Origin: Tetracentron sinense
Lineage: Eukaryota; Streptophyta; Magnoliopsida; Trochodendrales; Trochodendraceae
Assembly: GCA_015143295.1 (NCBI GenBank)
Contig: CM026556.1
Coordinates: forward strand, 15,562,547-15,626,546
DNA: 64,000 nt
Direction: 5' to 3'
The notes under the pieces are model-generated. The model was not told where the DNA came from. It worked only from the letters and a program-made list of their open reading frames with translations, and ran no database searches. Made by a program: the position numbers and the translations under genes. Shown here one piece after another: positions 1-64,000 of this stretch (within the stretch, counting starts at the first letter, position 1; each line of letters starts with the position of its first letter).

Positions 1-2092
1 TTGGAGGAAGTGGCATTCCTAGGTCATGTTGTTTCTGCGGAAGGCATCTCGGTAGATCTGAAGAAGATAGAGGCAATCATGAGTTGGGCGAGGCCCAAGA
101 GTGTCACAGAGATCCGCAACTTCCTTGGGTTGGCAGGCTATTTATTACCAGAGATTCGTTGAGGGGTTCTCCAGTCTAGCGGCACCACTTACATATTTTA
201 CTTGGAAGAATGCCAAGTTTATATGGAGTAGAAGAAGAGGTTTACCACGGCCCCCGTCCTTACAGTGCCATCAGGGCGTGGTGGTTATGAGGTGTATAGT
301 GATGCCTCACACGTCAGACTTGGGTGTGTTTTCATTCAGCACAAGAAGGTCATTGCCTATGCATCAAGGCAATTAAAGGAGCACAAAAAGAATTATCCCA
401 TGCACGACCTAGAGCTTACCGCAGTGGTGTTCGCACTCAAGATTTGGTGACATTACCTTTACGGAAAAGAGTTTTATGTTTTCACGGACCACAAGAGCCT
501 CAAGTACCTCTTTTCCTAAAAGGAGCTGAATTTACGGTAATGGCGTTGGATGAAATTTTTGAAAGACTACGAATGTACCATCCAATACCACTCCGGTAAA
601 GCAAATGTAGTGGCTAACGCTTTGAGCAAAAGACCTCCAGGGTTGTTGGCTCACGTGTTGGTGCGGGAATGGAAGCTATTAGAAGATTTGGCAAATCTGG
701 ACATTAGTGTCAATGCTTCCATCCACAATCCAGTGATGGCGAATATCACAGTTCGGCCATACATCATAGATCGGATCCAAGAGTTGCAGGCCTCGGATGC
801 TGACTTATTGGCTTTTCGGGACTGGAAAGTTGCCAAGGGTAGTGAAGACTTTTCTCTGACTAGCCGAGGTGCTATCACATTTAGAGGAAGACTGTATGTC
901 CTTGCCGATGCAAGGTTGAGGTGGGAGATTATGAATGAAGCCCACCATTCAAAGTATACAGTGCATCCTGGGGGTACGAAGATGTACCGGAACTTGAAGG
1001 GGCACTTTTGGTGGCAAAATATGAAGAGAGATGTTATAGAATATATGGCACGGTACTTGGTGTGCCAGTAGGTGAAAGCAGAGCACATGCGACCTGCGAG
1101 TCTATTACAGTCTCTCCCTATTCCCGAGTGGAAATAGGAGCACATCTCCATGGACTTCACTGTTGGCTTGCCACGTACGGGAAGAAACTCAGATGCAATA
1201 TGGGTTGTGGCGGACCGTTTGACAATGTCTGTGCATTTCTTGCCCTATCGGACTATGTTTAACACAAACCAGTTGGAGGTATTGTATATCAAGGAAGTTG
1301 TTTGGTTGCACGGGGTGCCAGTCAGCATTATATCAAATCGGGATCCAAGATTTACATCCAGGTTCTGGAAGAGCTTTCAGAGCGCTATGGGTTCCCGACT
1401 AGACTTTAGCACCGCCTTTCATCTATAAATGGATGGGCAAACCGAGAGGGTGAACTAGATCACCGAGGACATGCTTCGGGCATGTATGTTAGATTTCAAG
1501 GGCAGTTGGGAAGAGCAATTGCCTTTGGTGGAGTTCGCCTACAATTATAGCTACCAGGCGAGCATTCAGATGGCACCATTTGAAACCTTGTATGGGCGAA
1601 GTTGTAGGTCTCCTCTCTACTAGGATGAAGTGGGAGAGAAAAAAGTACTGGATCTTGAGTTGATTGAGCAAACTACGAACAAAGTTAAGATCATTCGGGA
1701 TCGGTTGAAAGCTGCTCAAGATCGTCGAAAGAGTTATGCTGACACTCGCCGCAGGGACTTGAAATTCCAGGTTGGGGATCAAGTCTTTGTGAAGGTATCT
1801 CCTAGCAAGGGGATTATGAGATTTGGCAGGTGAGGCAAGCTCAGTCCTTGGTACATCGGTCCCTTTGAGATTATCACACGAGTTGGTGAAGTTGTTACCG
1901 GGTAGCTCTTCCAACTCATTTGGCAGCAGTCCACAATGAGTTCCATGTGTCGTTGCTCTAGAAATACATTTCAGACCCTTCGCATGTCATGGACTTGGAA
2001 CCATTGGAAATCCGAGAGGATCTCACTCTGGTTGAAAAGCCGGTTCAGATATTGGATCAGAGAGATCAAGTGCTTTGCAACAAGACTATCCC
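1..2092 (+). pseudogene. pol: Decayed pol of element G: RT end, RNase H, integrase
   Basis: By comparison with the intact pol at 18348-21679, residues run from the last part of RT ([16 protein letters not shown] type), through RNase H (DASHVRLG near 300 and the [15 protein letters not shown] block near 400-450), the integrase zinc finger ([18 protein letters not shown] near 960-1015), the integrase core and the GPF region near 1857. Breaks include a deletion of about 50 bp near 230, stops in the RNase H (near 447 and 517), TAG at 1069, TAG near 1134, TAA near 1426, TAG near 1621 and TGA at 1831. Several are C-to-T type. The product cannot be functional. The frame is lost at 2093, where S1 was inserted. 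Confidence 0.9.
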
Positions 2093-2395
2093 TGTCGCGA
2101 CCCAAAACCCACCCTACGAGTTAGAGTGAACTTTGGACGACTAATCATGGCTTACATGACTTGCTTGACAAACCAACCTGCAAAAACCCACAGAGCATAT
2201 ACAATAGAGGACATTATAGCGGAAACATAACCATAAAGCACAGCGGAAGTCTACCAAACCTCTATGTATATACCTTCGCAAAATCCAAGTTTATACAAAA
2301 AGTAACCAAAAGAAAGTGCGGACATGCCCGCCAAAATACATGGATATAATCACTCATGCTCACCCACAGCTAATCCACTCAGAATCTAACACCAC

Positions 2396-2515
2396 CTACT
2401 GATAACCCTCTACGGGAGGTTCCTCCAAAGGTTCCTCGATGTACTCCTCTTCCACCCATGGACCAGGAGCACAAACATCAAATGGAGCGGCAGCTCCCTC
2501 AGAACCTGCTGACAT
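2396..2515 (-). CDS. Conserved LTR small ORF (39 aa), S1 copy
   Basis: An ATG-started frame of 40 codons including the stop lies inside the solo LTR. It begins Met-Ser-Ala-Gly, carries the core PFDVCAPGPWVEEEY, and ends in a Glu/Pro-rich tail and Gly-Tyr-Gln. The same frame occurs in nine other LTR copies in this window. This copy differs from most by one Val-to-Ile change in the tail. No known family is recognised. Whether it is translated is not shown by the sequence. See the C-element copy (16164-16319) for the conservation argument. Confidence 0.5.
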   Translation of the reverse strand: MSAGSEGAAAPFDVCAPGPWVEEEYIEEPLEEPPVEGYQ

Positions 2516-3939
2516 AAGAAGTACGGCTGAGCTTGGAATACTCAGCGGGTACTAAATACTAACCAACAATTATAGCATAAAAATGGCAATACATAAATCA
2601 GGAGCAATTCATATATGTTAGACGGAAACAATTCATATCATACAAGGAAGTAAAACAATTTATAATCATGCTTGTATTTCGTAGAAAGCCGATAAAACCT
2701 CTTGAAAACATCGTGAACTAGACTTGACTTAAAGTACTATTTTCATGCTTGAAAACTCATCTTGTCTATCTTGCTTGATTCTTGTATGTCGTGTCATGTC
2801 ATGCATGTCTTGCGTGCTTTCTTGTGATCATGTAACTTGTGAGATATCCTTGTGAGATGTACTTGTGAGATGCGCTTGTGAGATGCCTTGAGAGGGAAGG
2901 GAGACCCTTCTTTATGCAATGCACTTGAGAGGGAAGGGAGACCCTTCTTCATGATATGCATGTACTTGCGAGGGAAGGGAGGCCCTTCTTCATGATATGC
3001 ACTTGTGAGTGAGGGGAGACTCCTCGTGGAATGTTGGTTCTTGTTTTCTTGTGAAAAGTGAGGTAAAACATATCGTAGGATATGTCCCACCTCTAACCAT
3101 GTTCTTGAAAACCCCGATAAATCATGTCATGCATGTCGTGCTCGTGGGAACCGTGTACATACTTGCATTTAAATTAAATATGACATTTGGGTAATTTCAC
3201 AATACATATAACATCAACGATTGAGCAATGTAATATTCATATCATTTAGGGAAAGCAAGAAACACACTATCATAGGCCCTAGCAATATTCATAATTCATT
3301 AGGCATGCATTTCCTACTTTACAAGTCACTTTATTCACCTTGGCATTCCATCAAACATGGTGTGTTCATTATTCGTTAAACCTACATCATGCTTTTTCTA
3401 GGTGGGTTCACCATCACAACATACTTGTATATGTATTATTAGTACAATGCCCTTTCCCATTCGTTCATCACATCATTCACACGGCATCCATTCGCCAACA
3501 TCCATCTCTATTCACCATTCGCCATTCACAACCATCCATCTCATAGCACAAATGTAAATAAAAGAAAATAAAGAGGAATGAGGGGAAAAGAGGAACTATA
3601 ACTAGGAGGGTAGCAAGAAGTACCGACCTTGATCAAGTGAGGAAGAAATCCCCTTCCCAAAAACGACCGTGAGTTGCTGCCCTAGCTTGGAGAACGCTCT
3701 CCACGAGTGCTTGAGCCGAGCTCTTGGAGAAGAGCCGAGCTTGAAGTGATCTAGGGTCTCAAACCCCTTTGATTTCTCTTCCAAAGACAAACCCTAGGTT
3801 GGAATCGCCTTCTCCTCTCTTCTTATCTCCCAATCTCTCTAAGTGTTGAATGATGCCCTAAAGGCTCGGGTTAAACTCTTAAGGTAAGAGTGAACCGACC
3901 AAAAGACCCTAATGCCCTTACTGAAAATTCTGCAAAACG

Positions 3940-4440
3940 CGAGGACCGAGCACGTTGAGCTATGAACAGTGCCGAACACGTTGTGCTGTGAACAGTGCTG
4001 AACACGTTGTGCTGTGAACAGTGCCAAACACGTTGTGCTGTGAACATGCCAAACACGTTGTGCTGTTGTGGATAGTGCCGAACACGTTGTCCGTTGTGGA
4101 TAGTGCCGAACACGTTGTCCGTTGTGGATAGTGCCGAACACGTTGTCCGTTGTGTTATGTACAACGTGCCCGTTGTCGCTGTACAACGTACCCGTTGTTG
4201 CTGTACAACGTCCCCGTTGTTGCTGTACAACGTACCCGTTGTTGTTGCACAATGTACCCGTTGTCTGTTGCACAACGGATGCACAACGAATACGTTATCA
4301 CAGCTCGAGCTACATCCTTAGTGCATAACCGAGCTACGTCCTTAGTGCATTCCGAGCTACGTCCTTAGTGCCTAACCGAGCTACGTCCTTAGTGCATTCC
4401 GAGCTACGTCCTTAGTGCCTAACCGAGCTACGATTTCCTG
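3940..4440. repeat. Short tandem repeat arrays in S1 (variable LTR zone)
   Basis: Four successive arrays lie here: about 29-bp units with AACACGTTGTGCTGTGAACA (3950-4060), 28-bp units with GTGCCGAACACGTTGTCCGT (4070-4150), about 23-bp partly palindromic units with TGTACAACGT (4160-4280), and 25-bp units with GAGCTACGTCCTTAGTGC (4310-4435). They occupy the place where other LTRs of the group carry GATCGATC palindromes. Long reading frames through the array (for example a 144-codon minus frame) are repeat translations and not genes. Confidence 0.85.
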
Positions 4441-4651
4441 CAGGTCCAGACTGTTTTGGCCATATCTTTTGACTCGTTCGTCCGATTTTGACGATTCAAC
4501 TTGCGTTGGGTTCGTACTTCAAAAAGGAACATTTATGATGTTTTAGAATTTCCAATTTCTTCCTTATTTATTAATTATACCTCTTTAAAGGAAAAATGGC
4601 AACGAAAGTGTCATGCATAAAATGTGAAAAGGTCCGGGGCTCTACAATCCC

Positions 4652-4748
4652 GTTGGTTCTCGTGCAATGACAACATCATGCTCGAGAAGAGGCCACATGG
4701 GAGCGCGAGGCTAAAGTCAAAGCGAAGTACCCATACTTGTTTGAATAG
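4652..4748 (+). pseudogene. pol: Chromodomain end of element G pol (after S1)
   Basis: This resumes exactly where 2092 stopped once S1 and one ATCCC copy are removed. It encodes the end of the group II-like chromodomain (LVL, a Gln-His-His-Ala-type block, REE-TWEREAKV, KYPYLFE) with a stop at 4746-4748. It is the chromatin-reading tail of the integrase. In chromoviruses such tails direct insertion toward particular chromatin. Here it is a remnant. Confidence 0.85.
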
Positions 4749-4820
4749 TTTTGTATGTGACATGTAATTCTATTTTAGTTTTTAATGTATGTATCGTCCA
4801 AATTTCGAGCCCAAAATTTT

Positions 4821-4836
4821 TGTAAGGGGGAAAGAA
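4821..4836 (+). other. Polypurine tract of element G
   Basis: GTAAGGGGGAAAGAA lies directly upstream of the 3' LTR, at the position of the GTAAGGGGGG tracts in the other elements. It primes plus-strand DNA synthesis in LTR elements. It is slightly mutated here. Confidence 0.75.
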
Positions 4837-5269
4837 TATAGAACCCCGGACCTTTCGTACCAAATGAGTAGCACTCTCATAGCCAATTGGCCTTTCACGT
4901 AGTCCAATTAATATATAAAGAAGAATTGGAAGATTCTAAATTTTAGAAATGTTCCATTTCGAAAGACGAATCCAACGCAAGTTGAATTGTCAAAATCCGA
5001 CGAACGGGTCAAAAGTTATGGCCGAAATACCGAAGTGGAAAAAATGAGAGAAAACATTAAAATGGGCAAAAACACAAGGAACCGGTTGACCGTATTTGCT
5101 ACCGGTCAACCAAATTAGCCACTGGTCGACCGAACATCGCATTTTTGTATGGGCTTTTATTCCAGAGAGGTCATTTTTGACCGGTCGACTAGTTATGCCG
5201 AAATTCGCCCAGTTTGGTCTTTTAAGCCGAATCATTAAGGGTAAAATGGTCTTTGATCACCCCATTCTC

Positions 5270-5277
5270 TATATAAA
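5270..5277 (+). promoter_or_regulatory. Probable TATA box of the G LTR
   Basis: TATATAAA in a C-rich flank (TCTCTATATAAACCC) lies 434 bp into the LTR and just downstream of the palindrome-rich variable zone. This is the usual layout of an LTR promoter. Transcription is not shown. Most other LTRs in this window have no equally clear box. Confidence 0.5.
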
Positions 5278-6178
5278 CCCAAATTCGTGGGTTTGGGTCC
5301 TCATAAACCCTCAAGCATAGTTTTTGAGAGAGAGTGAGAAGAGGAGAAAGGGGTTTTCTCCTAGGGCATCATCTTAGGAGAGATCAAGGGTTTGAAAACC
5401 CTAGATCATCACAAAGCTTGGATTTCTTCATGCCTAAGCCTTAAGCTCATGTGGAGTTCTCTTACAAGCACAGGCAATGCCTCCTTCAACCTTTCACAAG
5501 GGTTTTATTCTCGATTCACAAACACCATGACAAGGCCAAACATAAGGGTTGGTAATTAGAGGTAGGGCATATCTTAAGATATGTTTTGCCTCGCTTTTGA
5601 CAAGAACAAGAACACGATAATGATAAGAATAAGAACAAGAATACGACATGAACAAGAGCACATCAAGCAAGATGTTAGTGCGCCTCTAAGCATGCATGTT
5701 TATTTTATTGTATTTCGCAAAAGAGGGGGTTTTACACTTCCGGGTTTTACACTTCCCTCCCTTCAAGTTGCTATATTCCATATTCTCAAAAGAGGGGGCT
5801 TACACCACCTCCCTTCAAGTTGTTCAAGGCCATTAACATCCCAAGTGCATGAGCATGTTTAAATTCCAAGCAAGCAAGCAAGCATGAGCATTTTAATTTC
5901 ATGGCATGACTGCATGACACAACATGACACGCATGACAAGACAAGCAAGACAGAACACGACAAGTTTTCAAACACGAAAAGAGTATTGGAAGTCAAGTCA
6001 AGCACATAATGATTTCAAGAGTTTTCCCGGCTTTGATGTGGTGCAAGCATGAAATATAAACTGTTTATCTTCCTGTTATGATATGAACTGCTTCCGCTTT
6101 ATTTCTATAATTATGTTATTGGGACTATTGGTTAGTATTTGGTACCCGTTGAGTATTCCATGCTCAGCCGTACGTCTC

Positions 6179-6286
6179 ATGTTGGCAGGTGTTAGTGGAG
6201 CGGCTGCTCCTTTTGACATATGTGCTCCCGGTCCATGGGAGGAAGAGGAGTACTTTGAGAGGTCCCTACTGAGGAGCCTCATGTAG
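6179..6286 (+). CDS. Conserved LTR small ORF, diverged G copy (35 aa)
   Basis: It starts Met-Leu-Ala-Gly, keeps AAAPFDICAPGPW-EEEEY, and then loses the usual acidic tail to a frame change. Compared with the A-element copy, several codons differ only at the third base (Ala, Pro, Asp, Pro). This is the pattern expected under past protein-level constraint. It lies 8-9 nt after the conserved CTCAGC stem, as in all other copies. Confidence 0.45.
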   Translation: MLAGVSGAAAPFDICAPGPWEEEEYFERSLLRSLM

Positions 6287-6689
6287 AGGGCTATTAGTAT
6301 GTGGGAGATTCTAAGTGAGTGTGGGTGAGCATGAGAGATTTGTACCCATGTATTTTGGCAGGCATGTCCGCACCTTCTTTTTGTTGATTTCACTTTTGTA
6401 CAAAACTTGGATTATATATACATAGAGGGCTTGTTAAACTTCCACTGTGTCATGTTAGTTTATGCTTCCACTATTTTGTCCTCTATTGTATATGCTCCAA
6501 GTGTTTTTTGGGATGGTTTGTCAAGCATGTCATGTATGTCATGATAAGTCAACCAAGATTCACTCTAACTCCTAGGGTGGGTTTTGGGTCGCGACAGTAC
6601 CTAGGAAGGTTTAGACTTGTAATTTAGGGGCAAGCCTTTGAAAAATAGTGAATCTTTTTAGCTCATATTCAGGAACCTGTCAAATTGCT

Positions 6690-6930
6690 CTAATTTTTGC
6701 CTAAACTAACTCTTGGTGTGTTAGTTTAGTAAGCTTTTTGTTGCCCTAATTTTTGCCTAGACCCTCTTCTTGATGTTTTGGTCTAGCGGGTATTTTTTCT
6801 TGACTCATTTTTTTTATCTAAGCCATCCTTTTGGATTTTCAACTTAGCAAGTCATGTTACCCTAACTTTTGCCTAAGCCATCCTTTCGGATTTTTAACTT
6901 AGCGGGTATTTTGGTGCCTAGACCATTGTG
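6690..6930. repeat. Series of stem-forming units in T1
   Basis: At least four consecutive stretches start TTTTTGCCTA and contain inverted arms: CTAAAC..GTTTAG, CTAGACC..GGTCTAG, CTAAGCC..CTTAG and again CTAAG..CTTAG. The arms are about 20-30 nt apart, with AGCGGGTATTTT following several of them. Arm sequences change while pairing is kept, so the unit looks selected, or amplified, for a hairpin. Confidence 0.65.
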
Positions 6931-7204
6931 AGCACGGGATTTCACTCCATACAACTCATGAGGGTTTATGTTGAGAGTCACCACCTATTAATTTAGAAGG
7001 GATAAGTCCACGATATGGGCGAGTTGGGGAAAGTGGAAGCAGTTAGGGCCACTTCCTCGGGAATGAAGAGTAGTCCATGCTACTTATGCTAGGGATTAAT
7101 GGATGTTATGAAAGATGACATGTCCTGGAGGCAATAGCCAGAGTGATCATTATGGCATTACCTGGAGATGCTTAGCCAAAACAAATGAAAGACTCACAGA
7201 GTGT

Positions 7205-7470
7205 TGGAAGGAGGATATCCGAGGTGCCGATAAGGTGTGTTGTGTAAATGCTAACCTGAGATGTCAGAGACACACGGGGTGTCAAAAGGGGGACATGCGA
7301 AGTGCTGAAAAAGTGTGTTATGTCGATGCTCACCTGGGATGTCGGAGACACACGGGATGTCAAAATGGGAGACATACGAGGTGTCGACAAAGTGTGTTAT
7401 GTCGATGCTCACCTGGGATGTCGGAGACACATGGGGGTGTCGAAGGGGGACATGCAGGAGGTATCGCGAT
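7205..7470. repeat. 78-79 bp tandem repeat, about three units
   Basis: The phrase GTGTGTTATGTCGATGCTC recurs at 7313 and 7392, with a diverged copy at 7235. That gives a period of 78-79 bp. Each unit also carries GATGTCGGAGACACA and GGGGGACAT. Shorter degenerate pieces continue to about 7610. Confidence 0.8.
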
Positions 7471-9410
7471 ATGAAAAGATTTCCAAGGGGTACACAGGAT
7501 GTCGATGACATACAGGAGGTAATGCCGTGGTATGACGAGATTGTCAAGGGGCACACAGGATGTCTGGGGACACACGGGGGTGTCAAAGGGGTTACGGCAT
7601 GTCTCAGAGGCACTAGCCGGATTGATATTGAGATGGCCTAGGGGCATTAGATTTTTATGATCTCATGTAAGGTGTAAAGACGAGGATACTTTCCCATGAC
7701 TTTGCTGATTACAACTTACGGGGATGCGCGGTGTCAGCTTCTTCTGCTTGTCTTTGTCAGGGCTGCTTGATGCAGGCTGGTACGACTAGGTTTTGGTACT
7801 AGAAGTTCTGTTTTGAAAATGTTTTTAGAAAAGTGTTGGACTTTTGCAAAAGTTTTTATTTTAACAGAAAGAAAGTTTAGCTAGCTTTGAGATTTACCAG
7901 AAAATTGCCTTCGTTAGGGCTTAGGGGATTTTGTAGTTTGTCTTTCACTCTCGGAGAGTGGAGTATGACCTAGAAGTGGTTATGTCACTGCTAGGGATGC
8001 TTAGGGGTAGACCTACTTGTTTTGTCGCTACTGGAGATTTGACTCCGGTTGGGGAGCAATGGAAACTTCTAGAATCTTGCTGCGGAGAGTGCTTATAGAG
8101 AGCAATTGGAGGCTTCTACTGGTGTTTCGTTGGGGAATGCGACACTATTGTAGACCACTACTAAGGATCTACTGGGGAGTGACACTTTGCTGGAGACTAC
8201 TTCCGGGGAATCTATTTCTCAGTACCATCTGCTGGGGATGATTGGGGATTTGACCAGACTGATTGCTACCGGATCTTGTTACCAAACTGCTCTTCAGCTT
8301 TTCTTTTTTTTTTACCCTTGAAATGACTAAGTCATGGGGTTTTGCATAATTTTTGTGCAATGAGGCCATTGCTGGTTTTCCTTATGCCTGCAAAGGTGGT
8401 TGATTTTTGTCCATTTTTTGCCCCTAATCGTAAGACTAGGTTTGGGGTTAAGTAATTTTTGCTCAATGAGGCCGTTGCCAATTTTTGTCATGCCTACGAT
8501 TTGTTGGGGAAAATAAGTCCTCTCCCTTCATTGCCTTGAATAACGTTTTGCTAACGATTTATGTTCTGCCGAGGATGTTGATGTGATACTGCACTTGCAT
8601 TTGTAGTTTCTAGGGGATCTAGAAGGACTTAGAGTAGGACAAAATATAGGCTAGGGGACTGAAGTTTGGGACACCCTGAGATTTCTCTTTTGCAGTTGAT
8701 CTTTGCTCTTTTGGAGACTCCTTCCGTTGTACTCTCCTCGGATTTGTACTTTGGGATTTCTGACAGAGTTTTTTTTGCTCCGCTGGGGAATTTGAGAGAG
8801 GTTGTTTCTGTTGGGGAGATAGAGGTTGTCTTTGCTTAAGGAATGCTTTTCGGGAGAGATTATCCCTAAAAGGGTTTCTATTGGGGAAAGAGCCCGGAGA
8901 GGTTGTTTCTGTGGGGAGTCTCTGACTTTGAAAATGTTTCAACTTCTATTTTGGGCTTTTCTTTGATGAAAACTTTGTACACTTGAGAGTTGACTCGGAT
9001 GAGAAGTCGAGAGGATTCTTGCTCTGTTTGGACTTTATGGGGAGACATTTTGGAGAGGCGTTGATCCCACTAGGGATGGTTTAGGGGATGTCTGGATCCT
9101 TTTTGTGACCATACCTGATTGCCAGATTGCCTACGTACCCTTTGCAGGTCAGGCCAGGACGTAGTTCAGACAAATACCATAGATTGGTAAGGGAGGATGT
9201 CCTTAAAAAGGTTATATGAAAGAAGGGCTGTTAGAGTCAAGGGGTCTAACTAGCAGATTTCATTGATTTGTAAATGAGTTTACATTGCTGGGGATAAGGA
9301 GTGTGCCAAGGATGACCTCCTGTCATTTCTCTGGAGAATCTACGAGTGCAAAGCACCTATCAGATCTAAACCCTAAATGTAGTATTGTTTGATTTTGTCC
9401 ATGTTGACGG

Positions 9411-10711
9411 GTTCTAGGTGGTCTTCATCATCCATACGTCCGAGTTAAAGGGCACCGTCGGAGAATTTGTTTCGGACGATGTATGGGCCTTCATAGTTGG
9501 GCATGAATTTGCCCCTCGGGAAAGACGGTTTGGCAACATTTTTTGGAGAACCAGGTCACCAACTTCGATGCTTCAAGGCTTGAATTTCTTGTTGAATACC
9601 CTAGCCATGTGCCTCTAATAGGCATGAGAGTGGTTGATGGCTTTCAGTCCCCACTCTTCGATCAGATTCAGCTGCTCATACCGGGTCTGTGCCCATTCTG
9701 CTTTTGAGATTTCTGCTTCCATTAACACCCAGAGTGATGGAATTTCTACTTCAATAGGGAGGACTGCTTCCATATCATAGGCCAGAGAAAATAGTGTTGC
9801 CCCAATTAAAGTTCGAATGGACGTTCTGTAGGCCTTGAGTGCGTATGGGAGCATCTTATGCTAGGTAGAGTAGTTGGTTGCCATCTTTTCTATGATTTTC
9901 TTCATGTTTTTATTGGCGGCTTAAACTGTACCATTGGTCTGAGATCTGTATGGTGTGGAGTCGTGATGTTGGATTTTGAATTTTTGCCAAAGATCAGCCA
10001 ACTCCTTGTTGCTGAAGTTGAGAGCCTTGTCTGTTACAATCTCAAATGGGACTCTATATCGACAATTGATATCCATTTTCAAAAAACACTGAACTATTGA
10101 GGCTGTGATTTTGGCATAAGAGACTACCATGACCCATTTTATGAAGTAATCGATTGCTACCAGGATTAATCGATCCCTGTTTGATGCTTTCAGTGCTATG
10201 GGTCAGATGACGTCGATGCCCCAAGCTGAGAATGGCCATGGAGCAGTGAAGTTGGGTAGCCTGGTTGGTGGTGCATTGTCCCTGTCGGCATAGATTTGGC
10301 ACTGGTGGCACTTCTGTACATACTGGAAACAGTCGGATTCCATTGTAAACCAGTAGTAGCCCAGCTTGAGTATCTTCTTGGAGAGCATTAACCCGTTCAA
10401 GTTTCTCTATGAACTTCTTCGACTACTTGTGCAGCTTTATGAGTGTCGAGGCATCTAAGCTAAATCAATTCGATGATCTCTTATACAAGATTCCCCCCGA
10501 GAGGACAAACTGAATGGCCGGTCTTCTGATCGCCCGACAGTCTGTTTTGGTTACATCGAGTGGGAAGGTCCCATCCTCTAGGTACTGCTTGATGTCTATA
10601 TACCAAGGCTTGTTATCTGATACCTCTTTGATCTCAAGGCAGTAGGCAGGTTGATCCTGTTGTTGAATCTCGATTGGCTGGAGCATGACTCCCTTAGGGA
10701 TTTGAACCATG
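9411..10711 (-). pseudogene. pol: T1: Tat-lineage Ty3/gypsy integrase remnant
   Basis: Read on the minus strand: a linker with DQPAYCLEI and SGGILYKRS (about 10710-10470), an integrase zinc finger ending YVQKCHQCQ (about 10320-10290), the core with WGIDVI, then FEIVTDKALNF, and FQ..HH-STPYRSQTNGTV. The downstream AYRTS, GATLFSLAYDMEAVLPIEVEIPSL and YEQLNLIEEW blocks are typical of Tat-type pol. The codon for the third catalytic acidic residue is a TAA stop (9921-9923) where T2 has GAA. More stops and frame changes occur. There is no chromodomain, so this is a different lineage from the nested elements. Confidence 0.85.
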
Positions 10712-12060
10712 TGTTAGCCAGGAAATGACCCTAAAGAGGGGGTGAATAGGGTCTATGGCAGATTTAAAAAATATGGACTCTATGTCCAAGGTGCGGAAAT
10801 AAAAATTATTTGCAATACAAGATTACACAAGAAAAGTGCTGAAAGTAAAAGATAAGAGTTTGAAGAAACAAATACAAGGATTCGTTCACGAGGCTCAGTA
10901 ATCCAACCTACTCCCCGCCTCAAGCTTCCAGCTAGAGGATTCACCACAGTTCCTTAATCGCACAGACTCCTTCACGGGTGGAGCCCAAACCTCTACAATT
11001 TCTCTTACAGGTCGAGATGCAACCTTTACAAGCTCTCCTTTAGGCCGAACTGAAACCTTTCAAGAGCACCTCCCTCTCTTGATAAACTGAAGTTAGAGCT
11101 TTAGTGCAAGAATCCTAGATTCTTGACTAACCTCAATAATAGAGTTTGAATTTTGAAATCAAATTTAAAAGCTCATTGACTGAGCTGAATAAGAGTGGAG
11201 TACAGTTTCTAATAAAGTATTTCAAAAGAAATTGGAGTTAAATGAGCTCAAGAGAATTTTTGGGGATTTCTAAGTATGTGAGTGAGTGAGAAATCAAAGA
11301 CAATGAATGAGGGATCAATAAGAGTTATTGTAGTGATCAAGAGTTGTTATTAGTTCATAAATGAACTCCTTTTATAGCATTTGATCCAATATAGCCATTG
11401 GTGAAACATTTAATGTATTTTAACCCATTGAAAACTAGCAGTTATAACGATTTTTCAGTTTCAGCCTTTAATTCATCGATAAAGTGGAGTTCCCACTTGA
11501 ATTCATCGTCGAATTATGAAGATAGTAAGCAATTTCATTTTTTATGTTATCAATTCGTCTCTGAATTCAGATGGCTCTAAGAATTCGTCGACGAATTCAG
11601 AATAGATTTTCTGAATTCTATCATGGATCAGACCAAAGAGATGGGATTGATTTCCTAGGTCAATTGTCTATTATTTAACATGATTTTATGATTCCTTAGG
11701 GCCTTAGAATGATGAGTATAAAGTGACCTAGGCACCTATGGTCAATCAATGATCTATGAGCATTTCAACTTACCATTCTTTTGAGGACTTTTTAGATTAG
11801 TCCTAGTCACTCTCAAGGCATTAAAAATAAAAAAAATACAATTTTAAAAAATACTTAAGAGATGATCTTGGGTTTGATGATTTGACTTTGTCTTCAGGGA
11901 CCCGACTTGGACTATGGTCTTATCTTGAGTCTTCAATTGAATACTTTGAGTTGAGCTTACTCTTGGATAATTTCCATCCATTTACAATGATTGGTGTGCT
12001 TTCTTCCTCAGAATCTGAACTGTTAAAGCACTTGAACACATTTATTAGTACTTTAAATTT
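10712..12060. repeat. Unclassified LTR-like block starting TGTTAG
   Basis: The T1 pol homology stops sharply at 10711 and the sequence restarts TGTTAGCCAGGAAATGACC followed by AGAGGGGGTGAATAG. I associate such a start with LTRs of some plant retroelements (possibly Copia type). No protein homology is seen. EcoRI-like palindromes cluster at 11470-11620, including AATTCGTCGACGAATT. The right end is cut by the LINE at 12061, so LTR length and family remain open. Confidence 0.4.
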
Positions 12061-12841
12061 CATTTTTTTTTATTAGAAGCCACTAAAGGGGAGTGGGGGC
12101 TTTGGCAGACCCCTACCTGTTTATTAGATAAAAAAGAAATGGGGGGGACATAAACCTTACCCCTACAAAGACTCCAAAAAGAGGGGGGGATATAAAACCT
12201 TACCCCTACAAAGACAAAATCGGGGGGGACATAAAACCTTACCCCTAAAAAGAAACAAACAAGGGAAGGGGGAATTAAAAACCCCCAACCCAAAACAAAC
12301 TAAACACCAATCAAAAGACTCTAATATTTCCTAGACCCACTTTATCTAGAAAGATAAGAGCCTTAAGGTGAGGAGGGCTGTCCTGAATAGTTTGAATCAA
12401 AACCGAACACTGCCCATCACATCCATAATTAGCTAAAAAATCAGCCACCTGGTTAGCTTCTTTGTAGATGTGGGAGAAAGAAGATCAAATACTATTAATT
12501 GTTTTAATTTTTTGGTTCCAAAACCAAGCAGACCAAGGGTGTTGGTATTTTCCATTCTAGGCATCAACCAGTGTTTTAGAATATGATTCTATCTCAATCT
12601 GAGTATATCCCATGGAATGACATAGTGAGATTCCATCAAGGAGAGCTCTAGTTTCTACAATGTAGCTAGTAGTATGATCATAAAACGAGAAAAAGCAAAC
12701 TAACATATCACAATGGTAATGATACATCCTCTACTAGCTAAACCGGGATTACCTCTAGAAGCACCATCCACATTTAGCTTTAGGGTACCTTGAAGGGGCC
12801 GAATCCATTTGATATTTGAAATATAATTACTGATTTTTGGG
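12061..12841 (-). mobile_element. 5'-truncated L1-type LINE remnant
   Basis: Minus-strand LINE 3' end: an RNase H domain, then a 3' UTR holding three imperfect copies of a GGTAAGGTTTTATGTCCCCC unit (12135-12250), then an A9 tail (T run 12063-12071). The right side is cut at about 12841, where H-element gag begins. The left and right flanks do not match each other, so a deletion or rearrangement followed insertion. Confidence 0.75.
12310..12805 (-). pseudogene. LINE-encoded RNase H domain remnant
   Basis: Minus-strand translation gives QGTLKLNVDGASRGNPG, then YIVETRALLDGISLCHSMGY and IEIES in another frame, then NQVADFLANYGCDGQ, and a final LKALIFLDK. This order (DG..RGNPG, E..AL..GL, hydrophobic-E-S, N..AD.LA) is the plant L1 RNase H (RVT_3-like) signature. 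A TAG stop in the first strand region and at least one frame change make it a pseudogene. No reverse transcriptase part remains. Confidence 0.75.
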
Positions 12842-13401
12842 GTTGGGCATTCAAGAGATTGAGGCCTCCATCATTCCATGGGAGTGTGGACCCTCTTGCT
12901 GCGGAGGCTTGGATCCTCCAAGTGAAGAAGATATTTGTGGTTCTTTCTCCGACAGAGGAAGAGAAAGTGGCATGGGCTGTTTTCATGCTAGAGGGCGAAG
13001 CCCATCATTGGTGGTTGTCCGCATTGAGGACACGAGATTTGATCATGCAAGGTCAACCTTGGACTTGGGAGGAGTTTAAGGATACATTTTATAAGAAGTA
13101 CTTTCCTGTTGGAGCACGGGAAAAGAAAGGAAGAGAGTTCATCAACCTTGAGGAAGGTTAGATGTCAGTAGCACAATATGAGGCTAAGTTCTTGGAGCTC
13201 TCTAGATTTGCGCCTCACATGGTTGCTACTGAGGCAAGAAAGGCGAGGAGATTTGAGCAAGGGCTCAAGGATGTCATTATGGAGAAAGTATCGGCTTTCA
13301 GGCACCCTACTTATCAGGAAGTAGTAGACAAAGCCTTATTGGTTGAGGCGAATTCTGAGGCCGTGTCTAAGAAGAGGGAGTTGGCGAGTGGCCAAGCTAG
13401 T
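12842..13401 (+). pseudogene. gag: H gag, first fragment
   Basis: It encodes the retrotransposon Gag core ([61 protein letters not shown]) with a TAG stop at 13159-13161 where relatives have Ser. The N-terminal part is absent. It breaks at 13401, where A inserted, leaving CTAGT as the left target copy (13397-13401). Confidence 0.88.
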
Positions 13402-14742
13402 TGTAGAGCCCTGGACCTTTTCACATTTAATGCATGACACTTTCGTTGCCATTTTGCCTTTAAAGAGGTATAATTAATAAATAAGGAAGAAATTAGAAAT
13501 TCTGAAATGTTAGAAATGTTCCATTTCGAAGTACGAACCCAACGCAAGTTGAATCGTCAAAATCGAACGAACGAGTCAAAAGATATGGCCAAAACAGTCT
13601 GGACCTGTAGGCAATCGATCACCGGGCATATGCACTTGAGGACGAGCTCTGGTGAGGCACTGGGCATATGCACTTGAGGGCGAGCTCTGGAGAGGCACTA
13701 AGGACGTAGCTCTGATAACGTGCTCTGACAACGTGCTTTGATAAGGCACAGACAATGTATAGACAACTTACTCTGATAACGTAGCTGTAGCTCTGATAAC
13801 GTATACGTTGTGCATCCGTTGTACAGCAAACAACGTGTACGTTGTACAGCTCACGACGGGCACGTTGTACATAAGACAATGGACAACGAGCTCAGCACTA
13901 TGCACAACACAACGTGATAATGGGTTCGGCACCATTCACAGCACAACGTACTCGGCACTATTCACAGCACAACGTGTTCAGCACTATTCACAGCACAATG
14001 TACTCGGCACAATTAACAACACAACGTGTTTGGCACTATTCACAGCACACCGTGTTCAGCACTATTCACAGCACAACGTGTTTGGCACTATTCACAGCAC
14101 AACGTCTTCGGCACTATTCACAGCACAACGTGTTTGGCACTATTCACAGCTCAACGTGTTCGGCACTCGTGTTTTTGCAGAAATTTCAGTAAGGGTATTA
14201 TGGTCTTTTGGTCGGTTCACTCTTACTTTAAGAGTATAACCCGAGCCTTTAGGGCTCATTCTCAACACTTAGAGGATTTGGGGGATTAGAAGAGAGGAGA
14301 AAGGGTTTCCTAAGCTAGGGTTTTGCTTTCGGAGAAGAATCAAAGGGGTTTTGAGACCCTAGATCACTTCAAGTCCGGTTTTTCTCCAAGATCATGGCTC
14401 AAGCACTCATGGAGAGCGTTCCCCAAGTTAGGGCAGCACCTCACGGTCGTTTTTGGAAGGGGTTTCTTCCTCATTTCTTCAAGGTCGGTACTTCTTACTA
14501 CCCTCCTAGTTATAGTTCCTCTTTTCCCTTTATTTCTTTTGATTTTCTTTCATTTACACATGTGCTATGAGATGGATGGTTGTGAATGGTGAATGGAGAT
14601 GGAATGGGCGATTGGATGCCAAGGGTTGTGTTGTGATGATTAAAATGGGGAGGGCATTGTATCCATAATAAACACACCTTTATGATGTGAGTAAACTCAC
14701 CTAGAAAAGCATGATTTAGGTTTAAATGAATAATGAATAATG
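13402..14742 (+). repeat. A 5' LTR, left part
   Basis: It starts TGTAGAGCCCTGG and runs to the insertion site of B, ending TAATG (14738-14742). It holds the conserved block GACGAACGAGTCAAAAG (13567-13583), a variable array (13610-14165), the second conserved flank GCAGAAATTTCAGTAAGGG near 14177, and leader-like T/C-rich sequence. It continues at 34336. Confidence 0.93.
13610..14165. repeat. Variable-zone arrays in the A LTR
   Basis: Two copies of a 40-bp unit with GCATATGCACTTGAGG (13627, 13667), then CTCTGATAACGT units, then about nine units of 29-30 bp built on AACGTGTTCGGCACTATTC (13910-14165). The same unit, in reverse, fills the S1 zone. Open frames of 87-143 codons here are repeat translations. 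Confidence 0.85.
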
Positions 14743-15042
14743 TGTCGCGACCCAAAACCCACCCTAGGAGTTAGAGTGAATCTTGGACGACTTAATCATG
14801 ACTTACATGACTTGCTTGACGAACCAACCTGCAAAACTCACAGAACATATACAATAGAGGATAACAGCGGAAGCATAACTATAAAACACAGCGGAAGTCT
14901 AACAAACCTCTAAGTATATACACATGGTCCAAGTTAATACAAAAGAAAACAAAACAAAGAAAGTGCGGACATGCCCGCCAAAATACATGGATATAATCAC
15001 TCATGCTCACCCACAGCTAATCCACTCGGAATCTAACACCAC

Positions 15043-15162
15043 CTACTGATAACCCTCTACGGGAGGTTCCTCAAAAGGTTCCTCGACGTACTCCTCCTCC
15101 ACCCATAGACCAGGAGCACAAACATCAAATGGAGCAGCAGCTCCCTCAGAACCTGCCGACAT
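15043..15162 (-). CDS. Conserved LTR small ORF (39 aa), B 3' LTR copy
   Basis: Same length and start as the other 39-residue copies. Pro-to-Leu in PGPW and Leu-to-Phe in the tail are its only visible changes. It lies just after the GCTGAG/CTCAGC hairpin in element orientation. Translation is not shown. Confidence 0.5.
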   Translation of the reverse strand: MSAGSEGAAAPFDVCAPGLWVEEEYVEEPFEEPPVEGYQ

Positions 15163-15450
15163 AAGAAGTACGGTTGAGCATGGAATACTCAGCGGGTACT
15201 AAATACTAACCAACAGTCATAGTATACAGATAGCATACATAAAGTAGGAAGCAAGTTGCATATATAGAACAGGAACAATTTATATCAAACAAGGAAGTAA
15301 AGCAATTTGTATTCGTGCTTGCATTCGGAAAGACTGATAAAACCCTTGAAAACATCGTGCACTTGACTTGACTTGAAATTCCCCTTGCGTGATTGGGAAC
15401 TTGTTAACCGTGTCATGCCTGTCATGCTTGCATTTTCATAATTTAAACAT

Positions 15451-15655
15451 GTTCACATGCCTAGTTGCCGTTCATAGTCCGTCGCAACTAGTACCCTATA
15501 TGCAGATGGGTATGCCTAGTTGCCGTTCATAGCCCGTCGCAACTAGCATCCATGCGGAATGTGAATGCCTAGTTGCCGTTCATAGCCCGTCGTAACTAGC
15601 ATCCATGCGGAATGTGAATGCCTAGTTGCCGTTCACAGCCCGTCGCAACTAGCAT
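15451..15655. repeat. CTAGTTGC hairpin tandem array, B 3' LTR
   Basis: Four units, 60-70 bp apart. Each holds an inverted repeat of about 30 nt with arms CTAGTTGC and GCAACTAG around a CGTTCATAGCCCGTC-type loop. The B 5' LTR (32776-32920) has three units, so copy number has changed since insertion. Confidence 0.85.
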
Positions 15656-16108
15656 CCATGTGTGTCATATGATGCTATGCTATGCGTGTCATGCCATGCT
15701 ATGCATGTCATGCGAGGGGATGGGAGACCTTTCCCTATGCAATGCATGATTGTCTTGCCCTTGTCAAAAGCAAAGTGAAACATATCTTAGGATATGCCCC
15801 ACCTCTACGTCCCATACTTAAAACATTGGTAAATCACGTCATTTCATGCGTGCTCGTGAGATCGTGTCATACTTGCATTGTCACGCCCCAAAATACCCCC
15901 TAGGAGTTTAGGGATACTTTAGGTGGACTAAACAAACCTGCCAAACCATCCTGTAATGAACAAGATAAATAAGGAAATAAACAATGATAATCAGAGCGCG
16001 GAAGCTAAACATAATTTGCGGAAGCGAAAACTAAAATTTTCTTTTCTTTATAAGGATCCAAACTGTAGTATTCCAAGTTAACATAAATACAAAACACGTC
16101 TAAGTCTA

Positions 16109-16126
16109 AGGTGGACAGACCCACCT
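16109..16126. other. Conserved LTR hairpin 2 (AGGTGG/CCACCT), C copy
   Basis: A perfect 6-bp stem with a 6-nt loop, about 40 nt downstream of the small ORF in element orientation. In the A/B/E subfamily the same place holds GCGG/CCGC around a 6-nt loop. The inner C-G pair there is T-A here, so both arms changed together. The copy in the 5' LTR is at 23620-23637. It could be an RNA structure in the transcript. Confidence 0.6.
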
Positions 16127-16163
16127 AACAAAATACAAAAGACAAAATACAACTTTGTCTCGC

Positions 16164-16319
16164 TCAATAGTCATCCCCGTGGGGCCAATGGTCTAAGTCT
16201 CTTGCCTCCGCCTGAGGCTCGACTACTAGATCCTCATAAGGTTCCTCCTCGCCATAGTCCTCCTCTATCCAAGGACCCGGATCACAAATGTCGAGAGGGA
16301 CTCGGGTACCTGCCGACAT
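16164..16319 (-). CDS. Conserved LTR small ORF, C form (51 aa)
   Basis: 52 codons including the stop, starting Met-Ser-Ala-Gly-Thr, with core PLDICDPGPWIEEDYGEEEP and a C-terminal tail rich in Asp, Glu and His ending Gly-Asp-Asp-Tyr. It is very acidic, has one Cys, and shows no signal peptide or membrane segment. Against the 39-residue form, aligned codons for Pro, Asp, Pro, Pro, Glu and Tyr differ only at the third base. Other changes are Phe/Leu, Val/Ile (twice) and Glu/Asp; Ala/Asp and Val/Gly are less conservative. That pattern argues for selection on the peptide. The copy in the 5' LTR (23675-23830) has one further synonymous change. It lies in transcribed LTR sequence either upstream of gag or in the 3' end. 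The function is unknown and I recognise no family. Confidence 0.55.
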   Translation of the reverse strand: MSAGTRVPLDICDPGPWIEEDYGEEEPYEDLVVEPQAEARDLDHWPHGDDY

Positions 16320-16504
16320 GAAAGTACGGCTGAGCATGGAATACTCAGCGAGTACAAGCCCCTAACTAACAATGGTAATAACGAACAATATCATATACAA
16401 GTAATGGAAGGAGTATAGTTCATAATCATTTCTAGCAACCACATACATAAACATTTTATCAAGTCATAATTATTATGAAACTAAAACATGTCTATGCATC
16501 CGCA

Positions 16505-17040
16505 TATCTCTTATGAGCCAGAGGTTAGCACCCGCATATCCCTGGGCTACCAACCTCCTTGACAGTACAATACCTTTCTTATGAGCCAGGGGTTAGCACC
16601 CTTAACCGGGGCTACCAACCCCCTTGACAGTACGATACACTTCTTATGAGCCAGAGGTTAGCACCCTTAACCGGGGCTACCAACCCCCTTGACAGTACGA
16701 TACCTTACTTATGAGCCAGAGGTTAGCACCCTTAACCGGGGCTACCAACCCCCTTGACAGTACAATACACTTCTTATGAGCCAGAGGCTAGCACCCGCAT
16801 ATCCCTGGGCTACCAGCCTCCTTGACAGTGCGATACCTTACTTATGAGCCAGAGGTTAGCACCCTTAACCGGGGCTACCAACCCCCTTGACAGTACAATA
16901 CACTTCTTATGAGCCAGAGGCTAGCACCCGCATATCCCTGGGCTACCAGCCTCCTTGACAGTGCAACATTTCCGAGTCCTTTCTTATGAGCCAGGGGTTA
17001 GCACCCGCATATCCCTGGGCTACCAACCCCCTTGACAATA
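16505..17040. repeat. 65-bp tandem array in the C 3' LTR (8 units)
   Basis: The units start CTTATGAGCCAGAGG and carry GGTTAGCACCC..GGGGCTACCAACC, which can fold back on itself. Two sub-types alternate: one with CTTAACCGGGG and one with GCATATCCCTGGG. Eight units are counted here and seven in the 5' LTR (24005-24490). Since the LTRs were identical at insertion, one unit was gained or lost very recently. Confidence 0.9.
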
Positions 17041-17844
17041 TCCTCCATCTACATAAGTGCTCGTGCATAGCAATCGTGAAATTATGATGACATATAGCAT
17101 TTTAACAATTTCCAACTCACATGAGAATTTAAGAAGCGAAATAACACCTGCATACAACTTGCCAAATGGGGAACAGTTATGTGACTCATGCTTTCAAATC
17201 TTAGTTTATTCATGCATTCTATCAAACACGTGGTATTCAACCTTTTTACCTTTAGTTATTTCATATTTTCTCATTCGAACATTTCATCAAACACTTGGGG
17301 TGTGTTCATTATGCGTAATATGCCCTTCCACCATTTTTCCCATCATTCAACACATCACAACATGGCATCCAATTGCCTCCACTCCTCATCCATTTATACA
17401 TTCCACCATTTGTTTGTATTATCTTCTTTTTGTTTTAGGGATTTAGCACATACCAACACAAGAGAGCAATGGGAAAGATCTAACACATATTTACATAGAA
17501 AAGATCCTAGGTTATTACCAAAGTAACTAGGAAGAGTGTACTAACCTTGAAAAGGGAAAGAAAAATCCTTGAGGATGATGTAGAAACGCTGCCCTAGCTT
17601 GGAAGAGGTACTCCACACGAGCTTGAGGTTGGATTTGGAGAATCCAAGCCTTTAGAACGGTTCTAGGGTTCTAAAACCCTTGATTCTCTCAAGTGGAAAA
17701 CCCTAGATGTAAATCCCCCTTATCTTCTCTTCTTCAATCTCAAAAACCTTCTAAGTGAGGTGAATGAAGCCCTAAAGGCTCGGGCAAGCCCTTATGGGTA
17801 AGGGTTAACACCCAGAAGACGAAAACGCCCTTACTAAAAATTCT

Positions 17845-18045
17845 GCAAAACTCGATAGATCGAGCGATCGGTGCTTATGACCGATCGATCGGTTGCCTAC
17901 CGAGCGATCGGTGTTATTGACCGATCGACCGGTCAAAAACTCGCTCTCTGGAAAATTTCCCCATACAAAATTTCTGACCGTGCGACAGCTACCGATCGAT
18001 CGGTTATGGACCGATCGATCGCTGACTGGACCGAGCGATCGGTGC
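17845..18045. repeat. GATCGATC palindrome cluster, C 3' LTR
   Basis: At least six GATCGATC or GCGATCGG sites, several as the full palindrome ACCGATCGATCGGT, lie between the conserved flanks GTAAGGGCG (left) and GACGAGCGAGTCAAAAG on the opposite strand (right). The same zone is present in the 5' LTR at 25300-25500. Confidence 0.85.
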
Positions 18046-18255
18046 TCTGTATGTCTGGACTGTTTTGACCATATCTTTTGACTCGCTCGTCGGATTTCGA
18101 TGATTCAACTTGCGTTGGATCCGTCTTTCGAAAACGAACATTTCTGACGTTTCGGAATTTCCGATTTTTCCTTTATTTATAAATTAGACTACAAAAACGG
18201 CCAATTAGCTACGAGGGTGCTATTCATTAAGGATGAAAAAGTCCGGGGTGCTACA

Positions 18256-18276
18256 TTCTCCCCCCCTTACAAAAAT
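18256..18276 (-). other. Polypurine tract of C
   Basis: On the minus strand GTAAGGGGGGGAGAA touches the 3' LTR, preceded by GAAATTTTT. It is the standard plus-strand primer site for this group. The 18277-18347 stretch between it and the pol stop is short untranslated sequence. Confidence 0.85.
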
Positions 18277-18347
18277 TTCGTCCCCGAAATTTGGACGATA
18301 CATACATGCGTAAAAACTATAACAAAATACAAGGGAATGTCAAGGCC

Positions 18348-21300
18348 TTAAACAAATAAATGGGGGTACTTTTCTCGTACTTCGGCTTCTCGTTCCCAAG
18401 TAGCTTCCTCCCTTGAATGGTGTTGCCATCTTACCAAGACCAAGGGAATGGTCTTGTTGCGCAAGACTTGATCTCGCCTATCCAGGATCTGCACCGGTTG
18501 TTCAACTAGGGTGAGGTCCTCTCGGATCTCTATCGGATCAAGCTCGATGACATGAGAAGGATCCGGGATATACTTCCGAAGCATGGAGATGTGAAATACG
18601 TTGTGGATCGCCGCCATGTGAGCGGGCAAGGCAACTCGGTAAGCTACCTCACCAACTCGAGTAATGATCTCGAATGGACCCACATATCTCGGGCTAAGCT
18701 TGCCTCTTTTCCCGAATCTCATAACCCCCTTGGTTGGTGAAATCTTGACAAAAACGAAGTCACCAACCCGATATTCAAGATCCCTCCTTCGGTTGTCGGC
18801 ATAGCTTTTCTGTCGGTCTTGTGCGGTCTTCAACCTTTCCCGGATGAGCTTGACTCTATCCGCAGTTTGTTCAATCAACTCGGGGCCCAAAATTTTTCTT
18901 TCTCCCACTTCATCCCAATACAACGGAGATCTACAACTCCTTCCGTACAAAGCCTCAAAGGGTGCCATCTGTATGCTTGCCTGGTAACTATTGTTGTAGG
19001 CGAATTCCACCAAAGGTAGGTGATCCTCCCAACTTCCCTTGAAGTCTAGCATACATGCACGGAGCATGTCTTCAATAATCTGATTCACTCGCTCGGTTTG
19101 CCCATCCGTCTGTGGATGGAAGGCCGTGCTAAAGTCTAGTCTGGAACCCATGGCATCCTGAAAGCTTCTCCAAAACCTGGATGTGAACCTTGGATCCCGG
19201 TCTGAGACAATGCTCACTGGCACTCCGTGCAATCGGACTATCTCTTTGATGTACAAGGCAGCTAACTGATTTGAGTTGAATGTAGTCCGATACGGTAAGA
19301 AATGGGCGGACTTCGTGAGTCTGTCAACCACAACCCATATCGCATCAGTCTTTTTAACTGTCTTTGGCAACCCCACGATGAAGTCCATAGAGATATGTTC
19401 CCATTTCCACTCGGGAATAGGGAGAGACTGCAACAGACCCGCCGGTCTCCTGTGCTCGGCCTTGACTTGTTGGCACACCAAGCATCGGGACACGTACCCC
19501 GCTATTTCTCGCTTCATGTTCCGCCACCAAAAGTGCTTCTTCAAGTCCCTATACATCTTGGTACCCCCGGGGTGAACGGTGTACTTGGACCGGTGAGCCT
19601 CGTACAAGATTTCTCGCTTAAGCTTCTCATCGGCTGGGACACATACTCTTCCCTTGAAAGTGATAATTCCATCATCCCTCACCGCAAAATCCTTGCTGCC
19701 ACTTTTAACTGACTGGTCTCGGTAAGACAGTAGCTCGGCATCCATTCCCTGCAACTCCCTGGTCATGCTTAGGATATATGGCCTAACTGTGATGTTAGCC
19801 ATTACTGGCCCAAAAGTAGGGAGACTAAAACTGATGTCGAGGTTGGATGCATCTTCTAACAACCTCCATTCCCTCAGCATCATGTGCGCCAAAACTCCAG
19901 TGGGCTTCCGGCTAAGAGCATCGGCGACAACGTTCGCCTTGCCCGGATGATATTGAATGGAACATTCGTAGTCTTTCAAAAACTCTACCCATCTCCTCTG
20001 CCTTAAATTCAATTCCTTTTGAGAGAACAGGTACTTCAAGCTTTTATGGTCCGTAAATACGTCGAACTGTTCCCCATAGAGATAATGTCGCCAAATCTTC
20101 AAGGCAAACACAACCGCGGCGAGCTCTAAATCGTGAGTGGGATAATTCTTCTCATGCTCTTTCAATTGCCTGGAGGCGTAAGCAATGACTTTGCCGTGCT
20201 GCATAAGTACACATCCCAACCCCACGTGCGAGGCATCACTATAAACCACAAAACCACCACTCCCGGATGGCACACTAAGGACGGGGGCCGTGGTGAGGCG
20301 TTTCTTCAACTCTTGGAAGCTCGCTTCGCATCTGTCGCTCCAACTAAACTTAGCATTCTTTCTCGTCAGGTAAGTGAGAGGTGCAGCCAAACTGGAGAAT
20401 CCCTCCACGAACCTCCGATAATAGCCTGCCAACCCAAGAAAACTACGTATCTCCGTGACGCTCTTGGGTCTCTCCCATATCATAACTGCCTCTATCTTTG
20501 CCGGGTCAACAGAAATACCCTCGGCTGACACTACGTGGCCTAGGAATGCCACCTTCTCCAACCAAAATTCACACTTGCTTAACTTAGCGTATAGCCTATG
20601 CTCTCTCAATATCTCCAGAGCAAGACGAAGGTCTCGTGTGTGATCTTCCCGTGTCTGGGAATACACCAAAATGTCATCTATGAACACAATCACACATCGA
20701 TCCAAGTACGATCGGAACACCCGGTTCATCAAATCCATGAACGCCGCCGGTGCATTCGTCAACCCAAAAGGCATGACAAGGAACTCGTAGTGCCCATACC
20801 GAGTCCTGAAAGCCGACTTCGGAACATCTGCCGCCTTGATCTTTAACTGATGATACCCCGATCTAAGATCAATCTTGGAGAAAAATCTCGCTCCCTTCAG
20901 TTGGTCAAACAAGTCATCTATCCGAGGCAAAGGATAACGATTCTTAATAGTTATCTTGTTCAACTGCCGGTAATCTATGCTCATTCTCATTGACCCGTCT
21001 TTCTTTTTCACAAAGAGGACCGGAGCTCCCCATGGTGACACGCTTGGTTGGATGAAACCAAGTTGTTGTAACTCCTCAATTTGCTTCTTTAATTCCTCAA
21101 GCTCTATTGGGGCCATTCTATATGGTGCCCTTGAAATCGGAGAGGTGCCTGAAGTAAGCTCTATAGCGAACTCAATCTCCCGATCCAGAGGCAATCCGGG
21201 AAGTTCCTCCGGAAACACATCCAAGAACTCACTCACGACCGGAATGACCGAGGAGTTTTGTGCTTCTGGGTTTGCTAAGCTCAAAGCTGCGAGGCGAGCA

Positions 21301-21679
21301 ATGTCTCTTTCCCTCAACCCTCGAAAGTGAAATGGCTTAACTCCCATCGGCTCAAAGTTCACCATCTTCTCGAAACATGCCACATGTCCGTGGTGAGCCG
21401 ATAGCCAATCCATACCAAGTATGACATCGAAATCTAAGTCTTGGAAGTCCAGGATGATGAGGTCGGCTAACAACTCATTCTGTCCCACTTGGACTACACA
21501 GTCCCTATATATACGGTCCGTGTCCACTGACTTGCCGAGCGGTGTGGAGATGGTTAATTCATGCTTCAACTGACTGGACTTGGTTGGAAATCCTTTCGCA
21601 AAGCTAGGCGATACAAAGGAATGAGTGGATCCTGTGTCGATCAACACTCGAGCTAGGCATTCATTCACTAATAACGCGC
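18348..21679 (-). CDS. pol: Intact pol of element C: protease-RT-RNase H-integrase-chromodomain
   Basis: Domains in order: aspartic protease with DTGSTHSF (D at 21638-21636); reverse transcriptase with [19 protein letters not shown] and the catalytic FIDDIL (about 20665-20685); RNase H with DASHVGLG (about 20225-20245), [15 protein letters not shown] and FTDHKSL; integrase with an H-H-C-C finger (VHPGG ... CLVCQ, about 19460-19590), core acids in [16 protein letters not shown] and [14 protein letters not shown]; a GPFEII module; and a chromodomain ending [17 protein letters not shown] and KYPHLFV. Integrase copies the DNA into the genome and the chromodomain should guide it to chromatin. An open frame extends upstream to an ATG at 21863, but that ATG lies in gag. 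The exon start 21679 is chosen because splicing joins it to gag in frame. No stop or frame break was seen. Confidence 0.95.
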
Positions 21680-21815
21680 CTGTGTGATTAATTAAATTCA
21701 CATTAATAGATTTCACGCAATAACACATAAGTATAGGTAGCATGTCATACATATAAGCAATCACATTACATAATAACAGCCAATTACAACTCGAAACTTT
21801 AGCATGATAGCGTAC
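21680..21815 (-). other. Putative intron between gag and pol, element C (136 nt)
   Basis: On the minus strand the donor is CAAG|GTACGC (intron starts 21815) and the acceptor CACACAG|GCGCG (ends 21680). It is AT-rich. Its removal gives Val-Gln-Gly-Ala-Leu-Leu-Val-Asn-Glu across the joint. Exons of 1237 and 3332 nt sum to 4569, an exact multiple of three, while 136 is not. Unspliced RNA gives Gag ending four codons after the joint. Spliced RNA gives a 1522-residue Gag-Pol. The same sites are in A, B, E and H. Confidence 0.75.
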
Positions 21816-23052
21816 CTTGCACGACATCGTCAGATGCACGTGCATCCCATTCCGACAAGGCAAAAACTTGACCCTGGTTTGCCCTACGAGGTGGTGGAGT
21901 GGATAACGTGGGTCGTGAAGGCCTAGACGCAGAAGTCTGTGAGGATCCCGACTGGGAATCCTGACGAACTGGGGGCCTACTCCCTTGGGGTTGGATAGGC
22001 TGCAGCTGCCTGCGTGGGCAATCCCTGACCATGTGGTTCACATCTCCACAGTGAAAGCACCCACCGGAAATCCTCCGACATTCACCAATCCGGTGACTCC
22101 GACCACAATAGGAGCACTCCTCAAATGCCGATGAGGATGAAGGTGGAACATATCGGGTGGCCTGTGAAAGTGTGGGACGAGGTACCGGTGTAGTGGTAGG
22201 CCGAGATACCTGTGATGTCAAGGGAGGCCTCTGTGACCGTATTGGCTTGGATGCCTGATATGGGGCTGCCCTAGCCCTCTTCTCTGCTGACCCCGAACTA
22301 CTCGATTGGCCTCGAGCCACATCCCTTCTCTTGAAGAATTCTTCCGAATTCTTCTCGGCAAGCTTCGCCTTGCTCACAACCTCTCCCCAGGTAGCCACCT
22401 GGAACATCGAGACCCTGTCTCTAATGGAGGGTTTCAATCCCCGCTCAAATTTCCTGACTCGCATATGCTCCGATGCAATTAGGTGAGGTGCGAATCTCGA
22501 CAACTCCACGAAGGTAGCCTCATAATCGGCCACACTCAACTCTCCTTGTTCAAGAGTCATGAATTCAATCTCCTTCTGTTCTTTGACAGCTGCTGGAAAA
22601 TACTGCTTATAGAAGACATCCAAAAATTCCGGCCATGTCCACGGCTCCCCCGCCCTGGTGGACTCCCTCTGTCTCTGTGCGGCTCTCCACCAATGCTCGG
22701 CCGCACCTTCCATCACGAAGGTGGCCCAGTCCACTCTCTGTTCATCCGTGCAGTGGAGCGCTCTAAAAATCTTTTCCAATTGCATCACCCATGCCTCGGC
22801 GACCATGGGGTCAGTAGTACCGAAGAAGGTAGGAGGACGCAATCTCCTAAATGCCTCCAATCCTGAAGCATGGTGTGCCGGAGGTGGCGGAGGCGTAGAA
22901 GGAGTAACGGCAACCGGCCTTGCTGCTAACATAGCCAAGGTCTCGGCTATAGATGCAAAAGCTTGGGAAAAATCGGGTTGTTCGTCACCGGAAGGGGCAT
23001 CACTTCCACTTCCCCTCGTATTGTATCCGCGACCCCGAGCACCGCGTCTCAT
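21799..23052 (-). CDS. gag: Intact gag of element C
   Basis: 417 codons from the conserved start [12 protein letters not shown] (ATG at 23052). An upstream ATG at 23103 is less likely because relatives start at this MRR. Order: Arg/Gly-rich start; Ala/Pro-rich linker; capsid-like Gag core ([56 protein letters not shown]); Ser/Pro/Arg-rich linker; then two zinc knuckles. The first is [13 protein letters not shown], which is CX2CX3HX4C, one residue short. The second is [14 protein letters not shown], a normal CX2CX4HX4C. Gag forms the virus-like particle and binds RNA. The last codons after Val-Gln-Gly come from the unspliced intron. The leader 23053-23372 (about 320 nt) has no gene. Confidence 0.93.
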
Positions 23053-23372
23053 GATGTGATCCTGAGAACGACAGTACCACATGAGTCTAACTTGGATACG
23101 CATTTAATACAATTTCGCAATTCACTTAATACATATTCATCAGACATATTTAATAAGCACAATACAATTTAAGCACACATGGTATACAACATCATATCAT
23201 AACATACATGTCGTGTTCCTAGCGTAGGATTCTAAGTTTGGTTGAAGTTCAACCTATTTTGACTAAGACTAACTTGTTAGTCTATACTTGGAATACAACT
23301 CTTTCCTACACCTAATGCCTTGTTCAATTATGGTATCTAGAACTAAGCGACCCTAGGGACTCTAATGCCTAG

Positions 23373-23385
23373 AGCTCTGATACCA
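23373..23385 (-). other. Primer binding site of C (initiator tRNA-Met)
   Basis: The minus strand reads TGGTATCAGAGCT, 4 nt after the 5' LTR. This matches the 3' end of plant initiator tRNA-Met, the usual primer of plant gypsy elements. Confidence 0.9.
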
Positions 23386-23674
23386 CCTCTGTCACGCCCC
23401 AAAATACCCCCTAGGAGTTTAGGGATACTTTAGGTGGACTAAACAAACCTGCCAAACCATCCTGTAATGAACAAGATAAATAAGGAAATAAACAATGATA
23501 ATCAGAGCGCGGAAGCTAAACATAATTTGCGGAAGCGAAAACTAAAATTTTCTTTTCTTTATAAGGATCCAAACTGTAGTATTCCAAGTTAACATAAATA
23601 CAAAACACGTCTAAGTCTAAGGTGGACAGACCCACCTAACAAAATACAAAAGACAAAATACAACTTTGTCTCGC

Positions 23675-23830
23675 TCAATAGTCATCCCCGTGGGGCCAAT
23701 GGTCTAAGTCTCTCGCCTCCGCCTGAGGCTCGACTACTAGATCCTCATAAGGTTCCTCCTCGCCATAGTCCTCCTCTATCCAAGGACCCGGATCACAAAT
23801 GTCGAGAGGGACTCGGGTACCTGCCGACAT
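23675..23830 (-). CDS. Conserved LTR small ORF, C form, 5' LTR copy
   Basis: Same 51 residues as 16164-16319, differing by one synonymous Ala codon (GCA versus GCG). Because it is in the 5' LTR it could be part of the leader of the genomic RNA, upstream of gag, if transcription starts before it. The start site of transcription is unknown. Confidence 0.55.
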   Translation of the reverse strand: MSAGTRVPLDICDPGPWIEEDYGEEEPYEDLVVEPQAEARDLDHWPHGDDY

Positions 23831-24004
23831 GAAAGTACGGCTGAGCATGGAATACTCAGCGAGTACAAGCCCCTAACTAACAATGGTAATAACGAACAAT
23901 ATCATATACAAGTAATGGAAGGAGTATAGTTCATAATCATTTCTAGCAACCACATACATAAACATTTTATCAAGTCATAATTATTATGAAACTAAAACAT
24001 GTCT

Positions 24005-24490
24005 ATGCATCCGCATATCTCTTATGAGCCAGAGGTTAGCACCCGCATATCCCTGGGCTACCAACCTCCTTGACAGTACAATACCTTTCTTATGAGCCAG
24101 GGGTTAGCACCCTTAACCGGGGCTACCAACCCCCTTGACAGTACGATACACTTCTTATGAGCCAGAGGTTAGCACCCTTAACCGGGGCTACCAACCCCCT
24201 TGACAGTACAATACACTTCTTATGAGCCAGAGGCTAGCACCCGCATATCCCTGGGCTACCAGCCTCCTTGACAGTGCGATACCTTACTTATGAGCCAGAG
24301 GTTAGCACCCTTAACCGGGGCTACCAACCCCCTTGACAGTACAATACACTTCTTATGAGCCAGAGGCTAGCACCCGCATATCCCTGGGCTACCAGCCTCC
24401 TTGACAGTGCAACATTTCCGAGTCCTTTCTTATGAGCCAGGGGTTAGCACCCGCATATCCCTGGGCTACCAACCCCCTTGACAATATCCT
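24005..24490. repeat. 65-bp tandem array in the C 5' LTR (7 units)
   Basis: Same CTTATGAGCCAGAGG units as at 16505-17040, one fewer. Its position in the LTR matches that of the CTAGTTGC hairpin array in B and E and of the GAAGGGTCTCCCTTC array in A and H. Confidence 0.9.
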
Positions 24491-25706
24491 CCATCTACAT
24501 AAGTGCTCGTGCATAGCAATCGTGAAATTATGATGACATATAGCATTTTAACAATTTCCAACTCACATGAGAATTTAAGAAGCGAAATAACACCTGCATA
24601 CAACTTGCCAAATGGGGAACAGTTATGTGACTCATGCTTTCAAATCTTAGTTTATTCATGCATTCTATCAAACACGTGGTATTCAACCTTTTTACCTTTA
24701 GTTATTTCATATTTTCTCATTCGAACATTTCATCAAACACTTGGGGTGTGTTCATTATGCGTAATATGCCCTTCCACCATTTTTCCCATCATTCAACACA
24801 TCACAACATGGCATCCAATTGCCTCCACTCCTCATCCATTTATACATTCCACCATTTGTTTGTATTATCTTCTTTTTGTTTTAGGGATTTAGCACATACC
24901 AACACAAGAGAGCAATGGGAAAGATCTAACACATATTTACATAGAAAAGATCCTAGGTTATTACCAAAGTAACTAGGAAGAGTGTACTAACCTTGAAAAG
25001 GGAAAGAAAAATCCTTGAGGATGATGTAGAAACGCTGCCCTAGCTTGGAAGAGGTACTCCACACGAGCTTGAGGTTGGATTTGGAGAATCCAAGCCTTTA
25101 GAACGGTTCTAGGGTTCTAAAACCCTTGATTCTCTCAAGTGGAAAACCCTAGATGTAAATCCCCCTTCTCTTCTCTTCTTCTCTCTCAAAAACCTTCTAA
25201 GTGAGGTGAATGAAGCCCTAAAGGCTCGGGCAAGCCCTTATGGGTAAGGGTTAACACCCAGAAGACGAAAACGCCCTTACTAAAAATTCTGCAAAACTCG
25301 ATAGATCGAGCGATCGGTGCTTATGACCGATCGATCGGTTGCCTACCGAGCGATCGGTGTTATTGACCGATCGACCGGTCAAAAACTCGCTCTCTGGAAA
25401 ATTTCCCCATACAAAATTTCTGACCGTGCGACAGCTACCGATCGATCGGTTATGGACCGATCGATCGCTGACTGGACCGAGCGATCGGTGCTCTGTATGT
25501 CTGGACTGTTTTGACCATATCTTTTGACTCGCTCGTCGGATTTCGATGATTCAACTTGCGTTGGATCCGTCTTTCGAAAACGAACATTTCTGACGTTTCG
25601 GAATTTCCGATTTTTCCCTTATTTATAAATTAGACTACAAAAACGGCCAATTAGCTACGAGGGTGCTATTCATTAAGGATGAAAAAGTCCGGGGTGCTAC
25701 ATGCAT

Positions 25707-26872
25707 TTGGAATTAAATATGGCAATTTGGGGTAATTCACAAAGCATAGCATATAGCAATTTAAGTGAGTAATAATCTACGCATTTTAAGAAATGTAGGA
25801 AACACACTATCATGAAACCTAACAATTTCAAGAGCAATCAAGCGTGGGTTCCCTTAATTTATCATTTATTTTGTTCACCTTGGCATTTCATCAAACATGG
25901 GGTGTGATCATTATTCACTTAAACCTAGATCATGCTTTTCTAGGTGGGTTATGCTCACATCACACTTGTATGTTCATTATTAGTACAATGCCCTTTCCCA
26001 TTCGTTCATCACATCATCCACACGGCATCCATTCGCCAACATCCATCTCCATTCACCATTCATACCACCAATCTCATAACACATATATATGTGAAGGAAA
26101 ACAAGAAGAAATAAAGGAAAAGAGAAGCTATAACTAGGAGGGTAGCAAAGAGTACCGACCTTAACAAAAGAGGGAAGGAATCCCCTTCCAAAATGCACGT
26201 AAGTTGCTGCCCTAGCTTGGAACACGAGCTCCACGAATGCTTGAACCGAAATCTTGAAGAAATCGGGCTTGAGGTTGATCTAGGGTTTCAAAACCCTTTG
26301 ATTTCTCTCCAAAATGGAAACCTAGGTTTTGGAAAACCTTCTCCTTTCTCTCTATCTCTCAAAAGACTCTAAGGGTTGTGTATGAACCCTCAAATGATCG
26401 GGCAAAGCCTTTAAGGTATGAGTGAAACGCCCAAAAGACGAAAACACCCTTAATGAAATTTCTGCAAAAACACGAGGACCGAGCGATCGGTGGTTATGAC
26501 CGATCGATTGGTTGCCTACTGAGCGATCGGTGTTTATGACTGATCGACCGGTCAAAAACTCACTCTCTGAAAAATTTCCCCATACAAAATTTCTGACCGT
26601 GCGATAGCTACCGATCGATCGGTTATGGACCGATCGATCGCTCTATGGACCGAGTGATCGGTTACCTACAGGTCCAGACTGTTTTGGCCATATCTTTTGA
26701 CCCGCTCGTCGGATTTCGACGATTCAACTTGCGTTGGGTTCGTACTTCGAAAAGGAACATTTTTGACGTTTCGGAATTTCCAATTTCTTCCTTACTTATT
26801 AATTGCACTACTTTAAAGGAAAAATGGCTACGAAAGGGTCATGCATAAATGTCAAAAGTTCGGGGCTCTACA
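25707..26872 (-). repeat. B 3' LTR, right part
   Basis: It continues the LTR cut at 15878; bases 25702-25706 are the duplicated TGCAT. It ends GGGGCTCTACA. It contains the GCAGAAATTTCATTAAGGG flank, GATCGATC palindromes (26475-26665) and the GACGAGCGGGTCAAAAG block (minus). The total LTR without C is 2302 bp, against 2273 bp for the 5' LTR. Confidence 0.92.
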
Positions 26873-26890
26873 TCCTCCCCCCTTACAAAA
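26873..26890 (-). other. Polypurine tract of B
   Basis: The minus strand shows GTAAGGGGGGAGGA next to the LTR, as in E and H. 26891-26975 is short untranslated sequence. Confidence 0.8.
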
Positions 26891-26975
26891 AAATTTCGTC
26901 CTCAAAATTTGGACAAGACATGCATTACAGAATCAAACAATATTACAAGCTACATATACAAAACCTATACAAAAT

Positions 26976-29900
26976 TCATTCAAACAATTCCGGGTACTTC
27001 GCTTTGACTTCGGCTTCACGCTCCCATGTAGCTTCTTCCCGAGCATGGTGTTGCCATTGCACAAGAACCAAAGGGATTGTCTTGTTGCGAAGCACTTGAT
27101 CTCTCCGATCCAATATGTGAATCGGCTTCTCAACCAACGTGAGATCTTCTCGAATTTCCAACGGTTCCAATTCTAGTACATGTGAAGGGTCCGCAATGTA
27201 CTTCCGAAGCATAGACACGTGGAAAACGTTGTGAACCGCGGCCATGTGAGGTGGAAGAGCTACTCGATAAGCAACTTCACCAACCCGCGTGATAATCTCA
27301 AACGGTCCAACATAGCGAGGACTAAGCTTGCCTCTTTTGCCGAATCTCATAATCCCTTTGCTAGGAGATACTTTCACAAAGACTCGATCCCCTACTTGAA
27401 ATTCCAAGTCCCTGCGGCGCGTGTCTGCATAGCTCTTTTGGCGATCTTGAGCGGCTTTCAACTGATCCCGGATGATCTTGACTATACTAGCAGTTTGCTC
27501 AATCAACTCCGGACCAAGTACTTTTCTTTCTCCTACCTCATCCCAGTAGAGAGGAGACCTGCAGCTTCGCCCATACAAAGCCTCGAACGGAGCCATTTGG
27601 ATACTCGCCTGATAGCTATTGTTGTAGGCGAACTCCACCAAAGGTAAGTGCTCTTCCCAACTGCCTTTGAAATCCAGCATACAAGCCCGAAGCATATCTT
27701 CTATTACTTGGTTCACCCTCTCGGTTTGTCCATCCGTCTGTGGGTGAAAAGCAGTGCTGAAATCAAGTCGGGAACCCATAGCTTCCTGAAAACTTTTCCA
27801 GAATCGTGATGTGAATCTTGGATCCCGATCCGACACAATACTGACAGGCACTCCGTGCAACCTCACCACTTCCTTGATGTACAAAGCAGCTAACTGACTA
27901 GAGTTGAAAGTAGTTCGGTAAGGCAAGAAGTGAGCGGACTTCGTCAAACGATCCACTACTGCCCATATCGCATCTGAACCCCTTGCCGTCTTTGGCAAGC
28001 CAACTATGAAATCCATGGATATGTTCTCCCATTTCCACTCGGGAATCGGAATGGACTGTAATAGACCTGCGGGCCGCATGTGTTCTGCTTTCACCTGTTG
28101 GCACACCAAGCACCGTGCTACATATTCCGCAACCTCCCTCTTCATATTCCGCCACCAAAAGTGACTCTTGAGGTTCAGGTACATCTTCGTACCCCCTGGA
28201 TGCACAGTGTACTTTGCCCGGTGGGCTTCATCCATAATCTCCCTCCGAAGATTTGCATTGGCTGGAACACACAGCCTTCCCTTGAATGTGATAGCACCTC
28301 GGCTAGTGAGAGAGAAGTCCTCACTACCCTTAGCAACTTCCTTGTCCCGATAAGCCAACAATTCAGCATCCGTGGCTTGGTATTCTTAGATCAAATCTAT
28401 AATGTATGGCCGAACCGTGACATTTGCCAAGATAGGACTACGGACAGAGTCATTCACACTAATGTCCAGATTTGCCAAGTCTTCAAGTAGCTTCCATTCC
28501 TGCACTAACATGCATGCTAATAACCCCGGAGGTCTTCTACTCAAAGCATCAGCCACTACATTTGCTTTACCCGGGTGGTATTGAATGGTACAATCATAGT
28601 CTTTCAAAAATTCCATCCAACGCCGTTGCCTTAGATTCAGCTCCTTTTGGGAAAAGAGATACTTGAGACTCTTGTGATCAGTGAACACATCGAACTCCAC
28701 CCCATAAAGGTAATGACGCCAAATCTTAAGTGCAAACACGACCGCCGCAAGCTCCAAGTCGTGCGTGGGATAATTCTTCTCATGCTCCTTCAACTGCCTT
28801 GATGCATAGGCAATAACTTTCTTGTGCTGCATGAGTACACACCCAAGTCCAACGTGTGAGGCATCACTATACACCTCATACCCATAAGGTCTAGATGGCA
28901 CAGTAAGGACAGGGGCTGTAGTAAGCCTCTTCTTCAGTTCCGTGAAACTGATCTCGCACTTATCACTCCATACAAACTTGGCGTTCTTCCTTGTCAGGTA
29001 AGTGAGCGGTGCCGCAAGGCTAGAGAAACCCTCTACAAATCTCCTGTAGTAGCCTGCCAATCCAAGGAAACTACGTATCTCTGTGACACTCTTGGACCTC
29101 GCCCAACTCATGATTGCATCAATCTTCTTTGGGTCAACCAAGATGCCTTCCACAGAAACAACGTGGCCTAGGAATGCCACCTCTTCCAACCAAAACTCAC
29201 ACTTACTGAGTTTAGCGTATAGCTTGTGTTCTCTCAACATTTCCAAAGCAAGGCGAAGGTCTCGCATGTGATCTTCCCGTGTCTGGGAATACACCAAGAT
29301 ATCGTCGACAAACACTATTACGCATCGATCTAGGTATGGCCAGAACACCCGGTTCATTAAATCCATAAAAGTTGCCGGCACGTTTGTGAGACCAAAAGGC
29401 ATTACCAAGAACTTGTAGTGTCCATACCGAGTCCTGAAAGCAGTTTTGGGAACATCTTCCGCCTTAATCTTCAACTGGTGATAACCCGATCGAAGATCTA
29501 TTTTTGAGAAAAATCTCGCTCCTTTCAACTGATCGAACAAATCATCAATTCTAGGCAATGGGTACTTATTCTTTATAGTGACTTTGTTCAGTTGCCGATA
29601 ATCAATGCACATCCGCATCGAGCCATCCTTCTTCTTAACAAATAACACCGGGGCACCCCACGGTGAGACGCTTGGTCGAATGAAACCAAGGCCTTGCAAT
29701 TCCTCCAACTGAGTCTTCAACTCCTTGAGTTCAATAGGGGCCATTCTATATGGAGCTCTAAAAATAGGAGCTGTGCCTGGTGCAAGCTCGATCACAAACT
29801 CAATCTCCCTATCTGGAGGCAATCCCGGCAACTCCTCTGGAAATACATCCAGAAATTCACTCATAACCGGAATAGTCGATGAGTCCTTTGCTTCAGGGTT

Positions 29901-30301
29901 AGCTAAGCTCAACGCCGCAAAGCGGGCAATGTCTCTACTTCTCAACCCTCGAAAGTGAAGTGGTTTTCCTCCTACCGGCTTGAAGAGTACCATCTTCTCA
30001 AAGCAAGCTACATGCCCATGAAGTGTTGCTAACCAATCCATTCCCAATATAACATCAAAGTCTTGGAATCCAAGGACGATGAGATCAACTGCCAACTCGT
30101 GGCTTCCAACTTGGACCGGACTATTTCTATACACTTTATCTGCCAACACTGTTTTGCCGAGCGGAGTCGAAATGGCTAACTCCGATTTTAGCTGACTAGG
30201 CTCCACAGAAAAGCCTCCTGAAAAACTCGGCGAGACAAACGAATGAGTAGACCCGGTATCAATCAACACTCGAGCCAAATACTCATTGACTAGTAGGGTT
30301 C
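26976..30301 (-). pseudogene. pol: B pol with one nonsense codon
   Basis: 3326 nt, the same as A. Protease keeps [10 protein letters not shown] has FVDDIL, RNase H has DASHVGLG and FTDHKSL, and integrase keeps the zinc finger and the core acids ([26 protein letters not shown]). The chromodomain ends [17 protein letters not shown]. One CAA-to-TAA change at 28386-28388, between RNase H and integrase, splits it into 672- and 461-codon frames. Otherwise it is open, so B was lost recently. It shares no close subfamily identity with C. Confidence 0.93.
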
Positions 30302-30447
30302 CTGAAATTTTAGCTAGTGGAGTTAATCCATGCATCAACAGCGTATACATGTAGGTATATATACATATAGAACATGCCAAGTACGTATGCAGAGAATAGA
30401 GCATAACATAATAATCACAAATAAAGAAATTAACTCTAACTGCGTAC
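30302..30447 (-). other. Putative gag-pol intron, element B (146 nt)
   Basis: Donor CAAG|GTACGC at 30447 and acceptor AATTTCAG|GAACC at 30302, minus strand. Joined exons of 1249 and 3326 nt total 4575, a multiple of three. Its length modulo three (2) differs from C, A, E and H (1), yet splicing still gives the right frame. Confidence 0.75.
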
Positions 30448-31696
30448 CTTGCACCACATCATCAGATGCAAGTGCATCACCCTCTGTCAAGGCAAAAACT
30501 CGCCCCTGGTTTGCCTGGCGAGACTGAGGTGTAGACCGGGTAGTCTGAGATGACGCCTGATTTGATCCTGCTGGGCGTGTTGGTGGCCTAATCCCCTGAG
30601 ACTGGCCTGGTAAATGCCGGGTAGGGCAATCCCTGATCACGTGGCCCTGGTGACCACAGTGAAAACATCCACCCGATGCTCTTAGGCAATCCCCTGCTGG
30701 GTGCCTTCGGCCGCATGAAGGGCAGGCCTCGTGTGTGCGGGTAGGAGGGGCCTGAGGTGGAGCATATCTCGCCACCTGAGGTGCAACTGGCCATGGGGCC
30801 GGGAGAGCCTGAGGTCGAGGTGCCTGCGGCACGTACTGCCGTGGTGCTGGGGCCGCATAAGTCGGCCTCATCGATGGTGCTGGCCATGTATACTGATAAG
30901 GGCCGGTATGAGCCCGCCTCTCTGGAGGTGCTGAACTACTGGCTTGGCCTCTCGCCAACTCTCTCTTCTTAGACACCGCTTCGGAATTGGCCTCGACCAA
31001 TAAGGCCTTGTCTACCACTTCAGGGTAGGTAGCATGCCTGAAAACGGAAACCTTCTCCATAATAACATCCTTGAGCCCTTGCTCAAATCTTCTCGCCTTC
31101 ATTGCCTCAGTAGCAACCATATGAGGCGCAAATCTCGACAATTCTGAGAACTTGGCCTCATAAGCGGCCACAGACATCGAACCTTGCTCAAGGTTGATGA
31201 ATTCTCTCTCTTTCTTTTCCCGTGCACCGATCGGAAAATACTTCTTGTAAAAAGTATTTTTGAACTCCTCCCAAGCCCAAGGTTGACCTTGCATGGTCAA
31301 GTCCCGTGTCCTCAATGTGGACAACCACCAATGGTGGGCTTCACCTTCTAGCATGAAAACTGCCCATGCTACTTTCTCTTCCGCTGTAGGAGAGAGCACT
31401 GCAAATATCTTCTCAACCTGGAGGATCCAAGCCTCCGCAGCAAGAGGGTCCACACTCGCATGGAAGGATGGAGGCCTCAATCTCCGGAATGCCTCAACTC
31501 CAACTGTACGATGTACTGGAGCTCCAAGCGGAGGAGTAGGTGCCGCTGATGCCGGTATAGTTTGCCGAGCCGCCAGGATGGCGAGTGTCTCAGCAATAGA
31601 GCCTAAGACCTGAGAGAGGTCCGGCTGCTAATCCTCATCCCGTGAAGAAGAGGAAGCTCTGGTATGTGGCCCAGGACCCCGTGTGTTCCGTCTCAT
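30448..31696 (-). pseudogene. gag: B gag with an early nonsense codon
   Basis: It starts MRRNTRGPGPHT at 31696. A TAG at 31628-31630 replaces Glu near codon 23. The rest is open from 31480: Gag core (EGEAHHWWLS, FYKKYFPIGAREKK), then a short-spaced knuckle CPSCGRRHPAGDC and a canonical CFHCGHQGHVIRDC. It is interesting that the core and both knuckles remain intact. The leader 31697-32040 (about 345 nt) holds no gene. Confidence 0.92.
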
Positions 31697-32040
31697 GACT
31701 AAAGTCCTAAGAATAATAACACCACATGAGTCTAACTTGAAACCACAGTTTATTTCAATGCCATTTCACAATAATTCAATTTGTATTAGTTGTATAATAC
31801 TAATATACATCACATCAAGTCATCAGAGTATTCATCACATTATACTTATACTTTAGTGTTCTAGCGTACCTAGGACCCGTACTTGGTTAAAGCAACCATT
31901 TTAGACTAAGACTAAAGTTTAGTCTTACACTTGGAACCAGACTCGCTCCTGACTCACTTCCTTCCTAACTTGTTTCCTAACATATGCTCTTGTCAAGCCA
32001 TGGTATAAGATTCTAAGTAACCCTAGAGACCTAAAGCCTA

Positions 32041-32053
32041 AGCTCTGATACTA
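32041..32053 (-). other. Primer binding site of B, one base changed
   Basis: The minus strand reads TAGTATCAGAGCT, against TGGTATCAGAGCT in C, A and E. A G-to-A change at the second base would weaken tRNA-Met priming. Confidence 0.75.
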
Positions 32054-32057
32054 ATTC

Positions 32058-34330
32058 TGTCGTGACCCAAAACCCACCCTAGGAGTTAGAGTGAATCTTG
32101 GACGACTTAATCATGACTTACATGACTTGCTTGATGAACCAACCTGAAAACTCACAGAACATATACAATAGAGGATAACAGCGGAAGCATAACTATAAAA
32201 CACAGCGGAAGTCTAACAAACCTCTAAGTATATACACATGGTCCAAGTTAATACAAAAGAAAACAAAACAAAGAAAGTGCGGACATGCCCGACAAAATAC
32301 ATGGATATAATTACTCATGCTCACCCACAGCTAATCCACTCGGAATCTAACACCACCTACTGATAACCCTCTACGGGAGGTTCCTCCAAAGGTTCCTCGA
32401 CGTACTCCTCCTCCACCCATGGACTAGGAGCACAAACATCAAATGGAGCAGCAGCTCCCTCAGAACCTGCCGACATAAGAAGTACGGCTGAGCATGGAAT
32501 ACTCAGCAGGTACTAAATACTAACCAACAGTCATAGTATACAGATAGCATACATAAAGTAGGAAGCAAGTTGCATATATAGAACAGGAACAATTTATATC
32601 AAACAAGGAAGTAAAGCAATTTGTATTCGTGCTTGCATTCGGAAAGACTGATAAAACCCTTGAAAACATCGTGCACTTGACTTGACTTGAAATACCCCTT
32701 GCGTGATTGGGAACTTGTTAACCGTGTCATGCCTGTCATGCTTGCATTTTCATAATTTAAACATGTTCACATGCCTAGTTGCCGTTCATAGTCCGTCGCA
32801 ACTAGTACCCTATATGCAGATGGGTATGCCTAGTTGCCGTTCATAGCCCGTCGCAACTAGCATCCATGCGGAATGTGAATGCCTAGTTGCCGTTCACAGC
32901 CCGTCGCAACTAGCATCCATGTGTGTCATGTGATGCTATGCTATGCGTGTCATGCCATGCTATGCTATGCGTGTCATGCGATGCTATGCATGTCATGCGA
33001 GGGGATGGGAGACCTTTCCCTATGCAATGCATGATTGTCTTGCCCTTGTCAAAAGCAAAGTGAAACATATCTTAGGATATGCCCCACCTCTACATCCCAT
33101 ACTTAAAACATCGGTAAATCACGTCATTTCAGGCGTGCTCGTGAGATCGTGTGCATACTTGCATTTGGAATTAAATATGGCAATTTGGGGTAATTCACAA
33201 AGCATAGCATATAGCAATTTAAGTGAGTAATAATCTACGCATTTTAAGAAATGTAGGAAACACACTATCATGAACCCTAACAATTTCAAGAGCAATCAAG
33301 CATGGGTTCCCTTAATTTATCATTTATTTTGTTCACCTTGGCATTTCATCAAACATGGGGTGTGTTCATTATTCACTTAAACCTAGATCATGCTTTTCTA
33401 GGTGGGTTATGCTCACATCACACTTGTATGTTCATTATTAGTACAATGCCCTTTCCCATACGTTCATCACATCATCCACACGGCATCCATTCGCCAACAT
33501 CCATCTCCATTCACCATTCATACCACCAATCTCATAACACATATATATGTGAAGGAAAACAAGAAGAAATAAAGGAAAAGAGAAGCTATAACTAGGAGGG
33601 TAGCAAAGAGTACCGACCTTGACAAAAGAGGGAAGGAATCCCATTCCAAAATGCACGTAAGTTGCTGCCCTAGCTTGGAACACGAGCTCCACGAATGCTT
33701 GAACCGAAATCTTGAAGAAATCGGGCTTGAGGTTGATCTAGGGTTTCAAAACCCTTTGATTTCTCTCCAAAATGGAAACCTAGGTTTTGGAAAACCTTCT
33801 CCTTTCTCTCTATCTCTCAAAAGACTCTAAGGGTTGTGTATGAACCCTCAAATGATCGGGCAAAGCCTTTAAGGTATGAGTGAAACGCCCAAAAGACGAA
33901 AACACCCTTAATGAAATTTCTGCAAAAACACGAGGACCGAGCGATCGGTGGTTATGACCGATCGATCGGTTGCCTACCGAGCGATCGGTGTTTATGACCG
34001 ATCAACCGGTCAAAAACTCACTCTCTGGAAAATTTCCCCATACAAAATTTCTGACCGTGCGATAGCTACTGATTGATCGGTTATGGACCGATCGATCGCT
34101 CTATGGACCGAGTGATCGATTACCTACAAGTCCAGACTGTTTTGGCCATATCTTTTGACCCGTTCGTCGGATTTCGACGATTCAACTTGCGTTGGGTTCG
34201 TACTTCGAAAAGGAACATTTCTGATGTTTCAGAATTTCCAATTTCTTCCTTATTTATTAATTGCACTACTTTAAAGTAAAAATGGCTACGAAAGGGTCAT
34301 GCATAAATGTCAAAAGTTCGGGGCTCTACA
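32058..34330 (-). repeat. B 5' LTR
   Basis: 2273 bp, TGTCGTGACCC to GGGGCTCTACA. It has the CTAGTTGC hairpin array (32776-32920, three units), GATCGATC palindromes (33935-34115) and the small ORF. It is close to the 3' LTR, with scattered single-base changes and one fewer hairpin unit. Confidence 0.93.
32357..32476 (-). CDS. Conserved LTR small ORF (39 aa), B 5' LTR copy
   Basis: Forty codons including the stop, starting Met-Ser-Ala-Gly-Ser. It differs from the A copy by Pro-to-Ser in the PGPW core. It sits after the GCTGAG hairpin in element orientation. Confidence 0.5.
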   Translation of the reverse strand: MSAGSEGAAAPFDVCAPSPWVEEEYVEEPLEEPPVEGYQ

Positions 34331-34679
34331 TAATGAACACACCATGTTTGATGAAATGCCAAGGTGAATAAAATGAGTTGTAAATTAGGAAATACATGCC
34401 TAATAAATTATGAATATTGCTAGGGCCTATGATAGTGTGTTTTCTTGCTTTCCCTAAATGATATGAATATTACATTGCTCAATCATGGATGTTATATGTG
34501 TTGTGAAATTACCCAAATGTCTTATATAAATTTAAATGCAAGTATGTACACGGTTCCCACGAGCACGGCATGCATGACATGATTTATCGAGGTTTTCAAG
34601 AACATGGTTAGAGGTGTGACATATCCTACGATATGTTTTACCTCGCTTTTCACAAGAAAACAAGAACCAACATTCCACG

Positions 34680-34820
34680 AGGGGTCTCCCCTCACTCACA
34701 AGTGCATATCATGAAGAAGGGCCTCCCTTCCCTCGCAAGTACATACATATCATGAAGAAGGGTCTCCCTTCCCTCGCAAGTGCATTGCATAAAGAAGGGT
34801 CTCCCTTCCCTCTCAAGCAC
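34680..34820. repeat. GAAGGGTCTCCCTTC hairpin array, A LTR
   Basis: About four units of roughly 40-45 bp contain GAAGGGTCTCCCTTCCCT and CGCAAGTACAT. Each core is a 6-bp inverted repeat around a 3-nt loop. In the H LTR (46955-47310) a longer unit has the same core. Confidence 0.8.
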
Positions 34821-35174
34821 ATCTCACAAGGATATCTCACAAGTGTATCTCACAAGTTACATGATCACAAGGAAGCACGCATGACATTACACGTACGACA
34901 CGCTCGACAAGATCAAGTAAGACAAACACGACAAGCTTTCAAGTACGAAAGGATATTTCAAGCCAAGTCAAGTGCATGATGTTTTCAAGAGGTTTTATCG
35001 GCTTTCTACGAAATACAAGCATGATTATAAATTGCTTTACTTCCTTGTGTGATATGAATTGTTTCCGTCTAACACATATGAATTGCTCCTGATTTATGTA
35101 TTGCCATTTTTATGCTATGACTATTGGTTAGTATTTGGTACCCGCTGAGTATTCCATGCTCAGCCGTACTTCTT

Positions 35175-35294
35175 ATGTCGGCAGGTTCTGAGGGAGCTGC
35201 TGCTCCATTTGATGTTTGTGCTCCTGGTCCATGGGTGGAAGAGGAGTACGTCGAGGAGCCTTTGGAGGAACCTCCCGTAGAGGGTTATCAATAG
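35175..35294 (+). CDS. Conserved LTR small ORF (39 aa), A 5' LTR copy
   Basis: A reference form of the 39-residue type: MSAGSEGAAAPF, then DVCAPGPWVEEEYVEEP, then a Glu/Pro tail ending Gly-Tyr-Gln and TAG. It starts 10 nt after the CTCAGC arm of hairpin 1. An overlapping upstream ATG in the hairpin loop opens an 11-codon frame that ends inside this ORF. Confidence 0.5.
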   Translation: MSAGSEGAAAPFDVCAPGPWVEEEYVEEPLEEPPVEGYQ

Positions 35295-35597
35295 GTGGTG
35301 TTAGATTCTGAGTGGATTGGCTGTGGGCGAGCATGAGTGATTATATCCATGTATTTTGGCGGGCATGTCCGCACTTTCTTTGTTTTGATTTCTTTGTATT
35401 AAACTTGGACCATGTGTATATACTTAGAGGTTGATAGACTTCCGCTGTGTTTTATAGTTATGTTTCCGCTGTCATCCTCTATTGTATATGCTCTGTGGGT
35501 TTTTGCAGGTTGGTTTGTCAAGCAAGTCATGTAAGCCATGATTAGTCGTCCAAAGTTCACTCTAACTCCTAGGGTGGGTTTTGGGTCACGACAGAAG

Positions 35598-35610
35598 TGG
35601 TATCAGAGCT
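35598..35610 (+). other. Primer binding site of A
   Basis: TGGTATCAGAGCT lies 4 nt after the LTR end and is complementary to initiator tRNA-Met. The leader 35611-35953 (about 340 nt) follows without a gene. Confidence 0.9.
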
Positions 35611-35953
35611 TAGGCTTTAGGTCTCTAGGGTCACTTAGAATCTTATACCACGGCTTGACAAGAGCATATGTTAGGAAACAAGTTAGGAAGGAAGTGAGTC
35701 GGGAACGAGTCTGGTTCCAAGTTTAAGACTAAACTTTAGTCTTAGTCTAAAATGGTTGCTTTAACCAAGTACGGTCCTAGGTACGCCAGAACACTAAAGT
35801 ATAAGTATAATGTGATGAATACTCTGATGACTTGATGTGATGTGTATTAGTATTATACAACTAATACAAATTGAATTATTGTGAAATGGCATTGAAGTAA
35901 ACTGTGGTTTCAAGTTAGACTCATGTGGTGTTATTATTCTCAGGACTTTAGTA

Positions 35954-37202
35954 ATGAGACGGAACACACGGGGTCGTGGACCACATACCAGAGCTTCCTC
36001 TTCTTCACGGGATGAGGATGAACAGCCGGTCCTCTCTCAGGTCTTAGGCTCTATTGCTGAGACACTCGCCATACTGGCGGCTCGGCAGGCTATACCATCA
36101 TCGGCGGCACCTACTCCACCGCCCGCAGCTCCAGTACATCGTACCGCTGGAGTTGAGGCATTCAGGAGATTGAGGCCTCCACCCTTCCATGGGAGTGTGG
36201 ACCCTCTTGCTGCGGAGGCATGGATCCTCCAGATGGAGAAGATCTTTGTGGTCCTCTCGCCTACAGAGGAGGATAGAGTAGCATGGGCAGTTTTCATGCT
36301 AGAAGGTGAAGCCCACCATTGGTGGTTGTCCACATTGAGGACGCGAGATTTGACCATGCAGGGTCAACCTTGGACTTGGGAGGAGTTCAACGATAATTTT
36401 TACAAGAAGTATTTTTCGATTGGAGCACGGGAAAAGAAAGAGAGAGAATTCATCAACCTTGAGCAAGGTTCAATGTCTGTGGCCGCTTATGAGGCCAAGT
36501 TCTCGGAGCTATCACGCTTCGCGATACATATGATTGCCACCGAGGCAATGAAGGCGAGGAGGTTTGAGCAAGGACTCAAGGATGTCATCATGGAGAAAGT
36601 ATCGGTCTTTAGGCACGCCACTTACGCTGAAGTGGTGGATAAAGCCTTGTTGGTTGAGACCAACTCTGAGGCGGTGTCCAAGAAGAGGGAATTGACGAGA
36701 GGCCAATCCAGTAGTTCAGCACCTCTAGAGAGGCGGGCTCGTACCGGCCCTTATCAGTATACGTGGCCAGCACCACCGATGAGGCCATCTTATGTGCCTC
36801 CAGCTCCATGGTAGTATGTGCCTCAGGCACCGCGACCTCAGGCTCTTCCGTCCCCACGGCCTGTTGCACCTCAGACGATGAGGTATGCTCCACCTCCGGC
36901 CCCTTCGACTTATACACACGAGGTCTGCACTTCATGCGACCGAAGGCACCCGGCAGGAGATTGCCGAAGAGCATCGGGTTGATGTTTTCATTGTGGTCGC
37001 CAGGGCCATATGATCAGGGATTGTCCCAGTCGGCATTTACCAGGCCAGTCTCAGGGGATTAGGCCACCAGCACGCCCAGCAGGATCATATCAGGCGTCAT
37101 CTCAGACTACCCGGTCTACACCTCAGTCTCGCCAGGCGAACCAGGGGCGAGTTTTTGCCTTAACAGAGGGTGATGCACTTGCATCTGACGATGTAGTGCA
37201 AG
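35954..37202 (+). pseudogene. gag: A gag with two nonsense codons
   Basis: 1249 nt from the ATG of MRRNTRGRGPHT to the splice-like donor. The Gag core is well kept (EGEAHHWWLS, GAREKKEREFINLEQG). TAG at 36812-36814 (Gln expected) and TGA at 36980-36982 (Gly expected, just before the CCHC knuckle CFHCGRQGHMIRDC) stop translation. The short-spaced first knuckle CTSCDRRHPAGDC is present. Confidence 0.92.
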
Positions 37203-37350
37203 GTACGCAGTTGTAGCTTATTTAATTATCCGTAAATTAAACTGTTAAGTATTAATTGATTGTGTACGTACTTGGCATGTTATATATGTATATATACCTA
37301 CATGTATACACTGTTGATGCATGGATTAACTCCGCTAGTTAAAATTTCAG
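37203..37350 (+). other. Putative gag-pol intron, element A (148 nt)
   Basis: GTGCAAG|GTACGC donor and AAAATTTCAG|GAACC acceptor, AT-rich between them. Joining restores Gln-Gly-Thr-Leu-Leu-Val-Asn-Glu. Its length is not a multiple of three. Confidence 0.72.
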
Positions 37351-40300
37351 GAACCCTACTAGTCAATGAGTAATTGGCTCGAGTGTTGATTGATACCAGG
37401 TCTACTCATTCATTTGTCTCGCCGAGTTTTTTAGAAGGCTTTTCTGTAGAGCCAAGTCAGCTAGAACCGGAGTTAGCCATTTCGAATCCTCTCGGCAAAA
37501 TAGTATTGGCAGATAAAGTGTATAGAAATAGTGTGGTCCATGTTGGAAGCCACGAGTTGGCGGTTGATCTCATCGTCCTTGGATTCCAAGACTTTGATGT
37601 TATATTGGGAATGGATTGGTTAGCAGCACATCATGGGCATGTAGCTTGCTTTGAGAAAATGGTACTCTTCAAGCCAGTAGAAGGAAAACCATTCCACTTT
37701 CGCGGGTTGAAAAGTAGATATATTGCTCGTTTTGCTGGGTTGAGCTTAGCTAACCCCGAGGCAAAGGACTCATCGACTATTCCGGTTGTGAGTGAGTTCC
37801 TGGATGTATTTCCAGAGGAGTTGCCAGGATTGCCTCCAGACAGGGAGATTGAGTTTGTGATCGAGCTTGCACCAGGCACAGCTCCTGTTTTCAGGGCTCC
37901 GTATAGAATGGCCCCTATTGAACTCAAAGAGTTAAAGACCCAGTTGGAAGAATTACAAGGTCTTGGTTTCATTCGACCAAGTGTCTCACCGTGGGGTGCC
38001 CCGGTGTTGTTTGTTAAGAAGAAAGATGGCTCGATGCGGATGTGCGTCGATTACAGGCAATTGAACAAAGTCACTATAAAGAATAGGTATCCCTTACCTA
38101 GGATTGATGACTTGTTCGATCAGTTGAAGGGAGCGATATTTTTCTCGAAGATAGACCTTCGATCAGGTTATCACCAGTTGAAGATTAAGGTGGAAGATGT
38201 TCCCAAAACTGCTTTCAGGACTCGGTATGGACACTACGAGTTCTTGGTGATGCCTTTTGGACTCACGAACGCGCCGACAGCCTTTATGGATTTGATGAAC
38301 CGGGTGTTCCGGCCATATCTTGATAGGTGCGTGATTGTATTTGTTGATGACATTTTGGTCTATTCCCAGACACGGGAAGATCACACACGCGACCTATGCC
38401 TTGCTTTGGAAATGCTAAGAGAGCACAAGCTATACGCCAAACTTAGCAAGTGTGAGTTTTGGTTGGAAGAGGTGGCATTCCTAGGCCACGTTGTTTCTAC
38501 AGAAGGTATCTCGGTAGATCCAAAGAAGATCGAAGAAATTATGAGTTGGGCAAGGCCCAAGAGTATTACCGAGATACGCAGCTTTCTTGGGTTGGCAGGC
38601 TACTACAGGAGATTCGTAGAGGGTTTCTCTAGCCTTGCAGCACCGCTCACTTACCTGACAAGGAAGAACGCCAAGTTTGTATGGAGTGATAAGTACGAGA
38701 TCAGTTTCACGGAACTGAAGAAGAGGCTTACTACAGCCCCTGTCCTTACTGTGCCATCTGGACCTTATGGGTATGAGGTGTATAGTGATGCCTCACACGT
38801 TGGACTTGGGTGTGTACTCATGCCGCACAAGAAAGTCATTGCCTATGCATCGAGGCAATTGAAGGAACATGAGAAGAATTACCCCACGCACGACTTAGAG
38901 CTTGCCGCAGTCGTGTTTACACTCAAGATCTGGCGACATTACTTATACGGGGTGGAATTCTATGTGTATACGGACCACAAGAGCCTCAAGTACCTCTTTT
39001 CCCAAAAGGAATTGAATCTAAGGCAACGGCGTTGGATGAAATTTTTAAAAGACTATGATTGTACCATTCAATACCACCCGGGTAAAGCAAATGTAGTGGC
39101 TGATGCTTTGAGTAGAAGACCTCCGGGGTTATTAGCATGCATGTTAGTGCAGGAATGGAAGCAACTTGAAGACTTGGCAAATCTGGACATTAGTGTGAAT
39201 GACTCTGTTCGTAGTCCTATCTTGGCAAATGTCACGGTTCGGCCATACATTATAGATTTGATCCAAGAATACCAAGCCACGGATGCTGAATTGTTGACTT
39301 ATCGGGACAAGGAAGTTGCTAAGGGTAGTGAGGACTTCTCTCTCACTAGTCGGGGTGCTATCACATTCAAAGGAAGGCTGTACGTCCCAGCCAATGCAGA
39401 TCTTCGAAGAGAGATTTTGGATGAAGCACACCGTTCGAAGTACACAGTGCATCCAGGGGGTACAAAGATGAACCGGAACCTCAAGAGTCACTTTTGGTGG
39501 CGGAATATGAAGAGGGAGGTTGCGGAATATGTAGCACGGTGCTTGGTGTGTCAACAGGTAAAAGCAGAACACATGGGGCCCACAGGTCTATTACAGTCCC
39601 TTCCGATTCCCGAGTGGAAATGGGAGAACATATCCATGGATTTCATAGTTGGCTTGCCAAAGACGGCAAGGGGCTCAGATGTGATATGGGTAGTAGTGGA
39701 TCGTTTGACGAAGTCCGCTCACTTCTTACCTTACCAAACTACTTTCAACTCTAGTCAGTTTGCCGCTTTGTACATCATAGAAGTGGTGAGGTTGCACGGA
39801 GTGCCCGTTAGTATTGTGTCAGATCGGGATCCAAGATTCACATCACGATTCTGGAAAAGCTTCCAGGAGGCTATGGGTTCCCGACTTGATTTCAGCACCG
39901 CTTTTCATCCACAGACGGATGGACAAACCGAGAGAGTGAACCAAGTCATTGAAGACATGCTTCGGGCTTGTATGTTGGATTTCAGAGGCAGTTGGGAAGA
40001 GCACTTGCCTTTGGTTGAATTCGCCTATAATAACAGCTATCAGGCGAGTATCCAAATGGCACCATTTGAGGCCTTGTATGGGCGAAGTTGTAGGTCTCCT
40101 CTCTATTGGGATGAGGTAGGAGAAAGGAAAGTACTTGGTCCAGAGTTGATTGAGCAAACTGCAGGCACAGTTAAGATCATTCGGGATCGATTGAAAGCCG
40201 CTCACGATCGCCAGAAAAGTTATGCGGACACGCGCCGTAGGGACTTGGAATTTCAAGTAGGGGATCAAGTTTTTGTGAAAGTATCTCCTAGCAAAGGGAT

Positions 40301-40676
40301 CATGAGATTTGGAAAGCGAGGCAAGCTCAGTCTTCGGTATGTTGGGCCTTTTGAGATTATCACACTAGTTGGTGAGGTTGCTTACAAGGTAGCTCTCCCG
40401 CCTCACATGGCCGCAGTTCACAACGTCTTCCATGTGTCTATGCTTCGGAAGTACATTGCGGATCCTTCGCATGTCATAGACTTGGAACCGTTGGAGATTC
40501 GAGAGGACCTCACCTTGATTGAAAAGCCGGTTCAGATTTTGGATTGAAGAGATCAGGTGCTTCGCAACAAGACAATCCCTTTGGTTCTTGTGCAATGGCA
40601 ACACCATGCTCGGGAAGAAGCTACATGGGAGCGTGAAGCCGAAGTCAAAGCAAAGTACCCAGAATTAATTGAATGA
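37351..40676 (+). pseudogene. pol: A pol: two nonsense codons and altered protease site
   Basis: 3326 nt, so no net indel against B. TAA at 37371-37373 follows Val-Asn-Glu. The protease motif reads DTRSTHSF, so the Gly of the Asp-Thr-Gly triad is Arg (GGG to AGG, in a CpG context). RT (FVDDIL), RNase H (DASHVGLG) and integrase core residues are kept. TGA at 40545-40547 (CGA in others) removes the last 43 residues, which hold much of the chromodomain. It is otherwise a 1057-codon open frame. Confidence 0.92.
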
Positions 40677-40763
40677 GTTTTTGTATAAGTTTGTATATGA
40701 CTTGTAATTTTCTTTTTGGTTTGTAATGCAAGTAGCGTCTAAATTTCGAGGATGAAATTTTTG

Positions 40764-40776
40764 TAAGGGGGGGGGA
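40764..40776 (+). other. Polypurine tract of A
   Basis: AAGGGGGGGGGA touches the LTR start TGTAGAGCCCC. The 40677-40763 spacer carries no gene. Confidence 0.85.
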
Positions 40777-41581
40777 TGTAGAGCCCCGGACCTTTTCACG
40801 TTTAATGCATGACACTTTCATTTCCATTTTGCCTTTAAAGAGTTATAATTAATAAATAACTTGACATGCATGACATGACACGTACGACACGCTCGACAAG
40901 ATCAAATAAGACAAACATGACAAGCTTTCAAGTACGAAAGGATATTTCAAGCCAAGTCAAGTGTACGATGTTTTCAAGAGGTTTTATCGGCTTTCTATGA
41001 AATACAAGCATGATTATAAATTGCTTTACTTCCTTGTGTGATATGAATTGTTTCCGTCTAACATATATGAATTGCTCCTGATTTATGTATTGCCATTTTT
41101 ATGCTATGACTATTGGTTAGTATTCGGTACCCGCTGAGTATTCCATGCTCAGCCGTACTTCTTATGTCGGCAGGTTCTGAGGGAGCTGCTGCTCCATTTG
41201 ATGTTTGTGCTCCTGGTCCATGGGTGGAAGAGGAGTACGTCGAGGAGCCTTTGGAGGAACCTCCCGTAAGGGTTATCAGTAGGTGGTGTTAGATTCTGAG
41301 TGGATTGGCTGTGGGCGAGCATGAGTGATTATATCCATGTATTTTGGCGGGCATGTCCGCACTTTCTTTGTTTTGATTTCTTTGTATTAAACTTGGACCA
41401 TGTGTATATACTTAGAGGTTGTTAGACTTTCGCTGTGTTTTATAGTTATGTTTCCGCTGTCATCCTCTATTGTATATGCTCTGTGGGTTTTTGCAGGTTG
41501 GTTTGTCAAGCAAGTCATGTAAGCCATGATTAGTCGTCCAAAGCTCACTCTAACTCCTAGGGTGGGTTTTGGGTCGCGACA
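40777..41581 (+). repeat. A 3' LTR with a 1.8-kb internal deletion
   Basis: Only 805 bp of the expected 2.6 kb. After AATTAATAAATAA near 40858 it jumps to the CTTGACATGCATGACATG region equivalent to about 34870-34890 of the 5' LTR. The variable palindrome zone and the hairpin array are lost. Both ends are intact and the CTAGT duplication follows. Confidence 0.9.
41164..41292 (+). pseudogene. LTR small ORF, A 3' LTR copy, tail frameshifted
   Basis: It starts as the A 5' copy, but a 2-nt deletion in the tail (CCCGTAAGGG) changes the last residues and moves the stop to 41290-41292. Confidence 0.45.
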
Positions 41582-42076
41582 CTAGTAGTTCAGCACCTCC
41601 AGAGAGGCGGGCTCGTACCGGGCCTTATCAGTACACATGGCCAGCACCAATGATGAGGCCATCTTATGCACCTCCAGTTCCACGGTTGTACGTGCCTCAA
41701 GCATCGCGACCTCAAGCTCTTCCAGCTCCACGGCCAGTTGCACCTCAGGTGGCGAGGTACACTCCACCTCCGGCCCCTCCGACTTACACATATGAGGTCT
41801 GCACTTCATGCAGCCGAAGGCATCCGGCAAGAGATTGCCAAAGAGCATCGAGTGGATGTTGTCATTACGGTTGCTAGGGTCATATGATCAGGGATTGCCT
41901 TACTCGGCATTTACCAGGCCAGTCTCAGGGGATTATGCCCCCAGCACGCCCAGCAGGATCGTACCAGGCGTCATCCCAGACTACCCGATCTACACCTCCA
42001 CCTCGCCAGGTGAACCAGGGGCGAGTTTTTGCCTTGACAGAGGGTGATGCACTTGCATCTGATGATGTAGTGTAAG
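41582..42076 (+). pseudogene. gag: H gag, second fragment (linker and zinc knuckles)
   Basis: It continues the gag cut at 13401; bases 41582-41586 are the duplicated CTAGT. It holds the Pro-rich linker, the short-spaced knuckle CTSCSRRHPARDC and a damaged second knuckle with a TAG at 41875-41877. It ends LASDDVV, TAA (42073-42075), where the others have Val-Gln-Gly at the splice donor. Confidence 0.88.
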
Positions 42077-42218
42077 GTACGCATTTAGAGTTATTCTTTT
42101 AACTGCGATTTCATGTTATGCCTTATCCCTTGTGTACGTATGTGGCATGCTATGTATATCTATCTACCTATATATATGATGTTGATGCATGGGTTGACTG
42201 AGCTAGCTAAAATTTCAG
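42077..42218 (+). other. Putative gag-pol intron, element H (142 nt)
   Basis: Donor AAG|GTACGC and acceptor AATTTCAG|GAACC are both kept although the exons around them are decayed. The equivalent in E has the same length. Confidence 0.68.
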
Positions 42219-45200
42219 GAACCTTACTAGTCAATGAATGTTTGGCTCGAGTGTTGATTGATACCAGGTCTACTCATTCGTTTGTCTCGTCGAGTTTTTC
42301 AGAAGGCTTTTCTGTGGAGCCTAGTCAGCTAGAACCGGACTTAGCCATTTCAACTCCTCTTGGCAAGACAGTATTGGCAGATAAAGTGTATAGAAACAGT
42401 GTGGTTCAAGTGGGGAGTCACGAGTTGGCGGTTGATCTAATCGTTCTCGGATTTCAAGACTTTGATCTTATATTGGGAATGGATTGGTTAGCAACGCATC
42501 ATGGCATGTAGCTTGCTTTGAAAAGATAGTACTCTTCCGGCCAGTAGAAGGAAAACCATTTCACTTTCGAGGGTTGAAAAGTAGAGATATTGCCCGTTTT
42601 ACGGCTTTAAGCCTAGCGAATCCCGAGGCAAAGGACACTTCGACTATTCCGGTCGTGAGTGAATTCTTGGATGTGTTTTCAGAGGAGTTGCCAGGATTAC
42701 CTCCAGACAGGGAGATTGAGTTTGTGATCGAGCTTGCACCAGGCACAGCTCCTATATTCAGGGCTCCGTATAGAATGGCCCCTATTGAACTCAAGGAGCT
42801 GAAGACTCAGTTAGAGGAATTGCAAGGCCTTGGTTTCATTCGACCAAGTGTCTCACTGTGGGGTGCCCAGGTGTTATTTGTTAAGAAGAAGGATGGCTCG
42901 ATGCGGATGTGCGTCGATTACCGATAGTTGAACACTATAAAGAATAGGTACCCATTGCCTAGGATTGATGACTTGTTCGATCAGTTGAAGGGAGCAAAAT
43001 TTTTCTCTAAGATCGATCTTCGGTCCGGTTACCACCAGTTGAGGATCAAGGTCGAGGATGTGCCCAAAACTGCTTTTTAGACTCGATACGGACACTACAA
43101 GTTCTTGGTGATGCCTTTTGGTCTCGCAAATGCGCCGGCAGCCTTTATGGATTTAATGAACCGGGTGTTCCGGCCATACCTGGATCGATGCGTGATCGTG
43201 TTTCTTGATCATATCTTGGTGTATTCCAAGATACGAGAAGATCACATGCGAGACCTTCGTCTTGCTTTGGAAATGCTGAGAGAGCAAAAACTATACGCCA
43301 AACATAGCAAGTGTGAGTTTTGGTTGGAAGAGGTGGCATTCCTAGGCCACGTTGTTTCGGCGGAAGGCATCTCCGTTGATCCGAAGAAAATAGAGGCAGT
43401 TATGAGTTGGGCGAGGCTCAAGAGTGTCACGGAGATACGCAGTTTCCTTGGGTTAGTAGGCTACTACAGGAGATTCATAGAGGGTTTCTCCAGCCTTGCG
43501 GCACCGCTCACTTATTTGACAAGGAAGAATGCAAAATTTGTATGGAATGATAAATGTGAGATCAGTTTCACGGAACTGAAGAAGAGGCTTACCATGGCCC
43601 TCGTCCTTACAGTGCCATCCAGACATGGTGGTTATGAGGTGTACAGTGATGCCTCACATGTTGGACTTGGGTGTGTGCTCATGCAACACAAGAAAGTCAT
43701 TGCCTATGCATCGAGGCAATTGAAAGAGCATGAAAGGAATTACCCCATGCACGACTTGGAACTTGCCGCAGTCGTGTTTGCACTTAAGATTTGGCAACAT
43801 TACCATTACAGGGTAGAATTTTATGTGTTCACGGATCACAAGAGTCTCAAGTATCTCTTTTCCCAAAAGGAGCTGAATCTAAGGCAACGGCGTTGGATGG
43901 AATTTTTGAAAGATTATGACTGCACCATCCAATACCACCTGGGCAAAGCAAACATTGTAGCGGACGCCTTGAGTAGAGGACCTTCGGGGTTATTAGCACA
44001 CATGTTGGTGCAAGAATGGAGATTATTGGAGGATTTGGCGAATCTGGACATTAGTGTGAATGATGCAGTTCGCGGTCCTGTTTTGGAAAATGTCACGGTT
44101 CGGCCATACATTATAGATTTGATCCAAGAATACCAAGCCACGGATGCTGAATTGTTGGCTTATTGGGACAAGGAAGTTGCCAAGGGTAGTGAGGACTTCT
44201 CTCTCACTAGCCGAGGTGCTATCACATTCAAGGGAAGACTTTGTGTTCTGGCCAATGCAGATCTTCGACGAGAGATCATGGATGAAGCACACCGTTCGAA
44301 GTACACAGTGCATCCTGGGGGTAGAAAGATGTACCAGAATCTCAAGAATCACTATTGGTGGCGGAATATGAAGAGGGATGCTACGGAGTATGTAGCACGG
44401 TGCTTAGTATGCCAACAGGTGAAGGCAGAGCACTTGAGACCCGCCGGTCTATTACAGTCTCTTCCTATTCCCGAGTGAAAATGGGAGAACATCTCCATGG
44501 ACTTCATAGTTGGTTTGCCAAAGATGGCAAGGAACTCAGATGCAATATGGGTTGTGGTGGACCGTTTGACAAAGTTAGCGCATTTCTTACCCTACCGGAC
44601 CACGTTCAATTCTAGCCAGTTGGCCGCTCTGTACATCAAGGAAGTGGTTCGGCTACACGGGGTGCCAGTCAGTATTGTGTCAGATCGGGATCCAAGATTC
44701 ATATCCAGGTTCTATAAGAGTTTTCAGGACGCTATGGGTTCCCGACTCGATTTCAGCACCGCTTTTCATCCACAAACGGATCGACAAACCGAGAGGGTGA
44801 ACCAAGTCATCGAAGACATGCTTCGAGCTTGTATGCTGGATTTTAAAGGCAGTTGGGAAGAGCACCTGCCTTTGGTTGAATTCACCTATAACAATAGCTA
44901 TCAGGCGAGCATCCGAATGGCACCATTTGAGGCCTTGTATGGGCGAAGCTGCAGGTCTCCTCTCTACTGGGATGAGGTAGGAGAAAGAAAGGTGTTGGGT
45001 CCAGAGTTGATCGAGCAAACTGCTAGTATAGTTAAGATCATCCGGGATCGGTTGAAAGCCGCTCAAGATCGTCAAAAGAGCTATGCAGACACACGCCGCA
45101 GGGACTTAGAATTCCAGGTTGGGGATCAAGTCTTTGTGAAGTTATATCCTAGCAAGGGGATTATGAGATTTGGTAAGCGAGGCAAGCTCAGTCCTCGATA

Positions 45201-45537
45201 TGTTGGACCGTTCGAGATCATCACGCGAGTTGGTGAGGTTGCTTATAGGGTAGCTCTTACACCTCACATGGCCGCGGTTCACAACGTTTTCCATGTGTCT
45301 TTGCTTCGGAAGTACATTACGGATCCTTCACATGTCATAGACTTGGAACCGTTGGAAATTCGAGAGGATCTAACTTTAGTTGAGAGGCCGGTTCACATAT
45401 TGGATCAGAGAGATCAAGTCCTTCGCAAAAAAATGATTCCGTTGGTTCTCGTGCAGTGGCAACATCATGCTCGAGAAGAGTCTACGTGGGAGCGAGAGGC
45501 CGAAGTCAAAGCGAAGTACCCGGAATTGTTTGAATGA
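42219..45537 (+). pseudogene. pol: H pol, several lesions
   Basis: The exon is 7 nt shorter than in A and B, explained by a 1-nt deletion near 42503 and a 6-nt deletion near 42935. The protease reads DTRSTHSF, as in A. Stops: TAG 42925-42927, TAG 43078-43080 and TGA 44476-44478. RT has FLDHIL, so the second catalytic Asp is His. The integrase-chromodomain frame 44497-45537 is open, although TDRQTERVNQ replaces [10 protein letters not shown]. Confidence 0.92.
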
Positions 45538-45625
45538 GTTTTTGTATAGGTTTTGTATATGACTTGTAATTTTGTTTTGGTTTGTAATGCAAGTATCGTC
45601 TAAATTTTGAGTACGAAATTTTTTG

Positions 45626-45639
45626 TAAGGGGGGGAGGA
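45626..45639 (+). other. Polypurine tract of H
   Basis: AAGGGGGGGAGGA lies next to TGTAGAGCCCC. 45538-45625 is short untranslated sequence with a T-rich end. Confidence 0.82.
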
Positions 45640-46954
45640 TGTAGAGCCCCGAACTTTTCATGCTTAATGCATGGCACATTCGTAGCCAATTTTCCTTTAA
45701 TGTAGTACAATTAATAAATAAGGAAGAAATTGAAAATTTTAAAACATCAGAAATGTTCTTTTCGAAGTATGAACCCAACGCAAGTTGAATCATCAAAATC
45801 CGACGAACGAGTCAAAAGATATGGCCAAAACAGTTTGGACCTGCAAACCACCGATCGCTCGGTCCATTGTAGCGATCGATCAGTCCAAAACCGATCGATC
45901 GGAGGTTATCGACTGGTGCACTTTTTTGCATGGGGAAATTTTCCAGAGAGCATGTTTTTGACCGATCGCTCGGTCAAGAACACCGATCGCTCGGTAGGCA
46001 ACCGATCGATCGGTCATAACCACCGATCGCTTGGTCTTCGTATTTTTTGCAGAAATTTCATTAAGGGTGTTTTCATCTTTTGGGCGGTTCACTCATGCCT
46101 TAAAGGCTTTGCCCGAGCGTTTGGGGGTTCATTAACCCTAAGAAGAACATTTGAGAGATAGAGAGAGAAGAGAAGGGGATTTCAAACCTAGGGTTTGCTT
46201 TTGGGAGAGAAATCAAAGGGGTGAAGACCTAGATCACTTCAAGCTCGGTTCTTCTTCAAAGTTCTCGGCTCAAGCTCGCAAGGAGCACTTTCCCCAAGCT
46301 AGGGAAGCAACTCACGCACGTTTTGGAAGGGGGATTCTTTCCCTCATTTGTCAAGGTCGGTACTTTTTGCTACCCTCCTAGTGATAGTTCTTTATTTTTC
46401 TTCCCTTATTCCTATTATCCTTTATTTTTCCTTCATCTATATATGTGTTATGAGATGGGTTGTGTGAATGGTGAATGAAGATGGATGTTGGCGAATGGAT
46501 GCCGTGTGGATGATGTGATGAATGAAATGGGGAAAGGCATTGCACCTATAATAAACATGCAAGCATGTTGTGAATATGAACCCACCTAGAAAAGCATGTG
46601 ATAGGCTTAACAAATAATGTACTCACCATGTTTGATGAAATGCTAAGGTGGAAGAAATGAATTGTAAATTAAAGAAATGCATGCTTACTTCATTGCGGAA
46701 ATTGCTAGAACCTATGATAGTGTGCCTTCTTGTTTTCCCTAAATTACATGAAGATTGAATTGCTCAAATGATTGATGTTCTATGTATTGTTGACTCTCCA
46801 AATGTCATATTTAAAATTTACTTGCAAGTATATACACGCTTCCACGAGCACGACATGCATGACATGAATTTACTGAGGTTTTCAAGAACGAGAATTAGAG
46901 GTGGGATATATCCTACGATATGTTTTACCTCGCTTTTGGTAAGAACAAGACTAG

Positions 46955-47310
46955 CACGCATAAGAAGGGTCTCCCTTCCCTCGCAAGTACATGTCATAAG
47001 AAGGGTTTCCCTTCCCTCGCAAGTGCATTTAGGAAGAAGGGTCTCTCTTCCCTCACAAGTAGTTTATTTTCCTAGCAAGATACATGGCAAGGCAAGCATG
47101 AACATTTAGGAAGAAGGGTCTCCCTTCCCTCACAAGTAGTTTATTTTCCTAGCAAGATACATGGCAAGGCAAGCATGAACATTTAGGAAGAAGGATCTCC
47201 CTTCCCTCAAAACCCTCAAAAGTAGTTTACTTTCCGAGCAAGCATGATGACACGGCATGACATGACATGAACATTTAGGAAGAAGGGTTTCCCTTCCCTC
47301 ACAAGTAGTT
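46955..47310. repeat. Hairpin tandem array in the H LTR
   Basis: The units share TTTAGGAAGAAGGGTCTCCC, TTCCCTCACAAGTAGTTT and AGCAAG, at a spacing of about 63-76 bp from 47030 on. Shorter units precede them. The palindromic core GAAGGGTCTCCCTTC is the one used in the A LTR. Confidence 0.8.
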
Positions 47311-47621
47311 TACTTTCCAAGCAAGCATGACATAGCATGACACGTATGACACGCATGATACGACAAGACAAGACAAACATGACAAGTTTTCAAGCACGGA
47401 AAGGGTATTTTAAGTCAAGTCAAGTGCACAAGTTTTCAAGGGTTTTATTGGCTTTTATGAATACAAGCATTATTATGAACTGCTTTACTTTCTTGTATGA
47501 TATGAATTGTTCCTGTTTTATATATTCAAATTGCTTCCTACCTTATGTATACTATCTGTATGCTATGACTATTGGTTAGTATTTGGTACCCACTGAGTAT
47601 TCATGCTCAGCCGTACTTCTT

Positions 47622-47741
47622 ATGTCGGCAGGTACTGAGGGAGCTAATGCTCCATTTGATGTCTGTGCTCCCGGCCCATTGGTGGAGGAGGAATACGTCG
47701 AGGAACCTGTAGAGGAACCTCTGGTAGAGGGCTACTATTAG
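47622..47741 (+). CDS. Conserved LTR small ORF (39 aa), H copy
   Basis: MSAGTEGANAPF, then DVCAPGPLVEEEYVEEP, ending Gly-Tyr-Tyr and TAG. Forty codons are kept in an element whose gag and pol are badly broken. A 1-nt loss in the hairpin just upstream does not touch the frame, which supports the MSAG methionine as the start. Confidence 0.5.
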   Translation: MSAGTEGANAPFDVCAPGPLVEEEYVEEPVEEPLVEGYY

Positions 47742-48035
47742 GTGGTGGTAGAATCTGAGTGAGTGAGCTGTGGGTGAGTTGAGAGAGATGTATTCCTGTA
47801 TTTTGGCGGGCCTATCCGCACTTTCTTTTGTGTTTCTTTTTGTATAAACTTGGATCATCTGTGTATATATACATAGAGGTTTGTTAGTCTTCCACTGTGC
47901 TTTGTAGTTATGTTTCTGCTATTGTGTCCTCTTTGTATATGTTTTGTGGGTTTTTGCAGGTTAGTTCGTCAAGCAAGTCATGATTGCTCGTCCAAAGTTC
48001 ACTCTAACTCCTAGGGTGGGTTTTGGGTCATGATA

Positions 48036-48501
48036 GAAATAGCTCTAAGTGATCTCGGATCACGGATTACAATATTATATATTATTATAATATGAGAATT
48101 ATATTGCAATACTATATTGTTATTGATGATGATGAATGTTACTAGGTGTAAAATAGCCTAGATGGGTTGTGGATTTTGCTGGGCTCTATAGCTCAGTCCT
48201 CTCATTTATGTCTTCAGTTTTGGAAGCAATTGTCAATTGGCAAGGAGTTATACTTGATGGATTCTGAAATTGTACCGGCGTAGTTGTGGTGCCAAAAGTA
48301 ACGGCTATTGTAGCCAGTGGGGTAACGTATTTGCTTATGATGGGTTATTGTGATGACCGGTTGTTATTGCTTATGTAAGCTCATCAGAAAATTTGATAAA
48401 TCCCCGTATTTTTGCAGGTAAAGTCTTCCGCATGCGTGGTTATGACGAACGAGCACGTGTCTTGGAACTTGATTTCTCATACGCAGGTTCGAGGCGTCAC
48501 A
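48036..48501 (+). repeat. F 5' LTR, remaining 3' end
   Basis: It matches 62655-63118 closely (466 versus 464 bp) and ends GAGGCGTCACA, then the PBS. The rest of this LTR lay to the left of H and is not in the window. Confidence 0.88.
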
Positions 48502-48503
48502 GT

Positions 48504-48516
48504 TAGTATCAAAGCT
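48504..48516 (+). other. Primer binding site of F, two changes
   Basis: TAGTATCAAAGCT against TGGTATCAGAGCT in the coding elements. Both differences are G to A. Confidence 0.7.
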
Positions 48517-48779
48517 AAAAGTATTAACCATCATAACAAATCGTAATCGATACACTATTGGTTTTGAATCAAACGACGATTTAAAACCTTGTGTATACGA
48601 TAAGAGTGAACACTAGAGGGATAGATCATCTCCAGGAGAGTGTAAGAGATAGTCTAATTAGACTGGTAGAGGATTAAGGATCGATGAGTGATATATTTTG
48701 GATGATCTTTTTATGAAATAGATATTTGGATATCCCTATTGTGAAATAGTAAAGCGTTGTTGTTTTCATGATAGGAAGA

Positions 48780-49800
48780 ATGATGCCGCCTCGACGAGCA
48801 CCTGAGGGTACACTGGCTGGAGCCTATGAGGCTATTGCTGCCTTGGCTAATCTGATACAGCAGCAACATAATCAAAATATGAACAGAAATGGTAACCGTA
48901 TTCCCATCGCTACCATTCCAGAGCATGGGAATGTGATCTGCCTAGAAAAGTTCAAGAAGCTGGGACCATCAGCCTTTACGGGTACAACTAATCCGTTAAA
49001 AGCAGAGAACTGGATCAGGGGCTTAGAGAAAATATTTCGGGCTATGTCTTGTCCGGAGGACACCAAGCCAGAGTTCGCCATTTTCATGCTTGAGGGTGAG
49101 GTAGAACATTGGTGGACGACAGTTGAGAGGACAGTCCCAGAGGATCAAAAGCCCGTGAGTTAGGCAAAGTTCACAGAGTTATTTTATGAATGATATTTCT
49201 CTGCGTCCATGAAGAAGAAGAAAGAAATGGAATTTCTACAGCTAACCTAGGGGAACATGACCATCAATGAGTACGAGCAGAGGTTCAACCAACTCTCTAG
49301 GTTTGCTACCAAGTTCGTAGAGGATGAAATATGGAGAGTGGAAAAGTTCGAAGAAGGATTACGACCTGCTATAAAAGGGAAGTTAGCAGCTCAAAGATTT
49401 ACATCATTTTCTGAACTTCTAGATAGAGCACTTAGGGTAGAGAGAGTACATGAAGATATGACCAAAGAAAGTGTTGGCAAAGGAAAAGGTTCAATAGAAA
49501 ATTCAGGGGAAAATAAAGAAGTGAGAGATAGGGACAACAAGAGGAAATTTGGAGACTGTGATAAAAATACTACTTCAGAAGAAGCTAAGCAGCAAAATTG
49601 CGAGCGTTGTGATCGGTTCCATCGGACGGAAGCCTGTAAGGCTGGGGTTTGCTACCAGTGTGGCAAGCCAGGCCACATCAAGAAATATTGCCAAACCTTG
49701 GGACAGCAGTCAGGCAGGGGAGGAAAGGGTCGTGTTTTTGCCATGCCATGACACAGGCAGAAGGCCAACTCGACGATGACACCGTCGAAGAGAAACTTTA
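48780..49800 (+). pseudogene. gag: F gag with three stops and a late small insertion
   Basis: It starts MMPPRRAPEGTL. Gag core: FKKLGPSAFTGTTNPLKAENW, then EGEVEHWWTT, then EYEQRFNQLSRFA. Stops: TAG at 49161, TGA near 49191 and TAG near 49246, all in one frame. Knuckles: CERCDRFHRTEAC (CX2CX3HX4C) and CYQCGKPGHIKKYC, the same pair as in the Tekay-like gags. A 5-bp duplication after VFAM shifts the end. The older frame would run on through QAEGQLDDDTVEEKL to TAG near 49800. It has no pol. The leader 48517-48779 and the 3' region 49801-50065 hold no gene. Confidence 0.85.
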
Positions 49801-50065
49801 GACGTCTGCGTCCTACCTTAATAAACGTGCTTACTCTTTTGTCTTAGTGTGTTTTGGATAAGTATTGTACACGAGGAAAACATCTTAATGTATGCATTTT
49901 GTGATAAGTATAGAATGATTTTATAATATAAATATTTTGGCTATTTTAATTCTTGAGAAATTCGAAAACCCGAAGATATTAATAGTTTACATGAGAATAC
50001 TAAAATGGGTACCCTCCATTATTGGGAGATATAAGTTGATCAAATTTTGAGGGTGAAATTTTTGT

Positions 50066-50078
50066 AAGGAGGGGAGAT
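50066..50078 (+). other. Polypurine tract of F
   Basis: AAGGAGGGGAGAT precedes TGTAACGCCCC. The upstream TTGAGGGTGAAATTTTTGT resembles the sequence before the PPT in the other elements. Confidence 0.8.
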
Positions 50079-51438
50079 TGTAACGCCCCAAAATTTTAAA
50101 TAATAAAATTATGAATTTATTGGTCCTTAACTGGGGTTAAATACTTAAGTGTTTGTTAAATTAATAAAAAGTGGGTTTTGTTCGAGATTGAAGTGTACCA
50201 AGCAAATCTCAGTATCTTTTCACAAAAATCAAACACAATGTACTGGTCGACGGTTGGGACACACCCCTATCGTATCGGTTCCGTCAGGTATCATTTCACG
50301 GGACCGCGGGGCCATTATGTGTGATAAAATTGAGAAAAATGGGAAATTTGAAGATTTCCAGAAATTAAGTGGGACCTAATATCTGTTGGACATCCTAATA
50401 GAAATCCGTGCGGCTGGTACTAATGCGAGCTGGTCAGCCGTGGGAACTAATGTCTTTCGTCTCAGCAGTTAGTTGTCTCAGATGAAGAAACGGTGACCTA
50501 TTTTGTGTCCGAAATCAGAAAATTAGTAGGTTTTGCAATTTTCTTCCGGACTAAAGTGCAGTTGTCAAAACTCAGTATTTTTCTCTAAAATTTTTACAGT
50601 AGGTGTCGGGCTGTTCTAAGTTCGGTCACCTAAAGTTTCATCACTATCAAGCGTTATATAGTAGGGTTTCAAAGGATATATGCATGAAAAATGGGAAAAT
50701 CCAGTCAAACTAGTTAAACCAGTCAAAGTGGTTGACTTGGTCAACCACACCTTTCCACACCAAATGGGTCATGTGATTTTGCACATGATCTCAACCCCTT
50801 TAAGGTCTATATAAATGGGGGCCAGCCCCCCCCCCCATTGCTCACGGTTTGCAAACTGCTATAGAAATTTTAGAGAGAGAAAGTGAGGAGAGAGAAAGGA
50901 AGAGAGAGAAAAGAAAAGGGAGTCCACCTTGGGGTTTTTTGACGTCCTCTACGCGTTGGCGACGTCTATTTTCTTGCCCCGTGCCTCGATCAACGTGTAG
51001 AGAGAGAAAAAGATAAATCTAGAGAGAGAAAGTGAAGGTTTGAAGGCGAGGAGTTCACCTTGGGGTTAATCGTCCTCCCGAGCGCGTTGGCGGTGTCCGT
51101 TTCGGCCCTAGATGTCTCGAAGTGCATGAAAAAGGTGAAAACCCCTTCCATCTCTTCTCTTTTTTCCTATTATTTGCTATATTCTTTATGTGGAATGTAT
51201 GTGCCTTGATGGAAAAAGGGTCTGAGACCCGTGGATGTGTTATAGGGAGGTGGTTGTGCGTGGAAAATGAGTAGAGGGGTGTAGCCCTCGGTCTTGGGTC
51301 TCAAAACCTCAGATTTAGACTCACTGTGTAAAAGACGTGGATGGAAGAAGGGTCGGAGACCCCTATGTGATGTTGTGATTTAATGTGGACCTCTGGAGAG
51401 CCGGGATTGGGTCCCGAGTAAATTGTATCATCACCCCA
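50079..51438 (+). repeat. F 3' LTR, left part
   Basis: It starts TGTAACGCCCC and is cut by E at CCCCA (51434-51438). It contains a TATA box near 50808 and then GA-rich repeats (50870-51040) around two copies of a CACCTTGGGGTT..CGTTGGCG phrase, which look like leader sequence. No small ORF of the MSAG type was found here. Confidence 0.88.
50808..50815 (+). promoter_or_regulatory. Probable TATA box of the F LTR
   Basis: TATATAAA within GGTCTATATAAATGGG, about 730 bp into the LTR, followed 60-70 bp on by GAGAGAGA leader sequence. This is typical of an LTR promoter. Confidence 0.55.
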
Positions 51439-52839
51439 TGTAGAGCCCCGGACTTTTTCACATTTAATGCATGACACTTTCATTGCCATTTTGCCTTTAA
51501 AGAGGTATAATTAATAAATAAGGAAGAAATTGGAAATTCCAAACTGTCAGAAATGTTTGTTTTCGAAGTACTAACCCAACGCAAGTTGAATCGTCAAAAT
51601 CGGACGAACGAGTCAAAAGTTATGGCCAAAACAGTTTGGACCTGCAGACCACCGATCGCTCGGTCCATGGAGCGATCGATCGGTCCAAAACCGATCGCTC
51701 GGAGGCTATCAACTGGTCAAGATTTTTGTATGGGAAAATTTTCCAGAGAGTGAAATTTTAACCGATCGCTCGATTATGAAACCGATCGATCGGTCATTAA
51801 CACCGATCGCTCGGTACTCGCGTTTTTGCAGAAATTTTAGTAAGGGTATTATGGTCTTTTGGTCGGTTCACTCTTACCTTAAGAGTTTAACCCGAGCCTT
51901 TAGGGCTTCATTTCGACACTTAGAGAGATTGGGAGATAAGAAGAGAGGAGAGGGCGATTCCTAAACCTAGGGTTTCCATTTTGGAGAGAAATCAAGGGGT
52001 TTGTGAACCCACACTCAACTCAAGCCCATTTTTCTTCAAGATCAAGGCACAAGCTCGTGAGGAGCATCTCCTCAAGCTAGGGCAGCAACTCACGGTCGTT
52101 TGTGGAAGGGGTTTCTCCCCTCATTGTTCAAGGTCGGTACTTCTTGCTACCCTCCTAGTTATAGTTCCTCTTTTCCCTTTATTTCCCTTTGTTTTCCTGT
52201 ATTTACTCATGTGCTATGAGATGGATGGTTGTGAATGGTGAATCGAGATGGAATGGGCGATTGGATGCCAATGGTTGTGTTATGATGATTAAAATGGGGA
52301 GGGCATTGTTCCAATAATGAACATACATGCATGATTTGAGTAAAATCCATCTAGAAAAGCATGTTGTAGGGTAAATCAATAATGAACACACCATGTTTGA
52401 TGAAATGCCAAGATGAATGAAAAGAAAAATAAATAAAGAAAATGCATGCTTAACATTTATGGAAATTGCTAAGGTTATGATAGTGTGTTTTCGCGCTTTC
52501 CCTAAATTGTTTAATTTATTACTTGTATATATGGTAATGTGCAATGTATGGTGAATTCCCCAAAATGTCATATTTAATTTCCATCGCAAGTGTGTACACG
52601 ATTACACGAGCACGGCATGAAACGACGTGATTTACCGATGTTTTCAAGGACGAGATGTAGAGGTGGGGCATATCCTACGATATGTTTCACTTCGCTTTTG
52701 GCAAGGACAAGATGATCATGCATTACATAGGGAAGGGTCTCTCATCCCATCGCATTACACGCATGGCATGCCATCGCATTACACGTATGGCATAGCATCT
52801 CATGACACTCAAGGCATGGCATGACACGCATGGATGCTA

Positions 52840-53035
52840 GTTGCGACGGGCTATGAACGGCAACTAGGCATACACATTTCGCATGGATGCTAGTTGCGAC
52901 GGACTATGAACGGCAACTAGGCATATCATTCAGCATATAGGATACTAGTTGCGACGGACTATGAACTTCAACTAGGCATATCATTCAAGTGTACAGGGTA
53001 CTAGTTGCGACGGACTATGAACGGCAACTAGGCAT
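52840..53035. repeat. CTAGTTGC hairpin array, E 5' LTR (4 units)
   Basis: The units carry CTAGTTGCGACGG..ATGAACGGCAACTAGGCAT, 52-68 bp apart. One unit has AACTTCAACTAG instead of AACGGCAACTAG, which breaks its stem. The 3' LTR has five units (60345-60605). These are the reverse-orientation counterparts of the B arrays. Confidence 0.85.
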
Positions 53036-53344
53036 GTGAACATGTTTAAATTCCGAATAAACAAGCATGATACAAGTATGACAAGCATGACACGGTAAAT
53101 AAGTTCCCAATTACGCGAAGGGTATTTTAAGTCAAGTCAAGTGCATAATGTTTTTCAAGGATTTTATCGGCTTTTCATGAACTGCAAGCATGATTATGAA
53201 TTTCCTTATTTCTTTGTATGATATTAACTGTTCCTGATTCATATATATCTATATTGTTTCCTGGGTATGCATTGCTATCTCTTGCTATAACTGTTGGTTA
53301 GTAGTTAGTACCCGCTGAGTATTCCATGCTCAGCCGTACTTCTT

Positions 53345-53464
53345 ATGTCGGCAGGTTCTGAGGGAGCTGCTGCTCCATTTGATGTTTGTGCTCCTGGTCC
53401 ATTGGTGGAGGAGGTGTATGTCGAGGAGCCTTTGGAGGAACCTCCCGTAGAGGGTTATCAGTAG
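53345..53464 (+). CDS. Conserved LTR small ORF (39 aa), E 5' LTR copy
   Basis: MSAGSEGAAAPF, then DVCAPGPLVEEVYVEEP, with the same tail and stop as A. A TAG stop lies in frame shortly upstream, so the MSAG methionine is the only possible start. Confidence 0.5.
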   Translation: MSAGSEGAAAPFDVCAPGPLVEEVYVEEPLEEPPVEGYQ

Positions 53465-53760
53465 GTGGTGTTAGATTCTGAGTGGATTAGCTGTGGGTGA
53501 GCATGAGTGATTATATCCATGTATTTTGGCGGGCATGTCCGCACTTTCTTGTTTTGATTTCTTTGTATTAAAACTTGGACCATGTGTATATACTTAGAGG
53601 TTTGTTAGACTTCCGGTGTGTCTTATAGTTATGCTTCCGCTGTTATTCTCTATTGTATATGCTCTGTGGGTGTTTTGCAGGTGGTTTGTCAAGCAAGTCA
53701 TGATTTAGTCATCCATGATTCACTCTAACTCCTAGGGTGGGTTTTGTGTCGCGACAAAAG

Positions 53761-53773
53761 TGGTATCAGAGCT
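53761..53773 (+). other. Primer binding site of E
   Basis: TGGTATCAGAGCT, 4 nt after the LTR, is an intact match to initiator tRNA-Met. The leader 53774-54117 is about 344 nt and has no gene. Confidence 0.9.
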
Positions 53774-54117
53774 TAGGCTTTAGGTCTCTTGGGTCACTTA
53801 GAATCTTTTACCACGGCTTGACAAGAGCATATGTTAGGAAACAAGTTAGGAAGGAAGTAAGTCGGGAGTGAGTCTGGTTCCAAGTGTAAGACTAAACTTT
53901 AGTCTTAGTCTAAAATGGTTGCTTTAACCAAGTACGGGTCCTAGGTACGCTAGAACACTAAAGTATAAGTATAATGTGATGAATACTCTGATGACTTGAT
54001 GTGATGTATATTAGTATTATACAACTAATACAAATTGAATTATTGTCAAATGGCATTGAAATAAACTGTGGTTTCAAGTTAGACTCATGTGGTGTTATTA
54101 TTCTCAGGACTTTAGTC

Positions 54118-55482
54118 ATGAGACGGAACACACGGGGTCGTGGACCACATACCAGAGCTTCCTCTTCTTCACGGGATGAGGATGAGCAGCCGGACCTCTC
54201 TCAGGTCTTAGGCTCTATTGCTGAGACACTCGCCATCCTGGCGGCTCGGCAAACTATACCGGCATCAGCGGCACCTACTCCACCGTCTGGAGCTCAAGTA
54301 CATCGTACAGTTGGAGTTGAGGCATTCCGGAGATTGAGGTCTCCATCCTTCCATGCGAGTGTGGACCCTCTTGCTGCGGAGGCTTGGATCCTCCAGGTTG
54401 AGAAGATATTTGCGGTGCTCTCTCCTACAGAGGAAGAGAAAGTAGCATGGGCAGTTTTCATGCTAGAAGGTGAAGCCCACCATTGGTGGTTGTCCGCATT
54501 GAGGACACGGGACTTGACCATGCAAGGTCAACCGTGGAGTTGGGAGGAGTTTAAGGATACGTTCTATAAGAAGTATTTCCCGGTTGGAGCTCGGGAAAAG
54601 AAAGAGAGAGAATTCATCAACCTTGAGCAAGGTTCGATGTCTGTGGCCGCTTATGAGGCCAAGTTCTCGGAGCTATCACGCTTCGCGACACATATGATTG
54701 CCACCGAGGCAATGAAGGTGAGGAGGTTTGAGCAAGGACTCAAGGATGTCATCATGGAGAAAGTATCGGTCTTTAGGCACGCCACTTACACTGAAGTGGT
54801 GGATAAAGCCTTGTTGGTTGAGACAAACTCTGAGGCGGTGTCCAAGAAGAGGGAATTGACGAGAGGCCAATCCAGTAGTTCAGCACCTCTAGAGAGGCGG
54901 GCTCGTACCGGCCCTTATCAGTATACATGGCCAGGACCACAGATGAGGCCGACTTATGCGCCTCCAGCACCGCGGCAGTACGTGCCACAGGCACCTCGAC
55001 CTCAGGCTCTCCTGGCCCCACGGCCAGTTGCACCTCAGGTGGTGAGATATGCTCCACCTCAGGCCCCTCCTACCCGCACAATCGAGGCTTGCCCTTCATG
55101 TGGCCGAAGGTACCCAGCAGGGGATTGCCTAAGAGCATCGGGTGGATGTTTTCACTGTGCTCGCCAGGGCCACGTGATCAGGGATTGCCCTACCTGGCAT
55201 TTACCAGGCCAGTCTCAGGGGATTAGGCCACCAGCACGCCCAGCAGGATCATATCAGGCGTCATCTCAGACTACCCGGTCTACACCTCAGTCTCGCCAGG
55301 CGAACCAGGGGCGTGTATTTGCTTTGACAGAGGGTGATGCACTTGCATCTGATGATTTGGTGCAAGGTACACATTTGGAGTTATTTTCTTTATTCGTGAT
55401 TGTTATGTTATGTTTTATTCCTTGTGTACGTACTTGGTATGCTATATATATATACCTATGTGTATACACTGTTGATGCTTGA
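54118..55482 (+). CDS. gag: Intact gag of element E
   Basis: MRRNTRGRGPHT start. An open frame runs further upstream to 54001, but homologs start at this ATG. 455 codons unspliced. Gag core: LRSPSFHASVDPLAAEAW, EGEAHHWWLS, FYKKYFPVGAREKK, AYEAKFSELSRF. Then a Pro/Arg-rich linker, the short-spaced knuckle CPSCGRRYPAGDC with Tyr in place of His (a lost ligand), and CFHCARQGHVIRDC. The last 38 residues come from reading into the intron. With splicing the exon ends at 55366 (1249 nt, as in A and B). Confidence 0.9.
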   Translation: MRRNTRGRGPHTRASSSSRDEDEQPDLSQVLGSIAETLAILAARQTIPASAAPTPPSGAQVHRTVGVEAFRRLRSPSFHASVDPLAAEAWILQVEKIFAVLSPTEEEKVAWAVFMLEGEAHHWWLSALRTRDLTMQGQPWSWEEFKDTFYKKYFPVGAREKKEREFINLEQGSMSVAAYEAKFSELSRFATHMIATEAMKVRRFEQGLKDVIMEKVSVFRHATYTEVVDKALLVETNSEAVSKKRELTRGQSSSSAPLERRARTGPYQYTWPGPQMRPTYAPPAPRQYVPQAPRPQALLAPRPVAPQVVRYAPPQAPPTRTIEACPSCGRRYPAGDCLRASGGCFHCARQGHVIRDCPTWHLPGQSQGIRPPARPAGSYQASSQTTRSTPQSRQANQGRVFALTEGDALASDDLVQGTHLELFSLFVIVMLCFIPCVRTWYAIYIYLCVYTVDA

Positions 55483-55508
55483 ATTGACGTAACTAGTTAA
55501 AATTTCAG
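55367..55508 (+). other. Putative gag-pol intron, element E (142 nt)
   Basis: GTGCAAG|GTACAC donor and AATTTCAG|GAACC acceptor. Here the intron is read through without a stop for 38 codons beyond gag, then TGA. Splicing joins Gln-Gly-Thr-Leu-Leu-Val-Asn-Glu. Confidence 0.72.
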
Positions 55509-58500
55509 GAACCCTACTAGTCAATGAGTATTTGGCTCGAGTATTGATTGATACTGGGTCTACTCATTCGTTTGTCTCATCGAGTTTTTCAGAAGGCTTT
55601 TCTGTGGAGCCTAGTCAGCTAAAACCGGAGTTAGCCATTTCGATTCCTCTGGGCAAAACAGTATTGGCAGATAAAGTGTATAGAAATAGTGTGGCCCAAG
55701 TTAGAAGCCACGAGTTGGCGGTTGATCTCATCGTCCTTGGATTCCAAGACTTTGATGTTATATTGGGAATGGATTGGTTAGCAGCGCATCATGGGCATGT
55801 AGCTTGCTTTGAGAAGATGGTACTCTTCAAGCCGGTAGAAGGAAAACCATTTCACTTTCGGGGGTTGAAAGGTAGAGATATTGCTCGCTTTACGGCATTG
55901 TACCTAGCGAACCTCGAGGCAAAGGACTCTTCGACTATTCCGGTCGTGAGTGAATTCCTGGATGTATTTTCAGAGGAGTTGCCAGGATTACCTCCAGACA
56001 GGGAGATTGAGTTTGTGATCGAGCTTGCACCAGGCACAGCTCCCATCTTTCGGGCTCCGTATAGAATGGCCCCAGTTGAACTTAAAGAGTTGAAGACCCA
56101 GTTGGAGGAATTGCAAGGCCTTGGCTTCATTCGACCAAGTGTCTCACTGTGGGGTGCCCCGGTGTTGTTTGTTAAGAAGAATGATGGCTCGATGCGGATG
56201 TGCGTCGATTACCGGCAATTGAACAAAGTCACTATAAAGAATAGGTATCCCTTGCCTAGGATTGATGACTTGTTCGATCAGTTGAAGGGAGCGAGATTTT
56301 TCTCAAAGACAGATCTTCGATCGGGCTATCACCAGTTGAAGATTAAGGCGGAAGATATTCCCAAAACGGCTTTCTGGACTCGATATGGACACTACGAGTT
56401 CTTGGTAATGCCTTTTGGTCTCACAAACGCGCCGGCAGCTTTTATGGATTTAATGAACCGGGTGTTCCGGCCATACCTAGATCGATGCGTGATAGTGTTT
56501 GTCGACGATATCTTGGTGTATTCGCAGACACGGGAAGATCACATGCGAGACCTTTGCCTTGCTTTAGAAATGCTGAGAGAGCACAAGCTATATGCCAAAC
56601 TCAGAAAGTGTGAGTTTTGGTTGGAAGAGGTGGCATTCCTAGACCACGTTGTTTCTGTGGAAGGCATCTCCGTTGATCCGAAGAAGATAGAGGCTATTAT
56701 GAGTTGGGCAAGGCCCAAGAGTGTCACAGAGATACGTAGTTTTCTTGGACTGGCAGGCTACTACAGGAGATTCGTAGAGGGTTTCTCCAGCCTTGCAGCA
56801 CCGCTCACTTACCTGACAAGGAAGAATGCCAAGTTTGTATGGAGTGATAAGTGCGAGATCAGTTTCAGGGAACTGAAGAAGAGGCTTACTACAGCCCCTG
56901 TCCTTACTGTACCATCTCGACCTTATGGGTATGAGGTGTATAGTGATGCCTCACACGTTGGACTTGGGTGTGCACTCATGCAGCAGAAGAAAGTCATTGC
57001 CTATGCATCAAGGCAATTGAAGGAGCATGAGAAGAATTATCCCACGCACGACTTGGAGCTTGCGGCGGTCATGTTTGACTTAAGATTTGGCGTCATTACC
57101 TTTATGGGGTGGAGTTCTATATGTTTACCGATCACAAGAGTCTCAAGTATCTCTTTTCCCAAAATGAGTTGAATCTAAGGCAACGGCGTTGGATGGAATT
57201 TTTGAAAGACTATGATTGTACCATTCAATACCACCCGGGTAAAGCAAATGTAGTGGCTGATGCTTTGAGTAGAAGACCTCCGGGGTTATTAGCACGCATG
57301 TTAGTGCAGGAATGGAAGCTACTTGAAGACTTGGCAAATCTGGACATTAGTGTGAATGACTCTGTCCGTAGTCCTATCTTGGCAAATGTCACGGTTCGGC
57401 CATACATTATAGATTTGATCCAAGAATACCAAGCCACGGATGCTGAATTGTTGGCTTATCGGGACAAGGAAGTTGCTAAGGGTAGTGAGGACTTCTCTCT
57501 CACTAGCCGAGGTGCTATCACATTCATGGGAAGGCTGTGTGTCCCAGCCAATGCAGATCTTCAGAGGGAGATTATGGATGAAGCCCACCGGGCAAAGTAA
57601 ACTGTGCATCTAGGGGGTACGAAGATGTACCGTAACCTCAAGAGTCACTTTTGGTGGCGGAATATGAAGAGGGATGTTGCTGAATATGTGGCACGGTGCT
57701 TAGTGTGCCAACGGGTGAAAGCATAACACATGTGACCCGCCGGCCTATTGCAGTCCCTTCCTATTCCCGAGTGGAAATGGGAGAACATATCCATGGATTT
57801 CATAGTTGGCTTGCCAAAAACGGCAAGGGGCTCAGATGCAATTTGGGTTGTAGTGGATCGTCTGACAAAGTCCGCACATTTCTTACCCTATCGAACTACT
57901 TTTAACTCTAGTCAGTTAGCCGCTTTGTACATCAAGGAAGTGGTGAGGTTGCACGGAGTGCCAGTCAGTATTGTGTCGGATCGGGATCCAAGATTCACGT
58001 CAAGATTTTGGAAAAGTTTCCAAGAGGCTATGGGTTCCCGACTTGATTTCAGCACCTCTTTTCATCCACAGACGGATGGACAAACCGAGAGAGTGAACCA
58101 AGTCATTGAAGATATACTTCGGGCTTGTATGTTGGATTTCAGAGGCAGTTGGGAAGAGCACTTGCCTTTGGTTGAATTCGTCTATAATAACAGCTATCAG
58201 GCGAGTATCCAAATGGCACCATTTGAGGCCTTGTATGGGCGAAGTTGTAGGTCTCCTCTCTATTGGGATGAGGTAGGAGAAAGGAAAGTACTTGGTCCAG
58301 AGTTGGTTGAGCAAACTGCAAACACAGTTAAGATCATCCGGGATCGATTGAAAGCCGCTCAAGATCGCCAGAAAAGTTATGCGGACCCGTGCCGTAGGGA
58401 CTTGGAATTTCAAGTAGGGGATCAAGTTTTTGTGAAAGTATCTCCTCGCAAAGGGATCATGAGATTTGGCAAGCGAGGCAAGCTCAGTCCTCGGTATGTT

Positions 58501-58833
58501 GGGCCTTTTGAGATTATCACGCGAGTTGGTGAGGTTGCTTACAGGGTAGCTCTCCCACCTCACATGGCCGCAGTTCACAACGTTTTCCATGTGTCTATGC
58601 TTCGGAAGTACATTGCGGATCCTTCGCATGTCATAGACTTGGAACCATTGGAGATTCGAGAGGACCTCACCTTGATTGAAAGGCCGGTTCAGATTTTGGA
58701 TCGAAGAGATCAAGTGCTTCGCAACAAGACAATCCCTTTGGTTCTTGTGCAATGGCAACACCATGCTCGGGAAGAAGCTACATGGGAGCGTGAAGCCGAA
58801 GTCAAAGCGAAGTACCCAGAATTATTTGAATGA
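55509..58833 (+). pseudogene. pol: E pol: one frameshift, three nonsense codons
   Basis: 3325 nt, one less than A and B. A 1-nt deletion near 57077 (TTTGACTTAAG for TTTGCACTTAAG) shifts the frame inside RNase H. Stops follow at 57598-57600 (TAC to TAA), 57724-57726 and 57733-57735, all before the integrase core. Protease DTGSTHSF and RT FVDDIL are intact. The integrase-chromodomain frame from 57748 to the stop is open (361 codons), with [16 protein letters not shown] and [10 protein letters not shown] kept. Confidence 0.93.
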
Positions 58834-58920
58834 GTTTTTGCATAAGTTTTTATATGACTTGTAATTTTCTTTTTGGTTTGTAATGCAAGTAGCGTCTAAA
58901 TTTCGAGGACGAAATTTTTG

Positions 58921-58934
58921 TAAGGGGGGGAGGA
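58921..58934 (+). other. Polypurine tract of E
   Basis: TAAGGGGGGGAGGA directly precedes the 3' LTR. 58834-58920 is short untranslated sequence. Confidence 0.85.
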
Positions 58935-61333
58935 TGTAGAGCCCCGGACTTTTTCAGATTTAATGCATGACACTTTCGTTGCCATTTTTCCTTTAAAAAG
59001 GTATAATAAATAAATAAGGAAGAAATTGGGAATTCCAAAATGTTAGAAATGTTCGTTTTCGAAGTACGAACCCAACGCAAGTTGAATCGTCAAAATCGGA
59101 CGAACGAGTCAAAAGTTATGGCCAACACAGTTTGGACCTGCAGACCACCGATCGCTCGGTCTATGGAGCGATCGATCGGTCCAAAACCGATCGCTCGGAG
59201 GCTATCGACTGGTCAAGATTTTTGTGTGGGAAAATTTTCCAGAGAGTGAAATTTTAACCGATCGCTCGGTTATGAAACCGATCGATCGGTAGGCAACCGA
59301 TCGATCGGTCATTAACACCGATCGCTCGGTACTCGCGTTTTTGCAGAAATTTCAGTAAGGGTATTATGGTCTTTTGGTCGGTTCACTCTTACCTTAAGAG
59401 GTTAACCCGAGCCTTTAGGGCTTCATTTCGACTCTTAGAGAGATTGGGAGATAAGAAGAGAGGAGAGGGCGATTCCTAAACCTAGGGTTTCCATTTTGGA
59501 GAGAAATCAAGGGGTTTGTGAACCCACACTCAACTCAAGCCCATTTTTCTTCAAGATGAAGGCACTAGCTCGTGAGGAGCATCTCCTCAAGCTAGGGCAG
59601 CAACTCACGGTCGTTTGTGGAAGGGGTTTCTCCCCTCATTGTTCAAGGTCGATACTTCTTGCTACCCTCCTAGTTATAGTTCCTCTTTTCCCTTTATTTC
59701 CCTTTGTTTTCCTTTGTTTACACATGTGCTATGAGATGGATGGTTGTGAATGGTTAATCGAGATGGAATGGGCGATTGGATGCCAATGGTTGTGTTATGA
59801 TGATTAAAATGGGGAGGGCATTGTTCCAATAATGAACATACATGCATGATTTGAGTAAAATCCATCTAGAAAAGCATGTTGTAGGGTAAATCAATAATGA
59901 ACACACCATGTTTGATGAAATGCCAAGATGAATGAAAAGAAAAATAAATAAAGAAAATGCATGCTTAAACATTTATGGAAATTGCTAAGGTTATGATAGT
60001 GTGTTTTTGCGCTTTCCCTAAATTTTTTAATTTATTACTTGTATATATGGTAATGTGCAATGTATGGTGAATTACCCAAAATGTCATATTTAATTTCCAT
60101 CGCAAGTGTGTACACGATTACACGAGCACGGCATGAAACGACTGATTTACCGATGTTTTCAAGGACGAGATGTAGAGGTGGGGCATATCCTACGATATGT
60201 TTCACTTCGCTTTTGGCAAGGACAAGATGATCATGCATTGCATAGGGAAGGGTCTCTCATCCCATCGCATTACACACATGGCATGGCATCGCATTACATG
60301 CATGGCATAGCATCTCATGACACTCAAGGCATGGCATGACACGCATGGATGCTAGTTGCGACGGGCTATGAACGGCAACTAGGCATACACATTTCGCATG
60401 GATGCTAGTTGCGATGGGCTATGAACGGCAACTAGGCATACACATTTTGCATGGATGCTAGTTGCGACGGACTATGAACGGCAACTAGGCATATCATTCA
60501 GCATATAGGATACTAGTTGCGACGGACTATGAACGGCAACTAGGCATATCATTCAAGTGTACAGGGTACTAGTTGCGACGGGCTATGAACGGCAACTAGG
60601 CATGTGAACATGTTTAAATTCCGAATAAGCAAGCATGATACAAGTATGACAAGCATGACACGGTAAATAAGTTCCCAATTACGCGAAGGGTATTTTAAGT
60701 CAAGTCAAGTGCATGGTGTTTTTCAAGGATTTTATCGGCTTTTCATGAACTGCAAGCATGATTATGAATTTCCTTATTTCTTTGTATGATATTAACTGTT
60801 CCTGATTCATATATATCTATATTGTTTCCTGGGTATGCATTGCTATCTCTTGCTATAACTGTTGGTTAGTAGTTAGTACCCACTGAGTATTCCATGCTCA
60901 GCCGTACTTCTTATGTCGGCAGGTTCTGAGGGAGCTGCTACTCCATTTGATGTTTGTGCTCCTGGTCCATTGGTGGAGGAGGTGTACGTCGAGGAGCCTT
61001 TGGAGGAACCTCCCGTAGAGGGTTATCAGTAGGTGGTGTTAGATTCTGAGTGGATTAGCTGTGGGTGAGCATGAGTGATTATATCCATGTATTTTGGCGG
61101 GCATGTCCGCACTTTCTTGTTTTGATTTCTTTGTATTAAAACTTGGACCATGTGTATATACTTAGAGGTTTGTTAGACTTCCGGTGTGTCTTATAGTTAT
61201 GCTTCCGTTGTTATCCTCTATTGTATATGCTCTGTGGGTGTTTTGCAGGTGGTTTGTCAAGCAAGTCATGTAAGTCATGATTTAGTCATCCACGATTCAC
61301 TCTAACTCCTAGGGTGGGTTTTGGGTCGCGACA
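58935..61333 (+). repeat. E 3' LTR
   Basis: 2399 bp. It has one extra ACCGATCGATCGGT unit near 59277-59296 and one extra hairpin unit (60345-60605, five units) compared with the 5' LTR. All other modules are in the same order. Confidence 0.94.
60913..61032 (+). CDS. Conserved LTR small ORF (39 aa), E 3' LTR copy
   Basis: One Ala-to-Thr change and one synonymous Tyr change from the 5' LTR copy. The length and stop are the same. Confidence 0.5.
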   Translation: MSAGSEGAATPFDVCAPGPLVEEVYVEEPLEEPPVEGYQ

Positions 61334-61338
61334 CCCCA

Positions 61339-63118
61339 GGTGTCGAAAGGTTGTTTTGTAGGTCATATAAGGCTATGGACACATCCATTAGCCTGGAAGC
61401 GTTCCCTAACGGGATGGTGTGTTACCGGATTTGGTTCACGTGCACGAGGCTCGAGTATTTCAGTTAACCAAGCGAGGCTTGGGTTAACTAGGGTTAACCT
61501 GTGGTTAGAAAAGCTAACCAGGGTTAAAGTGTAATCCAACGTGATTGATAGTCGGGAGTGGGTGAATTTGATATCCATAGATCCTCTTTGACTAGGTCAA
61601 GGGAGAACAGATTGTTGTGTTATTTTATAGATATGCCATACCAAGTCTAAGTTAGTCGGTTGTGATGCCTCTGATAGATATGTTGTCCGTACTGTGGCTG
61701 AGTCAGATGGTTGTATTATCTGATAGATATATCATACCAAGGCTGAGTCAGTGGGTTATCTTGCCTCTGATAGATATGTCATCCGTACCGTGGTTGAGTC
61801 AGATGGTTGTATTATCTGATAGATATGCCGTACCGAGGCTGAGTCAGTAGGTTGTGATGCCTCTGATAGATATGTCCTCCGTACGGTGGCTGAGTCAGAT
61901 GGTTGTGTTATCTGATAGATATGTCGTACCGAGGCTGAGTCAGTAGGTTGTGATGCCTCTGATAGATATGTCGTCCGTACGGTGGCTGAGTCAGATGGTT
62001 GTGTTATCTGATAGATATGCCCTGAGGATATAAGTCCCCACCGTGGCTGAGTCAGATGGTTGTGTTATCTGATAGATATGTCGTACCAAGGCTGAGTCAG
62101 TAGGTTGTGATGCCTCTGATAGATATATCATCCGTACCGTGGCTGAGTCAGATGGTTGTATTATCTGATAGAGATGTCGTGAGGATAGAGGTCCCCACTG
62201 TGGCTGAGTCAGATGGTTGTGTTGTCTGTGATCTGATGGATATGCCGTGAGGATAGAATTCCTCATAGTGGCTGAGATCAGACGATTATGTTGGTTCTAG
62301 CGGGTGAAGGCCCGGATTATGTACGGAGTCTATGGACTCAAGGTTGTATGGAGTCTAAGGAGTCAAGGTTTGATTTCATTGGGTGTAAGTCTGGTTTGAT
62401 CTCGATAGTTATCATGGGGGAATGGGACGCTATGGTAACTAAATTAATGTTAATAGATTTAGAAATTGATAGCGAGTCTACGAACTCTAACTTGGATATT
62501 GGGTTTATGGACTCAAGTTGAATACAGGCGAAGGCTAGTTGATTGAGTCTGCGGACTTAAGGATAGAGTGTGAGCGGTTGTCTGGAAGGGTAACCTAGTG
62601 GTGTAAACGATGATTGGATGAACTTGGAAATTAAGGTTCAGAACCTCGAAATAGGGTGAAATAGCCCTAAGTGACCTCGGGTCACTGATTACGATATTAT
62701 ATATTATTATAATATGAGAATTGTATTGCAACACTGTATCGTTATTGATGATGATGATTATTACTAGGCAGAAAATAGCCTAGATGGATTGTGGATTTTG
62801 CTGGGCTCTATAGCTTACTCCTATCATTTTATGTCTTCATATTTGGAAGTAATTGTCGATTGGCAAGGAGTTATGCTTGATGGATTCTGAAAGTGTACCG
62901 GCGCAGTTATGGCGCAAAAAGTAACGGCTATTATAGCCAGTGAGGTAACGTATTTGCTTATGATGGGTTATTGTGATGACCGGTTGTTATTGCTTGCTCA
63001 TCAGAAAAGTTTAAAAATCCCCGTATTTTCGCAGGTAAAGTCTTCCGCATTCGTGGTTATGACGAACGAGCACGCGTCTTAGAACTTAATTTCTCACAGG
63101 CGGGTTCGGGGCGTCACA
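61339..63118 (+). repeat. F 3' LTR, right part
   Basis: It resumes after the second CCCCA and ends GGGGCGTCACA at 63118. It includes a GGTTAACC-type short repeat (61460-61530), the 48/96-bp tandem array (61650-62285) and the part shared with 48036-48501. The LTR without E is about 3.1 kb, the longest here. Confidence 0.87.
61650..62285. repeat. 48/96-bp tandem array in the F LTR
   Basis: Two related half-units alternate. Both have CTGATAGATATG and GGCTGAGTCAG; one continues ATGGTTGTGTTAT and the other TAGGTTGTGATGCCT. GTGATGCCTCTG recurs at 61854 and 61950, a 96-bp period. About 13 half-units are present. Confidence 0.88.
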
Positions 63119-64000
63119 TACGCCGACAGGGTAAATACACCACCAAACAGGCTGCACAATCTGACTTCTCCTTGGCCGTTCTCAGTGTGGGGCATCGATG
63201 TCATCGAACTCATAGCTCTGAAAGCATCTAACGGACATCAATTCATTCTGGTTGCAATCGATTACTTTACAAAATGGGTTGAGGTAGCCTCTTATGCCAA
63301 CGTCCCAGCCTCAGTCGTTCAGTGTTTTCTGAAAAGGGATATCATCTACCGATATGGGGTCCCATATGAGATTGTAACAGACAATGCTCTCAACTTCTGC
63401 AACAAGGGGTGACTGACCTCTACCAAAAGTTCAAGATCCAACATCACAATTCTACGCCATATAGACCACAGACCAATGGTGTAGTTGAAGCCGCTAACAA
63501 AAATCTAAAGAAAATCATTGAGAAGATGGCCACCAAATACTCTATCTGGCATGAGATGCTCCCATACACACTCATGGCATACAGAACGTTCATCTGAACC
63601 TCAAATGGGGCAACACCATTCTCTCTGGCATATGGCATGGAAGCAGTCCTCCCCGTCGAAGTATAGATTCCGTCACTCCGGGTGTTAATGGAAGTAGAGC
63701 TCTCAGAAGCAGAATGGGCATAGACCCGGTATGAGCAGTTGAATCTGATTGAAGAGCAGTGACTGAAAGCCATCAATCACTCTCAGGCCTATCAGAGGCG
63801 CATGGCTAGGGCATTCAATAGGAAAGTCTAGCCGAGAAGCATCGAGATCAGTGACCTGGTTCTCCAGAAAATGTTACCAAATCACCCTGACCCAAGGGGC
63901 AAGTTCACTCCCAACTACGAAGGCCTATACATCGTCTGAGACAAATTCTCAAGTGGTGCCCTTCGACTCGGATGTATGGATGACGAAGACCTCCCAGAGC
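63119..64000 (+). pseudogene. pol: T2: Tat-lineage integrase remnant, runs off the window
   Basis: It begins mid-zinc-finger region (TPPNRLHNL), then WGIDVIELI, DYFTKWVEVASYANV, YEIVTDNALNF, QTNGVVEAANKN (all three catalytic acidic residues readable), AYRTF, GATPFSLAYGMEAVLPVEV, YEQLNLIEEQ and PNYEGLYIV. Stops occur at 63410-63412, near 63596, 63664, 63721, 63761, 63828 and 63938. It is the same family as T1 but in the opposite orientation. It starts exactly at the right end of F, so F probably inserted here. Confidence 0.87.

Follow-up and report, generated by a model that had tools for sequence, protein, structure and literature searches.

The window, by which we mean the whole 64,000-nucleotide stretch of Tetracentron sinense DNA that was analysed, contains Ty3/gypsy elements with a chromodomain, and their long terminal repeats (LTRs), about 2.3 kb in length, hold a short open reading frame near the 3' end. 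A Pfam scan of five frames of the host elements gave matches to RVT_1, RT_RNaseH, Retrotrans_gag and zf-CCHC, together with Chromo (E 1e-4 and 4e-5) and rve matches that lie below the Pfam bit cut-offs; Chromo is absent from the match list for the 37374-40544 frame. Reverse transcriptase, RNase H, integrase, a zinc-knuckle gag and a chromodomain after the integrase place the elements among the Ty3/gypsy chromoviruses, and a TGGTATCAGAGC-like primer site follows those 5' LTRs that were checked. On the minus strand at 58000-58821 there is also a 273-codon open frame antisense to the integrase region of element B, which is probably a mirror of the coding strand. The ATG of the short frame lies 412-441 nt before the 3' end of the LTR in the 11 copies of the window, which are the following:

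2396..2515, minus strand: microprotein frame, A clade, 39 codons (translation, A-clade variant counts)
6179..6286, plus strand: microprotein frame, copy G (MLAG), with a frameshift in the tail (translation)
15043..15162, minus strand: microprotein frame, A clade (translation, A-clade variant counts)
16164..16319, minus strand: microprotein frame, copy C, in the 3' LTR of the C element, 51 codons (translation, codon lists, shuffle and NG86 tests)
23675..23830, minus strand: microprotein frame, copy C, in the 5' LTR of the C element, 51 codons (translation)
32357..32476, minus strand: microprotein frame, A clade, CAPSPW variant (translation, A-clade variant counts)
35175..35294, plus strand: microprotein frame, A clade, which served as reference (translation, A-clade variant counts)
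41164..41292, plus strand: microprotein frame, A clade, in which loss of one base breaks the tail (translation)
47622..47741, plus strand: microprotein frame, H (translation, NG86)
53345..53464, plus strand: microprotein frame, B, 5' LTR (translation, A-clade variant counts)
60913..61032, plus strand: microprotein frame, B, 3' LTR (translation, A-clade variant counts)

These intervals had been singled out in an earlier reading made from the letters alone (the sequence-only reading), and on translation all 11 are open frames as described there. Both kinds of start that it had named are present, with MSAG in ten copies and MLAG in one rather than nine and one. Its pattern P-[FL]-D-[VI]-C-x-PG, claimed for every copy, holds in the other window copies and fails in 32357-32476, which reads CAPSPW; PGPW proper is present in 6 of the 11. 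The statement that eight of the nine non-C copies stay in frame was too generous, as seven of the nine are intact to the stop, 6179-6286 being frameshifted and 41164-41292 lacking one base.

The microprotein is strongly acidic, with 9-16 acidic and 0-3 basic residues in its forms of 39-51 residues. AlphaFold predicted no fold for it (mean pLDDT 65, pTM 0.17), and a folded mini-domain was set aside on that prediction. Kinship with known proteins was also considered and set aside, since forms C and A have no match in Pfam and form C has none in PDB below E 0.9. The same two results count against recent capture by the LTR of sequence from gag or a host gene. Plant LTR elements are reported to capture genes (PMC7264820), but no convincing second copy appears among the window tblastn matches listed, and the frame occupies the same place in many diverged families, which leaves a recent capture highly improbable.

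The evidence base is one genome and 314 kb, the window being extended by 25 stretches of 10 kb (250 kb), of which 12 flank the window and 13 lie elsewhere. Copies were sought by tblastn of the window peptides over 20 of the 25 stretches and with a small profile, a search that favours intact copies, over all 25. This added 21 copies, for a total of 32, including the new lineages D, E, F, J, K, N and O, with at least one copy in 8 of the 12 flanking and 5 of the 13 distant stretches; a scan of eight 3-kb loci of the same genome gave no copy of the frame. A weak profile match at L012:9010-9060 (plus strand) was discarded as chance, whereas N and O, whose profile scores are weak too (E 2 to 7), were retained because the hairpin block described below is present in them.

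In lineage D (L028 and L020), the L028 copy reads MSAGTEGALDPEPWVEEEYIEE...RDLDVWPYLDYC, and lineage E (L025) reads FDICTPGLWEEEEY...NLDHWP. The block EPW[VI]xExY is kept in F (L017, L010), J (L025) and K (L031), and in N (L024) and O (L017) both motif regions persist, with a shift of frame from one to the other. In C, D, A, F and J the gap lengths from the Gly codon to PW are all multiples of three. A second motif, LDxWP, is common to C, D and E; in K it stands past a stop, and the A form ends before it. This distribution suggests that the long C-type form is probably ancestral and that the abundant A form arose by an early end. An ATG is present at the start site in 27 of the 32 copies. It is missing from five copies in four lineages (two copies of F, and E, J and K), so the start ATG is not universal. 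Frequent in-frame breaks had been named beforehand as an outcome that would speak against a coding role; breaks are infrequent, 22 of the 25 copies of the C, D and A clades being intact to the family stop (the broken ones are 41164, 6179 and L031:7067), though the search favours intact copies.

The frame inside the LTR is under frame-specific coding constraint. The sequence-only reading had noted six codons in which A and C differ only at the third base, and the codon lists bear this out. By NG86 counts, the gap-free A-H alignment has 10 synonymous differences at 27 sites against 8 nonsynonymous at 90 (pN/pS 0.24, Fisher p 0.0011), the gap-free D1-D2 alignment has 7 at 29 against 4 at 109 (pN/pS 0.15, p 0.0017), and C-E has 21 at 26 against 35 at 106 (pN/pS 0.40, p 1.3e-5). 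These three pairs are independent and give a pooled Fisher p of 1.8e-8, so that within this one genome the ratio is not near 1, the value that had been named as refuting. Two more contrasts gave pN/pS of 0.34 (B-I) and 0.49 (F1-J), and constraint is weaker between F1 and F2 (pS 0.23, pN 0.13). Across 18 pairs of distant lineages, frame 0 has pS of 0.58-0.90 and pN of 0.19-0.42; the non-zero frames show no consistent excess of pS over pN, with pS above pN in several pairs for frame 2. Codon counts omit N and O because of the shift between their motif regions, and cover G over 25 codons only and K over 31 only.

Column shuffles lead to the same frame. The frame-0 amino-acid similarity was reached in 0 of 3000 shuffles for A-C and 1 of 3000 for A-H, while in the other five frames at least about 4% of shuffles reached the observed value in every test. 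Expressed as z, frame 0 scored 2.6-4.7 in 23 of 24 pairs and 1.7 in F1-F2, the other forward frames scored at most 1.2, and frame 0 stood above both alternative forward frames in all 24 pairs, the codon-phase outcome that the earlier reading had asked for. Unless gap-free, the pair alignments were protein-guided and hence biased toward frame 0; when the same DNA was aligned by the wrong frames, z ranged from -1.0 to 1.2 (7 pairs, 2 frames each). The same shuffle test applied as a control to the putative exon 1 described below gave z of at least 2.3 in 4 of 24 tests, with a maximum of 2.9, which indicates that clustered conserved sites can inflate z. Consequently, a z near 3 is not decisive by itself, whereas frame-0 values of 4 and more exceed this control.

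Variation within the A clade provides a comparison at shorter distance. The set comprises 18 of 20 copies, with the broken 41164 and 6179 excluded and the L031 copy with an internal stop included, and it contains both LTRs of one element. Its 52 variants fall on codon positions 1, 2 and 3 as 10, 13 and 29 (p 0.0024), and four flanking segments show no codon phase (p 0.68, 0.17, 0.91 and 0.85). Variants per site amount to 0.74 at third positions, 0.26 at first and 0.33 at second, compared with 0.47-0.82 in the three flanks other than the hairpin. The ratio of nonsynonymous to synonymous variants is 25:27, against a neutral expectation of 3.04:1 from the flank's own mutation spectrum (p 2e-5). 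Singletons, which should be mostly neutral, have nearly the same ratio (11:12) as shared variants (14:15), and for this reason drift after insertion is not separated from selection in these counts. The surrounding LTR had been described as hard to align, which applies to its middle only, as about 680 nt at the LTR start match at 76% between C and B. The frame itself is more variable, with 52 variants at 117 sites, than the 50 nt that precede its ATG, with 12 variants at 50 sites.

These results bear on the possibility that the frame is a coding fossil, translated in an ancestor and no longer used by most present families, its intactness reflecting recent ancestry. The missing ATG in F, J, E and K would fit such a history, as would the shift between motif regions in N and O, the A form without its C-terminal motif and the weak constraint between F1 and F2. 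But the closest comparisons, D1-D2 and those within the A clade, do show constraint, and the 22 intact copies out of 25 also count against disuse; we regard a fossil as distinctly unlikely. A short frame kept across several diverged families argues instead that a small gene is probably an integral part of the LTRs of these plant elements.

Immediately before the frame lies a conserved hairpin of 8 bp with a loop of 2-4 nt, at 10 nt from the ATG in C and 11 nt in A and B:

16330..16348, minus strand: conserved 8-bp hairpin ending 10 nt before the ATG, copy C, 3' LTR (pairing check)
23841..23859, minus strand: conserved 8-bp hairpin, copy C, 5' LTR (pairing check)
53315..53333, plus strand: conserved 8-bp hairpin ending 11 nt before the ATG, copy B (pairing check)

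Among 17 representatives, all eight pairs form in 15 and seven of eight in 2, and double changes occur, the loop-closing pair being T-A, C-G or A-T and another pair T-G or T-A. The start context of the ATG looks weak (TTCTTATGT). The 3' arm of the hairpin contains CTCAG, 10-11 nt before the ATG, which resembles a splice acceptor. The most widely kept candidate acceptor with a standard AG/GT (the slash marking the junction) is GGCAG/GT inside codons 3-4, use of which would remove the ATG. An acceptor at GTTAG before the hairpin was rejected, as it is not retained in F.

The conservation could in principle concern DNA and RNA signals only, with the hairpin and a 3' splice-site region maintained and the open frame incidental. 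Two observations agree with this: of the five segments compared in the A clade, the one with the hairpin varies least, and AG/GT is retained despite an altered ATG or Ala codon in F, J and O. Signals of that kind do not account for codon-phased constraint downstream of the AG, where silent sites vary about as the flanks do, or for its disappearance in other frames, and we consider a frame without a protein very unlikely.

Further upstream, most lineages keep a fixed order of an ATG-free stretch, a donor-like AAG/GT, about 1.1 kb rich in ATGs, the hairpin and the ATG of the frame. The features on which the interpretation of this order relies are:

23390..25701, minus strand: 5' LTR of the C element, carrying the frame, the hairpin and putative exon 1 (LTR comparison)
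24992..25260, minus strand: putative leader exon 1 in the C 5' LTR, without ATG, ending at donor-like CAAG/GTTAGT, 5' limit approximate
51862..52132, plus strand: putative leader exon 1 in the B 5' LTR, without ATG, ending at donor-like CAAG/GTCGGT, 5' limit approximate
23052..23062, minus strand: end of acceptor-like TTCTCAG and, nine nt on, the first base of the putative gag ATG (MRR...), C element

The donor-like site precedes the ATG by 1.05-1.27 kb in C, D2, B, H, I, F1 and F2 and by about 1.87 kb in N; counted from the LTR start, as was done for copies of A, B, C and H, the site comes after 695-717 nt. In the L028 copy of D it has one base changed, and an ATG-free stretch with a donor sought upstream of the 35175 copy and of E, K and O was not found. 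No ATG occurs in nine segments of 250 nt before the donor, as against 133 in eight segments of 250 nt after it. The nine copies counted are B, H, C, A, D2, F1, F2, I and N, two of them from one family; the L028 copy of D (because of its donor), E, J, K, O, b58 and a34 were left out, and a single ATG is present in the 250 nt preceding the donor in each of b58 and a34, so the zero applies to the nine counted copies only. Of the permutations of ATG, TAG, GAT and TGA are common before the donor, but AGT and GTA are also rare. The word CTAGGGTTT occurs in the ATG-free stretch of C, D1, D2, F1, I, N, B and H and is absent in F2, J, E and K. Plant introns are typically T-rich; the putative intron, with 28-32% T against 25-30% in exon 1, is only slightly richer, which is a weak point for an intron. 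From this arrangement it is likely that the ATG-free stretch is a leader exon scanned by ribosomes, followed by an intron inside the LTR.

Two other arrangements were considered and set aside. Coding from exon 1 through the GGCAG/GT junction is contradicted by the lack of an ATG within 250 nt of the donor in 5 of the 7 LTR copies translated, and by stops in the required frame in A and B. Placement of the frame in U3 with a TATA box downstream of it, for which there are TATA-like words at +242 (A) and +267 (C), is put aside provisionally, as the distant ATG-free stretch speaks rather for transcription that begins upstream.

A second acceptor-like sequence precedes gag. TTCTCAG after a T-rich run lies 8-10 nt before the putative gag ATG in C, D (L028), the 35175 element and B, with TTCTTAG in the 32357 element. 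The gag start (MRR...) was itself placed by conservation, since in B and C an upstream ATG also opens a frame that runs into gag. The shared TTCTCAG makes it plausible that Gag is translated from a spliced RNA, with exon 1 joined to this acceptor-like site.

Conserved-peptide uORFs of plants are short conserved frames upstream of a main frame, and the LTR frame could act in cis in this way: ribosomes would translate it within the leader of gag or genomic RNA, and the nascent peptide or the act of translation would control Gag synthesis. It is short, precedes gag in the same orientation and has a seemingly weak start context. Such a uORF would be expected to be followed by few or no further start codons before the main frame, but in five elements (C, D, B, 35175 and 32357) there are 17-20 ATGs between the frame and the putative gag ATG, which makes scanning from one to the other implausible. 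In arrest peptides the C-terminus is usually the conserved part; here the C-terminal LDxWP is found in C, D and E and missing in the A clade, where the remainder is still constrained. Control of Gag by a uORF is therefore unlikely in our estimation. The loss of LDxWP in the A clade, with the rest constrained, likewise makes translation arrest a less likely role for the peptide in general.

The account that we favour, with somewhat better than even confidence, is a gene resident in the LTR that encodes an acidic, disordered microprotein of 39-51 residues and is fed by a spliced leader. The constraint on the frame is an observation; for splicing, translation and function we infer the following from the arrangement of sites. 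RNA would start about 430-450 nt into the LTR, and the ATG-free stretch would serve as leader exon 1. Splicing would remove the ATG-rich part and join this exon to an acceptor close upstream of the frame, for which CTCAG is the best candidate, and the ATG of MSAG would thereby become the first usable AUG. Joined to the second acceptor, which precedes the gag ATG by 8-10 nt, the same exon would give rise to Gag. The peptide may work in trans as an accessory factor of the element, which is speculative. Its conserved Trp and Tyr, separated within an acidic disordered chain, would suit a short binding motif; a host RNA-silencing or chromatin protein could be bound, and Argonaute or a chromatin protein as the partner is a guess.

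In a more far-reaching version, which we put forward only tentatively and consider doubtful as a whole, each LTR, solo LTRs included, would be a complete microprotein gene with promoter, leader exon, intron of about 1.1 kb, hairpin, frame of 39-51 codons and T-rich 3' region. R would span most of the LTR, and the polyadenylation signal of the genomic RNA would also end a short peptide RNA from the 5' LTR. The choice among three acceptors, i.e., before the peptide ATG, at codons 3-4 or before the gag ATG, would then result in peptide, no peptide or Gag, respectively.

By architecture, the nearest known system is Sag of mouse mammary tumour virus (MMTV), whose frame is located in U3. MMTV Sag combines a frame in the LTR, an RNA from the 5' LTR and an acceptor just before the LTR frame (PMC3026287). 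It is a superantigen of an animal retrovirus, in the 3' LTR, whereas the present peptide is an acidic chain of 39-51 residues in plant elements, encoded near the 3' end of the LTR; the likeness is one of architecture with no sequence relation claimed, and for splicing it extends to donor-like and acceptor-like sites. As a constrained protein frame within an LTR, the microprotein frame would fit the class of LTR-encoded accessory proteins. Plant Ty3/gypsy elements are reported to have additional open reading frames (aORFs) for proteins of unknown function, such as the group 2 5'aORF of Tekay and ORF0 of Retrosat2 (PMC11728184, PMC3485330). In the cases described, these lie outside the LTRs (PMC7264820, PMC11728184) and the Tekay protein has about 400 aa; the frame studied here is inside both LTRs, encodes about 45 aa and, with this location, lies outside the aORF class, which is defined by the internal region outside gag-pol. 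Titles and abstract openings of open-licence PMC articles gave no case of a protein frame internal to a plant LTR.

Splicing has also been described for plant LTR elements, which are generally without introns, Ogre and EVADE being given as exceptions (PMC12786077). BARE1 and EVADE make a separate gag RNA by splicing, and BARE has two LTR promoters (PMC3735527, PMC12786077). The introns reported for BARE1 and EVADE start at or after the end of gag, while in the present elements the putative donor is in the LTR and the putative acceptors precede the microprotein and gag. A leader intron in the LTR, if real, would explain how the Gag mRNA is separated from genomic RNA. A selected frame in the LTR would provide plant Ty3 elements with an accessory protein whose location parallels that of retroviral Sag.

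In many plant genomes LTRs account for a large fraction of the DNA; they are annotated as non-coding and are usually regarded as control DNA. If a selected protein frame does reside in them, each genome contains many copies that have escaped notice, perhaps including copies in solo LTRs.

Other repeats were found in and around these LTRs. Upstream of the hairpin, the C LTRs contain a tandem array of 65-68 bp units (16509-17037 and 23987-24484), and an array of units of about 96 bp lies just past the B 3' LTR (61608-62292). A second short inverted repeat follows the frame on the minus strand at 16109-16126 and 23620-23637, with equivalents in the A clade; it reads AGGTGG..CCACCT in C and D and GCGG..CCGC in most A-clade copies, so that pairing is kept despite the change in sequence.
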